DNA from: a bacterium
GTDB lineage: Bacteria > Sumerlaeota > Sumerlaeia > MVZB01
Direction: 5' to 3'
Assembly: GCA_021372575.1 (NCBI GenBank)
Contig: JAJFUE010000025.1
Coordinates: forward strand, 1-60,235
DNA length: 60,235 nt
The notes beneath the pieces are model-generated. The model was given only the letters and a program-made list of their open reading frames with translations, searched no databases and was not told the origin of the DNA. Every line of letters begins with the position of its first letter. The stretch's first letter is position 1. Position numbers and translations under genes: made by a program. Of the stretch, positions 1-60,235 are shown piece by piece.

Positions 1-1
1 G

Positions 2-604
2 GTCGATATCCTCGCCCGCCTGACCGCCGTCCGCAAATCGCTCATCCACCTCTCGGACAAAGTGGTAGGTCGGGTCTCCGACCCGACTCCCAAACCGTCC
101 TCAAGCGACAACCCCGCCGATTCGCCATCTCCCGATTCCGAACATGCAGTAGCCCGAGCGTCAGCGAGGGACAACCAGACCCATTCATCATCTACCAATT
201 CATCATCTACCGATTCGCCATCTCCCGATCCCGATTCCGATAATCGTCAATCCCCCGACCCTTCCATCGCGTCCGTCGCGTCCGTCGCCTCCATCAGCGA
301 GATCCACTCGATCCGCTCCATCCCCGCCATGCCCTTGGACCGCATCGCGGGCGCGCTCAATCGCGTCATCGCCGACATCATGCGCCACCGCGCGGAGTGG
401 CAACGCCGCTCCCCCGAGCGGCAAAACCACCCATCGCCCAACGTCCACCCTGCCGAATCCAACAAACCCCATCGCGCGGAGTGGCAACGCCGCTCTCCCG
501 AGCGGCAAAACCACCCATCGCCTGACGCCCACCCTGCCGAACCCTTCAAACCGGAACCCGGCGCTCACGACTCAGGACTTTCCGCGCCTCTCAACTCAAG
601 CTGA
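2..604 (+). CDS. 3' end of an unrecognised protein, repeat-invaded
   Basis: The frame is already open at base 2, so the gene starts upstream of the window; about 200 residues are visible. I recognise no family. The first ~20 residues (VDILARLTAVRKSLIHLSDK) look like ordinary protein. The rest is low-complexity Ser/Pro/Asp, and its DNA holds a GTAG-footed palindrome (64-87), a second REP-like element (148-172) and two in-frame copies of an 84-bp unit (387-541). It may be a real gene whose 3' part was extended by repeats, or a fortuitous frame in high-GC DNA. No domain, catalytic motif or membrane segment is visible. Confidence 0.35.
   Translation, partial: VDILARLTAVRKSLIHLSDKVVGRVSDPTPKPSSSDNPADSPSPDSEHAVARASARDNQTHSSSTNSSSTDSPSPDPDSDNRQSPDPSIASVASVASISEIHSIRSIPAMPLDRIAGALNRVIADIMRHRAEWQRRSPERQNHPSPNVHPAESNKPHRAEWQRRSPERQNHPSPDAHPAEPFKPEPGAHDSGLSAPLNSS
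64..87 (+). repeat. REP-like hairpin, GGTAGGTCGG type
   Basis: The foot GGTAG is followed by a palindrome with stem GTCGGGTC/GACCCGAC. A relative with stem GTCGGCTC/GAGCCGAC lies inverted at 56145-56168. A GTAG foot plus hairpin is the classical shape of REP elements mobilised by RAYT (Y1) transposases; no such transposase is in this window. Confidence 0.6.
148..172 (+). repeat. REP-like element, AGTAGCCCGAGCG type
   Basis: Copy 1 of three: nearly the same 25-mer occurs inverted at 28279-28302 and 55996-56020. It carries a GTAG foot. This copy has one substitution (CGTCAGCG for CGTGAGCG). It lies inside the low-complexity open frame at the window start and is translated as part of it. Confidence 0.65.
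387..541 (+). repeat. 84-bp tandem duplication with internal hairpin
   Basis: Two copies of about 71 conserved bases begin at 387 and 471, a period of 84 bp (28 codons). Each contains the palindrome GCCGCT-CCCCCG-AGCGGC (second copy GCCGCT-CTCCCG-AGCGGC). The period keeps the reading frame, so the peptide EWQRRSPERQNHPSP appears twice. Confidence 0.7.
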
Positions 605-793
605 TCCCCATCCCGCATCCTGTCTGTTTCCGCTTTTCACCCTTGCAGCCACCCTTCCCCCACGCCTCCCCGCAACCGCTCGCAAAAGCGGTCATTCTCC
701 GCTGTACTTCATTGGGATACTATTTTGTTGACAACAATCAGGGTTCGGCGGACACTTGTTCTTTGCAAAGTCGCTTAAAAAGGAGACATGACC

Positions 794-1702
794 ATGAAAA
801 CCGCCGGGCTTGTGGTGATGCTGTGCTGTGTTGTCCTGATGCAGGGTTGCGCGGGCGTCTCGGACAAGATTTCCGAATCCATGGGCGCCAGGAAACTTCA
901 CGTCAAGGCCATGATCGACGGCTCGGATTTTGTGAAGGTTCAGGGAAACAGCCTCTGGCTGGAACATCGCGCATGGCGGCTGCCCGGTCAGCCGGGAGAA
1001 AACCGGCAGATGCCGATTTACGTGAACGGCAGGGACTGGAATCCGGTTTGGACCAAAATGAATCAACCCCAAAGCTCCTTGAACAGCTCAACCTATGAAT
1101 TGAAGGAACCGCTTGCGCTCAGCGCAGGCGATGTTCGCATCGAAGTGGTGATGGGCCGCGGCAGCGTGACCGTCGCCGAAAAGCCGGATGCCTCCAACAG
1201 GGAAACGCTTTCGGTGTTGTTCGATGACGACAGCCAGGGCGGCGCCGACTGGTATGACGTGATCATCCACAACGGCAAACAACAGATCCAGGTTCGCGCG
1301 TTCATCGACGGTTCCGACTGCCTGAAGATCCAGGGCAACAAGGTGTGGTGGCAGCACCGGCGTTACAACCTGCCTGGCAAATGGCAGGGCGCCGACGAAC
1401 CCACGTACATCAACGGCGAACAGTGGATGCCATCCTGGGATGAGTCACTCGTCAATAATCACGGCGCGCTCGCCGGTGGCATGAGAGAGAACGAGAACCG
1501 CCAGTTCAGCGACAAACTGACGATCAAGAACCCGCTGCCGCGGGAAGCGAATGATAATATCCGGCTGAAGATCAACAAGGGCCGGGGCAAGGTCACGATC
1601 GACCAATACCCGAATCAATCGAACGGCTACACGCTCTCGGTCCTGTTCGACGACGATTCGATCGGCGGCGCGGACCTTTACGACGTGCTGATTGAATATT
1701 AG
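794..1702 (+). CDS. Secreted lipoprotein with two repeated domains
   Basis: I recognise no family. The N-terminus is a lipoprotein-like signal: hydrophobic MKTAGLVVMLCCVVL followed by MQGC, a weak lipobox. The mature part holds two copies of a ~130-residue domain. Each begins IDGSD(F/C)(V/L)K(V/I)QGN, has a YVNGRDW/YINGEQW motif and ends LSVLFDDDS-x-GGAD-x-YDV, where the Asp cluster suggests a metal or carbohydrate site. An upstream ATG at 788 is in frame, but AGGAG (781-785) sits 2 bases from it and 8 bases from 794, so 794 is chosen. The gene is convergent with the sugar transferase beyond. Role unknown; outer-membrane or periplasmic surface location is inferred. Confidence 0.7.
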   Translation: MKTAGLVVMLCCVVLMQGCAGVSDKISESMGARKLHVKAMIDGSDFVKVQGNSLWLEHRAWRLPGQPGENRQMPIYVNGRDWNPVWTKMNQPQSSLNSSTYELKEPLALSAGDVRIEVVMGRGSVTVAEKPDASNRETLSVLFDDDSQGGADWYDVIIHNGKQQIQVRAFIDGSDCLKIQGNKVWWQHRRYNLPGKWQGADEPTYINGEQWMPSWDESLVNNHGALAGGMRENENRQFSDKLTIKNPLPREANDNIRLKINKGRGKVTIDQYPNQSNGYTLSVLFDDDSIGGADLYDVLIEY

Positions 1703-1791
1703 AGCGCTTGACGAACGTTATCGGTTCGACAAGTTCCACCGTGCCCCGTTGTCGAACTGGTGAATCGGTTCGAGGCCACCGGCCTGTTGAA

Positions 1792-1834
1792 TTTCTCTGT
1801 GGCCTCTGTTTCTCTGTGTCTCTGTGGGAAAAAA
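1792..1834. repeat. Stuttered CTCTGTG repeat
   Basis: Degenerate tandem words of 7-9 bases built on TCTCTGTG lie between two convergent genes. The same word array recurs at 50783-50822 and, as an ACAAAG/CTTTGTG variant, at 34238-34313. Confidence 0.6.
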
Positions 1835-1890
1835 TCTATTTTTTCGTAATCCCAATCGAACCCGCGCGATTATCCGCGTTTGAGATGCCT

Positions 1891-3285
1891 TCAGAACGCG
1901 CCCTTGCCGAGAAACACGGCCGGGATCGTGCGGAAGAGGATCACGATGTCGAGCAGCAGGTTCCAGTTGCGGATGTAGTAGAAATCGTATTCGAGGTTGT
2001 AGTGCAGCGGCAGCTGCTTGCGGCCGGCGATCTGCCACAGGCCGGTGATGCCCTGCGGCACGTCGAGCCGCCGGCGCTGCCACGGCTCGTACTGCGCGAC
2101 GATGAACGGCATCTCGGGGCGCGGCCCCACAAGGCTCATTTCGCCCTTGAGCACGTTCAGGAACTGCGGGATTTCGTCCAAGCTCGTCTTGCGCAGGAAC
2201 CGCCCCACGCGCGTGATGCGCGGGTCGGACTGGTCGCCGGGCGCGACGGCGTAGGGATTGGTGCTCGCCGCCATCGTGCGGAACTTGTGCATGCGGAAGA
2301 TGCGGCCGTCCTTGCCGACGCGGTCGTGGCTGAACAGGATCGATCCCTTGGAATCGAGCTTGATCGCGATCGCGATCCCGACCCACAGCGGCAGCGTGAC
2401 CGTCAGCAACGGCACCGTGATGGCGAGGTCCATCGCGCGCTTGGCGAACTCATCGAGCGGCGTCAGGCGCCCCTCGCGCAGCAGGATCACCGGGAAATCG
2501 TCGATGTCGTCGATCTTGACGCTGTCGGTGATGACCTCGAGCAGGTCGTTCTTCACGATCTTGAAATTGACGTTGGCCGACTCGCACTCAAGGACCATGG
2601 CAAAGGCGTCGTTTTGCGTGATCGAGGGGATTGCGAGGAAAACCTCCTCGACGCGGTGGCGCAGCAGGAGGTTGGCCAAGTCGGAGCAATCGCCGATCAC
2701 CGGGACGCCAGCCACGGCCGCCCCCAACTGATCCGCGCGTCGGTCGATGAAGCCGACGAGGTCGTAGCCGACCTCGGGGTGATGCTGGATGCGCAGGGCA
2801 ACGCGGCGGCCGGTCTCGCCCGCCCCGATGATCGCCACGCGCGTCAGCCCGATCCGCCGCGACCGCAACCAGTCCTTGACGAACTTGAGCGCGGTGCGGC
2901 TGGCGTAAAGATAGACAAACCCGCCGACAAGCGCGAACGCGATGACGGAGTTGCCGAGCGAGAACAGATTTTTCGTCACGTTGCCGACGGCAAGCCACAG
3001 GACCATCAGCAACAGCGTGGATTTAATAATGTCGCGGACCTGGTTGAGCGAGCTGATCTTGCCCTTGTGCGAATACTGGCCGAACCATGCCAGCACCAGC
3101 ACCCAACTGACGATCAACAACGGCAGGGCGCGCTGGTATTGCGCGTACGGGTTGATATGAACCTGAAACTCTTCATTAAGCGCATGGCGCAGCTGCCACG
3201 ACTCGCTCCAGATGAAGCTCATCGCGAGGATATCCAGCGCAATCAGGCACAGCGTGAGGAAATGGCTTTTCCAGAACGACCGCAT
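1891..3285 (-). CDS. Polyprenyl-phosphate sugar-1-phosphate transferase
   Basis: Integral membrane enzyme of the exopolysaccharide polyprenyl glycosylphosphotransferase type (WcaJ/CpsE/WbaP fold, PF02397 catalytic domain). It transfers a sugar-1-phosphate from a nucleotide sugar to undecaprenyl phosphate, the first step of surface-glycan repeat-unit assembly. The N-terminal half carries hydrophobic segments, then a Rossmann-like region with GAGETGRR. The C-terminal domain shows RAMDLAITV, an [11 protein letters not shown] motif, [29 protein letters not shown] and GITGLWQ, all typical. An upstream ATG at 3324 has no ribosome-binding site; GGGGA stands 5 bases before 3285. The sugar donor cannot be deduced. 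A paralogue is at 3873-5333. Confidence 0.9.
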
Positions 3286-3475
3286 CAAATTCCCCGTTCG
3301 CAATCCCGCTCTCGGGCGGAACATTAACGCTCACACCTATACAAATGCTCCATTCGGGAGGATTTGGCAACCGGCAAAACGGAAAGGAATTTGTGGTTGG
3401 TTAAAAAATATGTCACCGGGAGTCCAGTTTGAGAGCAGTTGACAATAGTCATGACCGAATCGATCCGGGCACGGC

Positions 3476-3538
3476 AAAGCCCCGGCAAGGGGCGACACCA
3501 TCGAGCTTTCATCATTGTGTCGCCCCTTCCGGGGCTCT
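3476..3538. repeat. Inverted pair of GGGGCGACAC palindromes
   Basis: Arm 3476-3498 (AAAGCCCCGGCAAGGGGCGACAC split around an internal CCCC/GGGG stem) is mirrored by 3517-3538 with one or two mismatches across an 18-base loop. Each arm is itself palindromic, so both cruciform and single-hairpin structures are possible. No U-tract follows, so it is not called a terminator. Confidence 0.6.
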
Positions 3539-3585
3539 GCTGCAGGGCTTATTTTCCAATTGAAATTGATTGCCGAAGAGTTCCG

Positions 3586-3693
3586 TCACTTCCATAACTC
3601 GCATTCGAGCAGATACGATGCGCGGCCGTCGTCATCGTGATCGGCGTCAGTGGCGCTGATTTCGACAAAGCTTTCACGACTGGCTTTGGGATC
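3586..3693 (-). pseudogene. Possible 3' remnant of a pilin-like gene
   Basis: On the minus strand a codon-like stretch ends at a TGA (3586-3588) and reads SFVEISATDADHDDDG followed by RASYLLECELWK. Upstream it is cut off by a palindrome (3694-3710) and a stop. The acidic Asp/His run followed by an aromatic strand resembles tails of type IV-pilin-like secreted proteins, but the fragment is under 40 codons. It may be a truncated gene or coincidence; no start codon or ribosome-binding site is visible. Confidence 0.25.
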
Positions 3694-3872
3694 GAACCAC
3701 TTCGTGGTTCAAAAGCATAATCAACTCCACCGATGATGTTTTATTACTTTCTTGCGTATTTCGCACTATTACCCGAACCGCATGGGTTTTGATATGTTGT
3801 TCTTGATCCAAACCTTGATCACTGCGGCTGAATTTGCAAGAGTATCCGGTTGAAGTCGCCGCTTCGTTCTGA

Positions 3873-5333
3873 ATGCGGCTGCGATTTTTCTCGCTGATCG
3901 AGTGCATGAACCGCAAACGCCTGCCAGTCTGGAGAACCCTGCTCGTGATCGCCAACGATGCGTTGGCGGTCGGGGCCGGATTGTTGCTCGCGTATTGGCT
4001 CAGGTTCTTCTCTCCCCTCACCCATTGGGTCCACATCCGCAACGGATTCGATCCACAGCATTACCTGGCGATGTTCCCGTATGCGTGGGTGATCTGGATG
4101 GTTGCGCTGCGCATGGAGAACCTGTATCGGCGGCGCTCGCGCGTGTTCGACAAAATGGTCGTGCGGCGGATCGTGAGTGGATCGATGCTGGCGGTGCTGG
4201 TGCTGATCGCGGTCAATTATTTCGGGGGGCCGGGGCAGCCGTCGTATTCGCGCACGATGACGGTGATGATGCTGTGCCTGGTCATCGCGGCGCTGTTCGG
4301 CGGGCGCATCGTGCTCGACCAGATTTTCCGCTGGATGGTGCTGCACCGCGGCATCGGCCAGTCGCGCACGCTGATCATCGGCACGGGCCCGCTCGCGGAG
4401 TACATCTGCCGCACGTTATTAAAACACCCCGAGCGCGGCGTGCTTCCGATCGGATTGCTCAATGGCCGCCCCGCCGAAGCGTCGCCCGATTCGGTCGCCG
4501 GCCTGCCGGTGCTGGGAACGATCGATCAACTGACTGAAATCATCGCGGCATCCAAAATCGATGAAGTAATTCTGGCGCAGACGCTGGTCGATCGCGACCG
4601 CGTGCCGGGGCTACTGATCCAATGCGAGCGGGCGCTGGTCGAGTTCAGCATCGTGCCGGAGGCGACCGAGTTGCTCCTGTCCGGCATGACGGTCGAGACG
4701 ATCGACGGGCTGGCGATGCTCGGGACACGCGAGACGCCGCTGCAGGGCTGGAACGCCGCGCTCAAGCGGATGATCGATTTCATGCTGGCGCTCGTCGGGC
4801 TGATCGTGATGGCACCCTTGATCGGGCTGCTTGCGTGGCTCGTGAAGCGGCAGGACGGCGGGCCGGCGTTTTTCGTGCAGGAACGGATGGGAATCGACGG
4901 GCAGTTGTTCCGCATGATCAAGCTGCGCACGATGCGGCTGGACGCCGAAAAGGCCGGACCGAGCTTTGCCAGCGATTACGACCCGCGCGCGACGCGGCTC
5001 GGCGCAGTCATGCGCAAGCTGCACATCGACGAACTGCCGCAGTTGGTGAACGTGCTGCGCGGCGAGATGAGCCTCGTCGGCCCGCGGCCGGAAAGGCCTT
5101 ATTATATCGAGAAGTTCCTGGACGCGGTGCCGGGCTACATGGCGCGGCACCGCGTCAAGAGCGGCATCACCGGCTGGGCGCAGGTCAACGGCCTGTGCGG
5201 CCTGCACGGCTCGATCGACGAACGGTTAAAATACGATTTGTATTACATCGAGAACTGGTCGGTGTGGTTCGACTTCAAGATTATTTTGATGACGCTGTTC
5301 CGCAAGCCGGTCTCCGCGACGAAACCGCAGTAA
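3873..5333 (+). CDS. Polyprenyl-phosphate sugar-1-phosphate transferase (second copy)
   Basis: Same overall family as 1891-3285 but diverged, so the two probably use different sugars or make different glycans. N-terminal hydrophobic helices ([19 protein letters not shown] and onward) are followed by a nucleotide-binding-like region ([15 protein letters not shown]). The PF02397 catalytic domain has [54 protein letters not shown] and [11 protein letters not shown] downstream ATG at 3906 ([10 protein letters not shown]) gives a more typical N-terminus and neither start has a strong ribosome-binding site; the longer form is given. It is convergent with the SDR gene, with an inverted repeat between them. 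Confidence 0.9.
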
Positions 5334-5340
5334 TTTCTTT

Positions 5341-5408
5341 ACGCCAAGACGCCAAGATCGCCAAGAAGAGCAATCAACTCTGTCTTGGCGATCTTGGCGT
5401 CTTGGCGT
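5341..5408. repeat. Perfect inverted GCCAAG repeat, probable bidirectional terminator
   Basis: The 26-base arm 5341-5366, built from three stuttered GCCAAG words, is exactly mirrored by 5383-5408 across a 16-base spacer. It lies between two convergent stop codons, so transcripts from either side end in a long hairpin; TATTTATTTT follows on the plus strand. The same words recur at 47906-47934, 48020-48051, 50600-50627 and 50833-50861. Confidence 0.75.
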
Positions 5409-5423
5409 ATTTATTTTATTTCA

Positions 5424-6383
5424 TCATTCATCGTTGTTTTCGCGCGCCGTGTGGCCACCGTGCGATTTGAAATATTCGATCGTGCGGCGGAGGCCTTCGC
5501 GCAGCGGCGTGCGCGGTTTCCAGCCGAGGCGCTCGCGCGCCTTGGTAATGTCGGGGCGGCGGGTCTTCGGATCATCGACCGGCAGTTCGTGATGGATGAT
5601 CGGGACCTGGCTGCCGGTCAGCTCGCGGATCAGCTCGGCGAATTCCATGATCGTCATTTCGTCCTGCGAGCCGATGTTGACCGGTTCTTTCTCGTCCGAC
5701 ATGAGCAGACGCCAGATGCCATCGACGAGGTCATCGACAAAGGTGAACGAGCGCGTCTGGCTGCCGTCGCCATAGACGGACAGCGGCTCGCCACGCAGGG
5801 CCTGATCGACGAACGTCGGCACGACGCGGCCGTCGCTGAGGCGCATGCGCGGCCCATACGTGTTGAAGATGCGGACGATGCGCGTTTCCATCTTGTGGAA
5901 GCGCTGGTAGGCCATCGTCATGGCCTCGGCATAACGCTTGGCTTCGTCATAGACGCCGCGCGGACCGATGGGGTTCACATGGCCCCAATAGGATTCGGGC
6001 TGCGGGTGGACCTGCGGGTCGCCATAGACCTCGCTGGTCGATGCGAGCAGGAAGCGGGCGCCTTTTTCGCGGGCCAAGCCGAGCGTCTTGTGCGTGCCGA
6101 GCGCACCGACCTTGAGCGTCTGGATCGGCATGCGCAGATAATCGATCGGCGAGGCCGGGGATGCGAAATGCAGCACGTAATCGATGGGACCCGTGATGTA
6201 AATGAATTCCGTCACGTCCTGCTTGATGAAGCGGAATTTATCGGACCGGATGTGGTCGATATTGACCAGCGAGCCGGTGATCAGGTTGTCCATCGCGATG
6301 ACTTCGTGGCCCTCGGCCAGGAAGCGTTCCACAAGGTGCGAGCCAAGGAAGCCCGCGCCTCCAGTGATCAATGTTCGCGGCAT
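5424..6383 (-). CDS. UDP-glucuronate decarboxylase-like NAD-dependent epimerase (SDR)
   Basis: Extended short-chain dehydrogenase, closest in motifs to UDP-glucuronic acid decarboxylase (UXS), which makes UDP-xylose. TGGAGFLG (residues 7-14) binds [13 protein letters not shown] and YDEAK (Tyr145, Lys149) form the catalytic site. [29 protein letters not shown] and the [13 protein letters not shown] run are UXS hallmarks. Length (319 aa) fits bacterial UXS. The ATG at 6392 directly abuts GGAG, whereas 6383 stands 9 bases after it, so 6383 is chosen. It probably supplies a pentose donor for the surrounding surface-glycan genes. A related 4,6-dehydratase or epimerase is possible but less likely. 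Confidence 0.85.
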
Positions 6384-6508
6384 GAGCGGCATCTCCAGTG
6401 AATCGTTCTGTAACGGCGACTTCCAACACGATACCAGAAGGCGCCGGATATCGCTGAGACTTTATGTGTTTTGACGGCAATGATCAAGCGCGTTGAGACG
6501 GTCGGCGA

Positions 6509-6536
6509 TTGAACGGTGAGGCGAATTTGCTATAGT
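6509..6536 (+). promoter_or_regulatory. Sigma-70-type promoter
   Basis: TTGAAC (6509-6514), a 16-base spacer and TATAGT (6531-6536) match a housekeeping promoter upstream of the membrane protein at 6617. The first in-frame GTG (6539) is only 2 bases past the -10 box and so is unlikely as a start unless the message is leaderless. Confidence 0.5.
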
Positions 6537-6616
6537 GGGTGCTTTCCGGTGCGAATCGGCGCGCAAAGGAGCCGGGGCTGAACCAGCGACAGGCCAGAAT
6601 CGATTTGAAGGGGTGG

Positions 6617-7678
6617 ATGGCCCCGACCGTGGCCGCGTTGGCCGTGCGCGCGGGCCTGATCGCGGCGGCATGCTGGTGGGCCGGACTCTCGCCGGGCAAG
6701 TATGCGCTGCTCCACGACGGATGGGAATACCTGCGGCTGGCGCGGGCGATTGCGCACGGCGGGTTGGCGGGGCTCGATCCCGCGACGTTGCGTCTGTTCC
6801 CGGGATACCCGGCAAGCATCGCGGCGCTCGGGATGGGGCAGGCGTATGTTTGGCCGGCATTGGCGATCAGCGTTTTGTGCGGCGTGGCGTGCGCGCCGTT
6901 GGCCGCGAGGCTCGGGCGTGACGGGCGGATCGCGTGGTGGATGGCGGTCGCGACGCCGTCGTGGCTGGTTTATTCATCGACCGTGATGAGCGATTCGATG
7001 GCGCTGCTATTGGCGATCGCGGTCTTGCTGCTGCTTCAGCGGCGGCGCTGGGTCTGGGCGGGGCTGGCGGCGGGGCTGGCGTTTTGCGTGCGGCCCGTCG
7101 GCGCGTTGTTGTTCGTGCCGATCGCGATCGAGGCGCTTGCCGAAGGCGGCACGAAAACTTTGGCGCGGGCACTTGCGGCCGGATTGCCATGGCCGATTCT
7201 TTATCTGGTCGGAAGCCGGTGGATGCTCGGCGACGCGGTGCGCTCGGTGCGCGAATACACGGCGCAGGATTTCGCGTGGCCGCTGCAAAGCATGTTCTCG
7301 GCGGGGCGGAATCCCCACATGGGCCGCTTTTTTATCGGCTATAACTTTTGCGTGCTTGCCGTGACGTGGCTCGGCGCGATCGGCCTGTGGCGACGCCTTC
7401 GCGCGGGCGATGCCTCGATGCGGCCGTTTCTCACGTGGCATCTCGCCGCCGCGCTGTTTTATCTTTTCCTTCCGAGCAGCTGGGCGTTTCAGGCGCTCGA
7501 CAGGTTTTACCTGGCGGTGTGGCCGACGACGCTGATCGGAATTGCGCCATGGCTGCCGCGGCGCGGAATGCTGCATGCGATTTTGATATTCGGAATAGGC
7601 ATAATTTCGTTTATGGTTGCAGCCAGATGGCTCGTGAACCTGGCCGCGGTATTTCCGTTTGCGGAGAGGAGTTTTTAG
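6617..7678 (+). CDS. GT39-like multi-pass membrane protein
   Basis: Hydrophobic protein with about nine predicted helices and a short acidic motif after the first helix (LLHDGWEYLRLARAI), the position where GT-C glycosyltransferases (ArnT/PMT-like, polyprenyl-phosphate-sugar users) carry their catalytic Asp/Glu. LFPGYPASIAAL and the GLAFCVRPVGALLF segment also fit that fold. The first helix is well placed if ATG 6617 is used; AAGGGG lies just upstream. A GTG at 6539 would be longer but lies on the promoter. It is probably membrane glycan assembly, downstream of the SDR and sugar transferases; acceptor and donor unknown. Confidence 0.65.
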   Translation: MAPTVAALAVRAGLIAAACWWAGLSPGKYALLHDGWEYLRLARAIAHGGLAGLDPATLRLFPGYPASIAALGMGQAYVWPALAISVLCGVACAPLAARLGRDGRIAWWMAVATPSWLVYSSTVMSDSMALLLAIAVLLLLQRRRWVWAGLAAGLAFCVRPVGALLFVPIAIEALAEGGTKTLARALAAGLPWPILYLVGSRWMLGDAVRSVREYTAQDFAWPLQSMFSAGRNPHMGRFFIGYNFCVLAVTWLGAIGLWRRLRAGDASMRPFLTWHLAAALFYLFLPSSWAFQALDRFYLAVWPTTLIGIAPWLPRRGMLHAILIFGIGIISFMVAARWLVNLAAVFPFAERSF

Positions 7679-7724
7679 AATTCATTTCTGTTAGTGTCAT
7701 CCGGGTGGCTTTCAACATTTAATG

Positions 7725-7764
7725 GCTGAAGCCGGCGGCAACCGCTTCAGCCCGCCAAAGCGGG
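7725..7764. repeat. Twin hairpin repeat
   Basis: GCTGAAGC (7725-7732) pairs with GCTTCAGC (7744-7751), then CCCGC-CAAA-GCGGG (7751-7764) forms a second small hairpin. An open frame beginning at 7722 runs through it into the next gene, but that N-terminus is repeat-encoded. Confidence 0.55.
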
Positions 7765-7853
7765 CATTTATGTTGAATGCCGATACGGGACAGAATATTC
7801 CTGGTCGCGTGTTTTGTTTCTCGTTTTTTTATCTTCGAGATTGGAGTCTCCGC

Positions 7854-10364
7854 ATGCCACAGCGCTTGAATCGGCTTCTCGGCCTGATCGCCCTTGCCGT
7901 CCTGTTCGTCCCGATCTACGGGCGTTATCTCGTTGGTTATTCGCCGTCGGGCGGTGACATCGTCAACCAGTATCTGCCGTATCAGGAGCTGATCCGCAAC
8001 AGCGTGCGGCAGGGTGCGGCGCCGCTGTGGAATCCGATGACGTTTTGCGGACGGCCGTTGATGGGCGACATCCAGGTCGGCGTGCTTTATCCGCCGAACT
8101 GGCTGCACTGGGTGTTGCCGCTGCCGTTGAGCTTTGCGCTGGTGCTGGCGGCGCACGCGATCTGGATGCTCGCGGGGTGCTGGCTGCTCGGGCGCAAATG
8201 GGGGCTGCATCCGGCGGCGATCGCGCTCGGGACGGTGCTGTTCGCGGGCTCGCCGTTCTTCACTCTCAAGATGTCGCAGGGGGTGATCCTGTTCATTTAT
8301 GTCGGGGCGTGGTGGCCGTGGCTCGGCCTTGCGACGATGCGGCTCGCCGAGCGCCCGAACGCCGCGCGGATGATCGTGATGGGCATCACGCTGGCGATGT
8401 CGCTGCTGGCGGGGTCGCCACAGATCACGTTCTATGGCTGGCTGACGACGCTCGCGCTGGGCCTCATCGTCCCGGGCGAGAAAGGCGCGGCGCCATGGAT
8501 GAAGCGTGCGGGCCTGATTGCCGGCGCGTTCGTGCTGGCGATGGCGCTGACGGCGATCCAGACGTTCCAGACGTATCACTTCGTCGGCAACTCGTTCGAG
8601 CGCGGCGGCGGCGCGGGGTGGGATTACATCACGAACGGCTCGCTGGCGCCGCGGCTGCTGTGGCTGTTGCTGAATCCCGGATATTTGGGCGTCGGCCATT
8701 CGGCGACGGAGTTCTATTGGGCCTTCCCGCCCGACTTCGCCGAAAGCTGCTATTACCTGCCGCTCTGGTCGCTGGCGATGTTCGTGCCGATGGGGCTTGG
8801 GCTTCTGGCGCCGCGCGCCGACGTCTCGCCCCTTCACAAACGGCTCGCGATCCTTGCGCTGACCGCCATCGCGCTCGGGCTGTTGCTGGCGCTGGGCAAA
8901 TCGAGCCCGCTGTTCGCGCTGTTCTATAAGATCGTGCCGGGATTCGACCGGTTCCGCGTGCCGGCGCGGCTGATGTTGGTCTATACGGCCGGCGTGGCGG
9001 TGCTGGCCTCGCTCGCATATCATCGGCTGCTTGCGGCATGGCCCAAATCAGCCGGCCGCGCGATTGCCATCGGCCTGATCGCGATCGTGGTGCTGGTGTG
9101 GGGCAGCTACGCGCTTCGCATGCCGATCTGGAAACAGGCCGGCTATCGCTCGATCGGCGGGTTTTTAAACGGCCCGGAAATGGACAAGGTCGTCTCGGCG
9201 CACGCGCTGATGATGGCGATGCGCGTGACGGGGTTTGCCGCGCTCGCGGCCCTGGCGTTGTGGAAGCTGCTGCAACGGCGCACCGATGGCCTCGCGTTTG
9301 CGCTGCCGATCATCGCGGCCGCGGAGCTCGCTCTGCTTGCGTGGCCGTTCCAGGCGGGCGGAGATCCCTACAACGCCAGCACGCCGATCGCGAAATACAA
9401 CGAGACCTTTTACAAGCGGTCGGATGTGGTCAAGACGCTGCAGAACGAATGCAAAAACGGCGGCCGCGTGTTGTGGCTCACGGACGTGAACACGTGGGCG
9501 CTCGACCAGAACCAGATGGAGATTTACCCGAACCGGATGATCATGCACGGGCTGCCGGATGCGCGCGGTTACGATCCGGTGAACGCGCGGTGGATCGGCC
9601 GCTGGATGAACCTGCTGACGGGTCGCGATCCCAACGCGAACCCGGGCGGATTGATGTTTGTCGGCCGGATCGCGCGGCCCGCGTGGCTGACGTTGATGGG
9701 CGTCTCGGCCGTGATCACATACCGGGACCTGTCGGACATTCCGGGGCTCAAGCCGGTGGCACACTTCGATTTCCCGATCGCGCCCGAAGTCGATCAGGCG
9801 AATCTGCAATCCGTTCCGGATGTTTTTCTCGATCCTGCAACCAACCAGCTGAAAACAAGGTTGACGATCTGGCGCAACGAGCGGTTCCGCGGGATGGCAT
9901 TCGCCGCGCCGATGCCCAAGGTGGCGAAGGATGCAGAGAGCGCGCTCGACGACGCGGCGAAGCTGCCGCCCGACGCCTCCATCTTCGACGCGATCGTCGC
10001 CGACAAGTCGTTTATCGATGGGAAAACATGGCCGGTCGCGAAAATCGACGACCGGTTTGTCGTGCGCGCGTTGCCGTCGAATCCGAACACGTTCAGGTAC
10101 GAAACGAATTACCCCGCGCCGGCGATGTTGTGCCTCGCGCAGAGCGGCTACGGAGGCTGGACGGCGCGGATCGGGGAAACGCCGGTGGCGATTTCGGCGC
10201 TCAACGGAACATTTTTAAGCGTGATGGCGCCGGCCGGCCGCAACGAAGTGACGTTCGAATTTCACCCGGAAGGGCTCGCGGGCGGGATGTGGATCAGCCT
10301 CGCCGCGATCGGGTTTATCCTATACGTCAGCGCGCGCGGATTCATTGTTAACAGAAAACGGTAG
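7854..10364 (+). CDS. YfhO-family membrane protein
   Basis: Large (836 aa) multi-spanning membrane protein of the YfhO type (PF09586), a GT-C-like family tied to glycosylation of cell-wall polymers. Helix 1 is MPQRLNRLLGLIALAVLFVP; the following loop has SPSGGDIVNQYLPYQE and PLWNPMTFCGRPLMGDIQ, the family's conserved acidic/aromatic loop. About 12 helices follow, then a C-terminal soluble region ending in a lone helix. GGAG (7843-7846) 7 bases before ATG 7854 fixes the start; the frame extends upstream to 7722 only through repeat DNA. A paralogue is at 34315-36594. Exact substrate unknown. Confidence 0.8.
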   Translation: MPQRLNRLLGLIALAVLFVPIYGRYLVGYSPSGGDIVNQYLPYQELIRNSVRQGAAPLWNPMTFCGRPLMGDIQVGVLYPPNWLHWVLPLPLSFALVLAAHAIWMLAGCWLLGRKWGLHPAAIALGTVLFAGSPFFTLKMSQGVILFIYVGAWWPWLGLATMRLAERPNAARMIVMGITLAMSLLAGSPQITFYGWLTTLALGLIVPGEKGAAPWMKRAGLIAGAFVLAMALTAIQTFQTYHFVGNSFERGGGAGWDYITNGSLAPRLLWLLLNPGYLGVGHSATEFYWAFPPDFAESCYYLPLWSLAMFVPMGLGLLAPRADVSPLHKRLAILALTAIALGLLLALGKSSPLFALFYKIVPGFDRFRVPARLMLVYTAGVAVLASLAYHRLLAAWPKSAGRAIAIGLIAIVVLVWGSYALRMPIWKQAGYRSIGGFLNGPEMDKVVSAHALMMAMRVTGFAALAALALWKLLQRRTDGLAFALPIIAAAELALLAWPFQAGGDPYNASTPIAKYNETFYKRSDVVKTLQNECKNGGRVLWLTDVNTWALDQNQMEIYPNRMIMHGLPDARGYDPVNARWIGRWMNLLTGRDPNANPGGLMFVGRIARPAWLTLMGVSAVITYRDLSDIPGLKPVAHFDFPIAPEVDQANLQSVPDVFLDPATNQLKTRLTIWRNERFRGMAFAAPMPKVAKDAESALDDAAKLPPDASIFDAIVADKSFIDGKTWPVAKIDDRFVVRALPSNPNTFRYETNYPAPAMLCLAQSGYGGWTARIGETPVAISALNGTFLSVMAPAGRNEVTFEFHPEGLAGGMWISLAAIGFILYVSARGFIVNRKR

Positions 10365-10387
10365 CGGCGAGCGGGCTTGTATTTTCG

Positions 10388-10783
10388 TTATGATTTGCGC
10401 AATTCGTCGTCGAACTCGAAGCCGGGGCTGGTGACAATCGACTCCATGCGCTGCAGGCGCTCTTCGAGGAGCTGGTAGCGCTGATGGATGCGGCGCAACT
10501 CCTCGGCGCGCGAGGTCATCGGCTCGCCATCGGGCTGCTTGTAGTCGCCGGAGAGGATCGACGTCTCGGGCGCGACCTTCAGCGTCAGCGCCAGGGCGAT
10601 GTAGAGGATGAGCATGACGGGGAACGTGACGATGGGGATCATGGCGACGGCGATGAACAGCAGACGCATGCCCCACGGCGAGAAATCGTAATACTCGGCG
10701 ATGCCGCCGCACACGCCGGCGATGACGCGGTCGCGCCGACTGCGGTAGAGCTTGCGCGGTTTTGGCGTCTGGAAATCGTTCAT
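10388..10783 (-). CDS. pspC: PspC-type envelope stress membrane protein
   Basis: PspC domain at residues 10-72 (KLYRSRRDRVIAGVCGGIAEYY, then helices around IPIVTFPVMLILYIALAL). The C-terminal coil ends EERLQRMESIVTSPGFEF, matching the ME-x-x-VTS-x-x-F tail of proteobacterial PspC. PspC senses inner-membrane stress together with PspB and controls PspA. It is the last gene of the minus-strand psp unit; a 140-bp spacer with an inverted repeat separates it from the previous gene. It converges with the YfhO gene, 23 bp apart. Confidence 0.9.
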   Translation of the reverse strand: MNDFQTPKPRKLYRSRRDRVIAGVCGGIAEYYDFSPWGMRLLFIAVAMIPIVTFPVMLILYIALALTLKVAPETSILSGDYKQPDGEPMTSRAEELRRIHQRYQLLEERLQRMESIVTSPGFEFDDELRKS

Positions 10784-10819
10784 GGCTGACTCCGTTGTGA
10801 TGGCCTCATGAAGTGCGGT

Positions 10820-10904
10820 GGCTTGCTGTCGCCCGTGGGGTGTTGGGAGGGGTTACCGTTGCAAAGGGGATTTGCAAGCGGTTGGGTCACAGCGACAGCA
10901 AGCC
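10820..10904. repeat. Inverted repeat GGCTTGCTGTCGC
   Basis: GGCTTGCTGTCGC (10820-10832) is mirrored by GCGACAGCAAGCC (10892-10904). Inside, TTGCAAAGGGGATTTGCAA gives a second small hairpin. It lies inside the psp operon, between pspC and the preceding gene; it could modulate read-through or RNA stability. Confidence 0.6.
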
Positions 10905-10923
10905 GCCGAACTCCGATGCGGCT

Positions 10924-11298
10924 TCAGTATTTTTCGTGGCGCACGCCGTCATGGACACGGCTGAGCAAAATCGTCTCCAGGTTCGTCACGCGCTGCTCGA
11001 TGCGGTCCTGGACGCGGTGCAGTTCGTGGATCGCGTTGTCGAGCTGCTGGTTCGCCTGGCTCGTGGGAGGCGTTGACCAGCTCCGCCCGACCCATGTGAA
11101 GATTAGCGTCAGCACAGTCAATCCCGCGAAGATGCAGAGATTGACTACGATTAGTTCTTGGACGGCCATTCTTTGTTGGAAGTTTTGCCACCCCCAAATC
11201 TGAACAGTGCCAAGAAAATACCGGCCCATGAGCGCAACGATGAACATGCCGATGATCATCATGAAAAGGCACAGGATCTTGACGACGGGATTGTTCAT
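10924..11298 (-). CDS. Two-helix membrane protein with PspB-like tail
   Basis: 124 aa. Two predicted membrane helices (about residues 8-30 and 46-68) are followed by an amphipathic coil with RVQDRIEQRVTNLETILLSR. The last motif matches the C-terminal coil of PspB (E. coli RMRERIQALESILD) and those of its three neighbours. I know no named family for the N-terminal half. Position inside the psp unit and the shared tail argue that it works in the PspA-PspB-PspC relay, perhaps as an alternative sensor or adaptor; this is inference. It is separated from the next gene by 12 bp. Confidence 0.75.
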   Translation of the reverse strand: MNNPVVKILCLFMMIIGMFIVALMGRYFLGTVQIWGWQNFQQRMAVQELIVVNLCIFAGLTVLTLIFTWVGRSWSTPPTSQANQQLDNAIHELHRVQDRIEQRVTNLETILLSRVHDGVRHEKY

Positions 11299-11310
11299 GG
11301 GTCGCTCCGT

Positions 11311-11703
11311 TTATTTGCGGTCGAGAATCGTCTCGAGATTTTCCATGCGGGCGCGCATACGGTCGATGTCGCGGCGCAGGCGCGAGATCATGTCGTCTTC
11401 GTAAATGTATCTGGCCGCGGGCCGGCGGCGGCGTTCAAAAAACAGGCGCGCAATGCCAACCAGCAGGACGAACAACAAGACCAGGCCCGCAAGCGCCAGG
11501 AACTGCACGCCGAAGAAAACGAACACCACGAGCGCGAGAAAGATCTTCGCCAGCATCCACGTGCCGCCCAGGATCCAGCCGATCAGGGCGATGATGCCGG
11601 TCAGCGCGAGGCCGATCACCTTGATCACGAAGCCGATGAGCTGGGCGGCCGTGAACAGGAAGAAAATCAGGAGAAAGATCGTGAGAAATAATATAAGTCC
11701 CAT
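11311..11703 (-). CDS. Three-helix membrane protein with PspB-like tail
   Basis: 130 aa. The first ~95 residues are almost wholly hydrophobic (MGLILFLTIFLLIFFLF... to LVLLFVLLVGIARLFF), consistent with three membrane helices, then a basic stop-transfer (ERRRRP) and a coil containing DRMRARMENLETILDRK. That tail is the best match in the array to the C-terminal signature of PspB. No family name recognised for the membrane part. It lies 18 bp after the upstream gene, so very likely co-transcribed and part of the same stress-response complex. Confidence 0.75.
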   Translation of the reverse strand: MGLILFLTIFLLIFFLFTAAQLIGFVIKVIGLALTGIIALIGWILGGTWMLAKIFLALVVFVFFGVQFLALAGLVLLFVLLVGIARLFFERRRRPAARYIYEDDMISRLRRDIDRMRARMENLETILDRK

Positions 11704-11721
11704 TCGTGTTTCCTCCGCGGG

Positions 11722-11913
11722 TCAGACCCGGACGGCGTTCTCCTCGATCGAGGCGACGCGGTTTTCGATGCGGCGCAGGCGCGCGCTCAGTTCCGCAAGC
11801 TCGCGGTGATGGTCGCGTTCCTGGCCAATCAGCCGGTGGCGGTACTCCAGGTACAGGATAGCCAGGCTGAACACGTAAAACGCGAGGACGAAATAGAGAA
11901 GGATTTCACTCAT
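11722..11913 (-). CDS. Short PspB-like single-pass protein
   Basis: 63 aa from ATG 11913, which follows AGAGGA at good spacing; an in-frame ATG at 11955 would add a non-hydrophobic extension. One membrane helix (ILLYFVLAFYVFSLAILYL) is followed by a charged coil with ARLRRIENRVASIEENAVRV, a shortened form of the array's RIENLETI motif. Topology and size match PspB (N-out, single helix, cytosolic coil). Its tail lacks the ETIL end, so it may be a degenerate or specialised copy. Confidence 0.7.
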   Translation of the reverse strand: MSEILLYFVLAFYVFSLAILYLEYRHRLIGQERDHHRELAELSARLRRIENRVASIEENAVRV

Positions 11914-11976
11914 TACTCGATATCCTCTTTGCAAACACCCGGAACCATTGACCAAAGACGGTTGTGGATGTTCCTT

Positions 11977-12002
11977 GCCGCGTTCGGCGAACGCGGCCTA
12001 CC
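11977..12002 (-). repeat. REP-like hairpin, GGTAGGCCGC type
   Basis: On the minus strand the foot GGTAG is followed by GCCGCGTTCG/CGAACGCGGC, a near-perfect stem. Relatives are at 56030-56055 and, inverted, 56078-56103. It sits between two genes of the psp operon, touching the stop of pspB. Confidence 0.7.
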
Positions 12003-12005
12003 CAG

Positions 12006-12266
12006 TTAGAGCTTCTCGAATTCGGATTTGCGTGCGCGGTCGATCACGATCGTCTCAAGGTTCTCGATGCGCTTTTCCATCTTCTCGAGGGAGGCCGCAA
12101 GGTCCTGGAGCATGCGCGTTTCGTCAGCGCTCATCCGCGACGCGTTACGGCTTCCGATCGCGCCTGCGATGGCCCTGACGATCGCGAACAGGAACACCGC
12201 CGCGACGATGAGGAACAACACAAGCGGAAAGAAGAAGCTCATGAAAAACACAGGGGTTCCACTCAT
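12006..12266 (-). CDS. pspB: PspB-like envelope stress protein
   Basis: 86 aa, the size of PspB. One strong membrane helix at residues 10-35 (FFFPLVLFLIVAAVFLFAIV), then a cytosolic coiled coil with LEKMEKRIENLETIVIDRA. In proteobacteria PspB and PspC release PspF from PspA when the membrane is damaged. Here no PspF is in the window, so the partner regulator is unknown. It lies between the 32-aa peptide gene and three further genes with the same tail, a gene-family expansion. A REP-like hairpin directly follows the stop codon. Confidence 0.8.
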   Translation of the reverse strand: MSGTPVFFMSFFFPLVLFLIVAAVFLFAIVRAIAGAIGSRNASRMSADETRMLQDLAASLEKMEKRIENLETIVIDRARKSEFEKL

Positions 12267-12298
12267 TTTTCAATCCCGTCGAAAGAATTAAGTACGCC

Positions 12299-12326
12299 CG
12301 GACAAGCTGAAGCTTAAACTCCGAAC
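12299..12326. repeat. CTGAAGCTTAAACTCCGAAC repeat
   Basis: A 28-base element within the psp operon with relatives at 36674-36700 (CTGAAGTTTGAACTCCGAAC) and 55885-55905 (inverted, partial). It contains a CTGAAGCTTAAACT stuttered inverted core. Confidence 0.55.
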
Positions 12327-12329
12327 CAA

Positions 12330-12428
12330 TCAGCCGCGGCTCGAAAGGAAGTGCACGAGGGCCGCGACGACGATCAAGGCTACCAGCGCGATGCCGATGA
12401 TGGGCATCAAGGCAATTCCACCGCTCAT
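12330..12428 (-). CDS. 32-aa single-pass membrane peptide in psp operon
   Basis: A short frame from ATG 12428 to TGA at 12330-12332 encodes 32 residues: MSGGIALMPIIG then a helix IALVALIVVAALVHFLSS, ending RG. AAAGGA lies 8 bases upstream of the ATG, and the gene starts 14 bases after the pspA stop, so translation looks real. The size and lone helix recall small Psp partners such as PspD/PspG-like peptides, but there is no sequence match I can claim. It is easily missed by gene callers with length cut-offs. Confidence 0.65.
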   Translation of the reverse strand: MSGGIALMPIIGIALVALIVVAALVHFLSSRG

Positions 12429-12442
12429 GATTCAGCGTCCTT

Positions 12443-13111
12443 TCAGCTCGGCTTGGATTCGTTCTTGAGCCTTTGCAATTCTTGCTCAATATCCTCGGCG
12501 TGCTCAAGGGCATTGAACTCCTCGCGCAGCGACGGCGTCTTCGGCCGCAGCGCATCGACGAGGCCGGCCTCGGCCTCGAGCCGGTCGATGCCGTTCTCGT
12601 ACGCCTCGAAACGCGCGAAAGCCTCGCTGGTGTCGATGGCGCGGATGCGTGTCTGCGCGTCGCGGCGCGCCATCGCGGCCGTGCGCCGGTGGATGATCGA
12701 GCGCTGCTTCTCGCGCGCGTCGGAGAGCTTCTTCTCGAGCTGCGCGATGTCGGCCTGGAAGTCATCGACCGCCTGCTTCGTGCGCTGCATCTCTTCCTCG
12801 AGGACGCGCGCGCGATCGGCGTAGCGCTGCTTCTCGACGAGGGCGGCGCGGGCCAGGTCCTCGCGCTGCTTCTGGACGGCAAGGCGCGCGCGGCCGTCCC
12901 AGCCCTCGATTTCGTCGCGCGTGGCGGCAAGCTGGCGCTCCTGCTTCTTCTGGTCGGCCATCACGGCCGCGCAGCTGGACTTGACCTCGACGAGCGTGTC
13001 CTCCATCTCCTGGATCATCATGCGGACCATCTTCTCGGGGTCCTCGGCGCAGTCGAGCATGGCGTTGAGGTTGGCGCTGACGATATCGCGCAGTCTGGTA
13101 AAGATACCCAT
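12443..13111 (-). CDS. pspA: PspA/IM30/Vipp1-family membrane stress protein
   Basis: 222 aa, exactly PspA size. It starts MGIFTRLRDIVSANLNAMLDCAEDPEKMVRMMI with the amphipathic helix and the EDPEK-x-(V/I)-R-x-M-I-Q-E-M signature, then a long coiled coil. PspA is an ESCRT-III-like protein that binds stressed inner membrane and, in proteobacteria, inhibits PspF. The frame is open upstream to 13414, but GAGG 9 bases before ATG 13111 and family alignment fix the start. It is first gene of the unit that continues with the 32-aa peptide, PspB and its relatives and PspC. Confidence 0.92.
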   Translation of the reverse strand: MGIFTRLRDIVSANLNAMLDCAEDPEKMVRMMIQEMEDTLVEVKSSCAAVMADQKKQERQLAATRDEIEGWDGRARLAVQKQREDLARAALVEKQRYADRARVLEEEMQRTKQAVDDFQADIAQLEKKLSDAREKQRSIIHRRTAAMARRDAQTRIRAIDTSEAFARFEAYENGIDRLEAEAGLVDALRPKTPSLREEFNALEHAEDIEQELQRLKNESKPS

Positions 13112-13443
13112 GGTCATGAACCTCATCCTGAATTCCCGTTGCGAAGGTGTGAACCCGCGCTTTGTTTGGTGGTGATCTATCTCCAGTTTCGGACCAATTT
13201 TTTCGAAAACACGCAATTTGAATAGAATCAACATCATGACGATTGGGTTAAGAATGATCGGCGGGCAGAGAAGTGGTGATTTCCCGCAAGAGGTGGTGAA
13301 AATTGCCAATTGGGCAGGGCGCGGGAATGGAGTCGGACCAATCGTCCGCAAGGTGGTTTGATTACGATTACGATTACGAGCACGAGCACGAACGGGGAAA
13401 CTTCTCTCTGGCACAGGCTGGCTCGGCTGTGCATGCTGGTGTC
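13112..13443. other. Divergent intergenic region with GATTAC/GAGCAC repeat
   Basis: This 332-bp region separates pspA from the membrane protein at 13444. At 13360-13394 it contains GATTACGATTACGATTACGA followed by GCACGAGCACGAAC, a stuttered repeat whose inverted relative is at 28222-28264. I found no convincing sigma-54 or sigma-70 promoter for pspA. Confidence 0.55.
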
Positions 13444-14730
13444 ATGTCAAACGCGCGGAATAATCCTGAACGCAAGTTCGTCTGGCTGGTGGCCGCGTTG
13501 CTCGCGCTTTCGTTTGCCGAGGCGTTCATGCTTGCGGCAAGCGGCGCCGTGCATTCGAACGATTTCAAACACCTGTGGGCGGGGGCGTGGCTGCTGGCGC
13601 ATGGGCGCAATGCTTACGATCCCGCGATGCTGTTTAACGTGGCGCTGGCCGAGGGCTGGACGCAAACGATCGATGGGAAGATTGTCCCGGTCATCAATCC
13701 ATTCGTCTATCTGCCGACGACGGGGTTGATGCTGTGGCCGCTGGCGGCGATGCCGTTTGTCCTGGCGCGCGCGTGGTGGTTCTGGATCAACTGGGCGCTG
13801 GCGTGGGCGGTGGTGATTGCCGGACCGAAAATGCTTGGCGTCAAACGCCCGTGGGCCGCGAGCTTCGCGGCGGGGTGCTTGATTACCGCGTCGATGCCGA
13901 TGATGCGCCAGATGACGGCCGGCCAGATGAACGTCGCCACAGCCGCGCTGATCGTGGCGGCGGCGTGGGCATTCAGGCGGAGGAGGGAAGGCGCGCTGGG
14001 CGGGCTGCTGGCGGTCGGTTTCGGCTGGAAGATCGCGCCGGCGCTGCTCATCGCGGCGCTCCTGCCGATGCGAAGATGGAAGGCGTTCGCATGGGCGATC
14101 GCGGCAAGCATCGCGCTGGCTTTGATTTCGCTGCTGGCCTATGGAACGCAGGTTAACGCGGATGCGCTTGCGATGACGCGGCAGATGGGCTACGGCCACT
14201 CGACGTGGGAAACATTCGGCCGGCAGTTTCACCTCGACGCGTTCAACATGGCGCCCGGCGCGCTGATGATCCATGCGTTCGCGGCGAACCCGGTGACGCG
14301 GCCGTGGATCGATTTGGGGATGCCGTGGGCGATCCGGCTGACGATGCTCGCGTCGCTGATGCTGATCGCGGCATGGCTCATCCCGGCCTGGCGCGCGGGG
14401 AAAAATGCGACCGCGTCCATGCCGCTGTTTTTGGCGGCAAGCCTGCTGATGCTGTTGCTGCCGAGCCTGATGTGGGACCATTACGCGGTGCAGGCGCTGC
14501 CGGCGCTGATGTTGATTTTCGGCGACGAGCGGACGTGGAAGCGGCCGGCGCGCGCGATTTCGGCGCTCGTGATTTTCGGGCTGCTCGCCTGCCCCATACA
14601 ACACGATGCCGGGGCGTTCCGTTCGGGCCCCGGCATCCTGGTCATGTCGCTTCGGCTGTGGCCGATCCTGGCGATGTATTTCTGGCTGACGTGCGAAGCT
14701 TATCTTCCGCCGCGGCGCCCGCCACGCTGA
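13444..14730 (+). CDS. GT87/DUF2029-like membrane glycosyltransferase
   Basis: 428 aa with about ten hydrophobic segments. The first periplasmic loop has SNDFKHLWAGAWLLAHGRNAYDP, where the DF...W pattern plus a YDP turn is typical of GT87/DUF2029 (polyprenyl-phosphate mannosyl/arabinosyltransferase-type GT-C enzymes); VINPFVYLPTTGLMLWPLA fits the family's second loop (Y-PP/T). The frame runs open from 13303, but that extension is encoded by a GATTAC-type repeat (DYDYDYEHEHER); ATG 13444 is chosen. Its last 31 bases overlap the convergent gene 14700-15422. Donor and acceptor unknown. Confidence 0.7.
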   Translation: MSNARNNPERKFVWLVAALLALSFAEAFMLAASGAVHSNDFKHLWAGAWLLAHGRNAYDPAMLFNVALAEGWTQTIDGKIVPVINPFVYLPTTGLMLWPLAAMPFVLARAWWFWINWALAWAVVIAGPKMLGVKRPWAASFAAGCLITASMPMMRQMTAGQMNVATAALIVAAAWAFRRRREGALGGLLAVGFGWKIAPALLIAALLPMRRWKAFAWAIAASIALALISLLAYGTQVNADALAMTRQMGYGHSTWETFGRQFHLDAFNMAPGALMIHAFAANPVTRPWIDLGMPWAIRLTMLASLMLIAAWLIPAWRAGKNATASMPLFLAASLLMLLLPSLMWDHYAVQALPALMLIFGDERTWKRPARAISALVIFGLLACPIQHDAGAFRSGPGILVMSLRLWPILAMYFWLTCEAYLPPRRPPR

Positions 14731-15422
14731 CCGCCGCCGCTGCGCGTCCCCCTGCCGGCACCCTCGGGGCGGCCCGTGGCCATGCGGGCGCGGTTGACAA
14801 TCGGCTGGCCGGCCTCGGCGCCGGAGCGCGAGGGCATTTCGACGTTGGCGCGAATGGCGATCGCCGTCACAACCGACTTGTCATCGATCGTCCTGGTTTC
14901 AAGCCGCACGATCTGGCCGGGCATGACCTCATCGATGGTCCCCGCCAGTTGCTCGAAGACATAGCTGCGCGGGCTCAACCGGACCATGTAGGTTTTCACG
15001 CCGAGCTTGAGCGTCGGGGTTGTGCCTTCGACATTGAGCAGGCCAGTCATCAGGCCATGCGGCGGAGTGCCCTTGGGCTGGACGTAGATCGCCTGGACGT
15101 TGAGGATATCGGGTTGCCTGGGGTTGGGCCGGCTCGCCCGGACCGTGACGGTCGCCGTTTCCTTGATGTCGCTCAGCTTGATCTGTTTCAACGAGACGAC
15201 GGTCGCGTTTTTTGCGAGGGAGAGGGTGCTCGTCGTGCCGAATTGGATGTTTTTCAGGACGATCGACTCTGGATTCACGGAAATCACAACGCCGATCAGC
15301 ATGCTGGCCGGGCGTTGGGCCGCGCCCTCGGCGCGACGCGTGGACGTGGTGGGTTCCTGCGCGGCGCAGACGCCGCACGCCAGCAGGCCTGCCAGCGCGC
15401 AAAAAAACAAACGGTTCAACAT
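14700..15422 (-). CDS. Secreted protein of unknown function
   Basis: 240 aa. Signal peptide MLNRLFFCALAGLLACGVCAAQ, a ~150-residue middle with regularly spaced beta-strand-like segments (LIGVVISVNPESIVLKN, TLSLAKNATVVSLKQIKLSDI, TVTVRASRPNP) and a Gly/Arg-rich tail. The spacing recalls small OB-like DUF5666 domains, but that is only a resemblance. It is the last gene of the long minus-strand T2SS unit, 53 bp after a lipoprotein gene, and may be a secretion accessory or substrate. Its 3' end overlaps the convergent membrane protein gene. Confidence 0.55.
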   Translation of the reverse strand: MLNRLFFCALAGLLACGVCAAQEPTTSTRRAEGAAQRPASMLIGVVISVNPESIVLKNIQFGTTSTLSLAKNATVVSLKQIKLSDIKETATVTVRASRPNPRQPDILNVQAIYVQPKGTPPHGLMTGLLNVEGTTPTLKLGVKTYMVRLSPRSYVFEQLAGTIDEVMPGQIVRLETRTIDDKSVVTAIAIRANVEMPSRSGAEAGQPIVNRARMATGRPEGAGRGTRSGGGQRGGRRGGR

Positions 15423-15475
15423 CTCTCGGATCCTTTCATGTCCGCCCCGAGATCGAGGCGTTATTCGTCATATTT

Positions 15476-16201
15476 TCAGATTTTCTTGTCGATCCTGTCA
15501 ATCTGCGGTTCGTATTCGGCGGGCATTTGAATCGGGAACCGCCGCCAGATCGAATCCATGTCCCGGCCGCCGGCGGCGGCGCGACGGGCCTCGACGACCG
15601 CCGCCGCCTGGCATTCGAGCATGATCTCGCGCATCGGGTGATCGGGGCTGTCGAGCTCCATGTTGGCGATTCCGCGCCGGAGCGCGAGGGCGTTAAGCAA
15701 TTCGCCGGATTCGGTCGGGGCCGCCGGGTTGTCGAGTTTGCTGTCGGTGAGGAACGCGTAGCACGGCGGCGGCGTGCGTGCGTCGCCGGGCCCCATGCGG
15801 ATCACGTAGATCGGCCGCATGCCGATCAGCTTGCCCATTTCGTCCATCTTGAATTTGTGGAATTGCTGGGCCTCGGCCTTTTTCTCCTGCGGGGTTCGCT
15901 TGTCTTTCGGGTCGGGCGGGCGCGGGTAGCTTCCCTCGCGCAGGCCAAGCAGTGTCAGCTTGATCGTTTCGCCGCCCATGTTGTGCGCCTGAACGACGCA
16001 TGGCGTCAGCATCTTCTCAAACGTCAGGGGGCCTTCGAGCTTCCCGGTCAGCTGGACCAGGTTGCTGCCGAGGGGGATCGTCGCCGAGGCGACCCGGCCG
16101 TCGGCCGTCACTCCGGTACCGGAAGATTTGCCTTTTCCGCAGCCGCAGAGCGTCAGGACGAACAATAACGACAGAACAAGAATGGGGCGGTATTGCCGCA
16201 T
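15476..16201 (-). CDS. Lipoprotein of unknown function
   Basis: 241 aa. MRQYRPILVLSLLFVLTLCGC is a signal peptide with a lipobox-like LCGC. The mature protein is soluble, has no domain I recognise and contains a Lys/Glu-rich helix around KKAEAQQFHKFKMDEMGK. It lies 62 bp downstream of the histidine kinase in the T2SS unit, so a role in secretion-apparatus assembly, for example as a pilotin for the secretin, is possible but unproven; it is larger than known pilotins. Confidence 0.55.
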   Translation of the reverse strand: MRQYRPILVLSLLFVLTLCGCGKGKSSGTGVTADGRVASATIPLGSNLVQLTGKLEGPLTFEKMLTPCVVQAHNMGGETIKLTLLGLREGSYPRPPDPKDKRTPQEKKAEAQQFHKFKMDEMGKLIGMRPIYVIRMGPGDARTPPPCYAFLTDSKLDNPAAPTESGELLNALALRRGIANMELDSPDHPMREIMLECQAAAVVEARRAAAGGRDMDSIWRRFPIQMPAEYEPQIDRIDKKI

Positions 16202-16263
16202 GCGTCACCTCACCGGTTTGTCATGGGACCGAATGTAACGTCCCGGGCGAAAATGTCCAGCGC

Positions 16264-17814
16264 TTATGAATGCCGCAGCACGGCCGCCGGCGAATCGGGG
16301 TGGGCGGCCGAACGCGGCACGAGCTTGATGCCGCGGACGCGGAAGCGCGCGCCGGGGCGGTTGTCGAGGCATTCGATCTCCCACTGGTGGGCCAGGGCGA
16401 TCTGGCGCACGATCGCCAAGCCAAGGCCGGTGCCGTTTTCGCGCGTCGTGAAATACGGCCGGAACACCTGCTCGCGCTGATCGGGCGGGACGCCGGGGCC
16501 GTTGTCGCAGACCTCGAAGGCGGCTTCGCCCAAGCCGGTGGCGCGCAGGCCGACCTGGATCAGGCCGCCGCGGCCGACCGCCTGGACCGCGTTGAGCAGC
16601 AGGTTGAACAGCATCTGCCGCAGGAGCGCCTGATCGGCCTCGATCGAGCCGTCGATTCCGTCGGGCTCGAAGCGGATTTCCTTGTCGGTCATGTCGGTTT
16701 CGAGCGCGCGCACGACGTCCATCACGACCGAGCGGAAATTGAGCGGGGCGGGGCGCGGCTCGGGCGGGCGCGAGTAATTGATGAACTCGTTCAGGCGGCT
16801 CGTCACGCGATCGACTTCCTGGGCGATGTCCTGCGCGCGCGAGTGGATCTCGGCCGATGAGGGGCGTTGCGTGATGAGCTGCGCGAGGCCGCGGATGATG
16901 TTGAGCGGGTTGCGCGTTTCGTGCGCCAGGCCCGCTGCGGCCAGATTGAGTTCCTGCAGGTGCATGTTCATCTGGCTGGCGCGCTGAAGGCGCAGTTGCA
17001 GCCGGGCCGACTTCTGGGCCTGATGCCATGCGATTCCAAGGCCGCCGCCGGCGAGCGCCGCAATGAACGCGGCGATCACGCGCTGCCAGAAATCGGCGTT
17101 GACCGCGCGGTCGTAATCGGCGCGCGAGAGCGTGATGACAAACCCGTGCAGCCCGCGGCTGCGGCTGAGTTCCTCGAACTGCGCGTCGGTCATGCCGGGC
17201 GGGCGGCGGAAGGGATTTGGACCGCGGCGACCGCGGCGGGCGGCTTGGGACGCAGTCGTGCGCTCATCCGCCGGGCGTGCCACGCTTTCAGAGCGGTTCC
17301 GGGTTTCAGACGTGGGTGCGTCGCGGGGGGCGAACTCCGGGCGGCGCTCGCCTTGCGGCGGAGGAAACCGGCGTTGTTGCAGCGTGCCGGACGTCTGGCC
17401 GGGCCTGAACGACGGCATCACAATGGTGGTGGATGTGAACTGGTCGCCGAAATCGACCGGCGTGATGAACGTCACTCCGTCCTGCGCCCACGTCTCGTCG
17501 GCCGGGGGCGTCGCCATGGAAACGCTGCCGGCGCTGGCGACGACTTCGTGGTTGGCGTTGAGCAGCGCCATGGACTCGATGCCGGAGGCCTTCGAAAGCT
17601 CACGCAGGATGATCTCAAGGCGTTCCTGCGGGATGAATGGCCTGCGGCCGCTGCGGACGGCGGCGCCGATGGCGATCGACGTGGCGCTCGCCTGGGTCCT
17701 CAGGCTGCTTTTCTCGGCCGCGATGACGCGCTGGTGCTCCACGGCCTGCCAGGCGACCAACAGCAGCCAAGCCAACAACAGCATCGCATAGACCGTGGCC
17801 TCATTCCGCCTCAC
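16264..17814 (-). CDS. Membrane sensor histidine kinase, NtrB/PilS-like
   Basis: 516 aa. Helix 1 (residues 9-24), a ~215-residue periplasmic sensor with an Arg/Pro-rich middle, helix 2 (about 245-264), then HisKA with H298 in LAHETRNPL, N-box LLLNAVQA (about 405-412), DNGPG (437-441) and GTGLGLAIV (461-469). The short H-box (HETRNPL) and absence of PAS fit kinases that drive sigma-54 activators (NtrB, PilS, HydH groups). It overlaps the secretin gene by 14 bp, so it is co-expressed with the secretion system. No cognate regulator is adjacent. Since the operon has a sigma-54 promoter, feedback control is a natural hypothesis. Confidence 0.88.
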   Translation of the reverse strand: MRRNEATVYAMLLLAWLLLVAWQAVEHQRVIAAEKSSLRTQASATSIAIGAAVRSGRRPFIPQERLEIILRELSKASGIESMALLNANHEVVASAGSVSMATPPADETWAQDGVTFITPVDFGDQFTSTTIVMPSFRPGQTSGTLQQRRFPPPQGERRPEFAPRDAPTSETRNRSESVARPADERTTASQAARRGRRGPNPFRRPPGMTDAQFEELSRSRGLHGFVITLSRADYDRAVNADFWQRVIAAFIAALAGGGLGIAWHQAQKSARLQLRLQRASQMNMHLQELNLAAAGLAHETRNPLNIIRGLAQLITQRPSSAEIHSRAQDIAQEVDRVTSRLNEFINYSRPPEPRPAPLNFRSVVMDVVRALETDMTDKEIRFEPDGIDGSIEADQALLRQMLFNLLLNAVQAVGRGGLIQVGLRATGLGEAAFEVCDNGPGVPPDQREQVFRPYFTTRENGTGLGLAIVRQIALAHQWEIECLDNRPGARFRVRGIKLVPRSAAHPDSPAAVLRHS

Positions 17815-18964
17815 TCTTGGCCTTCTTCCGGGCCGGCATCTTGATGCTGAACGGCGCCGGCTTGACCTCCACCCCTCTCGTTCTATCTTCCTTGGTGTCG
17901 AGGAACTTGTTCAACTGGTTTTTATCGATGACCTTGGTCATGAAAGTCGAACGGTTCTTCTCGTCCTCCGACATCTCCGCGACATCGCTCGTGCGCTCGA
18001 CGACGTATGGGGTGAGGAAAATCAGAAGCTCGGTCTTGACGTTGTTCGTAACCGTGCGCCGGAAAAGCGCTCCGAGCGCCGGGATGTCGCCAAGGAGCGG
18101 GATCTTCTTGACGTTCTCGATCTTGGAGTCCTCCATCATCCCGCCGATGACCGCCGTGTGACCGTCCATGACGACGACGCGCGTATCGGCCGAGCGGGTG
18201 TCGATCACGTAGGCCGCCGCCGTGTCGCTGATCGGAACGGTCTGCGAGGTGAGCTTCGAGATTTCCGGGCTGACGTCCATCTCGACGAGACGGTCGGGGC
18301 TGATGTGCGGCGTGACGCGCAGGATGATGCCGACGTCGCGGTAGGAAATGGTGTTAATCGTCTGGCCGGCGTCGGTGACGCGGCTGCTGTCGATGATCGG
18401 GATCGTCTGGCCGACGGTGATCGACGCCTGCGGGTTGTTGCGGGCCATGATCGACGGGCGCGACAGGACCTCGAGCTTGTTGTTCACGGCCATGGCGCGC
18501 ACGAGCAAGTTGACATCGGTGTCGGTGAGCTGGTAGATGCCGCCGCGCGTTTCGCTGGCCAGGCCGAAGGCGCTCAGGACGCTCTGGGTGCGGTTGCCGT
18601 CGATGTCCTTGAAGCTTGCCTCGACACCCAAATCCAGATCCTTGGTATGGGTGACCTCGATGAACAGGACCTTGATCAGCACCTGCGGCACCGGCCGGTC
18701 GAGGTTGTCGATCACCTGCTTGATGTACTGGTTGGTCTCGTCGTCGGCGAGGACGACAATCTGGCCCGACTCGGAGTCGTAGCGGATCGTGGCGTTGCGG
18801 TTCATCCGCGCCGCCTGCGCGGGCTGCTGCTCCTCTTCCTCGGGATTCTCCACGCCCGCGTCCATTCCGCCCGCCGGCGGGAAAGCAACATCCTGGGCTA
18901 CGGAACGGATTGGCGCCGCGAAAGTCAGCGCCAGCATCAGGATCAACACAAAAATAGGTTTCAT
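17801..18964 (-). CDS. gspD: Secretin channel domain protein (split GspD, C-terminal part)
   Basis: 387 aa. Own signal peptide (MKPIFVLILMLALTFAAPI), one N3-like subdomain (ATIRYDSESGQIVVLADDETNQYIKQVI), then the secretin beta-barrel domain: VLIKVLFIEVTHTKDLDLGV, LSRPSIMARNNPQASITVGQ, a VGIILRVTPHI strand and KKIPLLGDIPALGALFR, the hallmark secretin lip motif. It forms the T2SS outer-membrane channel. The usual N0-N1-N2 domains are missing here and sit in the upstream gene 18991-20697. GAGGAAAGG before ATG 18964 supports an independent start; the frame is open to 18994. Confidence 0.88.
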   Translation of the reverse strand: MKPIFVLILMLALTFAAPIRSVAQDVAFPPAGGMDAGVENPEEEEQQPAQAARMNRNATIRYDSESGQIVVLADDETNQYIKQVIDNLDRPVPQVLIKVLFIEVTHTKDLDLGVEASFKDIDGNRTQSVLSAFGLASETRGGIYQLTDTDVNLLVRAMAVNNKLEVLSRPSIMARNNPQASITVGQTIPIIDSSRVTDAGQTINTISYRDVGIILRVTPHISPDRLVEMDVSPEISKLTSQTVPISDTAAAYVIDTRSADTRVVVMDGHTAVIGGMMEDSKIENVKKIPLLGDIPALGALFRRTVTNNVKTELLIFLTPYVVERTSDVAEMSEDEKNRSTFMTKVIDKNQLNKFLDTKEDRTRGVEVKPAPFSIKMPARKKAKSEAE

Positions 18965-18990
18965 GGCCTTTCCTCGACGTGGTTTCAAAT

Positions 18991-20697
18991 TCAATATGAG
19001 CGGCTGCTGCTTGAGCGGCTCGATCCGCCGAAGCTGCTGGAGGAACTGCTGCGGCTGCTTGAACCATAGTTGCTGCTGCTGTTTCGATTGCTCGACGAAC
19101 TATTTCGGTTGGTGCTGCTGCTGTTGTATGACGAGCTGTTGCGGTTGGTCGATGACCGGTAAGTGCTGCTGCTGCCGGTCCCGCTGTTTTCGAACATGTC
19201 CTGAAGCATGAGGGCCGCCTGCTCGGGGTCGATGTTGTGGATCTGATAGACGAACACCTTCTGGTGCCCGGCCGAATCCTGGTCGAGGTTTTCAATGACT
19301 TTCTGAACCTGGTCGAGCACCGATTCGACGGCGATCACGATCACCGAGTTGGTGCGCGTGTCGGCCACGGCCGTGACCGTATGTTCCTGGATCTGGCGGG
19401 CCGATTGGCCATTCGCGCTCGTCGCCGCGGCCATGGCCTGGAATCCGCCGCGGCCGCCGGTCATTGCGCCACGCCCGCCGCGCTGCTGGTTGTTGCGGTT
19501 GTTCATCGTGCTGGCTGCGGTGCTGGAGTCGGTGTACATCTTCGTAATCACGTCGGTCATTTCGGTGGCGTCGGCGTACTGTAGCGGGAACACCCGGATC
19601 TGCGTCTCGAGCTCCTTGGTGTTATCGACCTGCTCGATGATCTTGGCGATGGTCGGGTGCAGTTCGTCGGGCGCGCTCACGACGACGGCGTTGGTGCGGG
19701 TGTCGGCCACGGCCAGGACGCGTGACGCGGCTTGACGGGCCTGGCTGTCCGGCTGCGTGTTGTCCATGCCCATGCCCCCACCCATGCCGCCGGGTCCGCC
19801 GAATTGGCCGCGGCCGCCGCGCATCCGCGCGAAGAACTGGGCCATCTGCGCGCCGCGGTTGTTACGGTTGTTGGCGCCGGTGCCGGATTGCGCGAACAAC
19901 TGGTTGACCATGTCGGTGACCTGCTGCGCGTCGGCATACTGCAGGATATAGACCTCGATCGTGGTGATCTCGGAGATCGACGTGTCGAGGGCCTTGATGA
20001 TCTGGGCGATGCGCTTGATGTTGGAGCGCGTGTCGGTGATCACGATCGAGTTGCTGGCGGTGTTGGCCGTGACGGTGGACCAGCTTGGCAGCAGCGGCTG
20101 GATGTCGTTGAGCATGGCCGTCGCGTCGGCATAGCGGACCGGGATGATCTCATGGACCATTTCGTCGCCCGACGGCATGTCCTTGGGATCGATGTTGTCC
20201 TTCTTGATCACCTCGAGGTCGTAGGTCTTGGCATCCTCGCGCGAGACGATCTTGAGGATGCGGCCGTTGCGGACGGCCGCGTAGCCGTTTTCGTTGAGCA
20301 CGGTGTTGAGCAGATCGACCGCCTCGGAGCGGTTGAGCGGCTGGTGGCTCGTGACGTTCACCTTGCCTTCAGTGTTGACCATCTTGACGATGACGAACCC
20401 ACCGGCCCTGCTCATGTAGTCGAGGACGGTGTCGAGCGGGGCGTTGTGGAAATTGAACGTGAGGCCCTGTTCGCCGTCCGCCTCGGCCTTCGGTTTGACG
20501 GCCTTTGCGGCCGTCGTCGCGGTCGTCGGTTTCTCGGAAGCCGTGAGGATGGCCTGTTTCGGGGTCTGCTCGCCGGCGCCTTCATTGGGGATTGCGGCGA
20601 TTTCGATGTCGCCGGGCTGCCTCGCCGTGATCGTGGCCGCCGGGGCCAGGCTCGTCGTCAGGACGACCGCCGCGATGAGTAGTAACTGCTTTTTCAT
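18991..20697 (-). CDS. Secretin periplasmic-domain protein (split GspD, N-terminal part)
   Basis: 568 aa. Signal peptide (MKKQLLLIAAVVLTTSLAPA), an N0/STN-like domain (LTFNFHNAPLDTVLDYMSRAGGF with VNVTSHQPLNRSEAVDLLNTVL) and three N1-type KH domains, each with ALL/IIPVRYADATAMLNDIQPLL-like and VVVSAPDELHPTIAKIIEQ-like halves. Between them lie Gly/Asn/Arg-rich linkers (GRGQFGGPGGMGGGMGMD). It ends in a ~60-residue Ser/Asn/Arg-only tail, with no barrel domain. So the periplasmic vestibule of the secretin is made as a separate secreted protein. The gap to the barrel gene is 26 bp. Confidence 0.85.
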   Translation of the reverse strand: MKKQLLLIAAVVLTTSLAPAATITARQPGDIEIAAIPNEGAGEQTPKQAILTASEKPTTATTAAKAVKPKAEADGEQGLTFNFHNAPLDTVLDYMSRAGGFVIVKMVNTEGKVNVTSHQPLNRSEAVDLLNTVLNENGYAAVRNGRILKIVSREDAKTYDLEVIKKDNIDPKDMPSGDEMVHEIIPVRYADATAMLNDIQPLLPSWSTVTANTASNSIVITDTRSNIKRIAQIIKALDTSISEITTIEVYILQYADAQQVTDMVNQLFAQSGTGANNRNNRGAQMAQFFARMRGGRGQFGGPGGMGGGMGMDNTQPDSQARQAASRVLAVADTRTNAVVVSAPDELHPTIAKIIEQVDNTKELETQIRVFPLQYADATEMTDVITKMYTDSSTAASTMNNRNNQQRGGRGAMTGGRGGFQAMAAATSANGQSARQIQEHTVTAVADTRTNSVIVIAVESVLDQVQKVIENLDQDSAGHQKVFVYQIHNIDPEQAALMLQDMFENSGTGSSSTYRSSTNRNSSSYNSSSTNRNSSSSNRNSSSNYGSSSRSSSSSSFGGSSRSSSSRSY

Positions 20698-21482
20698 TGT
20701 CCCATCTCCCTTAAACGACGTTCGCGCAATCTCGCCATGATATCCTGGGTTGAGGCGCCCGAACTCTGGCCAGTCGAAGCCTGGGTCGGGCGTTGCTGAT
20801 TGGATGAGGACTGGCCGGAATAACCGCGGTCGCGCCGGCTGCCGCCACTGTCATAGCCGCTGTTGCCGCCGGAATAACCGCCGCGACTACCGCCGAAAGA
20901 ACCGTCGCCGCGATTGCCCTGGGGCCGGCTCTGGGCCAGGGTCTGCCGTGGCGTCGAAGAAACCGAGAACCGCGGGCTGTCCACAAGTTCCCAGCCCTTG
21001 CCTTCGCGCCGCTCGATGCGCTTGCCGACGGGCCAGTCGATCGTTTGCGAACCGGATTCCATTTTCAGCCCGTCGGTCGAGATCGCGGCGACCTTCATGC
21101 CCGCGATCGTCATGCCGGGCTCGAGCGTCCGTTTGTAATCAGAACTCGACCCCTCGGTAAACGCAACCGATTTGCCCGAGTCGATCAGCACGCCGAGCAG
21201 GTCGATCGTGTCGGCCACCGGCGTCGCCACGTTCGTTGCGGCCGAAGCGCTCGAGGACCGGTACGGCGTGCGTGTCGGGTCGAAGATGTTGCGTTGCGTA
21301 ATGAGCGCGAAGCTCTCGAACGAATTGGCGTCGGGTTCCCGCTGAGCCGTTTCCGCCGCCGGTTTCTCGGTTGTTTGCTGCCGGGAGGATCTCGTCCGCT
21401 GCGCGCGGCGCACGGACGCCGACCATGCGGGCAGGGCCAGCACGAATGCGAGAAGGATGATCAGGGCGCGTTTAGCTGGCAT
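20694..21482 (-). CDS. GspC/PilP-like inner-membrane linker protein
   Basis: 262 aa. N-terminal signal anchor (MPAKRALIILLAFVLALPAW), then LITQRNIFDPTRTPY, the conserved N-(I/L)-F-(D/R)-P motif at the start of GspC/PilP homology regions, and a beta-domain (TIDLLGVLIDSGKSVAF, LEPGMTIAGMKVAAISTDGL) of HR type. The C-terminal third is Gly/Ser/Arg/Gln-rich without an PDZ domain, which is nearer PilP than classical GspC. It would link inner-membrane assembly platform to the secretin N0 domain. It overlaps both neighbours (4 and 11 bp). Confidence 0.7.
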   Translation of the reverse strand: MPAKRALIILLAFVLALPAWSASVRRAQRTRSSRQQTTEKPAAETAQREPDANSFESFALITQRNIFDPTRTPYRSSSASAATNVATPVADTIDLLGVLIDSGKSVAFTEGSSSDYKRTLEPGMTIAGMKVAAISTDGLKMESGSQTIDWPVGKRIERREGKGWELVDSPRFSVSSTPRQTLAQSRPQGNRGDGSFGGSRGGYSGGNSGYDSGGSRRDRGYSGQSSSNQQRPTQASTGQSSGASTQDIMARLRERRLREMGQ

Positions 21483-22008
21483 TTTTGGCTCCTCGCAGGA
21501 CCACGCCGCTCAGCAGCAATTCCAGCGTGAGGTTGCGGCCGGCCTCGTCGCGCGCGGTGATCGTGACGTCCTGGACGCGCAGGCCGCGCGGATCGCGCTC
21601 GACGTTGTAGAGGAAGCGCGCGATCGAGGCGATCGACCCCTGCCCGACCAGGCGGAATTCGATATAATTGCTGCCGTCCTTTTCGGACTTCGGCGTGGGG
21701 CTCTGCCGGGTGATCGAGATGCCCGTGCGAGACCACTCGCTCAGGCCGTTGTAAATCAGTTGCTCGGCGGCGGATTGCTCGGGTGGCAGGCTGTTCCTGA
21801 CCATCGCGTTCCACTGGTCGTCATACGATTTCTGGTATTTGAGCAGCCGCTCGCCGCCCGCGATGTCCTTTTCGAGCTGCGCGATCCGCTGGTTGCGTTT
21901 CTTCCACAGGTCCGTCGCCGGGCCCAGCACGACCTTGTCCATGATCAGCAGGCCCAGGCAGACCGCCACGCCGACAAGCAACAGCCATTTTCTGCGGTCA
22001 TTCTGCAT
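21472..22008 (-). CDS. gspM: PilO/GspM-like assembly platform protein
   Basis: 178 aa. Short cytosolic start, one membrane helix (WLLLVGVAVCLGLLIMDKVVL), a coiled coil (LWKKRNQRIAQLEKDIAGGERLLKYQ) and a ferredoxin-like fold (YIEFRLVGQGSIASIARFLYNVERD... LRVQDVTITARDEAG...LTLELLLSG). That architecture is PilO/GspM, which dimerises with PilN/GspL in the inner-membrane platform. It overlaps the upstream PilM/N-type gene by 11 bp. Assignment to GspM over PilO is by operon context. Confidence 0.75.
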   Translation of the reverse strand: MQNDRRKWLLLVGVAVCLGLLIMDKVVLGPATDLWKKRNQRIAQLEKDIAGGERLLKYQKSYDDQWNAMVRNSLPPEQSAAEQLIYNGLSEWSRTGISITRQSPTPKSEKDGSNYIEFRLVGQGSIASIARFLYNVERDPRGLRVQDVTITARDEAGRNLTLELLLSGVVLRGAKNAS

Positions 22009-23413
22009 GGGGTATTCCCCCTTTCCACTGGTATGTCAGCGTGAACTGCTGGGGCGAGGGCACATCGACGTGGAGCGAATCGACGCCGGCGGCATTCTGT
22101 AGCTTGGTGGCCATCTCCTGCATGGCGCGGTCGGTTTTCGCCGTTCCGGTGCATGTGATCTTTTCCTGGTTGGATATCTTGACCATGCGGGCATACACCG
22201 AACCGTCGGGGGGGAACGCGCCCGTGAGCGTGTTGATAATCCTGAGGCTCGGCGCCGTGTCGTCGAACCACGGCCGATACTTGCGAATGTTGTCCTGCTG
22301 TTCCTTGACGCGCTTGACGGTCTCTTCCATCGACGTCCACTGGCTCTCGAGCCTGCCAAGCCGGTAGCTCTGGTATCCGAACGTCGCGCCGGCGGCAAGG
22401 ATCGCGACCACGGCCGCGCCGATGCCCCACATCGTCCCGCGCGCCGAGAACCGGTGCGCGAACACCTTCCATTTTGTTTCGTGTGGCGGCAGGAACTCGA
22501 ACGCGGGCTTCTGGCCGGCGACGATGCACGCGGCGGCTGCGGCCGCGGCCGCCATTCCGGAAGATGCGCGCTCCTTGAATGCGACCGGCCCGACCGAGGC
22601 CGGTTCGGCGCTGTGCAGTGCAAGGCCGAGCCGCCCGACCGGATCCTTGAGATCCTCGACCAGCTCGGCCGCGGCCTGCGCTTCGCCGATAATCGTCACT
22701 GACTTGATCGCCGTGCGCGCGTCGGGCGGCAACTGCCCGAGCGTGATCCGGATCTGGCGCGCGATGGCCTCGGCGTCGAATCCCTGTTCGTGATCCTCGG
22801 CGTTCGATTCCTCGACCGTGCGCAAGGCGGCCACGCCATCGACCAAGGCCAGCAGTTCGGCGCCGCGCTCGCGCAACAAAAGGCTGAGGCTCACATCCGA
22901 TTCGCGCGGTGTGATCAACGCCGTGAGGCCGGTCGTGATGCCGAGCGGCCGCAGCTTGGCCGCGCGCACGACGCGCTCCAGCGCATCGACGCGGACGCGC
23001 GGAATCGCCAGCACCGTCGCGCGGCGCGCGGAGGGCTCACCCCAGCGCGAGACGCTCAGGATCATATCGTCGGCCGAGAACGGCAACTCGCGCTCGGCCT
23101 GGAGCTCAATGAAGCTGCGCAGGTCTTCGGCGCCGACGTCCGGCAGCGCAAGCTGCAGTGAGAACGTCCACGACGCCGGCACGGCAATCACGCACGCGCG
23201 CCCCTGCAGGCCCGCCTCGTCGAGCCGGTTGCGGATCTCCTGGCCGGCCAGCTCGGGGCTGGCGGTCAAGGGGTCGAGCGTGAGTTCGGTCCGGAACAGT
23301 TTGCCCGTCTCGAACCGGCGACCGCGCCCGCGCACGACGCATGCGCTCAGCAGCCGGCCCTCGAGCGACAGGCCGATCATGGATCCTGGAGTGGATCGCA
23401 ATGAGAACATCAT
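21998..23413 (-). CDS. gspL: PilM-PilN fusion (GspL-like) platform protein
   Basis: 471 aa. The N-terminal ~290 residues are actin-fold PilM/GspL-cyto: MIGLSLEGRLLSACVV, IAVPASWTFSLQLALPDV, ELQAERELPFSADDM, and TGLTALI. A membrane helix near residue 330 (GIGAAVVAILAAGATFGYQ) leads into a PilN-like periplasmic part with coil (LESQWTSMEETVKRVKEQQDN) and a ferredoxin-like end. This is the domain order of GspL, recruiting the GspE ATPase. ATG 23413 follows a GGG-rich site and overlaps gspK by 4 bp; the frame opens as far as 23500. Confidence 0.8.
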   Translation of the reverse strand: MMFSLRSTPGSMIGLSLEGRLLSACVVRGRGRRFETGKLFRTELTLDPLTASPELAGQEIRNRLDEAGLQGRACVIAVPASWTFSLQLALPDVGAEDLRSFIELQAERELPFSADDMILSVSRWGEPSARRATVLAIPRVRVDALERVVRAAKLRPLGITTGLTALITPRESDVSLSLLLRERGAELLALVDGVAALRTVEESNAEDHEQGFDAEAIARQIRITLGQLPPDARTAIKSVTIIGEAQAAAELVEDLKDPVGRLGLALHSAEPASVGPVAFKERASSGMAAAAAAAACIVAGQKPAFEFLPPHETKWKVFAHRFSARGTMWGIGAAVVAILAAGATFGYQSYRLGRLESQWTSMEETVKRVKEQQDNIRKYRPWFDDTAPSLRIINTLTGAFPPDGSVYARMVKISNQEKITCTGTAKTDRAMQEMATKLQNAAGVDSLHVDVPSPQQFTLTYQWKGGIPHAE

Positions 23414-24852
23414 GACCCGGTCTGACCCCTTCCGGCGGTGGTGAAACCGCCCGTGTTCGTTGAAGAATTTGCGAGCTGGACCGCGCTGCCGAGCGGCCAC
23501 CCGAAGCGGGTAAGGTCGCGCCGGTAGCGGATGCGCGGCTGCGTCGCGTCGCTCGCGTCGATGATGAACTGGTCACGCCGGTAGCCCTGGCCGTTGTGGC
23601 CGACGGCGGCGATATCGACCGAGAACTGGTTGGTCTTGGCGGTGAACGCCGCGCCGTACTGGGCGATCACTTCCGCGCCGCAGCAGTCCAGCACCCAGCC
23701 CAGCTTGGCCTGGTCGGCGACGGCGCGCGACTGGCGCGCCGCGACGATCTTGTCGGCCGACGCCGTGTCACCGCCCATCACCGCCTGCAGCACCGCGGCC
23801 GGCGCCGTGTTGACGTTGATCGGGCCGCCCGAATCCCGCGCGGCGCTGAAACGGATGTTCGCGCCGGCCTCGGTGACTTGGTCGAGTTCGTCGGCCGTCA
23901 TGCCACCGATCGCGGCGAGCTGAAGCATGCTGTGGATTTCGGAGAGGCGCGAGGATGCGGCCGACGCGATCGCCGAGGCGCGCTCCTGGCTGAGCGTGGC
24001 GCCGAGCGCCTGCTGGATCGACTGCCGTGTGACCGTCGAACTGCCTCCGCCCGACGAGTCCTTGCTCCAGACCGTCAGGTAATCGAGCAGGCCCGGGTCG
24101 AGCTTGCCGTCGGCGTTGTCGGGCGGATAGCTCGCGTCGCCGTCGTTTTCGTTCTCGTCGAGCACGCCGTTGAAGTTGGCGTCCTCGCCGCGCAGGATGT
24201 CCCATGTCGCACCGTTGAGCAACCTGATCTCATCGACCGTCTCGAACCTGGCGTTCTTGCACATGTACGGCGTCTGAAGAAGGGCATAGACCTCGTCCTC
24301 GGCGCCGTATTCGCCGGCCTCCATGTCGGAGTCGCGCCAGTCGATGATCGCGCCGGCCAGTTCGGGGGTCATGCCCGGCAGCAGCTCGAGCTGCTCCAGC
24401 GTCGCGCCGTTGAGGTTGAGCTTCGACGACTCATCAACGATGTTGAACGTCGGGACCGTGCCGGCCGCAGCAAGCCGGGCGCCCTGGGTCGAGACGGTGA
24501 ACTTTGTGCTCGGCAGCGACGAGGCCACCGAGTTGGGTCTGCCGATCACCCAATATCTGGCATCGCCGACCTGCCCGCCGTCGAACTTGCATAGCGACGT
24601 GTCGAGCATGAGTCCGGGGTTTTCGTTGTTGGTGATCGCATACTGGACGTAGCGGATCGCGCCTTCGACGGCTTCGGCGGCCTCGCGCTCGGCGACGGCG
24701 TTGTCGGCGGCGCGGTATTCGAGGCGCATCGAGTCGCCGAAGAAAATCACCAGCGACACGAGGCCGAAGCAGACCCACAGCACGATGATCAGCAGCAGGC
24801 CACGGCGGCGCGAGGCCGGTGAAAACAGGGAGTGGCGCGCACGCCGCGTCAT
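23410..24852 (-). CDS. gspK: GspK minor pseudopilin
   Basis: 480 aa, large as GspK should be. A basic N-terminus and hydrophobic helix (SRRRGLLLIIVLWVCFGLVSLVIFF) lacking Glu5 are followed by a helix-hairpin-helix region. LNLNGATLEQLELLPGMTPELAGAIIDWRD and GPINVNTAPAAVLQAV are the characteristic NxNTA motifs. Between them DANFNGVLDENENDGD resembles a calcium loop. GspK caps the pseudopilus tip with GspI and GspJ. ATG 24852 overlaps gspJ by 4 bp; a longer upstream frame (to 25218) is a shadow inside gspJ. Confidence 0.88.
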   Translation of the reverse strand: MTRRARHSLFSPASRRRGLLLIIVLWVCFGLVSLVIFFGDSMRLEYRAADNAVAEREAAEAVEGAIRYVQYAITNNENPGLMLDTSLCKFDGGQVGDARYWVIGRPNSVASSLPSTKFTVSTQGARLAAAGTVPTFNIVDESSKLNLNGATLEQLELLPGMTPELAGAIIDWRDSDMEAGEYGAEDEVYALLQTPYMCKNARFETVDEIRLLNGATWDILRGEDANFNGVLDENENDGDASYPPDNADGKLDPGLLDYLTVWSKDSSGGGSSTVTRQSIQQALGATLSQERASAIASAASSRLSEIHSMLQLAAIGGMTADELDQVTEAGANIRFSAARDSGGPINVNTAPAAVLQAVMGGDTASADKIVAARQSRAVADQAKLGWVLDCCGAEVIAQYGAAFTAKTNQFSVDIAAVGHNGQGYRRDQFIIDASDATQPRIRYRRDLTRFGWPLGSAVQLANSSTNTGGFTTAGRGQTGS

Positions 24853-25523
24853 TGCTCCGTCCCCCCGCTGGTGTCGGTCGTTGTCGTCTGGGTCGTGTTG
24901 TCGGCCATCACCGGGCAAACCATCTCGATCGGGCTGCGCGCCGGCTTCTTGTCGATCTCCGCAAACTCGATGCGAACCTTGACGGCCGGCGGCAATGCGG
25001 TTTCGACGCTCGAATCCCAGCTGTCGCGCCAGTACTGGCCGTCCCAGTAGTCGAACTCCAGGGCGTTGACGCCGTGCAGGAGCCGCTGCGGCGCGGACGC
25101 CTCGGCGGTCTGCGCGAGCAGGTTGCGCGACACGGTCCGCGCAAGGTCCATCCCCGCGTCCCCGTTGCCGTTCTCGGGATCGATCAGCTCGTAGCGGACG
25201 CCGATGACGTCGCCCCACGGTTCCGAATCGAGGAGCACCCCCGACGTCGAGCCGAAATCGAGCGTGTCGCGGCGCACGCTGGCGTTGGTCTGCGTGAGGC
25301 CGGCGAACGGCTTGCCGAGCACGCCGGGGATGACCGTCTGCGCGAGGTCGCCGCGCATCACGCGCACAACTTCATCGATCGGCGCCGCGGTCTGGATGTC
25401 GTTCCACACGCGCTCGCGCAGGCGGTAGGCGCCGGCATAGACGCCGTACAACGCCGCCAGCAGGACGCTCATGATCAATGAGGCCAGGACCACTTCGATG
25501 AGAGTGAAGCCGCGCCGTTTCAT
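24849..25523 (-). CDS. gspJ: GspJ minor pseudopilin
   Basis: 224 aa. Prepilin leader MKRRG followed by FTLIEVVLASLIMSVLLAALYGVY: cleavage after Gly5, Glu at +5. The body has the GspJ pattern of a long alpha spine then beta strands with WGDVIGVRYELID, LLHGVNALEFDYWDGQYWRDSWD and ALPPAVKVRIEFAE. The C-terminus is Thr-rich. It overlaps gspI and gspK by 4 bp each (ATGA junctions), so translation is coupled. It forms the tip complex with GspI and GspK. Confidence 0.87.
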   Translation of the reverse strand: MKRRGFTLIEVVLASLIMSVLLAALYGVYAGAYRLRERVWNDIQTAAPIDEVVRVMRGDLAQTVIPGVLGKPFAGLTQTNASVRRDTLDFGSTSGVLLDSEPWGDVIGVRYELIDPENGNGDAGMDLARTVSRNLLAQTAEASAPQRLLHGVNALEFDYWDGQYWRDSWDSSVETALPPAVKVRIEFAEIDKKPARSPIEMVCPVMADNTTQTTTTDTSGGTEQ

Positions 25524-25999
25524 CGTGCCGTTCCCGATGACGTGGATGAGCTCGAACTCGACGAACTCGACGAGCCCGACGACGAAATCGAAGTCGATGT
25601 CCCCGACTGCGTGCCGCCCGTGTCGGTCTGGGCCAGCGTCGCAAGCGAGACGCTGTAATCGCGCCCGAACGCCTTGAAGGTCACTTCGACCGTGACCGAC
25701 GTCATGCCGGTTTCCGTCCAGTCGATGCTGGACAGGTGGTAACTGAATCCCGGCCAGTCGTTGCCGACGTCTTCGTTCCGGTCGCCGTCGCGCCAGCTCT
25801 CGGTGGCGACGGCGTCGTCCAGGATCGATTGGGCGATGCGGGCGGCCTCGCGCTTTTTATCGGCGACGACGCCGACGCGGTGCGCAAGCGTAATCCCCTC
25901 GATCGCGACGGGAAGCACGATCGCCATGAACAGCATCCCGGCGAGGACCTCGACGAGCGTAAACCCGTTATTTGCGGTTCTGGTTCGTTCCGCCCTCAT
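25520..25999 (-). CDS. gspI: GspI minor pseudopilin with poly-Ser tail
   Basis: 159 aa. Prepilin motif NNG/FTLVEVLAGMLFMAIVLPVAIEG, cleavage after Gly12. AARIAQSILDDAVATESWRDGD and WTETGMTSVTVEVTF match GspI. The last ~30 residues are nearly all Ser/Thr/Gly, unusual for a pseudopilin; the underlying DNA is a stuttered CTCGAACTCGACGAACTCGA-type repeat. Its start lies 32 bp inside gspH. Confidence 0.85.
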   Translation of the reverse strand: MRAERTRTANNGFTLVEVLAGMLFMAIVLPVAIEGITLAHRVGVVADKKREAARIAQSILDDAVATESWRDGDRNEDVGNDWPGFSYHLSSIDWTETGMTSVTVEVTFKAFGRDYSVSLATLAQTDTGGTQSGTSTSISSSGSSSSSSSSSSTSSGTAR

Positions 26000-26507
26000 T
26001 CACCGCCTCATCTTCTACGCCGATATCGACCAGGTCGTAGCCGAAGCCGTCGGTCCGCTTCCTGACGTCGAGCCCCTGGCCGTCCTCCTCGCGAATCCCG
26101 ATCCGGCTGGCCGCGGCCTCGTCGGTCGTGCCGTCGGGCAGGAACAGAATCGTGACGCGCCCGTTCTCCACGACCGCGTCCGAGTCGATGTCAAAATGCA
26201 GCTTGTCGTCGAGTTGCCATTCGATCGGCTGCGCCGCTTCCTCCTGGCCGGCGACCGCGGTCAAGTCGAGCCCGTATTTGCCGGTCTCGGGCTCGATCCA
26301 CATTTCGGCGCGCGCCGAGCGCTCGATCGCCGCGTTGCGCGCGTAGCGGACGAGGGCATACACGCGGCGGCTTTCCTCGACCATCCGGCGGCCGGCGAAG
26401 AACCGGCCCATTGCCGGGGCGGCCACGGCAAGCATCGTGGCCAGCACGGCCATCACGAGGATCAGCTCGATCAGCGTGACTCCGTTCGTGGTGCGGGCGC
26501 TCCTCAT
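25968..26507 (-). CDS. gspH: GspH minor pseudopilin
   Basis: 179 aa. Prepilin motif TTNG/VTLIELILVMAVLATMLAVAAP, with Val instead of Phe at +1 and Glu at +5. Then FFAGRRMVEESRRVYALVRYARNAAIERSARAEMWIEPETGKYGL, typical of GspH/FimT. A later strand, VENGRVTILFLPDG, is also typical. It starts 3 bp after the gspG stop. Confidence 0.85.
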   Translation of the reverse strand: MRSARTTNGVTLIELILVMAVLATMLAVAAPAMGRFFAGRRMVEESRRVYALVRYARNAAIERSARAEMWIEPETGKYGLDLTAVAGQEEAAQPIEWQLDDKLHFDIDSDAVVENGRVTILFLPDGTTDEAAASRIGIREEDGQGLDVRKRTDGFGYDLVDIGVEDEAVNEGGTNQNRK

Positions 26508-26510
26508 CGC

Positions 26511-26954
26511 TTACTTCGCCAGGTCCTTCTCCGAGCCCTTCTCGGTGATGTCGTCGCCGCCGCCCGGGCGTTTGTCGGGTCCGCAGGAATAAATGTCGTA
26601 GCTGTTGGGATTGTTCTTGCCCGGGTACTCATAGACGTAAGGCGTGCCGTAAGGATCGGTGGGGATTTCCTTGAGGTACGGCCCGCGCCACTTGGGCGTG
26701 TCGCGCGGCTGGTTGACGAGCACGTCGAGCCCGTCGCTCGTCGATGGGAAGTAGCCGCAATCGACCTCGAACGCGTCGAGCTGCTGGGCGAAGACCGCGA
26801 TCTGCGTCTGCGCGGCGGTGACGTTGGCCTGCTCGCCGCGGCCGGCGACCTTCGGGATGACGATCGCCGCCAGCGTGGCCAGGATCACCATGACCAGCAG
26901 CAGCTCGACCAGCGTGAAGCCACCCCGCCCGCGTGACGTCTTTGTGCGAATCAT
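26511..26954 (-). CDS. gspG: GspG major pseudopilin
   Basis: 147 aa, standard size. Leader MIRTKTSRGRGG, then FTLVELLLVMVILATLAAIVIPKVAGRGEQA. The body has AAQTQIAVFAQQLDAFEVDCGYFPST, GLDVLVNQPRDTPKWRGPYLK, IPTDPYGTPYVYEYPG and the calcium-loop region CGPDKRPGGGDDI. It is the main subunit of the pseudopilus piston. The loop Cys paired with Cys in VDCGYFP could form a disulfide, which is uncommon in proteobacterial GspG. Confidence 0.93.
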   Translation of the reverse strand: MIRTKTSRGRGGFTLVELLLVMVILATLAAIVIPKVAGRGEQANVTAAQTQIAVFAQQLDAFEVDCGYFPSTSDGLDVLVNQPRDTPKWRGPYLKEIPTDPYGTPYVYEYPGKNNPNSYDIYSCGPDKRPGGGDDITEKGSEKDLAK

Positions 26955-26966
26955 CTTGGTCTCTCC

Positions 26967-28196
26967 TTACTTGATATAATCCTGAATCGAGAAGATCGGC
27001 AGGAGCATGCCGATGAAAATCGTTCCGATGAACGCGGCCATCGTGAACAGCAGGGCCGGCTCGGCGAGCGCCACCGCCATGCGCAGCCGCTGGTCGAGCT
27101 CGGCGTCCGTGACGGCCGCGATGCGCACCAGCTCCGCGTCGAGCTTGCCGCTCTCCTCGGCCACGCCGATCATCTCGATGACCGAGCCCGGGAACAGATC
27201 CTTGCTGTCGGCAAGGCTCGCCGACAGGCTGTCGCCCTTCTTCACGCGCTCGATCGATTCGGTGACCGCATCGATCAGCGTTTGGTTGCCGATGGACTCG
27301 CGCGCCACGCGCAACGCGGCGATCAGCGGCACGCCCGCGCCGACGAGCGTCCCGAGCATGCGGCAGAAGCGCGTCATCGCGAACCGCGAACTGAGCGGAC
27401 CGAACACCGGCAGCTTCAAGACGAAACGTTCCCATTCCCGGCGCCCCTCGGTCGTCGAAAGCCACTGCTTGAGCATGAAGATGCCGACCCCGATCAGGAT
27501 TGCGGTCGGGATGCCGTAGGTCTTGAGGAACTCGCTCGCCTTCATGATGAACTGTGTCAGCAGCGGCAACTGGCCGCCGAGGCCGGTGAAAATCTTCTGG
27601 AACCGCGGGATGAAGAACGTCAGCAGATAGATCACGACGCCGATCGCGAGCAGCAACAACACGGCCGGGTAAATCAGCGCCGACCGCACGCGCCCCTTCA
27701 GCTCCTTTTCGCGCGTCTGGAAGTCGGCGATCTGGCCGAGCACGACCTCGAGGAAGCCGCCCGTCTCGCCGGCCTGAACCATGGCCGTATAGACACGCGG
27801 GAACGTTTTGGGGAAGCGCGCCATGGCGTCGGCGAGCGACTCGCCATCGACGACGCGGTCGTAGATGGCCTTCCACTGCTCGCGCGCAGCCGGCAGCGAG
27901 GCCTCGCGCTGAAGCACCTGCATGGCGCGGGCAAGCGGCACGCCGGCGGCCAGCAGGCTCGCCAACTGCCGCGTGAAATTCTCGAGCGCGCGGAACGGGA
28001 CTTTGTATGTTGCCGGGGGCGCGGATTGCGCCGCCGTCGTCGGGCCGTTGCCGTTGCCCGATTTTTCCTTCACGCTGATCGGCGTCAGGCCGCGGCTTTC
28101 AATCTGGCGCACCGCGTCCGGGCGCGCACCGGCATCGATGACACCCTCGGCCACGCCGCCGTCGCTCTTCAAAGCCCTGTATGCGAATGTCGCCAT
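26967..28196 (-). CDS. gspF: GspF inner-membrane platform protein
   Basis: 409 aa, normal for GspF/PilC. It begins MATFAYRALKSDGGVAEGVIDAG, has two T2SSF cytosolic domains (FTRQLASLLAAGVPLARAMQVL near residue 70 and FCRMLGTLVGAGVPLIAALRVA near 275) and membrane segments (LIYPAVLLLLAIGVVIYLL and a C-terminal FTMAAFIGTIFIGMLLPIF). It couples GspE motion to the pseudopilus. Gap to gspE is 131 bp and is filled by three kinds of repeat. Confidence 0.92.
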   Translation of the reverse strand: MATFAYRALKSDGGVAEGVIDAGARPDAVRQIESRGLTPISVKEKSGNGNGPTTAAQSAPPATYKVPFRALENFTRQLASLLAAGVPLARAMQVLQREASLPAAREQWKAIYDRVVDGESLADAMARFPKTFPRVYTAMVQAGETGGFLEVVLGQIADFQTREKELKGRVRSALIYPAVLLLLAIGVVIYLLTFFIPRFQKIFTGLGGQLPLLTQFIMKASEFLKTYGIPTAILIGVGIFMLKQWLSTTEGRREWERFVLKLPVFGPLSSRFAMTRFCRMLGTLVGAGVPLIAALRVARESIGNQTLIDAVTESIERVKKGDSLSASLADSKDLFPGSVIEMIGVAEESGKLDAELVRIAAVTDAELDQRLRMAVALAEPALLFTMAAFIGTIFIGMLLPIFSIQDYIK

Positions 28197-28221
28197 GTTA
28201 TGAACTCATCCGTGAACCAAT

Positions 28222-28323
28222 AATCGTGCTCGTGCTCGTAATCGTAATCGTAATCGTAATCGATCAGTCGTTTGCTCATCCCTCGCTCACGCTCGGGCTA
28301 CTGCATCGCCGCACTCCGCACTC
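28222..28323. repeat. Cluster of three repeat types between gspE and gspF
   Basis: In order: GTGCTCGTGCTCGTAATCGTAATCG-type stutter (28222-28264, inverted relative at 13360-13394), a REP-like element TCCCTCGCTCACGCTCGGGCTACT split as hairpin (28279-28302, relatives at 148 and 55996), and GCCGCACTCCGCACTC (28308-28323, relative at 51711-51733). They lie back to back inside the T2SS operon. Confidence 0.7.
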
Positions 28324-28327
28324 TCAT

Positions 28328-30013
28328 TTACCCTTTCTTTTCCGTCGCCGCGGCCGGAATCTCCTTGTCCGCTCTCGTCACTCGCAGGACTTCATCGACC
28401 GTCGTGTGGCCCTCGGCGACGATGCGCCAGCCGTCCTCGGCCAGCGAGCGCATGCCGTCGCGCACGGCGGCCGTGCGGATCTCGCCCGAGGAGCGCGACG
28501 CCATCAGCAGCGAGCGGATCTCGTCGTTCATCGCCATCATCTCGAAGATCGCGCGCCGGCCGAAATAGCCGGTCTGGCGGCAGGCCTCGCAGCCGACGGA
28601 GCGCCAGACCACGTGGCCCGGATCGAGGCCGATGTCCTTCTTGATCGCGATGGTTTCGGGGCGGTCGTCGTGGATGCGGCACGTCGGGCACAGCACGCGC
28701 ACGAGGCGCTGCGCCAGCACGCCTTCGAGCGCCGAGGCGACGAGGTACGGCTCGACATCCATATCGACGAGGCGCGTGATCGCGCTGGGGGCGTCGTTGG
28801 TGTGCAGCGTGGAGAAAACGAGGTGGCCGGTCAGCGACGCCTGCACGGCGATCTGCGCGGTCTCAGTGTCGCGGATTTCGCCGATGAGCACGACGTCAGG
28901 GTCGTGGCGCAGGATCGCGCGCAGGCCGCGCGCGAACGTCAGGCCCGACTTCTCGTTGACCTGGATCTGGTTGATGCCGCGGATCTTGTATTCGACGGGG
29001 TCCTCGACGGTGATGATCTTGCGCTCGACATCGTTGATCTCGTTGAGCGCGGTGGCCAGGGTTGTGGTCTTGCCGCTGCCGGTGGGGCCGGTGACGAGGA
29101 TGATCCCATGCGGCAGGCCGAGCATGCCGCGCAACAGGCGCTCTTCGCGCGCCGCCATCTTCAGCTCGCTCATGCCGTGCTTGGTGGAGTCCTGCTGCAG
29201 GAGGCGCAGCACGACGGCCTCGCCGTGGATCATCGGGATGAGCGAGACGCGGACATCGACCTCGTGCTCACCGACGCTGATCTTGATGCGGCCGTCCTGC
29301 GGGAGGCGCTTTTCGGCGATGTCGAGGCGCGAGAGGATCTTGACGCGCGAGACGATCGCCGGCTGGAAACGCTTGATCTGGGCCGGGACGGGGACTTCCT
29401 GCAGCACGCCGTCGATGCGGTAGCGGATGCGCAGCTCCTCCTCGAACGGCTCGATGTGGATGTCCGTCGCGCGCAGCGAAATCGCCTCGGCGAGGATCTG
29501 GTTGACGAAACGGATGATCGAGGCGTCCTGGGCGGCATCGTCCAGATCGACGTCCTCGTCGCGCGCCTCGTCGATGACGGTCAGCGCGCCATCTTCCTCG
29601 AGCTTGCCGAGCGTGTCGGCTCCGACGCCCAATCGCCGCTTGAGCTCGCGCTGGATCGCCTCGGCGGGCGCAAGGACCGGCTCGAGCTTGAGCCCGGTGA
29701 GCGAGCGCAAAATGTCGATGCCTTCGGTGGCAAACAGCCGCGCCGTCGCCACGTTGACGTGCGAATTCTCGCGGCCCAAAGGCAACAATTCATGCTTGAG
29801 CAGCACCCGCGCGGGGAAGAGCGACAGCAGCTGGCGGTCCGGATCGACGTCCTCCAGGTTGGCGTAATTCAGGCCGTATTGGCCGGCCAGCCAACTCAGA
29901 ATTTCTTCCTCGGAGAACTCCTTGACGGATTCGTCGTGCTGCTGTCGCCAGAGCTCGGCATCCTGCGGCGAGAGTTGCCGCCGCGCAATCATTTGGTCGA
30001 GTTTTTCGCTCAT
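28328..30013 (-). CDS. gspE: GspE secretion ATPase
   Basis: 561 aa. MshEN-type N-terminal domain (residues ~1-150), then the motor: Walker A GPTGSGKTT (309-317), Asp box (ITVEDPVEY, 335-342), Walker B DVVLIGEIRD (373-382), His box (TGHLVFSTLHTNDA). A tetracysteine zinc site (C442, C445, C475, C478) confirms GspE/PilB rather than PilT. It hydrolyses ATP to drive pseudopilus assembly at the inner membrane. It starts 48 bp after the secreted protein gene 30062-30676, with which it shares the sigma-54 promoter. Confidence 0.94.
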   Translation of the reverse strand: MSEKLDQMIARRQLSPQDAELWRQQHDESVKEFSEEEILSWLAGQYGLNYANLEDVDPDRQLLSLFPARVLLKHELLPLGRENSHVNVATARLFATEGIDILRSLTGLKLEPVLAPAEAIQRELKRRLGVGADTLGKLEEDGALTVIDEARDEDVDLDDAAQDASIIRFVNQILAEAISLRATDIHIEPFEEELRIRYRIDGVLQEVPVPAQIKRFQPAIVSRVKILSRLDIAEKRLPQDGRIKISVGEHEVDVRVSLIPMIHGEAVVLRLLQQDSTKHGMSELKMAAREERLLRGMLGLPHGIILVTGPTGSGKTTTLATALNEINDVERKIITVEDPVEYKIRGINQIQVNEKSGLTFARGLRAILRHDPDVVLIGEIRDTETAQIAVQASLTGHLVFSTLHTNDAPSAITRLVDMDVEPYLVASALEGVLAQRLVRVLCPTCRIHDDRPETIAIKKDIGLDPGHVVWRSVGCEACRQTGYFGRRAIFEMMAMNDEIRSLLMASRSSGEIRTAAVRDGMRSLAEDGWRIVAEGHTTVDEVLRVTRADKEIPAAATEKKG

Positions 30014-30061
30014 GCCGCGCTCTCCTTCCCTCGGGGGTCACATCATTGGCGAGTCAATCAA

Positions 30062-30676
30062 TCAGTCCAGGGTGCCATCCAAGACAAGCTTGGCTTCCTG
30101 GCTCGCGCTCAGCACTTCGCGCAGCTTGTTGCGGGCTTCCTTGAGCGCTTCCTGCTTCTTGGCCATCGCTTCGCGATAGGCCTTCAGCTTGGCCTTGATG
30201 TCTTCCGGCTTGGCGTTCGGATCATCGGCCGCTGTCTGGAGCGCCGCGCGTTCGGGCATCTCCTGAGCCTGGGCCGCCTGCGGAGCGGGGCCGCCTTGCG
30301 GACCGCCCTGTCCTTCGGGGCCGCCCATGCCGCGGCCGCGCCGGCCGCCCATGCCCATCATGCCGCGGCCGGGAGTCGCTTCACGCTGGGCCTTCATCAC
30401 GTTCTGGAGCAGCGGCTCGATCGCCTTCCACTCGTCGTCGGTCGCATTCAGGCGCGTCTTCATTTGCTCCATCCGGCGCTGCTGCATTTCCTGCATGCGT
30501 TGCTGCATCTGGGCCGGATCGAACTGGCGCGGGCGCCGGCCCTGGTCCTGGCCGACCTGGCCTTGCTGATCGGGCGGGGCACCCGCCGGTTGATCGCCAG
30601 CCGGGGGCTGAGCGATGGCAACAGTCAGACAGAGAACCCAGACCGCCAGGATTCCCGAAAGTTTGCGTAACATCAT
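30062..30676 (-). CDS. Secreted Gln/Gly-rich protein leading the T2SS operon
   Basis: 204 aa from the first of two adjacent ATGs (30676), with GGAGG upstream. Signal peptide (MMLRKLSGILAVWVLCLTVAIAQ), Pro/Gln/Gly-rich linkers, a Met-rich helix (MQQRMQEMQQRRMEQMKTRL) with NATDDEWKAIEPLLQNVMKAQ, a Gly/Arg patch, and a C-terminal Lys/Glu coil (LKAYREAMAKKQEALKEARNKLREVL). The two-helix, periplasmic layout resembles Spy/CpxP/DUF3106-like proteins that bind metal or unfolded protein. Function unknown. It is the first gene behind the sigma-54 promoter. The open frame upstream (to 30874) runs through that promoter. Confidence 0.65.
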   Translation of the reverse strand: MMLRKLSGILAVWVLCLTVAIAQPPAGDQPAGAPPDQQGQVGQDQGRRPRQFDPAQMQQRMQEMQQRRMEQMKTRLNATDDEWKAIEPLLQNVMKAQREATPGRGMMGMGGRRGRGMGGPEGQGGPQGGPAPQAAQAQEMPERAALQTAADDPNAKPEDIKAKLKAYREAMAKKQEALKEARNKLREVLSASQEAKLVLDGTLD

Positions 30677-30754
30677 CCTGCTACCTCCGTTGATTGCTAC
30701 AGGGACATCGGCCCGGACCGGCAGCCCGGACCCCTGTGTAACAGGTTTCTTAGG

Positions 30755-30769
30755 GCAATCATCGTGCCA
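30755..30769 (-). promoter_or_regulatory. Sigma-54 promoter of the T2SS operon
   Basis: Minus-strand TGGCAC-GATGA-TTGC matches the -24/-12 consensus (TGGCACRNNNNTTGC) with no mismatch and exact GG-to-GC spacing of 10 bases. Predicted start is about 30743, leaving a ~65-base leader before ATG 30676. Sigma-54 needs an AAA+ activator; the NtrB-like kinase encoded in the same operon is a candidate upstream partner. Confidence 0.8.
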
Positions 30770-30873
30770 GATGTGAATATCTGAAAATATAGGGTTTTTA
30801 ACACCTGCTGCGCAAATCATGCGCACCCGCAGGTTTTCCCCTATGCAATTTTTTCGCGTTTGGGAAGCATCCA

Positions 30874-30893
30874 ATCGGACCGATCGGTCCGAT
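30874..30893. promoter_or_regulatory. 20-bp perfect palindrome, candidate activator site
   Basis: ATCGGACCGATCGGTCCGAT is a perfect palindrome about 105-125 bp upstream of the -24 box, the usual distance for an enhancer-binding protein. The rest of the 323-bp gap 30677-30999 is AT-richer DNA without other recognisable features. Confidence 0.45.
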
Positions 30894-30999
30894 CATTTCA
30901 ATCTTGTTTGATAAAACATCCTGCTCGTCGGCGAGTCGATCCGGACGATCAGTGGTCTTTCAAGGCGGGCCGTGTCTGTGCAAGCCTTCAGTAATAAAA

Positions 31000-32520
31000 C
31001 TATCTATAATCAGTCCATTTATCGCTATGGATATTATTCGGCAGTATTAACATGAACGGATTTGGGTTGAAGGCGTAAATAGACGGGGAGGCGACGGCGC
31101 GGATCCGATACCAGCCGGTGTGCGTGATATCCGGAAACGTCAAGATCTCGGTCTGCTCGCCGCTCGGGTTCGATGCGTATTTCAAGTTGGTGACCTTGTG
31201 CATGCCTTCCCATAATTCCAGGTTCACGGCCGTGCCGGCGGTTGCGACGTCGGTCTTCCAATGCACCACAAGCGGGTCACGCCCGCCGACGAGGCGTTCG
31301 CCGCCTTCGGGCGACAGAACGCGCACGCCGCGCGCGGGAAGCTGGTTCGCGTAAAGGTAAATCCTGTTTCCGGCGCTGGCAACGATATCCGGGTTGCCGT
31401 CGCCGGTGACGTCGCCCACGGCCAGGTCATCAAAACTTTTCACGCCCGCCGGCATGGTCAGCGTGTGTGTCGTCAGGCTCGGCGAGGAACCGCCGGGATT
31501 TGAATACCAGTGTCCCGTGGAACTGACCACTTCCGTATTGCCGGAGCCGCTCAGGTCGCCGGTCGCGGTCTTGCCGGGCAGGCCGAACGTTATCGGCAGC
31601 CGGAACGTGGCCGGCCTCCCGCCGTTGTTCAAATAGAACCGCCCCCCGGCCACGATGTCCATGCGGCCATCGCCATTAAGATCGGCCACAGTCAACGACC
31701 CGCTGGTGCCCTGATTGATGTCATGCCGCGTGAACGAAGGACTAGCCGCGCCATTATTCTCATCCCAACGCATCGCCATGGCATCGCCGCGGGCTAAAAC
31801 AAAGTCATTATCACCGTCACCGTCAAGGTCAGTCGAGAGATACGGAAAATAGCCATCAAGTGTTAGAGTAAGGGGTTCAGCCATTGTAAATTTTATGGGC
31901 TGCCCGCCATCATTTCGATACCAATTTAACCAGCGGTCATCATAGACCACAACATCAGGACGGTCGTCATGGTTCAGGTCGGTGACAAAACCTGGAATAT
32001 AAGTATTGTCATTCCAACTTACCGCAGACTGATATGAAAAAACTGGGTTTTGGCCTCCATTGTTCTTAAGAATGGCTATAGTTGAAAAAGAACCACTCTT
32101 TATTATTTCTTGATAACGACTGTAGATGATGTCTAATTTACCGTCGCCATCCATATCCGCCGAATTGACCCACCCACATCCGGCGAAATTCCCTTGAAGG
32201 GTTTCCAAATTATGTTCCATGAAAGAAGGGGAAGGAAGACCATCATTTTCAAACCAACTCAGGGCGCCGATTTGCATTCCGTGACCATGTGCATTATTGT
32301 AAACGGCGACGATATCCTTCCGTCCGTCAGCGTTGATGTCGGCCAGATGAAAATTCACTGAAATTACGTATGGATACAAGTACACATCGACAATAACCTT
32401 CGGCGAACCAAAGCTAGCCGAAGCCGCCCAAGAAGGGCCCACGAGAATCAGCAACAAAATGCCCAGCAAAAAGATTTGACGTATGAAGCGATTATCCCGG
32501 TAATTGAAAAAGTGATTCAT
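31000..32520 (-). CDS. Secreted FG-GAP repeat protein with C-terminal Kre9/KNH-like domain
   Basis: 506 aa. Signal peptide ends near GPSWAASA; then about seven FG-GAP/VCBS blades with Asp-rich calcium loops (DINADGRKDIV, DMDGDGKLDII, DLNGDGRMDIV, DVTGDGNPDIV), which should form a beta-propeller. The last ~95 residues (PEGGERLVGGRDPLVVHWKT... ELWEGM... WYRIRAVAS) form an Ig-like Kre9/KNH-type domain. It is followed by no obvious sorting tag. It is a near copy of 32540-34057, conserved at both ends but divergent in the middle blades. Likely exported and ligand-binding at the surface; ligand unknown. Confidence 0.8.
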   Translation of the reverse strand: MNHFFNYRDNRFIRQIFLLGILLLILVGPSWAASASFGSPKVIVDVYLYPYVISVNFHLADINADGRKDIVAVYNNAHGHGMQIGALSWFENDGLPSPSFMEHNLETLQGNFAGCGWVNSADMDGDGKLDIIYSRYQEIIKSGSFSTIAILKNNGGQNPVFSYQSAVSWNDNTYIPGFVTDLNHDDRPDVVVYDDRWLNWYRNDGGQPIKFTMAEPLTLTLDGYFPYLSTDLDGDGDNDFVLARGDAMAMRWDENNGAASPSFTRHDINQGTSGSLTVADLNGDGRMDIVAGGRFYLNNGGRPATFRLPITFGLPGKTATGDLSGSGNTEVVSSTGHWYSNPGGSSPSLTTHTLTMPAGVKSFDDLAVGDVTGDGNPDIVASAGNRIYLYANQLPARGVRVLSPEGGERLVGGRDPLVVHWKTDVATAGTAVNLELWEGMHKVTNLKYASNPSGEQTEILTFPDITHTGWYRIRAVASPSIYAFNPNPFMLILPNNIHSDKWTDYR

Positions 32521-32539
32521 CGAGTGAGCCCTGTATTCA

Positions 32540-34057
32540 TTACTTATAATCGATCCATTTGCCGCTATTGATATTATTGGGAAGGATTAACATGAACGGA
32601 TTCGGGTTGAAGGCGTAAATGGCCGGGGAGGCGACGGCGCGGATCCGATACCAGCCGGTGTGCATGATATCCGGAAACGTCAAGATCTCGGTCTGCTCGC
32701 CTGTCGGGTTCGATGCGTATTTCAAGTTGGTGACCTTGTGCATGCCTTCCCATAATTCCAGGTTCACGGCCGTGCCGGCGGTTGCGACGTCGGTCTTCCA
32801 ATGCACCACCAGCGGGTCACGCCCGCCGACGAGGCGTTCGCCGCCTTCGGGCGACAGCACGCGCACGCCGCGCGCGGGGAGCTGGTTTGCGTAAAGGTAA
32901 ATCCTGTTTCCGGCGCTGGCGACGATATCCGGGTTGCCGTCGCCGGTGACGTCGCCCACGGCCAGGTCATCAAAACTTTTCACGCCCGCCGGCATGGTCA
33001 GCGTGTGTGTCGTCAGGCTCGGCGAAGATCCGCCGGGATTTGAATACCAGTGTCCCGTGGAACTGACCACTTCCGTATTGCCGGAGCCGCTCAGGTCGCC
33101 GATCGCGGTCTTGCCGGGCAGGCCGAACGTTGTCGGCAACCGGAACGTGGCCGGCCTCCCGCCGTTGTTCAAATAGAACCGCCCCCCGGCCAGGATGTCC
33201 ATGCGCCCATCGCCATTAAGATCGGCCACAGTCAACGGCCCGCTGGTGCCCTGATTAATGTCATGCCGCGTGAACGAAGGACTGGCCGCGCCATTATTCT
33301 CGTCCCAACGCATCGCCATGGCATCGCCGCGGGCTGAAAGGCAATCAATGTTGCCGTCCCCATTCAAATCGGCAAGATTTATGTAGGGGGGATAGCCGTC
33401 AAAAACAATTGGATATGAATATGTAAATTGAGGCGGCCAGACGCCATTGTTCCTGTAAAAGCTTAGGCTATGACGAGCATCGAGAGCGATATCCATATAC
33501 CCATCATGGTTTAAATCGGTGATAAAACCAGTATATTCGGGATAATCCTCTTTAAAGGCTTTGTAGCATTTAAAAGTTGGCTGAGGGCCGCCCTGATTTT
33601 TGAAAATGGATACTTCGTGAGTTTCTGGATATCCCCACAAATAATCATATGCGTAGCGCATCGCGACAATATCCAATCTGCCGTCCCGGTCCATATCCGC
33701 TGAAGCAATCCAGCCATAGATGCAACCACGAAGTTTAAGGCCACCCAATTCGTCTATATTATGCTCAACGAAGGCCGGAGAAGCATGACCATCATTTTCG
33801 AACCAACTCAGGAGGGCACGGTCACTTTGGGTTCCAATCATGTAACCCGCAACAACATCCTTCCTCCCGTCGGCATTAATGTCGGCCAGATGGAATATTA
33901 CTTGAACCGTGCGCGTGGTCAATCCGACGATAACCTTCGGCGAACCAAAGCTTGCCGAAGCCGCCCAAGAAGGGCCCACAAGAATCAGCAACAAAATGCC
34001 CAGCAAAAAGATTTGACGTATGAAGCGATTATCTGGGTAGTGGAAACGGTGATTCAT
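32540..34057 (-). CDS. Secreted FG-GAP repeat protein, mosaic paralogue
   Basis: 505 aa. The same signal peptide, first blade start and C-terminal ~290 residues as 31000-32520 are almost identical at DNA level, while residues ~45-220 are clearly diverged (for example DMDRDGRLDIVAMRYAYDY in place of DMDGDGKLDIIYSRYQE). Calcium loops are kept. GGGAG precedes ATG 34057; an earlier ATG at 34090 would add 11 residues and lose the paralogue alignment. It is 19 bp upstream of its sister and shares the sigma-70 promoter at 34162-34190. Confidence 0.8.
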   Translation of the reverse strand: MNHRFHYPDNRFIRQIFLLGILLLILVGPSWAASASFGSPKVIVGLTTRTVQVIFHLADINADGRKDVVAGYMIGTQSDRALLSWFENDGHASPAFVEHNIDELGGLKLRGCIYGWIASADMDRDGRLDIVAMRYAYDYLWGYPETHEVSIFKNQGGPQPTFKCYKAFKEDYPEYTGFITDLNHDGYMDIALDARHSLSFYRNNGVWPPQFTYSYPIVFDGYPPYINLADLNGDGNIDCLSARGDAMAMRWDENNGAASPSFTRHDINQGTSGPLTVADLNGDGRMDILAGGRFYLNNGGRPATFRLPTTFGLPGKTAIGDLSGSGNTEVVSSTGHWYSNPGGSSPSLTTHTLTMPAGVKSFDDLAVGDVTGDGNPDIVASAGNRIYLYANQLPARGVRVLSPEGGERLVGGRDPLVVHWKTDVATAGTAVNLELWEGMHKVTNLKYASNPTGEQTEILTFPDIMHTGWYRIRAVASPAIYAFNPNPFMLILPNNINSGKWIDYK

Positions 34058-34161
34058 CACATCTCCCTCGCGTGGGTGATGCTTGGCCATGGCGCTTCAA
34101 ATTAACTGAAATTCATTAAGTATTACCATATGTGTAATTATTAATTATCACAACCCATTTA

Positions 34162-34190
34162 TTTGTATTCCGGTCGCCTTTCACAGTCAA
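34162..34190 (-). promoter_or_regulatory. Sigma-70-type promoter of the FG-GAP pair
   Basis: Minus strand: TTGACT (34190-34185), 17-base spacer, TACAAA (34167-34162), in an AT-rich 5' region, about 95 bases before ATG 34057. Confidence 0.55.
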
Positions 34191-34237
34191 CATGAAACTC
34201 GGAGCATTCCGGGGAGCCCCTCGATCCTTAAAAGGAA

Positions 34238-34313
34238 TGAACCACGAAGACACAAAGCCACAAAGAATTCTTCAAAATTGCCTATCTTTGTGCCTTTGTG
34301 TCTTCGTGGTTCA
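34238..34313. repeat. Inverted ACCACGAAGACACAAAG repeat
   Basis: Arm 34238-34266 and arm 34285-34313 are 29 bases each, inverted, with one mismatch, around an 18-base AT-rich spacer. It directly follows the stop of the YfhO gene 34315-36594 and can act as its terminator hairpin. Words are variants of the CTCTGTG stutter. Confidence 0.7.
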
Positions 34314-34314
34314 A

Positions 34315-36594
34315 TCAAGCCGGATGATTTTTGCGCACAATTAATGCCACAACCGCCATCAGCCCGATCAGTCCGATCGCGAGGCAGGCTTTCTCTCTGC
34401 GGCCGGGGTATTCGAAGCTTACCCGATGCGGGCCGGCGGCGAGCCATACTCCCGTCTGGCACACGTTGACGCGCAGCGGTTTTTGCGGCGCGGCGTCATC
34501 AACCCGCACGCGCCAGTCCGGATAGTAGCCCTGATTCAGAACCAAAAACCCGGGCCGCTCCAGGCGGCAATTGACGGTGACGTGCTGCGGATCGGGCCAC
34601 TGCGGCGCCTCGACGCTGTCGCTGGCGACGCCCCCAGCCGCGACGGTTTTCGCGGCGGGCGGAACATCGGCGCGCACCATCCGGATGCAGTTGCGATCGG
34701 GCATCGATGCCATCAGCTCGCCGCAAATCGCCTTGTCGGAGTCGAAAATTTTCAGGTCGCGCGAAATCCACGCGCCGCCCGCCCACGCCGTGTTTTCATA
34801 GCCGTGAGCCTGATAATACTTGCCGGGGATCTTCCCGACCGGCCGCAGCAGCGGCGAGGCCAGCTCGATCGGCGAAACCATCCAGCGCCCGCCGAAGAAA
34901 CCGCTCCACGCGATGTATGCGTCCGGCCTGCGCGAAAACTTGTCGATCGGCGTCCCGTCCTGTGCGTCGAGTTTTGTCAGCACGCCGAGCGTATGGTTGT
35001 CGCCCATGATCAGCCCCGACCAGAACGGATCCATCCCGACGTAGCCGCCCACCGATTGCCAGCCCCACATGGACGCGTGCTCCGAGACGAGGAACCGGTG
35101 AAATTCCATGTCCAGCGTCGGATTCGGGCTCCAGCCGGGCTTCGCCCTGAACGTCGTGATCGCAAGCGGCAGGATGCCGTAGTTGCTCAGCCGCTCGGCG
35201 AACCGGCCTAGACTCGCGCCCGCCTTCTCGAACATGTCCAGCGTCGCCGGCCGGCCAACCAGCGCCGAACTGTCGCCCATCGGGTTCAATCGGCGCGTCA
35301 CGCGCGCGATATCGATCGCCGCGACAAGCAGCACGATCGACACGAACGCCACCACCACCGGCGGGGTAATGAAACGATACCGGCCGAGCGCGCGCAGCAA
35401 TCCGTCGAACCCGAGCGCCGCCACCACGACCAGCGCCATGTTAAAAGCCCACAAATAACGGTGCGGAAACCGCGACGAGAGTTCCATTGGAATGATTTTG
35501 GGAATCCATTGGGTCGCATGATACTGTGACGCGAATGCAAGGAGCAGGCTCGCGCCCGCGATCCCGATCAGCCCGATGCGCAGCCGCCTTCTCCGCGCGC
35601 TGAACAGCACGCACCCGAGCGCAAACACGACCGGCAGCCGCCCGATATAGAACATTTCTTCCCAGAGAACCGTCTTGAAAAACGAATTCGGCCCGACGTC
35701 GCCGATCGCCGGATCGTCCAGCATCCACGGCCTGAGCAACAGCGCGAGCGCGTTCAAATCCGGCAGGGAGCGGGACGGGGCGCGGTGGACCCACCGCATC
35801 ATGTCACACAGCGGCCCGAGGTTGGGCAGCGCCACCGCGCCGGCGATCAGCGCGGCCACCGCAACTGCCAACGCCCTCTGCGCCCAGAACCGCAAATCCC
35901 ACCACTGCCGGAACAATCTCACCGTCCTGATGATCGCCCACACCGAGAAAAGCACGACCGCGTGATGCAGGATTTCCGGATGCCCGGCCAGCCCGAGCAT
36001 GCCCATCGAAAGACCCAGTCCCGCGACATCGCGCCGCCCGGGCCGGATCAACAGGCGGTCGAGAAACAGCCACACCCAGGGCAGCCACGCCTCGGCCTGC
36101 ATGATGTTCAGTTGCCGCACGTGCGCCGGCAGATGCAGTCCGATGCTCATCAAAACCGCCGCGAGCAATTGCCCCCCAAGGCCGATGCGGAAATGCCGGG
36201 CCACCATCGCCGCGCCGACACCCGCGATCAGCAGATGAAACACGATCGTCCAGGCGGTCGCCGGCCCCGGGCTCGCGATCATGTAGAACACCGCCGACGG
36301 CAAATAATACGCCGCCGCCTCCGGAATCCCCGCCAGCGGGACGCCACCGAAACAGCCCGGATACCACAGCGGCAGCCGCCCACGCGCCAGCTCCATCCCG
36401 CCCCAAACTCTCAGCGGCAGGTTCTGGTCGATCAAATCGCTGAACCCAAAAACCTCGGTTGAAATGGGAATATCTCTGCCAGCCACCAGCCCCGGATAAA
36501 CGATCGCGACCGCAATCAGCGCGCAAACGAAGGCGGCGGCAAACGCCCTCCAGGCCGGGATACCCGACGAGATCTTGCTTTCCGTTTTCTGCAT
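34315..36594 (-). CDS. YfhO-family membrane protein (second copy)
   Basis: 759 aa with about 12 membrane helices. After helix 1 come STEVFGFSDLIDQNLPLRVWGGMELARGRLPLWYPGCFGGVPLAG, the same conserved loop seen in 7854-10364. AHVRQLNIMQAEAWLPWVWLFLDRL and the HPEILHHAVVLFSVWAII helix fit the family. The C-terminal soluble part ends with a final helix (LAIGLIGLMAVVALIV). Two YfhO paralogues in one window suggest two glycan-modification or assembly routes. Its role is inferred. Confidence 0.75.
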   Translation of the reverse strand: MQKTESKISSGIPAWRAFAAAFVCALIAVAIVYPGLVAGRDIPISTEVFGFSDLIDQNLPLRVWGGMELARGRLPLWYPGCFGGVPLAGIPEAAAYYLPSAVFYMIASPGPATAWTIVFHLLIAGVGAAMVARHFRIGLGGQLLAAVLMSIGLHLPAHVRQLNIMQAEAWLPWVWLFLDRLLIRPGRRDVAGLGLSMGMLGLAGHPEILHHAVVLFSVWAIIRTVRLFRQWWDLRFWAQRALAVAVAALIAGAVALPNLGPLCDMMRWVHRAPSRSLPDLNALALLLRPWMLDDPAIGDVGPNSFFKTVLWEEMFYIGRLPVVFALGCVLFSARRRRLRIGLIGIAGASLLLAFASQYHATQWIPKIIPMELSSRFPHRYLWAFNMALVVVAALGFDGLLRALGRYRFITPPVVVAFVSIVLLVAAIDIARVTRRLNPMGDSSALVGRPATLDMFEKAGASLGRFAERLSNYGILPLAITTFRAKPGWSPNPTLDMEFHRFLVSEHASMWGWQSVGGYVGMDPFWSGLIMGDNHTLGVLTKLDAQDGTPIDKFSRRPDAYIAWSGFFGGRWMVSPIELASPLLRPVGKIPGKYYQAHGYENTAWAGGAWISRDLKIFDSDKAICGELMASMPDRNCIRMVRADVPPAAKTVAAGGVASDSVEAPQWPDPQHVTVNCRLERPGFLVLNQGYYPDWRVRVDDAAPQKPLRVNVCQTGVWLAAGPHRVSFEYPGRREKACLAIGLIGLMAVVALIVRKNHPA

Positions 36595-36837
36595 GAGCTC
36601 AACCGTCCCAAAAACCAGACGCTATCATGCGGCAATACTCGAGTTGGTTTCCAGTCTTTATGGCGGCGGAAACCGGCAAACTGAAGTTTGAACTCCGAAC
36701 AGGAATTCCGACATCGAATGAGCGTGGCTTTACTCGATTGAGCGGCGAATGAGAACAGGAGGAAACGGAGTTAACGGAGAATCTCTCCGTTGCCTCCGTT
36801 AACTCCTGTTACCGGCGGATAGAAATCGGTGGATAGC
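36595..36837. other. Intergenic region with two repeat families
   Basis: Together with the terminator that follows, this is a 320-bp gap between two minus-strand genes. It holds a CTGAAGTTTGAACTCCGAAC element (36674-36700) and an imperfect inverted pair of AACAGGAG/GGAAACGGAG/TTAACGGAG words (36754-36780 and 36784-36811). The latter words recur at 50705-50730. Confidence 0.6.
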
Positions 36838-36878
36838 AAAAAACCACGGAGTCGCATCGCGCGGCTCCGTGGTTTTGT
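36838..36878 (-). terminator. Intrinsic terminator after the CRTAC1-like gene
   Basis: Minus-strand hairpin CCACGGAG...CTCCGTGG (36872-36865 with 36851-36844, extended by AAAA/TTTT) is followed by a T-run. It lies about 40 bases past the stop of 36915-38516. Confidence 0.75.
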
Positions 36879-36914
36879 TTTCGATCTGAATCCTGTCATT
36901 CAGGATCCGGCGCT

Positions 36915-38516
36915 TTACTTCTCGACGATCTTGATCGTCTGGGCCGTCTTGATGTTTTCCATCGTGACCTTCTTGCCCGACGGGAACGTCGCGACGACGT
37001 CATAGGTCTTGCCGCTCTTGAGGCCGAAGTGCTGCTGGAGCGGGTTGCCGGGGAACGTGCCGTTGCCGGCCGTTACTTCGCGGTAGCCCTTCAGGCGCGA
37101 GCGGTCGCCGGCGAAGCCGGAGTCATAAACCGCAATCTTCGTCATGACGCCCGACTTGTTCGAGACGGTCCCCTCGACATCGACCTTGAGCCAGTTCTTG
37201 TCATTGGTCTTGTTGCGGAACACGCGCCACAGGCCCTGGTTGAACTTGCTGATGCGCTTCCAGTTGCCGACGATCATGTCGAGGTCGCCGTCGTTGTCGA
37301 GGTCGCCGACACACATGCCGTGGCCGTAATAGACCGCGCCGCCGAACTCGGGCCCCATTTCCTTGAAATGCAGCTTGCCGTCGTTGATCAGGATCTGAGT
37401 GTTGTTGCGGCTGTTGGTGACCATGATGTCCAGGAAGCCGTCGTTGTTGATGTCGCCGACGGTGCAGCCGCGCGAGTTATAATCGTAGTCGGCCACGCCC
37501 GATTCCTTGGAGATGTCCTTGAACGTGCCGTCGCCATTGTTCAGGTAGAGCGAGTCGCGCGCGTCGTTCGGGTCGATGTCGCCCGACTCGGCGCGGCTGT
37601 TGGCGAGGAACAGGTCCTGGTAGCCGTCGTTGTTGAAGTCGGCCCACATGGAGGACACGGTGTAGCCCTTGCCCTGCATGCCGAGTTCCTTCGTGACGTC
37701 CTTGAACTTGCCGTTGCCTTCATTGTGGTAAAGGATGCGCGACGTCATCTTGCCGGAGGAGTTGAGGTTGGAGACGAACAGGTCCGGGCGGCCGTCGTTG
37801 TCGTAGTCGCCGAAGTTGCAGCCATAGCCGGCGCTCATGTCGTTGACGCGGTATTCGGAGGCCATATCGACGAAGCTGCGGTGGCCGGTGTTGATGAACA
37901 GCGAGTTGGAGCAGTCGGTGTCGCCCTCGGCCGAGGACAGGCCCTCGTGATAGGCGCCCTTGGCGACGAAGAAATCGAGGAAGCCGTCGCCGTTGACGTC
38001 GGCGCAGGTGACGCCGGCCGAATAGTTGTGCGGACGGCCCGCGACCCCGGCGCGCGCGCCCTTCTCGTTGAACTGCTCGTCGTCGCCCCAGTAGAGGGCA
38101 TTCGGCTGGCTGATGTCGCCGCGCTGCTCGGAAAGAGCCTCGATGTTGTTGGCGACGAACAGGTCGAGGAGGCCGTCGTTGTCGAAATCGGCAAACACGG
38201 TGGCATGCGAGTCGTTCGGATTGTCGATGCCGGCCGTTGCGCCGTAATCCGCGAATTTCATGTTGCCCAGGTTCATGTAGAACTTGTTCTTGCCATAAAC
38301 GACCGACAGATAGACGTCGAGCTTGCCGTCCTTGTCGATGTCGGCCATGGTGACACACTTGCCCTGGCCCATGTGGAAGATGCCGCTCTGGGCGGTATAG
38401 TCCTCAAACAGCGAGCCGTTGAGGTAAAGGTTGATCTGCTCGGGGGGGAATGGCTCCTGAGCCAACGCAAACGCGTTGATCGCGAACAGCAACACACATA
38501 ACGCGACGGATCTCAT
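36915..38516 (-). CDS. CRTAC1/UnbV-type FG-GAP secreted protein
   Basis: 533 aa. Signal peptide MRSVALCVLLFAINAFALAQ, then about ten VCBS/FG-GAP blades with calcium loops (DIDKDGKLDVYL, DFDNDGLLDLFV, DVNGDGFLDFFV, DYDNDGRPDLFV, DINNDGFLDIMV, DLDNDGDLDMIV). C-terminal ASPIC/UnbV domain: NWLKVDVEGTVSNKSGVMTKI, REVTAGNGTFPGNPLQQHFGL. AAAGGAAG 6 bases before ATG 38516 fixes the start. Proteins of this type are exported; binding partner unknown. It ends at its own terminator. Confidence 0.87.
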   Translation of the reverse strand: MRSVALCVLLFAINAFALAQEPFPPEQINLYLNGSLFEDYTAQSGIFHMGQGKCVTMADIDKDGKLDVYLSVVYGKNKFYMNLGNMKFADYGATAGIDNPNDSHATVFADFDNDGLLDLFVANNIEALSEQRGDISQPNALYWGDDEQFNEKGARAGVAGRPHNYSAGVTCADVNGDGFLDFFVAKGAYHEGLSSAEGDTDCSNSLFINTGHRSFVDMASEYRVNDMSAGYGCNFGDYDNDGRPDLFVSNLNSSGKMTSRILYHNEGNGKFKDVTKELGMQGKGYTVSSMWADFNNDGYQDLFLANSRAESGDIDPNDARDSLYLNNGDGTFKDISKESGVADYDYNSRGCTVGDINNDGFLDIMVTNSRNNTQILINDGKLHFKEMGPEFGGAVYYGHGMCVGDLDNDGDLDMIVGNWKRISKFNQGLWRVFRNKTNDKNWLKVDVEGTVSNKSGVMTKIAVYDSGFAGDRSRLKGYREVTAGNGTFPGNPLQQHFGLKSGKTYDVVATFPSGKKVTMENIKTAQTIKIVEK

Positions 38517-38816
38517 GATCGCTTCCTTTCGGGATTGAAATTTACGCAACGGAACTAATGAGAAATCATACACCCGATGGGCATCGGGTTCGGAGGATGT
38601 TTTTCATCGCTCCGAATCCCACGCCCATCGCCGCAACATGAATGGCAGTAAAGAAGGGAATATTCAAGCCCAAATTCGGGCGGAATCTTGAGCATGTAAC
38701 ACAACGGAACAATCTCGTTCGCGGCCGTTTCGACGCAACCTTTGTCGCGCCACGGCATCACGGCCGGCAGCTCCGGCGGAGCAGGCCACGGATTGCCCGA
38801 ATCATGACTTGGTTTT

Positions 38817-39050
38817 TCAGGCGAGAACTTCGCTGAGTTTTTCCATCAACTCGTCGGCCTTGCTCGCGGCCGCGTTGATTTCGGAAATTTGAGCCGACTG
38901 CTCCTGGTAGCGCGCGACCAGATCCTTCATCTTCTCTTCCAGTTCCATGATCTGGACCTGCTGGTCACGAATGACTTCGTCCTTTTCCTGGCACTCGTTC
39001 TTCAGTTCCTGGACGCGCTCGAGAATCGCCTCGATCGTCATGGTTGCCAT
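38817..39050 (-). CDS. Small coiled-coil protein
   Basis: 77 aa, nearly all heptad coil: ILERVQELKNECQEKDEVIRDQ, IMELEEKMKDLVARYQEQSAQI, ADELMEKLSEVLA. No signal peptide or membrane helix. GGAGG lies 9 bases before the ATG. The shape resembles ZapB/SlyX-like scaffold proteins, but I cannot name it. It lies alone between the CRTAC1-type gene and the giant kinase gene, same strand as both. Confidence 0.65.
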   Translation of the reverse strand: MATMTIEAILERVQELKNECQEKDEVIRDQQVQIMELEEKMKDLVARYQEQSAQISEINAAASKADELMEKLSEVLA

Positions 39051-39184
39051 GGCTCCGTGCCTCCATCAGTCGTTAAGGGCGGAAGTTCCCGGGGCGCCTG
39101 GAATCGCAAACCGATCCACTCGCCGCGCGGGCAGCTTCTCAGATGGCTTATCGGCCGGAACGCGGAAATATTGAATGAGAATGA

Positions 39185-42100
39185 TCAGTCATCGAGGATC
39201 TGGCGCACGCGGCGCGCAAGCGTGACCGGCGCGAACGGCTTTTGCAGGTACGCGATGCTCGAGCCTTTGAATCCGTCGCGAAAAATGGCCGAATCGGTGT
39301 ATCCGCTGATGTACAGCACCTTGAGTCCCGCGCGCATCGCGAGCAAGCGATCGGCCAGATCCTCGCCGCCGATCCCGGGCATGACAACGTCGGTCACGAG
39401 CAGGTCAAATGGATTGGCCGGGTCCTCGGCCAGCTCGATCGCCGCCTTGCCGTCGGATGCCTCCATGACCGAGTAGCCATGGGTCTCCAGCGCGAGCCTG
39501 GCGATGCGCCGCACGGCCTCCTCGTCCTCGACGAGCAGGATCTTCTCGGTGCCGAACGGAATCTGGCTGTCGCCGTCCTCGTCGCGGCGGGCACCGTGTT
39601 TCTGGGCGACGTTCGGCAGATAAATCTTGAAGCAGGTGCCGACGCCGGGCTGGCTGATCACGTCGATGTAGCCGTCGCTCTGCTTGATGATGCCGAACAC
39701 GGTGGCCAGCCCGAGGCCCGTCCCCCTCCCCTGCTCCTTGGTCGTGAAGAACGGCTCGAAAATTTTCGACCGGACCTCCTCGTCCATGCCGCAGCCGGTG
39801 TCGGTGATCGAGATCTGCACGTAATCGCCCGGCCTGAGCCCCGGATGCAGCCGGCTGTACGATTCCTCGACCGCGCAATTGCCGGTTTCGATGATCAGTT
39901 GGCCGCCCTTGGCCATGGCGTCACGCGCGTTGACCACCAGGTTGATCACCACCTGCTCGATCTGGCTTTGATCGACCTCGACCGGCCTGACCGTCTCCGA
40001 CAGCGACGTCGTCAGGATGACGTCCTCGCCGATCAGCCTACGCAGCATCTTCTCGAGGTTGGCGATGATCTCGTTGATGTTCAGGATTTTCGGCGCGAGG
40101 ATCTGCTTGCGGCTGAACGCAAGCAACTGGCGCGTCAGCGACGCCGCGCGCTCGCCCGATTCATAGATGTCGGCCACGTAACCGCGGTTGATGTCCTCGT
40201 TCGGCAGCTTCGACAGCAGCATTTCGCTGTAGCCGAGGATGACCGTCAGCAGGTTGTTGAAATCGTGGGCGACGCCGCCGGCGAGCTGCCCGATGGCCTC
40301 CATCTTCTGCGACTGCAGCAGTTGCGCCTGCAGCTTCTGCCGCTCTTCCTCGGCCAGCTTGCGATTCGTGATGTCGTGGATCATGACGAACGACCACGCG
40401 CCGCAATCCAGATCGACCGCGATCGTCTCGGCGGGGAATCGCGTCCCGTCCTTGCGGACATAGACCTGTTCGAACGCGGCCCTGCCGAAACAACCGCGCG
40501 CGCCCGGCCTGTGGCCCGCCGGAGCGAGCAGCCCGTCGAAACCCGACCGGCAGATTTCCTCCTCGGTCATGCCGAACATCGCGCAGGCAGCCGGGTTGGC
40601 CGCGATCACGCGGCCGTCGCCGAGCGTCATCACGATCCCATCGGTAATGTTTTCGAACAGGCCGCGGTATTTCGCCTCGCTGTCGCGCACGGCCTGTTCG
40701 GAATTCTTCCGCGCCGTAATATCGGTTCCGAATCCCAGGTAGCGATCCTCCGCAATCCGGACCGTGCGCAGCATCATGTTCAGCAGCCTGCCGTCGCGTG
40801 TCTTGATTTCGTATTCGCCCGCGTAATCGCCCAATTTGAGTAGCAGGGCGAAATCGCGCAAGCCCCGCTCGCGGTCCTTTTCGCTGAGGAGGTCGATAAT
40901 GTTCAGGTTTGCGGCTTCTTCGGGGCTGTAACCGACCAAGTTCAGCGCCGCCTGGTTGTAATCGACGTAATGCCCTGTGGAATCGATCACATAAACCACA
41001 ATCGGCGAATGCTCGATATAGGACCTGAACTTGGACTCGCTGTCGCGCAGGGCGGATTCGGCCTGGCCCCGCATTTCCTCGTGCTCGATGTTTTCCAGCG
41101 CGAATTGGATGTCGTTCACGATCTCGCCCAGAAGCGCGACTTCCTTGTCCCGGAAGATGTCCGGCTCTTCCGCATAGACGGCGAACGCGCCGCGGGCATT
41201 GCCGGGCAGGCGGATCGGTAGCGCGGCTGCGGCCTTGAGCCCGAACGCCATGGCCGCGTCACGCCATGGTTCCGAACTCGGGTCCGTGTCGAAATGGTTG
41301 AGGATTGTGGGCCGCTCGTCGCGGATACATGCGCCGACGGGCCCGCCTCCGACGGGGCTCTCATTCGAATAAACCTTGATCCTGTCCAGGTACGCGGCAC
41401 TGCGGCCCGCGCGCGCCACCGGCCGGACTTCGCTGGTTTCCTCGTCGAGGCGGCCGATCCAGACGACTTGGAATCCCGCGTGCTCGGCCGCGATCCGGCA
41501 TACTTCCCGGAAGAGTTCGTCGCGCGAGCGAACCTGCGTCACGGCCTTGTTGAGCTGGCTCACCGTGGCATACAGGCGGTTGAGGCGCTCGATTTCCCGC
41601 TCGTGGTTCTTCTGCCGGGTGATGTCGAGCGTGGCGCCGCGGAACCCGATCAGCTTCTTGTCCGGCCCGCGCATCGGGACGGCGGTGGCGCTGAGCCACA
41701 CCAGTTGGCCCGATTTTGCCGCGATGCAATGCTCGAAGTTTCTGAAGCCGGACGACATGCCGGCCCACACGACCGGAGCCTCCTCGTGGCGCACGCATTC
41801 GGGGTCGTTGTGAAAATTGAACGACCGCCGCCCGAGCAGTTCCTCGGGCTTGTAACCGAGCACCGCCTCCACCCGATCGCTAAGATAAGTAAACTCTCCT
41901 TGCGTGTCGGTTTCCCAGATGAACTCGCCGGCCGCCTCGCTGACGTCGCGGAAGCGCTGCTCGCTCAGGCGCAGCGCTTCCTCCGCCCGGATGCGCTCGG
42001 TCACGTCGCGCCAGATGGCTGCGAGGAATTCGCGCCCGTGCAGGCGCACGATGCGCACCGAAATGTTCATGTCGATCAACCGGCCGCTCCTGTGCCGGCG

Positions 42101-43936
42101 CTTGGCGACGTAATCCGCGCCGCCCTGATCCGCGACGCACCGCACATGGCGCACAACATGCTCGAGGGATTCGTTGGGCATCAGATCGGCCAGTGAAATC
42201 GAGGCGAACTCCTCGCGCGTGTAGCCGAAAATCTGGCAGGTCGCATCGTTGTATTCGACAAAGCCGAGCGTCTCCGCGTCGATCAGCGCCATCCCGTCGC
42301 CCGCCTGATTAACGATCGAGCTGTAAATCTCCTCGCGCTCGCGCAGCGAATCGAGCAGCCGAATCCGTTCGGCGAGCGAGCGCGCCAGCGTGATCCGGTG
42401 ATAGCTGAGCTGCGAAATGATGTCGGCCAGTTCGATCAGGAACTTCATCGCGCTCTCGATCGTTGCGCGTTTCATCCGCGGGACCGCGGCCAGTGCCGCC
42501 ATGTAGGCATCCATATCGAAACCGTACCGGGCGGCCTGCTCGCGGAAGGCTGCCTCGTCCGGCTTCTCGTCATCAAAGAAGAATTGCCCGGTCATTAGGC
42601 TGCCGACATGCCGATCGCCGATCATGATCGGCATCGCCGCGTCCCACATGTTGTTTTTGCAATGATAGAGCCGGTAACTTTTAGGCGGGATCCCGGCGCT
42701 CAAACCGATGTCGCTCTCCATGCAATGCTTGCACGATTCGGGATGGGCCCGATGAAAACGTCCGCAGATTTCCTGCATTCCCGTGCAGAACAGTTCGTGG
42801 CCCGCCATGTCGATGACGCGTATCGGGATTCCCGTCAGATTGAAGAAATGATCGATAAGCGACTTGATCGCCGGAATCTCGATGATGTCCGTCAGGCTCA
42901 ACGCGCCGATGTCGCCTTCAGGCGACAGGATCGCCTCCAGTTTCGTCCGCACCCGCTGTTCGCTCTCGCGCAACGCCTCTTCCGCGCGCTTGCGCTCGGT
43001 GATGTCGTCGAAAACGGCGATGAAGTGGTCTTTCTGCGGGCTGTAAATCGAATTGTAAAGCCACTGGTCGAACCCGGGAATGTATGACTCGAAGATCTCG
43101 GGTTTGCCGGTTTCCGCCACGCGCGCAGCCACATCAAGGAACTTCGGTTCGGCCGACTGCAATTGGGGCAACATCTCGCTCATCCGTTTGCCGGCAATGT
43201 CCTTCAGCCCGCTCATCTCGTAAAACGATTTGTTGGCATCGACGTAAACGAAATCGACCGGGCGGCCGTCGCGGTAGATCAACCGGCAATAAACGCACCC
43301 CTCGTGCATGTTGTCCATAAGCGAGCGATGGAAATGCTGGACCCGCTTGAGCTCGGAAACATCCAGCAGCGTTCCGACCAGCCGCAACGGCCTGCCGTGG
43401 GCGTCATGGATCAGAAACGCGCGCGAAAGGACATGAATATAATGGCCGTCTTTGTGGCGAATCCGGTATTCGACCTCGTAGCGGTCGGCGCGTCCGGCGA
43501 TGACGTCCCGCGCAAGCGTCAGCGGCCGCCCCATGTCGTCCGGATGAACGACCCGTTTCCATGCATCGAGATTGTTCGGCATCTCATCGTCGGCGTAGCC
43601 CATCATTTCCTTGCAACGCGGCGAGTAATAGACTTCATCCGTCTGGATGTTCCAGTCCCACAGGCCGTCGTTGGCGCCCCGCATGGCGAACTGATAGCGC
43701 TCCTCGGCCAGTTCGCGGGCCTTGGACTCCCGGCTGATTTTCCGCAGCATGAAGGCCAGCAGGGCGTAAAACAGGACCGGCGTAAAAAGCACATACACCC
43801 AGTCGTGGACGTAAAGATGCATGAAATGGAGATCGTGGCCGATGCCCAGAACCTCGGTGACAAAAAACCAGACGAGCCCGATTGCGAAAACTGCAAGCGC
43901 GGTCCATCGCGCGATCCGGCTGTAACCTTCGTTCAT
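39185..43936 (-). CDS. Giant PAS/PocR/GAF hybrid sensor histidine kinase
   Basis: 1583 aa. Order: two membrane helices (residues ~11-30, 47-65), PAS with the DGLWDWN motif (~80-200), second PAS (~205-320), PocR ligand domain (~345-530) with Cys-rich [10 protein letters not shown] and [14 protein letters not shown], two PAS (~545-660, ~670-790), GAF (~805-960), two PAS (~975-1215), HisKA with H in [11 protein letters not shown], HATPase with [18 protein letters not shown] and [11 protein letters not shown], and a C-terminal receiver ([28 protein letters not shown]). It detects several inputs, one perhaps a small polar ligand. Output partner not visible. Confidence 0.9.
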
Positions 43937-44187
43937 TCAACCACCCCACAAGGCATGAACGCGATTCGGGCGGGCCATGCGGCACTGTCAATGCCTGCGG
44001 GTTATGATATATTCGGGATTGGAAATCAAGCGTTATATTGGATAAAAATGCATTCCCATGTGAAATCGCCTCGTTCACCGTCGTTTCGCCGGCGCACCGC
44101 GGCGTTGATTCGCTATCGGCATCATTCCGGTGAGGCCCCTTTGGCCCTTGATCGGGCCGACCCGCCTGCTAAGATGGCTTTCAACGT

Positions 44188-44272
<85 letters not shown>

Positions 44273-44279
44273 CCGAACG

Positions 44280-44361
44280 AGTGCTTAGTCCTTAGTCCTT
44301 AGTGCTGAGTTCCGGCAGGTTGAACTCAGCACTAAGGACTTGGGACTAAGGACTCAGAACT
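44280..44361. repeat. Inverted TTAGTCC/GGACTAAG stutter repeat
   Basis: Words AGTCCTT(A) and AGTGCTGAG at 44280-44311 are mirrored by CTCAGCACT-AAGGACTT-GGGACTAAGGACTCAG at 44323-44361. It lies between tRNA-Leu and the next gene. A related segment is embedded in a coding region at 52501-52530. Confidence 0.65.
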
Positions 44362-44383
44362 CTTCCCACCGGAGGCCTCCCCA

Positions 44384-44836
44384 ATGTCCCTCACCGAACA
44401 GATCGTCCAGGACCTGAAGCAGGCGATGAGCGCGCGCGACCAGCAGCGCGTCGATACGCTGCGCCTGATCCGAGCCGAAATGCTCAAGGCCGAAAAGGAA
44501 AAGGGCCAGGCGCTGACCGAAGAGCGCGCCATGGAAGTCATGCAGCGCATGCTCAAACAGCGCACCGAATCGATCGAGCAATTCACGGCCGCCGGCCGCG
44601 CCGACCTCGCCGACAAGGAACGCGCCGAGGCCGAGATCATCAAGGCCTACCTGCCCGAGCCGCTCACCGAGGCCGAAATCGACGCGGCCATCGACGCCGT
44701 GCTCGCGCAGGCAGGCCCGGTCGATCCCAGGCAAATGGGCAAGATCATGGGCCAGGTCATGGGAAAGCTCAAGGGAATGGGCAAGCCGGTCGATGGCAAG
44801 GTCGTCGGCGAGCGCGTCAAAGCGAAGCTGGGATAA
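44384..44836 (+). CDS. GatB/YqeY-domain protein
   Basis: 150 aa, the usual size. MSLTEQIVQDLKQAMSARDQQRVDTLRLIRAEML is the family N-terminus; AAGRADLADKERAEAEIIKAYLPEPLTEAEI and VDPRQMGKIMGQVMGKLKG complete the two helical halves. YqeY proteins resemble the tRNA-binding tail of GatB; a role in tRNA or RNA metabolism is often proposed but unproven. GGAGG stands 10 bases before the ATG. A strong hairpin terminator follows at 44968. Confidence 0.9.
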   Translation: MSLTEQIVQDLKQAMSARDQQRVDTLRLIRAEMLKAEKEKGQALTEERAMEVMQRMLKQRTESIEQFTAAGRADLADKERAEAEIIKAYLPEPLTEAEIDAAIDAVLAQAGPVDPRQMGKIMGQVMGKLKGMGKPVDGKVVGERVKAKLG

Positions 44837-44967
44837 GATTTCCTGTAAAATCGAATGCCAATTGCATTCAAGTGCGCATTCATTCCGGCCGAAACGTGTC
44901 AATGAAAGCTGGCCTGCGCTGTCGTGCAGGTCGCCAGACGTTCAGGTTTGAAGAATCTGAAAGTTGA

Positions 44968-45014
44968 TGGCGCAACCGAATCCGCAAGGATCGGTCTGCG
45001 CCATTTGTTTTTTG
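44968..45014 (+). terminator. Strong intrinsic terminator with GCAA tetraloop
   Basis: TGGCGCAACCGAATCC (44968-44983) pairs with GGATCGGTCTGCGCCA (44988-45003) around a GCAA GNRA loop, with one bulge, then TTTGTTTTTTG. It lies 131 bases after the YqeY gene and 84 bases before the DUF342 gene. An attenuator for the latter is also possible. Confidence 0.75.
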
Positions 45015-45098
45015 ACGCAGGTCGCGCGATTTCCCGGCGGGTGGTTTTCAGGTCCAAAGTTGTACCTTGCATTCGCAACCGATAAGGTCAACGGCGCC

Positions 45099-46514
45099 AT
45101 GGACATTGAAAAAATCGACTTCGCGGTGGGTGTGTCGGACGATCGTCTCGAGGTGACGCTCGACTGCACCGTGCCGGACTCGGGCGCGGATGGCCTGATC
45201 GACCAAATTCAAAGCCGGATGAAAGCCTTGAAGATCGCGATCCCGATCGATCGCGATGCGCTCAATCAAAAGATTGCCGGGGCCCGGGCAAACGGGGGGC
45301 GAATCGCCGGCGAGGTCCTCGTCCGCGGCGTGCCGCCGGTCCCGCCGCAGGACTCCGTCCTGGAATGGACCCGTGATTTCTTCGGCTCCGCCTTCGTCGT
45401 CGATCCGGTGACGGGCAATATCGATTACCGCAGGCGGTCGGGGCAACCGGCCGTGGAGTCGGGCGAATTGCTGGCCAGGCTTATCCCGCTGCGCGAGGGC
45501 AAGCCCGGCACCGACGTATTCGGAAAACGGATTCCCGTCGGCCGGCCCTGCCAGCCGCGCGTTCACCTCGGCCTCAACGTTCGGGACGAGAAGAAAGACG
45601 GTATTCACCACTATTACGCGGCGGCGGCCGGGCGCGTGCGCTGGGTTTCGGACGTCCTCGCCGTCGATGACGTTCTGACCATCTCCGGCGATGTCGGCCT
45701 GGAAACCGGCCACGTCAAACACCAGGGCGCATTGATCATCAAGGGCGATGTTCTCGCCGGATCCCGGATTGAGGCCGGCGGCGACATTGAAATTCACGGC
45801 TCGGTCGAGCCTTCGGATATTCAAACCGGCGGCAACCTGCACGTCGATCAGGGCATCACCGGCGCGAAGGGCCGCAAAATCTCCGTCGGCGGCAGCCTGC
45901 AGGCGAAATACCTCATGGAAGTCGATGCGCAAGCCGGAGGCGACATCATCGTCGAAAGCGAAATCATCCATTCCACGCTGAAGGCCCGCGGACGCGTCTG
46001 CATGCCCGGCGGGCGGCTCATCGGCGGCGACGTCGCGGCGGAGAAGGGCATGGATCTGGGCGAGGCCGGCAATGCGCTCTGCGCCCCCACGCGCCTCGCC
46101 ATCGGCGAAGACACGCGCCGCGCGAAAGACGAAACCCCGAAACAGGAAACGCCCGAGGAAGCCCGCCTGAATCAGGTCCGCAAGGAATTTGAGGCTTACA
46201 GCGCGAAACCGACCTTAACCGCGCAGGACCGCGAGAAGATGACCGAACTGCAGTTCGAGGAGTGGGAGCTGGCCAACAAGATCGAGGCCTCCGTCCAGGA
46301 GGAAATCGAAATTGCCAACGCCACCCCGAAAGCCCCGCCGCCCCGAATCGTCGTGAGGACGAAACTTTATCCCGAAGCGAAGATCTGCTGCGCGAACGCC
46401 AAAGTCACGATCAGCGAAGAAATGCCGGGGCCGCTTTTTGCGCTGTTCTTCAACGACCGCTTGCGCCTGCACAAGCTCGAGGAAATCCAGCATCCCACCG
46501 CGGCAGTGGCGTAA
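45099..46514 (+). CDS. DUF342/FapA-family protein
   Basis: 471 aa. MDIEKIDFAVGVSDDRLEVTLDC, then FapA N-region, and a central polymer-forming beta-helix-like segment of repeated hexapeptide turns (TISGDVGLETGHVKHQGALII, IKGDVLAGSRIEAGGDIEIHG, GGSLQAKYLMEVDAQAGGDI, IVESEIIHSTLKARGRVCMP). C-terminal coil and a further strand pair. DUF342 proteins are cytosolic; some (FapA) take part in flagellar placement in Vibrio, but no flagellar gene is near here. The open frame from 44964 passes through the terminator, so ATG 45099 is chosen, although its ribosome site (AAGG) is weak. Confidence 0.8.
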   Translation: MDIEKIDFAVGVSDDRLEVTLDCTVPDSGADGLIDQIQSRMKALKIAIPIDRDALNQKIAGARANGGRIAGEVLVRGVPPVPPQDSVLEWTRDFFGSAFVVDPVTGNIDYRRRSGQPAVESGELLARLIPLREGKPGTDVFGKRIPVGRPCQPRVHLGLNVRDEKKDGIHHYYAAAAGRVRWVSDVLAVDDVLTISGDVGLETGHVKHQGALIIKGDVLAGSRIEAGGDIEIHGSVEPSDIQTGGNLHVDQGITGAKGRKISVGGSLQAKYLMEVDAQAGGDIIVESEIIHSTLKARGRVCMPGGRLIGGDVAAEKGMDLGEAGNALCAPTRLAIGEDTRRAKDETPKQETPEEARLNQVRKEFEAYSAKPTLTAQDREKMTELQFEEWELANKIEASVQEEIEIANATPKAPPPRIVVRTKLYPEAKICCANAKVTISEEMPGPLFALFFNDRLRLHKLEEIQHPTAAVA

Positions 46515-46530
46515 TCCCGTAATCTACCGG

Positions 46531-46560
46531 CCCTATAGGTCTTATAGGTCTATAGGTCCT
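46531..46560. repeat. CTATAGGTC stutter repeat
   Basis: Three tandem TATAGGTC words (CCTATAGGTC, TTATAGGTC, TATAGGTCC) lie between convergent stops of the DUF342 and aminotransferase genes. Confidence 0.6.
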
Positions 46561-46565
46561 GATCC

Positions 46566-47726
46566 TTATTTCAGCGAACTGGCGATGGCATCCACCACCC
46601 GCTTCTGCTGATCGTCGGTCAGCTCGGCGTAGATCGGCAGCGCCAGCGTCTCGCGGCTTGCGCGCTCGGACTGCGGCATGTCGCCCTCGCGATAACCCAA
46701 ATACGCGAAGCACTCCTGCATGTGCAGCGAGAGCGGGTAATAAATCGCGTGCCCGATCTGCTTTTCTTTCAGCGCGGCCATGATCTTGTCGCGCGCCGAG
46801 TCCTGCACGCGGATCACATACTGGTGGAAAATGTGGCGGTCGGTGACGACCGTCGGCGTGATCACCTTGCCGGCCTCGGGGCTGGTCCCGTCCTGCTGCA
46901 ACACGCCCGCCTCGGCGAACAATTCCTGGTAGCGCTGCGCCCTGGCACGGCGTCCGTCGGTCCAGCCCTTCAGATGTGGCAGCTTGACCCGCAGCACCGC
47001 CGCCTGCAGCGCGTCGAGGCGCGAATTGATTCCGACGACCTTGTGGAAGTAACGCTCGGTCGAGCCGTGCAGCCGCAGGCTGCGCAGCTTGTTCGCCAGC
47101 AGCGGATCGGCCGTCGTCATCAGGCCGCCGTCGCCGTGCCCGCCCAAATTTTTCGACGGGAAGAAACTGAAGCACCCGACCAGCCCGATCGCGCCCGCGC
47201 GGCGTTTGCCGTGCGCTGCGCCGATCGCCTGACACGCGTCCTCGATCACGATCAGCCGGTGCCGCTCGGCAATCTTCATGATTTCATCCATGTTGGCGAG
47301 CTGGCCGTAAAGGTGCACCGGCATGATGACGCGCGTGCGGTCGGTGATGAGCGATTCGAGCTTGCTCACGTCCATGTTATACGTGCGCGGCTCGATGTCG
47401 CAGAACACAGGCTTCAAGCCGTTGCGCGTGATCGAGCTGACCGTGGCGAAGAACGTGTAGGGAGTCGTGATGACCTCATCGCCCGGCTCCAGGTCCAGTG
47501 CCATCAGCGCCAGCAGCAGCGCGTCCGAACCCGAGGCGCACCCGATCGCGTGCGGCACGCCGATCCACTGGGCGATTTCCTTTTCGAACGCCTCGACTTC
47601 ATGGCCCATGATGAAAGCCTGCGCTTCGATCACGCGGTCATAAGCGGCCCGAATATCCTCGGCGATGGTTGCATGTTGGGCCTTGAGGTCAAGCAGCGGG
47701 ACAGGTTGTGCATTCGGCGCGTTCAT
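46566..47726 (-). CDS. DegT/DnrJ/EryC1/StrS-family aminotransferase
   Basis: 386 aa PLP enzyme of the sugar 3-keto or 4-keto aminotransferase family. [21 protein letters not shown] start, [13 protein letters not shown] (PLP phosphate), EDACQA (Asp163 near ring N), [15 protein letters not shown] with Lys192 Schiff base, and [15 protein letters not shown]. It probably makes an amino sugar for surface polysaccharide. The frame is open up to 47849; GAGGAG 7 bases before ATG 47726 decides the start. Substrate not deducible. Confidence 0.9.
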
Positions 47727-47853
47727 TTCGAACTCCTCAAATGATCTCATGCGACGGCGCGCTCCATCATTCTGGTGTCTCAAACCGCAGCTTGCAAACA
47801 TAAAATCCCGAAAGACAAATATGTCATGCCCGCAACGCGCAGAATTCACATTT

Positions 47854-48100
47854 CTTTGTCGCAGAGAAGCAGATCGAGGCGGAGAGGAGAAGATTTTTCG
47901 GTCTTCTTACGCCAAGACGCCAAGATCGCCAAGGTGAAGATGCAAAAAATATTTTCTTCTCTGCGCTCTCGACATATCTCTGCTTCTCTGCGACAAAAAA
48001 CGAAGAACACAGTTTCCTGAATTCTTGGCGTTCTTGGCGTCTTGGCGTAAGAATTCCTCGCTGCCTATCCGCCTCGCTCTGCACCTCTGCGATAAAAAAA
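47854..48100. repeat. Interleaved block of GCAGAG and GCCAAG stutter repeats
   Basis: Within the 470-bp gap between two minus-strand genes: A (GTCGCAGAGAAGCAGA..., 47854-47896), B (CTTACGCCAAGACGCCAAG..., 47906-47934), A inverted (CTGCGCTCTCGACATATCTC..., 47950-47999), B inverted (48020-48051), and another partial A inverted (48057-48100). Pairing A-A' and B-B' would cross each other. A similar block lies at 50600-50912. The remainder of the gap holds no gene. Confidence 0.7.
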
Positions 48101-48124
48101 TCCCCATCGCTCACGCCAATGGGG
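48091..48124 (-). terminator. Intrinsic terminator after sod
   Basis: Minus-strand CCCCAT (48124-48119), 11-base loop, ATGGGG (48107-48102), then ATTTTTTTATC. It lies about 75 bases past the sod stop. Confidence 0.7.
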
Positions 48125-48130
48125 AAACAA

Positions 48131-48190
48131 TTCGGATTTTTTTCGAATTTCGAATTTGTTTCGAATTTCGAATTTCGCATTTCGGATTTT
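48131..48190. repeat. TTTCGAATTTCG stutter repeat
   Basis: Five AATTTCG-like words in tandem between sod and its terminator. They are partly self-complementary (TTCGAA). Confidence 0.6.
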
Positions 48191-48196
48191 CAGTTG

Positions 48197-48841
48197 TTAC
48201 TTGATCGCCACCTTGAACCTTCTCGCCACTTCGTCCCAGTTCACGACGTTCCACCAGGCGGCGATGTATTCGGGCCGGCGGTTCTGGTATTTCAGGTAAT
48301 ACGCGTGCTCCCACACGTCGAGCCCGAGGATCGGGATGCCGTCGTGTTCGACGATGCCCTTCATCAGCGGGCTGTCCTGGTTCGCCGTCGAGGTGACGGC
48401 CAGCTTTCCATCCTTGACGGCCAGCCACGCCCAGCCGCTGCCGAACCGCGTCGCGGCCGCGTTGTCGAACACCTCGCGGAACTTGTCGAACCCGCCGAAG
48501 TCGCGGTTGATCGCGTCGGCCAGGTCGCCGACCGGCTTGCCGCCGCCGCCGGGCTTCATGATCGTCCAGAACAGCGTGTGGTTGGCGTGCCCGCCGCCGT
48601 GGTTGCGGATCGCCGTGCGGATCGCCTCCGGCACCGCGCCCAGGTCCATGATCAAATCCTCGATGCTCTTGCGCGCGAGCTCCGGGTGATCCTTCAGCGC
48701 GTCGTTCGTTTTCGCCACGTACGTTCCGTGGTGTTTGTCGTGGTGAATTTCCATCGTCTTCGCGTCGATGTAAGGCTCGAGCGCGTCAAAACCGTATGCC
48801 AAGGCGGGAAGCTCATATTTGATCTGTGTTGCGGTAGCCAT
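48197..48841 (-). CDS. sod: Superoxide dismutase, Mn/Fe family
   Basis: 214 aa, normal length. Metal ligands H33 (EIHHDKHH), H88 ([11 protein letters not shown]), D175 and H179 ([16 protein letters not shown]). TANQDSPL with Gln near the metal and GGGHANH favour the Mn form. No signal peptide, so cytosolic. It disproportionates superoxide to peroxide and oxygen, implying exposure to oxygen. Terminator downstream at 48091-48124. Confidence 0.94.
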
Positions 48842-48939
48842 GTTTCATCTCCTTGTTGTGTTCACTTCCATTTTAAATCCCCGCGCAAGAACGGTAAAGC
48901 TTTCGCATCCCGACATCGGGCGCCGAAACTCCGTCTTTT

Positions 48940-48993
48940 CAAGTTTCATATTTCATCTTTCATCTTTAATCTTTCATCGCTCATCGCTAATCT
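48940..48993. repeat. TTTCATC stutter repeat
   Basis: Tandem words TTTCATA, TTTCATC, TTTAATC, TTTCATC, GCTCATC, GCTAATC just upstream of metG. Together with the promoter region of sod on the other strand, this is the only content in the 200-bp divergent gap. Confidence 0.6.
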
Positions 48994-49042
48994 AAGCTGT
49001 CTGTAACTTCGGTGAACGCACCGTCCAAGGAAGCTTCTGACT

Positions 49043-50596
49043 ATGAGTCGTCTCGGAAAGTTCTACCTGACAACCGCCATTGCATATCCGAACGCCCAGC
49101 CGCACCTGGGCCACGTCCTGGAGATCATCGGCACCGACGTGCAGGCCCGTTTTCGCCGGCTGATCGGCCATGAAGTCTTCTTCCTGACCGGCACCGACGA
49201 GCACGGCCAGAAAATCCCGCAGACGGCCGCCAAGCAGGGCATCCACCCGCGCGAGCTCGTCGAGCGCCACGCCCCGCAATACCAGGAACTCTACAAAAAG
49301 CTCCTCATCAGCAACGACGACTTCATCCGCACGACGCAGGAGCGCCACCGCCTCGCCGTCCAGAAATTCTGGAGCGCCGCCGCCGCCAACGGCTACATCT
49401 ATACCGGCCACTACGAAGGCTGGTACGACATGCGCGAGGAAAATTACATCACCGAAACCGAGATGAAGGACCGCGGCCTCACGAGCGACGACCCGTTCAT
49501 CCGCTGGATGAAGGAGGAGGCCTTTTTCTTCCGTCTTTCAGCGTTCCAGGAAAAAATCGAGAAGCTGTTCGCGGACCATCTCGACTTCTGCCTGCCCGAA
49601 TTCCGCGCCCGCGAAATGCTCGGCTCGTTCATCCGCCCGGGCCTTCAGGACCTGTGCATCTCGCGCTCTTCGATCGACTGGGGCATCCCGGTCCCGGGCG
49701 TGCCCGGCCACGTGGTCTATGTCTGGTTCGACGCGCTCACGAACTACCTGTCCGGCATCGGCTACGGCTCGGAAGACGGCGAGTGGCAGAATTGGTGGCC
49801 GTGCGACTGCCACGTGATCGGCAAGGACATCCTCAAGTTCCACACGATCATCTGGCCGGCGATGCTGATGGCCGCCGGCGTCGAGCCGCCCAAGCACGTC
49901 TTCGGCCACGGCTTCGTCCTCGTCAACAAGGAGAAGATGAGCAAAAGCAAGGGGAACGTGATCGATCCCTATGATCTGATCAACAGTTACGGCGTCGAGA
50001 CGCTGCGTTATTATTTGATGTGCGAAAGCAATTTCGGAAGCGACAGCGAGTTCGACATCGACCACATCATCAAGCGGCACAACGACCATCTGGCCAACGG
50101 CATCGGCAATCTGCTGTCGCGCTCGCTCACGCTCATCGAGAAGAACCTAGGCGGCGAGATCCGCGGCGCTTCGACCAGCGAAAGTGAATCGGCTGAGATC
50201 CGCAACCTGTTTGAATCGATCTGCAACGATTACGAAAAATCGATGCCGGCGTTCGAATACGCCATGGCCTTGAGCCGCGTCTTCGAAGGCCAGTCCGCCC
50301 TCGACCGCTACATCAACGACAAGAAACCGTGGGCGATCGCCAAGGACCCCGCGCGCAAAGCCGAGCTCGAGGCCGTCCTTTACACGATGGCCGAGGGCCT
50401 GCGCTTGATCGCGTCACTCGTTTATCCGTTCCTGCCGGCGACGTCCGAGGAAATCTGGAAGCGCCTCGGCCTCGAGAAGGCAATTCTCGAAGTCGAGTGG
50501 CCCGACCAGCGCAAATGGGGCCTGCTGCCGGACGGCGCGCGCGTCACCAAAGGCGCCCCGCTCTTCCCCAAACTCGAAAAACCGGCCGAAGAATAA
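49043..50596 (+). CDS. metG: Methionyl-tRNA synthetase
   Basis: 517 aa class I synthetase. HLGH (21-24) and KMSKS (298-302) signatures; FLTGTDEHGQKIPQTA, PVPGVPGHVVYVWFDALTNYLSG and HVFGHGFVLVNKEKMSKSKGN are characteristic. The connective domain has YDMREENYITETE where zinc-binding forms carry Cys, so this is a zinc-free type. It lacks the C-terminal EMAP/Trbp-like domain. It charges tRNA-Met. Its own terminator follows at 50624. Confidence 0.94.
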   Translation: MSRLGKFYLTTAIAYPNAQPHLGHVLEIIGTDVQARFRRLIGHEVFFLTGTDEHGQKIPQTAAKQGIHPRELVERHAPQYQELYKKLLISNDDFIRTTQERHRLAVQKFWSAAAANGYIYTGHYEGWYDMREENYITETEMKDRGLTSDDPFIRWMKEEAFFFRLSAFQEKIEKLFADHLDFCLPEFRAREMLGSFIRPGLQDLCISRSSIDWGIPVPGVPGHVVYVWFDALTNYLSGIGYGSEDGEWQNWWPCDCHVIGKDILKFHTIIWPAMLMAAGVEPPKHVFGHGFVLVNKEKMSKSKGNVIDPYDLINSYGVETLRYYLMCESNFGSDSEFDIDHIIKRHNDHLANGIGNLLSRSLTLIEKNLGGEIRGASTSESESAEIRNLFESICNDYEKSMPAFEYAMALSRVFEGQSALDRYINDKKPWAIAKDPARKAELEAVLYTMAEGLRLIASLVYPFLPATSEEIWKRLGLEKAILEVEWPDQRKWGLLPDGARVTKGAPLFPKLEKPAEE

Positions 50597-50599
50597 GCG

Positions 50600-50912
50600 A
50601 CCGCCAAGACGCCAACAACGCCAAGAGGCTCACACAAAATGTGAGCCTCTTTCTTTTGTCGCAGAGAAGCAGAGATCGGCCGAGAGGCAGAGAAATCTTT
50701 TCTCTGTTTTCTCCGTTTCCTCCTGTTTAAATTCAGATATTCACAGTAGGCAACAGAGTTATGCTCGAATATCACAGAAAACAATCCTCTGTGTCTCTGT
50801 CTCTCTGTTTCTCTGTGAGAAAAAAATTATAGAATTCTTGGCGTATTTGGCGCACCACCGTAAAAAATCTTCTCTGCGCTCTCCGCCGATCTCTGCGCCT
50901 CTGCGACAAAGT
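50600..50912. repeat. Block of mixed stutter repeats
   Basis: The 318-bp gap between metG and the MBL gene. In order: GCCAAG words (50600-50627), GCAGAG words (50660-50698), CTCCGTTTCCTCCTGTTT (50710-50729), unrelated ~45 bases, CTCTGTG words (50783-50822), inverted GCCAAG words (CTTGGCGTATTTGGCG, 50833-50861), inverted GCAGAG words (50864-50912). It closely mirrors the 47854-48100 block and brackets sod-metG with it. Confidence 0.7.
50624..50657 (+). terminator. Intrinsic terminator of metG
   Basis: AGAGGCTCACA (50624-50634), loop CAAAA, TGTGAGCCTCT (50640-50650), then TTCTTTT: 11 bp perfect stem and U-rich tail, 27 bases past the stop. Confidence 0.85.
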
Positions 50913-50914
50913 CT

Positions 50915-51709
50915 TTAATTCTGTATCTCGATCACCTGTCCGTCGTAGAGCAGCCTTGCCCAATCCGGCAGGTCCCTGTTCGTCTTTTCGTGATCGAGCT
51001 CGTCGGCGATGTGCGTGAAGAACGCGCGCCGCACGCCGAGCTTCTGGCTCGCCTCGAGCGACTGCGCGAGGCAGAAATGCGTCTCGTGAGGCCGGTGCCG
51101 CAGCGCGCTGATAATCAGTGTATCGACCCCTTCCAGAAGCTCTTCCGTTTGCTCCGGGATTCCGCTGCAATCGGTCATGTATGCGAACCGCCCGATGCGG
51201 AATCCCAAAATCGGCAACCGCCCGTGCATGACCCTGAGCGGCATGACCTCGATCCCGGCCGCGTCGAACGGCTTGCCCGCCGTGATCTCGTTCAAATCCA
51301 GCTGCGGCACGCCGCCGCCCTTTTGCATCGGATTGAAGCAATGCGGGAACCGCCGCCGGATGTCCTCGATCGAATGCGCGCTCGTAAAAACAGGGATCGG
51401 ACCCTGCTGCATGTAGTTGTATGAGCGGATGTCATCGATGCCGTTCACGTGGTCGGCATGCGTGTGCGTCAGCAGCAGCGCGTCGATGCGCGGCATCGGC
51501 CAGCGCAGCATCTGCTCGCGAAAATCGATCGAGCAGTCGATCAGGATGTGACGGCTATCGACCGCGATGCTGATCGACGACCGCAGCCGCTTGTTGTGCG
51601 GGTCGTTCGACGTGCAGACCGGGCACTTGCACCCGATCACCGGCACCCCCATCGACGTCCCCGACCCCAGCACGCGAATTTTTATGGTGTGATTTTCGTC
51701 CAATTTCAT
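50915..51709 (-). CDS. MBL-fold metallohydrolase, PhnP-like
   Basis: 264 aa. MKLDENHTIKIRVLGSGTSMGVPVIGCKCPVC: the CKCPVC zinc knuckle (C27, C29, C32) and following THTHADHVNGIDDIR (H82, H84, D86, H87) match the PhnP/lipoate-type cyclic phosphodiesterase subgroup. MHGRLPILGFRIGRFAYMTDCSGIPE and ALRHRPHETHFCLAQSLE continue the fold. It probably hydrolyses a small phosphodiester. No phosphonate genes are nearby. The frame extends to 51769 only through a GCGGAGTGCGGA repeat, so ATG 51709 is used. Confidence 0.82.
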   Translation of the reverse strand: MKLDENHTIKIRVLGSGTSMGVPVIGCKCPVCTSNDPHNKRLRSSISIAVDSRHILIDCSIDFREQMLRWPMPRIDALLLTHTHADHVNGIDDIRSYNYMQQGPIPVFTSAHSIEDIRRRFPHCFNPMQKGGGVPQLDLNEITAGKPFDAAGIEVMPLRVMHGRLPILGFRIGRFAYMTDCSGIPEQTEELLEGVDTLIISALRHRPHETHFCLAQSLEASQKLGVRRAFFTHIADELDHEKTNRDLPDWARLLYDGQVIEIQN

Positions 51710-51710
51710 T

Positions 51711-51733
51711 CCGCACTCCGCAGTCCGCACTCC
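51711..51733. repeat. CCGCACTCCGCAGTCCGCACTCC repeat
   Basis: Three tandem CCGCACT-like words directly at the start of the MBL gene; a shorter relative is at 28308-28323. The repeat ends 2 bases before the ATG and may provide the GCGGA in place of a ribosome-binding site. Confidence 0.6.
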
Positions 51734-51823
51734 TCGCTCATTTTCGTCCATGCGCAACGCCGCGATCAAGTTGTAATAATTTTCTTCGGCGCCCCGCGTC
51801 TTTGTGGTTCAATCTCAATCCTG

Positions 51824-52981
51824 ATGACGACGCCTGCGCCAAAGCTCAACATCCTGCGCGTGATCACGTGGCTGCCCATCGGCGGCATCGAACGCCGGCT
51901 CGTGGCCGTGCTGCCACGCCTCGACCGCGAGCGCTTCAATGTCTCGCTCGTCTGCATTCGCGAGCGCGGCCAGCTTGCGGACGAACTCGAGGCCGCCGGC
52001 GTTCCGGTCGAGGTCATCCCGTTCAAGTCGCGCTGGGACCCATCGGCATTGCGACGCCTCGCGGCCTACATGCGCAGCAACAAGATCGACGTCGTCCACA
52101 GCCACATGTATCGCTCGAACGTCCCCGCCACCGTGGCCGCGCGCATGGCCGGCGTGAAGACCGTCTGGTGCCAGGTGCACAACGTCGGCACGTGGGAAAC
52201 ACGCCGCCAGGCGTGGATGGACCGCGCGCTGTGCCGCTGGCGCACCGGCATGATCGCCGTCAGCGAACGCGTCCGCCGCGACGTCATGGACACGCTCGGC
52301 CTGTCCGCCGGCCGCGTCCGCGTCATCTACAACGGCGTCGATATCGACCGCTTCCGCGCTGCGCGCGCGTTGCGCGACGAGATCCGAACCCGCGAAGGCG
52401 TCCAGCCAGGCGACGTCGTCTTCCTCTTCGCCGCCCGCCTCGTCGAGCAAAAACGCTGCATCGACTTCCTCATCGCCCTCGGCAAGCTCCAGTCCATGCG
52501 GCTCAGCACTCAGGACTCAGGCCTCCGGACTAACTTGTTCGCCTGGATCCTGGGCGACGGCCCATTGCGCGAGCAACTCGAACAAGCCTCGGCCTCGCTC
52601 CCCCAACCCGGCGCCGTTCGTTTCTTCGGCAAGCGCTCCGACGTCGAGCAATTCATGGCCGGCTCCGATGTGTTTGTGCTGCCCTCGACACGCGAAGGCT
52701 TCTCGAACGCGCTCATCGAAGCGCTGGCTTCCGGCCTTCCCTGCATCGCGACCGACGTCGGCGGCAACGCCGAAGCCGTCCGCGACCAGCGCGAAGGCTT
52801 CATCATCCCGCCGCTCGATGTCGAGCGCCTCACCGGCGCGATGGCATCCCTCGCCCGCGACCCCGAGCTTCGCCGAGCCCTCGCCGAAGCCGCCTCGCTC
52901 CGCGCCGAACGATTCAGCATCGAACGCATGATCACCGAAATCGAAAACATCTATGCAAGAGGACTGCGGACCGGGGGCTGA
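51824..52981 (+). CDS. GT4-family glycosyltransferase
   Basis: 385 aa GT-B enzyme. N-terminal domain: LRVITWLPIGGIERRLVAVLPRL, VVHSHMYRSNVPATVAARMAG. C-terminal domain: VIYNGVDIDRF, VVFLFAARLVEQKRCIDFL, ILGDGPLREQLE, VRFFGKRSDVEQFMAGSDVFVLPSTREGFSNALIEALASGLPCIATDVGG with the EX7E motif. About 12 residues (RLSTQDSGLRTN) between the ALGKLQ helix and AWILGDGP are encoded by a GGACTCAGG-type repeat (52501-52530), an in-frame insertion. ATG 51824 lacks a clear ribosome site. It adds a sugar to a surface glycan or glycolipid. Confidence 0.87.
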   Translation: MTTPAPKLNILRVITWLPIGGIERRLVAVLPRLDRERFNVSLVCIRERGQLADELEAAGVPVEVIPFKSRWDPSALRRLAAYMRSNKIDVVHSHMYRSNVPATVAARMAGVKTVWCQVHNVGTWETRRQAWMDRALCRWRTGMIAVSERVRRDVMDTLGLSAGRVRVIYNGVDIDRFRAARALRDEIRTREGVQPGDVVFLFAARLVEQKRCIDFLIALGKLQSMRLSTQDSGLRTNLFAWILGDGPLREQLEQASASLPQPGAVRFFGKRSDVEQFMAGSDVFVLPSTREGFSNALIEALASGLPCIATDVGGNAEAVRDQREGFIIPPLDVERLTGAMASLARDPELRRALAEAASLRAERFSIERMITEIENIYARGLRTGG

Positions 52982-53111
52982 GGCCCGCCTCTTTCATCGC
53001 CCGGCTTTTCCCGATGCCGATTGCTCATGGTTCATTTATGTCCATATTCTTGATTCCGCTTGATTGCTTTCATCCCTTTCGGTTCAATCTCCCCTAACAT
53101 GCCAGGGACGG

Positions 53112-54275
53112 ATGTTCATGCGTCGATCCATCAGATTTTCCCATCTCATCTTTCTTTTCACCCTCATTTCATCGCTTCTGTCGAGCGCTTCGGCGCGACC
53201 CGCCAAATCCAAGCTCGACGAACTGGCGCCTTACCGGCGGTTCATCTGGGTCACGCGCTGGGACTACCGCAACGCCGAGGACATCGAAAAAATCTGCTAC
53301 AACGCGGCGTCGGCGCGGTTCACCGACGTTCTGTTCCAGGTCCGCGGCGAGGGGACCGTGTTTTACCGCAGCTCGCTCGAGCCGTGGGCCTGGGAGCTGA
53401 CGGGGTCCGACGCCTCATCGACCGGCGTCAATCCGGGATGGGATCCGCTCGCCACCGCGATTCGCGAAGGCCACCGCTGGGGCCTGCGCGTGCACGCCTA
53501 TATGAACGTGCTGCCGGGGTGGGCGCAAAAGATCAATCCGCCGCGCTCGAGCGGACAGCTTATCGTCAAGCACCCCGACTGGTTCATGGTCGATTGCGAC
53601 GGCGACCGGATGGGCTCGAACTGGTATCGCTTTCTTGACCCGGGCCTGCCGGAAGTCCGCGCGCACCTGTCCGGCTTGGCAGGCGAACTCGCGCGTAACT
53701 ACGCGATCGACGGCATCCACCTCGACTACATTCGCTACCCTTACGAAAAGGGCGATTACTCGTATTGCAAGCCGGTCGTCGCGCAGTTCCGCAAAATTTA
53801 CGGCGGCAGCCCCGGCCGAAACCCATCCGAATGGCTCGAGTTCCGCCGCGCACAGGTCACCGAAACGGTCCGCATGATTTCGAACGCGGCGCGCAAGTCC
53901 CGGCCGGGGATCGAAATGTCGGCGTCGGTCATCGCCGATCCGGACGACTCTTACCAATCGTGCCAGCAACCCGAACTGTGGCTCAAGAAGGGGCTGATCG
54001 ACGCGGCCGCGCCGATGGCCTACACCAACGACATGGACCGGTTTGCACGCCTCGCCGGCCGGTTCACGCAAAACGGCTACGCCAAAAATACATGGGTCGG
54101 CATCCTTGCCGATCCCGATAAAAACAGCCATATTACGAGCCAGATTCGAATGATAAGCCGCATCAGCATCGGCGGCATCGCGGTCTTCTGCTACGGCGAC
54201 CTGTTCAATGACCATCGCGCGACGACGCGGGCCCGCGCCGTCTATGAAACCTTCGTCGGCGGAAAGCGAACGTGA
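53112..54275 (+). CDS. Secreted GHL10/DUF187-type glycoside hydrolase-like protein
   Basis: 387 aa. Signal peptide (MFMRRSIRFSHLIFLFTLISSLLSSASA). TIM-barrel features of PF02638: RFIWVTRWDYRNAEDIEKICYNAA, DVLFQVRGEGTVFYRSSLEPWAW, WDPLATAIREGHRWGLRVHAYMNVLPGWA, FLDPGLPEVRAHLSGLAGELARNYAIDGIHLDYIRYPY with the DGIHLDYIR motif, then AAPMAYTND. AGGG precedes ATG 53112; ATG 53064 and 53118 are alternatives. It should cut a polysaccharide outside the cytoplasm; substrate unknown. Its stop overlaps the start of the next gene by 4 bp. Confidence 0.8.
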   Translation: MFMRRSIRFSHLIFLFTLISSLLSSASARPAKSKLDELAPYRRFIWVTRWDYRNAEDIEKICYNAASARFTDVLFQVRGEGTVFYRSSLEPWAWELTGSDASSTGVNPGWDPLATAIREGHRWGLRVHAYMNVLPGWAQKINPPRSSGQLIVKHPDWFMVDCDGDRMGSNWYRFLDPGLPEVRAHLSGLAGELARNYAIDGIHLDYIRYPYEKGDYSYCKPVVAQFRKIYGGSPGRNPSEWLEFRRAQVTETVRMISNAARKSRPGIEMSASVIADPDDSYQSCQQPELWLKKGLIDAAAPMAYTNDMDRFARLAGRFTQNGYAKNTWVGILADPDKNSHITSQIRMISRISIGGIAVFCYGDLFNDHRATTRARAVYETFVGGKRT

Positions 54276-55867
54276 CTCCATTGCACCCGGCGGAAAGCTA
54301 TTGGGACTGGCGCGAGCGCCTCAAGCACATGATGGCGGGCACGCCGCCCGGCGTCACCGCCGAATCCGGCTCCGATTACCTCGTCAACACCGGCGTCGCG
54401 CCTCTGAACGAAAAACTGATCCAGACCATTTGGGCGCAGCAACTGTTGCAGACGTCCGGCCTGCGGCTTGCCGACGGCCGGCCGCTGAGGATTTTGGACC
54501 CGGGCCGACCAAGCGGAGACGGTCCTGATTTCAAGGGCGCGCGCCTCATCATCGGCGAGCGCGCCGTCGATGGCGACGTCGAAATCCACATCGACGCCTC
54601 GGGCTGGCAGGCGCACGGCCATCACCGCGATCTCGACTACAACACGGTCGTGCTGCACGTCGTGCTGAAGATCGACGACGGTGCGAAAGATGACGTTGCG
54701 CACAACGGGATGAAAATCCCGCGACTGGAATTGGAAAAATACGTTTTCCCGGATCTCGATACGCTGCGACGGTCGATCTCGGCCGACGATTTTCCGTATG
54801 AAGAGCCCGCCGAAACAGGGCGGTGCCAGCGCGTGCTGGCGGGGATGGATTCGATGGCGCTCGCGGATTTCCTCGATCGCGCCGGCGACGAGCGGCTCGT
54901 CGCAAAGATGCAGCGGCTTCAGGAGCAGGCCGCGCACGCCGACCTCGAACAGGTTTTCTACCAGGCGCTGATGATGTCGCTCGGCGGCGCGGGCTCGGCG
55001 AAGACATTGTATTACCTGCTTGCCAAACGCACGCCGCTCAGCGAGGTGCTCGATTTTGCGGCCGAGCTTGACGAGCAGGATCGCGCGACGGGGATCGAGG
55101 CGCTGCTGCTTGCCGTGGCCGGACTGCTGCCAAACACGCTCGAGATGATCGACGCGCCGCCAGAGTCGGTCGAGCGCCGTGACAAGCTCGCCACGCTGTG
55201 GACGAAATGGGAATCGTATTGGTGCGACCGGCTGATCCCGCTCAGCCGGCGGTGGATGCAGGGGACGCGGCCGGTCAACTTCCCGACGCGAAGGCTGGCC
55301 GGGGTCGCGGTATTGCTTGCGAGGGCGTTGAACCGCAACGAGCGCGTGAACAAATCAAATGTCGCTTCGAGCCGAAGCGACCTGCTGACGCAATTGATCG
55401 AACGGATCAAGGCGGGCGAGGGCGCGCTGCAATCGCCGGTGAGAAGAAAGAAGATCCATCCGGTCGTCGAGGATCTGGTGAACTGGTTCAGGGTGCGCGG
55501 CGAGGGGCATTTCTGGGGAACGCACTATTCGTTCACGGCCAAGCCGGCCGGCCGGACGATGGACCTGATCGGTGAAGGTGCGGCGCTGTCGCTGGTGCTG
55601 AACGCGCTCGCGCCGGCGGCGCTGCTCGCGGCGCGCAGAAGCAGCGATCAAACACTCGAGGCGGCCGTGTGCCGGCTCTACGCGCTCGTCCCGCCGCTGC
55701 AACAGAATCACATCACCGAGTTCATGTCGAAGCGCCTGTTCGGCGACTCGGAGTGGGCCAAGGGCATCATCAACACCGAACGCCGCCGCCAGGCCCTGCA
55801 CCAGATCTTCTACACCTGCTGCAACGCCGAAGAACGCCACTGCGACCAGTGCTATTTCCGCGCCTGA
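54272..55867 (+). CDS. DUF2851-family protein
   Basis: 531 aa, GTG start overlapping the preceding stop (GTGA). YWDWRERL, LNEKLIQTIWAQQLLQTSGLRLADGRPL and RILDPGRPSGDGPDFKGARLIIGERAVDGDVEIHIDASGWQAHGHHRD are the DUF2851 hallmarks; the rest is alpha-helical and ends in a Cys cluster (CCNAEERHCDQC). GPDF and GDVEIH (84-106) resemble a PD-(D/E)XK nuclease core, an inference worth testing. The family is known mainly from Bacteroidota and PVC-type genomes. Biological role unknown. Coupling to a secreted glycosidase is unusual since this protein has no signal peptide. Confidence 0.83.
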   Translation: MTPLHPAESYWDWRERLKHMMAGTPPGVTAESGSDYLVNTGVAPLNEKLIQTIWAQQLLQTSGLRLADGRPLRILDPGRPSGDGPDFKGARLIIGERAVDGDVEIHIDASGWQAHGHHRDLDYNTVVLHVVLKIDDGAKDDVAHNGMKIPRLELEKYVFPDLDTLRRSISADDFPYEEPAETGRCQRVLAGMDSMALADFLDRAGDERLVAKMQRLQEQAAHADLEQVFYQALMMSLGGAGSAKTLYYLLAKRTPLSEVLDFAAELDEQDRATGIEALLLAVAGLLPNTLEMIDAPPESVERRDKLATLWTKWESYWCDRLIPLSRRWMQGTRPVNFPTRRLAGVAVLLARALNRNERVNKSNVASSRSDLLTQLIERIKAGEGALQSPVRRKKIHPVVEDLVNWFRVRGEGHFWGTHYSFTAKPAGRTMDLIGEGAALSLVLNALAPAALLAARRSSDQTLEAAVCRLYALVPPLQQNHITEFMSKRLFGDSEWAKGIINTERRRQALHQIFYTCCNAEERHCDQCYFRA

Positions 55868-56218
55868 TGTTTGAATTTCGACCAGGAGTTCAAAGTTTAG
55901 TTTGCACTTGAACAATCGAAGAAGGCGTCAACAAGTGCGACCCATTTTTCGGCAACGCTTGACTTGAACCGACGCATTGCGCCATTTGATCGCGAGTCCC
56001 TCGCTCACGCTCGGGCTACTGGATTTAATGCCGCTTTCGGCGAACGCGGCCTACCGGGGATGGTGATTGGCAAACTCGGTAGGCCGCTTTCGCCGAAAGC
56101 GGCATGGATGAAGAAACATCTGCATTTCGACTTGGTTTTCCAGAGTCGGCTCGTAGAGCCGACCTACCTGTGGTGCCTGTATTGTGGTCATGTTAGCCTG
56201 ATTCGGGAGAGCGGCGGG
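55868..56218. repeat. Intergenic cluster of five REP-like/dispersed elements
   Basis: It holds GGAGTTCAAAGTTTAGTTTGC (55885-55905), a REP-like GTCCCTCGCTCACGCTCGGG...TACT (55996-56020), a GCCGCTTTCGGCGAACGCGG...TACC element (56030-56055), its inverted partner (56078-56103) and a GTCGGCTC...GAGCCGACCTACC element (56145-56168). A frame open from 55964 translates all of these but is not a credible N-terminus. TTGACT near 55960 could be a -35 box. Confidence 0.7.
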
Positions 56219-57460
56219 ATGATGCATGGGTGGCAGCACTTGCGGGCGGAGGACCTCGATGCGATCGCGCGCGGGATCGAGGATGGGCGCGTTTATGGCG
56301 GCCCTTACCACATCCAGCTGGACTGGGTCGATGACTGCAACGCCAGGTGCTTCTTCAGCGCCAGCACCGAGGTCCATTCGGATCAGAAGCTCACGTGGGA
56401 GCGCACGCGGCAACTGCTCGACGAAGCACGCGCGGGCGGCCTGCGCAGCTTGCGCCTCGCCGGCGGCGGCGAGCCGATGCTCCACCCCAATTTCGGCGAG
56501 CTCGCGCAGTGGCTAGAGACCAGTGACGTCGTCCTCGATCAGGTCAACACCAACGGGACGATGCTGACCGACTCGCGGATCGCGGCTCTCATGCGGCCGC
56601 GCGTCGGCGAATTGCATGTGAGCCTCAACTTCAGCGACCCGAAATTGTATGCCGAGGGGATGGGCCTGCCCGAGCGCACGTTCGACCGCGTGTGCGAGGG
56701 CATCGCGCGGCTCAACGAAGCGCGCAAACGCGAAGGCTCGCGGTTCGGAAAGCTGAGCATCCAGTTTTTCGTCTATAAGCCAACGATTAATCAGATCGTC
56801 CCGGCGTACCGGCTCGGACGTCGGCTCGGCGCCGACCGCATCAGTTTCATGGAGCTCTACAACATCGACCCGGCGCTCCAGTATGACGAAACGGACGTGC
56901 CGGCGATCGCCGCGCAGATGAAGGAAGTTTTTCAGGAGGACCTCACCGAAGGCCGCGCGGAAAACCTGCTGTGGTCGCGCGGGGCGGGGCCGGCGATCCT
57001 GGCGGTGCAAAACGAGCTGCGCCCCGAAGTCCCACCGCTCGAGGTCGATGTCCAAACGCGCTACTGCTATATCGCGTGGTATTCGATGACGATCATCGGC
57101 AGCGAGGCGGTTTATCCGTGCTGTTATTTGTTCGACGACCCGGCGGGCCGGCCGCTGGACGACCTGCGCAACCGCTCATTAAGCGAGGTCTGGCGCGGTC
57201 CGCATTACACTCGGCTGCGCGGGGAGTTCCGGCGCTGGTATCTGCTCAAGGCGCGCGTGCCGATGTTCAGCCGCCGCATGCGGCACATGAAATTCATGTG
57301 CGCGAGCCACACCGGCTGCCCGATGAGCATCTCGCTGGCTGACGACGCGTTCTATGCCGCGATGGACGCCCGCCTCGCGCCCATTCGCAACCGCCTCTCG
57401 ACGCGCATCAAGACGCTCCCGGACCGACTCGGGCGAATCATTCTGGATCAACTGAAATAA
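56219..57460 (+). CDS. Radical-SAM/SPASM-like protein missing a cluster cysteine
   Basis: 413 aa from ATG 56219 (GGGAG 9 bases upstream). IQLDWVDDCNARCFFSASTE sits where radical SAM proteins have CxxxCxxC, but reads C40-N-A-R-C44-F-F-S47, so the third Cys is Ser. LRLAGGGEPMLHPNFGELAQW (the GGE motif), DQVNTNGTMLTD, ELHVSLNFSDP and DRISFMELYNI follow the barrel. SPASM-like end: QTRYCYIAWYSMTIIGSEAVYPCCYLFDD and CASHTGCP. It probably descends from SPASM maturases or similar; without the third Cys a 4Fe-4S-SAM cluster is doubtful. It converges with 57461-57805 with no gap. Confidence 0.75.
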   Translation: MMHGWQHLRAEDLDAIARGIEDGRVYGGPYHIQLDWVDDCNARCFFSASTEVHSDQKLTWERTRQLLDEARAGGLRSLRLAGGGEPMLHPNFGELAQWLETSDVVLDQVNTNGTMLTDSRIAALMRPRVGELHVSLNFSDPKLYAEGMGLPERTFDRVCEGIARLNEARKREGSRFGKLSIQFFVYKPTINQIVPAYRLGRRLGADRISFMELYNIDPALQYDETDVPAIAAQMKEVFQEDLTEGRAENLLWSRGAGPAILAVQNELRPEVPPLEVDVQTRYCYIAWYSMTIIGSEAVYPCCYLFDDPAGRPLDDLRNRSLSEVWRGPHYTRLRGEFRRWYLLKARVPMFSRRMRHMKFMCASHTGCPMSISLADDAFYAAMDARLAPIRNRLSTRIKTLPDRLGRIILDQLK

Positions 57461-57805
57461 TCACGCGCACGTGCGCTCGGCGACCGGCTGCGGCACCATA
57501 TATGCAAGCTCGTCCATCGCGACGCGGAACTGCACGAGCCGCACCCAGCGGCGTCCGTGCGACGCCTCGCCGATCGTGATTCGCAGGTAGCTCAGCCGCG
57601 GGAAGATCCCGCAAAGACGCCGGTTTAATTCGGCCGTTTCATCCCGGATGAACGCGCCCTGCCGGCGGAACCGCCTCAGCCCGATCCAATGAAAGCTCAA
57701 CACCGCGTCCGAACCTTCATCACGCACGATCAGGTTCGAAGCGACGATTCTTTGCCGATTCAACGTATTGATGATCATATCTTCTCGGTCACGCGGAGTA
57801 TCCAT
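57461..57805 (-). CDS. Unknown 114-aa protein
   Basis: Soluble, basic. No family recognised. It has a strand-rich middle (NLIVRDEGSDAVLSFHWIGLRRFRRQGAFIRDETAELNR, then LSYLRITIGEASHGRRWVRLVQFR) and ends MVPQPVAERTCA. It lies 44 bases downstream of the receiver-protein gene on the same strand, so probably its operon partner; a possible output or binding partner of the receiver. ATG 57805 is chosen because the upstream frame is a shadow of the receiver gene. Confidence 0.5.
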   Translation of the reverse strand: MDTPRDREDMIINTLNRQRIVASNLIVRDEGSDAVLSFHWIGLRRFRRQGAFIRDETAELNRRLCGIFPRLSYLRITIGEASHGRRWVRLVQFRVAMDELAYMVPQPVAERTCA

Positions 57806-57849
57806 GCAATGCTCCCGTGTGTGGGGTATCGTATGTGCAATGGGGTTAT

Positions 57850-58245
57850 TCACTGGACCGCCTGAAGCGAGCCGTTCGAATACATCGCAAGGTCCAGCGC
57901 ATGCTTGATTTCGCCGGGCGACGCCGACTTGCTGATCAAATCGACGACGCCGACGTTCAGGTAATCGACCCAGGTTCTCAGATTCGGCATGTCCGACATG
58001 ACGATGACCTGCGCCGGCCGCTGGTGGTCGCGCAACCACTCCAGGCAAGACTTCGGCCGGCCGTCGAGAAGCTCCTCGTCCAGCATGACGATGTCGAACG
58101 GCTCGCTGCCGAGCTGAGCCTGGGCCCCTTCCCACGACGTCGCCCACTGCGCCTTCAGCCCCAAATGCCGGATCACATCGCTCATGCCGCGATAAGTCGG
58201 ATAATCGTCAACGACCAGTAGCGCCGATAATCTTTTGTTGCCCAT
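57850..58245 (-). CDS. Stand-alone response-regulator receiver domain
   Basis: 131 aa CheY-like fold. LSALLVVDDYPTYRGMSDV (Asp13, Asp14), DIVMLDEELLDG with phospho-acceptor Asp56, VIVMSD with Ser84, VDLISKSASPGEI with Lys106. No output domain, so it would act through a partner, perhaps the 57461-57805 protein or a kinase in trans. The Pro of the usual KP motif is replaced (SKSAS). Confidence 0.85.
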   Translation of the reverse strand: MGNKRLSALLVVDDYPTYRGMSDVIRHLGLKAQWATSWEGAQAQLGSEPFDIVMLDEELLDGRPKSCLEWLRDHQRPAQVIVMSDMPNLRTWVDYLNVGVVDLISKSASPGEIKHALDLAMYSNGSLQAVQ

Positions 58246-58578
58246 GGAATCCTATCCCCCGCGCCGAAATACCATGACGTCCAAGCCACTGACATCCTGG
58301 TTATGTGAGCCGTTCGGTAGGTAAAAGTCTCCACGAAGGCCCGCGTTTTAGCTATAGGGAGAAGCCTGATTTTTTTGTCGGGTTTTCCGTTGAAATGCCC
58401 TGCCCCATTCGTTTCCATTCCCGAATGCGCCAAAAGCGTCATGGATTGTAACCATCGGACTTGCGGGTCCACTTGTCATTTCACAAAATAACCTTTTCAT
58501 TTCCCGCGGCCGCATTCTGTTGTTGCGTGTATTCGGCCGTTTGAACATGCTTGAACCAATTTGAATCGGAGCTTTTTC
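58246..58578. other. Divergent intergenic region, no recognised element
   Basis: A 333-bp gap between the receiver gene (minus) and dgt (plus). I looked for known riboswitch cores and REP-like hairpins and saw none. TAGCTATAGGGAG near 58350 might be part of a promoter. The dgt ribosome site GGAG is at 58567-58570. Confidence 0.45.
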
Positions 58579-59748
58579 ATGCCGCAACCGGCCCCATACC
58601 CGATCCCGCGCACGCGCGAACAACTCGACCAGATTGAGGACGCGACGCTGGCGCCGTATGCCTGCCGGGCCGCCCGCAGCCGTGGCCGCGAAGTGCCCGA
58701 GGAGCCCGCCTCCGACCGCACCGAGTTCCAGCGCGACCGCGACCGCATCCTGCACTGCGCCGCGTTCCGCCGGCTCGAATACAAAACGCAGGTCTTCGTC
58801 ACCCACGAGGGCGATTACTTCCGCACCCGGCTCACGCACACCCTCGAAGTCGCCCAGATCGCGCGCAGCATCGCGCGCACGCTGGGGCTCAATTCCGACC
58901 TCATCGAAGCGATTTCGCTGGCGCACGACCTCGGCCACACGCCGTTCGGCCACACCGGCGAAGCGGTCCTGAACGAGCTCCTTGCCGGCGAGGGTGGGTT
59001 CGAGCACAACGCCCAGAGCCTGCGCGTCGTCGAGGTGCTCGAGGAGCGCTTCCACGACAGGCCGGGGCTGAACCTGACGTGGGAAGTGCGCGCGGGGATC
59101 GCCCAGCACTCCAAGGCCACCGCCACGCCGGCCGTCAGGCGCTACCATAACGGCAACCAACCGAGCATCGAGGCGCAGGTCGCCGACCTCGCCGACGAGA
59201 TCGCCTACAACCACCACGACCTTGACGACGCGCTCGGGATGGGCCTCTTGCCGGTCGAAGCGCTGCGCGAGGTCGATTGGCTATGGGAGATCTGGCGGCG
59301 CGAGTCGGAGCGGCTGCCGGAGAACAGCGAGCCCAAGCACCACCGCTACCGGTTTTTAGGGGCGCTCATCGAGGAGATGATCCACGACGTGACCGAGGAA
59401 ACAAACCAGCAACTGATCAATAATCAAATCGAGTCGCCGGAGGCGGCATTGGCGTGGCCGACGAGGCTGGCAGGGTTCACGCCCAAAATGCGGGACAGGC
59501 AGGACGGCCTGCGTGAATTCCTGCTGTCCCGGGTTTATCACCACCCCAAGACGCTTCAAATGCAGTTCAAGGCAGGTGAATTTTTCAGGAAATTGTTCGG
59601 GCTATACGAGGGACACCCGGAACTGCTCCCAATCCCATGCCAAGGTATGATCGAGCCGATGGGCCTCAAGCGCGTCCTGACCGACTACCTCTCCGGCATG
59701 ACCGACCGCATGTGCATGGAGCAATACAAAGAACACTTCGAGTGCTGA
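58579..59748 (+). CDS. dgt: dGTPase-family triphosphohydrolase
   Basis: 389 aa HD-domain protein, Dgt type 2. RILHCAAFRRLEYKTQVFVTHEGDYFRTRLTHTLEVAQIARSIAR with His87, AHDLGHTPFGHTGE with H116-D117, GFEHNAQSLRVVE, LADEIAYNHHDLDDAL with the second HD element. It hydrolyses dNTPs to deoxynucleoside and triphosphate, controlling dNTP pools; some members defend against phage. ATG 58579 follows GGAG at 8 bases; TTG 58561 would be longer. Confidence 0.92.
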   Translation: MPQPAPYPIPRTREQLDQIEDATLAPYACRAARSRGREVPEEPASDRTEFQRDRDRILHCAAFRRLEYKTQVFVTHEGDYFRTRLTHTLEVAQIARSIARTLGLNSDLIEAISLAHDLGHTPFGHTGEAVLNELLAGEGGFEHNAQSLRVVEVLEERFHDRPGLNLTWEVRAGIAQHSKATATPAVRRYHNGNQPSIEAQVADLADEIAYNHHDLDDALGMGLLPVEALREVDWLWEIWRRESERLPENSEPKHHRYRFLGALIEEMIHDVTEETNQQLINNQIESPEAALAWPTRLAGFTPKMRDRQDGLREFLLSRVYHHPKTLQMQFKAGEFFRKLFGLYEGHPELLPIPCQGMIEPMGLKRVLTDYLSGMTDRMCMEQYKEHFEC

Positions 59749-60030
59749 GCGCAGAAACCCTAAACAAAAACTCAGTCACGAAATTCACGAAACGAGTCGG
59801 GTGTGTTTTTGTCCGCGCCCCCAAAGGGGGTGCCCGCGAGTAGCCCCCGGCGAAGCGAAGCGCCGCCGGGGGGGCGGTGCAATAACAAACGCGCCCCGGA
59901 GCGGGCGCCAGATTTAAAACAACTCATTAGGTTGAAGCATATCGATGATGAGAATGGGGGATCAACGCGAAATTCGTGTGCTAAAAAAAAAGCTCTGGCG
60001 GCCCCGTGGGGGCGCTTTCGATTTGGTACA
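59749..60030. repeat. Repeat-rich gap with GTAG-footed hairpin
   Basis: It contains CACGAAATTCACGAAACGAG words (59778-59797), a CCCCCAAAGGGGG hairpin (59819-59830), a REP-like element (59840-59874; GTAG, then CCCCCGGCGAAGCGAAGCGCC...GGGGG) and GCGCCCCGGAGCGGGCGCC (59891-59909). No gene is visible between dgt and the insertion sequence. Confidence 0.6.
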
Positions 60031-60235
60031 GACCGGGAACATAGGTAACACTTTAGACCGGCAACATGGGTAACACTTTTGGTTAAGGTATGGTAGGAGG
60101 AGCCCGCCATGCCTTGGAAAGTGACCCAACCGGTGAGTCAACGTCTGATGTTCATTGCCGCCCACGCGCAGCACGATGCGTCCATCGCCGAGCTTTGCCG
60201 CCAGTTCGGCATCAGCCGCAAGACCGGCTACAAAT
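60031..60235 (+). mobile_element. IS481-type insertion sequence, left end
   Basis: Tandem 24-base repeats GACCGGGAACATAGGTAACA-CTTT (60031-60054) and GACCGGCAACATGGGTAACA-CTTT (60056-60079) resemble the terminal repeats of IS481 elements (GTTACC...). The transposase gene starts at 60109. The element runs beyond the window, so its right end cannot be seen. Confidence 0.75.
60109..60235 (+). CDS. IS481-family transposase, N-terminal part
   Basis: The first 42 codons are visible: MPWKVTQPVSQRLMFIAAHA, then a helix-turn-helix ASIAELCRQFGISRKTGYK, the hallmark start of IS481/ISNCY-like DDE transposases. AGGAGG lies 9 bases before the ATG. The catalytic DDE domain is beyond the window edge. Confidence 0.88.
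   Translation, partial: MPWKVTQPVSQRLMFIAAHAQHDASIAELCRQFGISRKTGYK

What the first reader, a model, noticed from the sequence alone, without database searches (positions are those of the whole stretch)
5341..5408. Stuttered-word repeats form a large family ecology at gene ends
At least nine distinct word types appear in intergenic DNA: GCCAAG, CTCTGTG, ACAAAGCC, GGAAACGG, GGACTAAG, TATAGGTC, AATTTCG, TTTCATC, GATTAC/GAGCAC, CCGCACT. Each is a 6-9 base word repeated with drift, often as near-perfect inverted pairs (26/26 here, 28/29 at 34238). They resemble one structural idea realised with different sequences, suggesting a common generating process such as slippage with template switching, or selection as bidirectional terminators. 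I recall similar arrays from other uncultivated lineages but cannot cite them.
Basis: partly seen in the sequence, partly recalled or inferred. Interest (0 to 1): 0.6.

Follow-up and report, generated by a model that had tools for sequence, protein, structure and literature searches.

The report
Dispersed short-word repeats at gene edges
The gaps between this bacterium's genes are full of short DNA 'words' of 6 to 9 letters repeated a few times, in about a dozen families of which several also occur in unrelated bacteria and in viral contigs; they look like copied, slowly decaying repeats that a minority of genes may use as transcription stops, and what copies them is unknown.

Summary
At 5340-5409 two 27-base arms (ACGCCAAG word, three units) are perfectly inverted around a 16-base loop, between convergent genes. 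In an 878-kb sample (19%) of the genome, period 6-9 arrays number 332 in 146 kb of intergenic DNA, against 5 after shuffling. About twelve families exist. Inverted pairs typify the 8-9-mers, not the hexamers and heptamers. Several families recur in other phyla (Verrucomicrobia, Phycisphaera, Thiodictyon, Nostoc plasmid) and in viral contigs, yet are patchy among relatives, so words are dispersed rather than locally invented. Congeners keep most heptamer arrays in place with drifting units; two near-identical viral contigs differ by one 9-base unit, so slippage also acts. Convergent enrichment is weak and divergent gaps are depleted. About a quarter of hairpins, this one included, have a U-rich tail on the sense strand only. 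Arrays read from the gene edge into the gap (133:38). No reverse transcriptase was found, and the 13 Y1 transposases are not flanked by these words. Best reading: STRR/REPIN-like dispersed repeats tolerated at gene edges, with some reused as one-way terminators. The copying enzyme is unknown.

The parts
5340..5366 (+). left arm of the octamer hairpin, ACGCCAAG ACGCCAAG ATCGCCAAG A
5383..5409 (-). right arm, perfect reverse complement of the left arm
5367..5382 (.). loop; its ends (AGAG/CTCT) extend the stem, and the AGAGCAATC core recurs in the short-loop copies L046:9202 and L087:10341
5410..5421 (+). T-rich tail after the hairpin on the + strand (7 T of 8), terminator-like for the + gene only
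3873..5333 (+). gene whose stop lies 7 nt before the hairpin (not assigned by a family search; looks like a sugar transferase)
5424..6371 (-). convergent gene ending in the same gap (not assigned by a family search; looks like a sugar-nucleotide epimerase); orthologues in relatives end at other word arrays or none
1794..1826 (-). CACAGAG octamer array (reads CTCTGTG on +) in a convergent gap
13360..13391 (+). hexamer composite (GATTAC)n(GAGCAC)n in a divergent gap
28221..28262 (-). hexamer composite, reverse orientation
34238..34313 (.). CACGAAG/CACAAAG octamer hairpin, 28/29 paired, loop 18; U-rich tail on the minus (sense) strand
36750..36815 (.). GGAAACGGAG octamer-type inverted pair beside an ordinary terminator-like stem (36840-36876); outer limits approximate
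44279..44355 (.). heptamer AGTCCTT/ACTCAGG inverted pair (31/34, loop 9) directly downstream of a tRNA gene
46533..46558 (.). nonamer TATAGGTCC array (self-complementary word) in a 51-bp convergent gap
47852..48053 (.). two interleaved octamer pairs: CGCAGAG arms 47852-47886 and 47966-48000; ACGCCAAG arms 47904-47933 and 48024-48053
48131..48189 (.). heptamer AATTTCG array
48944..48978 (-). heptamer GATGAA family array (reads TTTCATC on +)
50602..50910 (.). gap with several octamer families (ACGCCAAG, CGCAGAG, GGAAACGG, CACAGAG arms) around an ordinary terminator-like stem with a T-rich tail
51710..51733 (.). heptamer CCGCACT array
52502..52531 (+). ACTCAGG heptamers inside an ORF, in the TGA-free orientation

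Best explanation
The feature is one copy of one family (ACGCCAAG octamers) in a set of about a dozen families of short dispersed repeats. Each family is a 24-40-nt array of a 6-9-base word. Families spread by copying whole arrays, within the genome and between lineages (viral contigs and plasmids carry them), and then change by slippage and point drift. They collect at gene edges because insertion there is tolerated: coding DNA and divergent (promoter) gaps are depleted, and heptamers near stops lie only in the orientation whose TGA can end the ORF. Octamers typically occur as inverted pairs and can fold as hairpins; a minority, including 5340-5409, carry a sense-strand U-tract and probably serve as one-way terminators or 3'-end stabilisers. 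Shown: dispersal of identical arrays, patchy cross-phylum distribution, slippage, positional bias, orientation polarity. Inferred: that copying is transposition-like (REPIN-like, acted on in trans), and terminator use. Not known: the copying enzyme.
For: Intergenic enrichment; fixed three-unit ACGCCAAG arrays and a 42-nt hexamer composite identical at 14 loci; the exact 16-mer ACGCCAAGACGCCAAG occurs 32 times in G000 against 0 for its reversal and is nearly absent from 60 relatives. Same arrays in Phycisphaera, Algisphaera, Verrucomicrobia and Thiodictyon MAGs, a Nostoc plasmid and IMG/VR contigs; a reversed control query gives 0-1 hits in every genome but G000, where the mirror-symmetric words match. 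Different families at the 3' end of the orthologous gene in G002, G008 and G010. Divergent depletion. TGA orientation. Congeneric gaps keep a period-7 signal in 7/11. Unit indel in viral contigs. U-tracts in 12/46 sense tails.
Against: No clean filled/empty site pair was found; congeners mostly share the array positions, so recent mobility is not shown. None of 13 Y1 transposases is flanked by 6-9-mer words. No compensatory signal between arms. Cross-phylum matches are 24-42 nt, and the IMG/VR and MAG contigs may include misbinned host DNA.
Confidence: 0.55

Rival explanations
1. Selected terminators: the arrays are kept mainly because hairpins between genes stop RNA polymerase, in both directions at convergent genes.
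For: Very stable hairpin at 5340-5409 in a 90-bp convergent gap that it nearly fills; 12/46 sense tails U-rich against 6.6% background; convergent density 3.3/kb against 0.96/kb divergent.
Against: Length-matched convergent excess is weak; a U-tract on both strands is almost never seen; most heptamers and hexamers are unpaired; ordinary terminator-like stems lie beside arrays at about 50630 and 36840; no compensatory pairing.
Confidence: 0.2
2. Local generation: arrays arise in place by slippage plus template switching, independently at each gap.
For: Unit indel between near-identical viral contigs; heptamer copy number varies while position is kept; mirrored third unit in three short-loop hairpins.
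Against: The same 24-42-nt arrays recur at many loci and across phyla, and lineages differ in which families they have.
Confidence: 0.1
3. Binding sites of global regulators, as proposed for paired octamer/heptamer repeats in Geobacter metallireducens (PMC2700814).
For: Near-invariant first two units with a variable third; inverted pairs at variable distance as in that paper.
Against: Located mostly at 3' ends and depleted in divergent promoter gaps; many families per genome, patchy between relatives.
Confidence: 0.08
4. Products of a telomerase-like or DRT10-like reverse transcriptase that adds tandem repeats to DNA ends.
For: Word length and drift look telomere-like; arrays read inward from both gap edges; DRT10 makes tandem-repeat DNA (PMC12632851).
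Against: No PF00078 reverse transcriptase found in G000, 95.6% complete; a dozen words would need a dozen templates.
Confidence: 0.03

Closest known systems
Paired tandem octamer/heptamer 'global regulator binding sites' of Geobacter metallireducens (PMC2700814, Additional files 7-9)
   Same: Three to five tandem 7-9-mers in inverted pairs at variable distance, several word classes in one genome
   Different: Different words; there linked to ISGme8/ISGme9 insertions; function only proposed
Heptamer repeats: TAACTGA of Beggiatoaceae (PMC4679880) and STRR of filamentous cyanobacteria (STRR from own knowledge)
   Same: Intergenic heptamer arrays shared between distant phyla with no known mechanism; the ACTCAGG family also sits on a Nostoc plasmid
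   Different: TAACTGA lies just upstream of start codons; here many families, 6-9 nt, at both gene edges
REP/BIME/REPIN repeats with RAYT transposases (PMC2817692, PMC3116915)
   Same: Short extragenic repeats in inverted pairs, high copy, loops of variable length
   Different: No RAYT flanked by these words; tandem word structure; several families per genome
Long simple sequence repeats of 5-11 nt (Mrazek 2007, as cited in PMC4679880)
   Same: Heptamers commonest, scattered phylogeny, slippage
   Different: Here dispersed fixed-length arrays with shared words and inverted pairs
Rho-independent terminators
   Same: Stem plus U-tract at this copy on the + strand
   Different: U-tract present at a minority of copies; unpaired families cannot form the stem

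Membership tests
REP/REPIN-RAYT | cognate transposase gene flanked by the repeat in inverted orientation | tested here: not met
   13 Y1_Tnp loci: none flanked by 6-9-mer words; two (L116, L117) have a separate 10-mer GAAGCCGGCT-type repeat on both sides
REP/REPIN-RAYT | high-copy extragenic repeats, often in inverted pairs with variable spacer | tested here: met
   (8-9-mer families)
REP/REPIN-RAYT | presence/absence polymorphism at orthologous sites | tested here: inconclusive
   11 congeneric gaps (heptamers): 7 keep a period-7 signal, one clearly lacks it; octamers had no close pair
STRR / heptamer repeats | intergenic tandem heptamers of a few units | tested here: met
   108 period-7 arrays intergenic, median 4.3 copies
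Rho-independent terminator | GC-rich stem followed by a U-tract on the transcribed strand | tested here: inconclusive
   met at 5340-5409 on + (7 T of 8), not on -; 12/46 over all array hairpins
Rho-independent terminator | transcript 3' ends in the element | not testable with these tools
   no transcript data
Geobacter paired tandem sites | tandem 7-9-mers on opposite strands at variable distance | tested here: met
   35 of 43 same-family two-arm gaps are F..R
DRT10/telomerase-like product | reverse transcriptase present | tested here: not met
   no PF00078 in G000

The most novel reading that the evidence does not exclude
Single arrays obey a polarity rule: they read from the nearer gene edge into the gap (133:38; 114:34 for those with no opposite unit ahead; near starts HEP 17:0, HEX 24:4), and octamer pairs of different families can interleave (47852-48053; L091:9839-10079). 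If this is not decayed pairing, gene-call bias or stop-codon filtering, arms are added one at a time, always in the same sense, to the two edges of a gap, for example during repair of broken or stalled DNA ends: an unknown word-adding process shared across phyla.
Probability: 0.1. Interest if true: 0.85.

Novelty: new variant of a known kind. Interest (0 to 1): 0.55.

Why it matters
Short-word repeats have been reported one word at a time (STRR, TAACTGA, Geobacter sites) with no known origin. Here about a dozen families sit in one genome, several of them shared with distant phyla and viral contigs, with a measurable polarity rule and congeneric genomes in which turnover can be followed. This makes the old question of how such repeats spread testable.

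Tried and rejected
RAYT origin of the 6-9-mers: no flanking words. Y1_Tnp against array abundance across 40 relatives: no clear match by eye (G012 has many heptamers and 1 Y1; G011 has 9 Y1 and no strong arrays), not tested statistically. Reverse transcriptase origin: none found. Compensatory stem evolution: no signal. Plasmid search with the octamer element alone: no match. Empty-site search in viral contigs by exact flanks: all six contigs carry the array. Viral relatives at 38-47% aa identity were too distant to use. Literature search for the exact words: nothing relevant. Rfam: only a tRNA. The reversed-query control turned out not to be inert for ACTCAGG and GAGCAC, which are mirror-symmetric words; those slots are excluded from the control. 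G018 seemed array-free by BLAST, but alignment showed diverged arrays.

Full report
What was checked. The arms at 5340-5366 and 5383-5409 are a perfect 27-bp inverted repeat with a 16-nt loop, three units of ACGCCAAG with a drifted third unit. The gap is 90 bp between convergent genes. The RNA fold is -58.1 kcal/mol, z -13.6.

Genome scale. Genes were called with a home-made hexamer caller, so gene edges are approximate. Period 6-9 arrays: 332 intergenic in 146 kb, 106 in 732 kb coding, 5 in shuffled intergenic DNA. The families separate by period: hexamer composite (GATTAC)n(GAGCAC)n; heptamers GATGAA, ACTCAGG/ACTAAGG, CACGAT, AATGAG, CCGCACT, AAATCCG; octamers ACGCCAAG, CACAGAG/CGCAGAG, CACGGAA, CACGAAG, CGCAAAA, GGAAACGG; nonamers around CCTATAGG. 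ACGCCAAG arrays are nearly fixed at three units; the ACTCAGG heptamers run from about 2.6 to 8.6. Two-arm gaps of one family are in F..R order in 35 of 43 cases.

Position. Density is 3.3/kb in convergent, 2.3 in co-directional and 0.96 in divergent gaps. In the unbiased subset with gap lengths matched, the clear effect is divergent depletion (30 against 47.9 +/- 6.5, P 0.0025); convergent excess is weak (48 against 37.9 +/- 5.8, P 0.05). Heptamers within 6 nt of a stop are in the TGA-bearing orientation in 32 of 32 cases and the stop codon overlaps the array in 19; the heptamers of these families inside ORFs are in the TGA-free orientation, apart from one that ends its ORF. So part of the 'gene end' association arises because these words supply stop codons.

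Polarity. Single arrays read from the nearer gene edge into the gap in 133 of 171 cases (P 1.5e-13), in all three gap types, also where no opposite unit lies ahead (114:34) and near start codons (HEP 17:0, HEX 24:4, OCT 15:7). Where there is no room for a partner (far side under 60 nt) the numbers are too small to decide (15:6 in all). Decayed inverted pairs explain the rule most simply. Stop-codon filtering and imprecise gene calls can add to it for heptamers.

Terminator question. Of array hairpins, 12 of 46 sense tails hold at least 5 T in 8, against 6.6% of random intergenic stretches and 11 of 69 for other inverted repeats; both strands qualify in only one of 37. At 5340-5409 the + strand tail has 7 T of 8 and the - strand 2. 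So this copy looks like a one-way terminator for the + gene. Ordinary terminator-like stems sit beside arrays at about 50630-50660 and 36840-36876. Arms of a locus are not more alike than arms of different loci.

Distribution. The 16-mer ACGCCAAGACGCCAAG occurs 32 times in G000, 0 times reversed, and once each in 3 of 60 other genomes. A 12-family query over 40 relatives gave a patchy picture: hexamers in G002, G008, G009, G010 and G026; heptamer GATGAA in G012; CACAGAG in G005 and G021 among others; CACGGAA in G010 and G021. An 18-mer scan of 84,980 species genomes found 24 stretches, among them true arrays in Phycisphaera and Algisphaera MAGs, inverted pairs in Cand. Thiodictyon intracellulare (L013; by eye the right arm matches window 48024-48053 at 28 of 30) and a Verrucomicrobia MAG (L032); some others look like chance. 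Genomes behind those loci hold many copies: Phycisphaera 21 and Algisphaera 9 octamers, Verrucomicrobia WAS_Bin_30 15 GATGAA heptamers. A Nostoc plasmid has CCGCCAAGACGCCAAGGACGCCAAGAA. IMG/VR contigs carry single CACGGAA (11 contigs) and CGCAGAG (7 contigs) arrays, several just after a stop codon; such contigs may include host DNA. The reversed query gives 0-1 hits outside G000.

Evolution. In the congeneric pair G012/G018 (82-91% identity in the flanking query segments) 7 of 11 gaps keep a period-7 signal in G018, two are borderline and one (L128/L146) clearly has none. Units drift and counts change. Viral contigs L165 and L169 differ by two substitutions and one 9-nt indel, which lies inside the array. 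At the 3' end of the gene orthologous to 5424-6371, G002 has a CACGAAA hairpin, G008 a TTGCGGA inverted pair, G010 a TATAGGTCC array, and several relatives nothing obvious.

Mechanism. Whole arrays are clearly dispersed, but no clean filled/empty site was found and no enzyme could be tied to them: 13 Y1_Tnp genes lack flanking 6-9-mer words, although two have a separate 10-mer on both sides, and no reverse transcriptase was found. The best-supported reading is a multi-family, REPIN/STRR-like set of dispersed repeats, shaped by slippage, drift and tolerance at gene edges, with occasional reuse as one-way terminators.

Known work. Geobacter metallireducens has paired tandem octamers and heptamers called predicted regulator sites (PMC2700814); TAACTGA heptamers are shared by Beggiatoaceae, cyanobacteria and Bacteroidetes with no known mechanism (PMC4679880); RAYTs are described as always flanked by inverted REPs (PMC2817692). 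The element is therefore a new variant of a known but unexplained kind.

Noticed in passing
L116 and L117 (G000 C150, C22): Two Y1 transposase (RAYT-like) genes have a 10-mer GAAGCCGGCT-type repeat on both sides; the same word has other intergenic copies in the genome. Looks like an ordinary REP-RAYT system.
   Followed up: partly
47852-48053; 50602-50910; L091:9839-10079: Arms of two octamer families are interleaved (F F R R crossing) rather than nested, a pseudoknot-like order.
   Followed up: partly
44188-44355: A tRNA gene is followed within 10 nt by a heptamer inverted pair.
   Followed up: no
31000-34090: Two neighbouring minus-strand ORFs of 506 and 516 aa with matching overlapping-ORF patterns, probably a tandem gene duplication.
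   Followed up: no
385-552: 84-nt tandem repeat, two copies, 90% alike.
   Followed up: no
60030-60079: 25-nt tandem repeat, two copies, at the window end.
   Followed up: no
56028-56105: 29-nt inverted repeat (97%), loop 20, just before the gene at 56108; not a word array.
   Followed up: no
G000 genome-wide: Words ACTCAGG and GAGCAC are mirror-symmetric as circular words, so a reversed query still finds them.
   Followed up: yes
L165 / L169: Near-identical viral contigs differ by a 9-nt unit inside an octamer array, a natural slippage event.
   Followed up: yes
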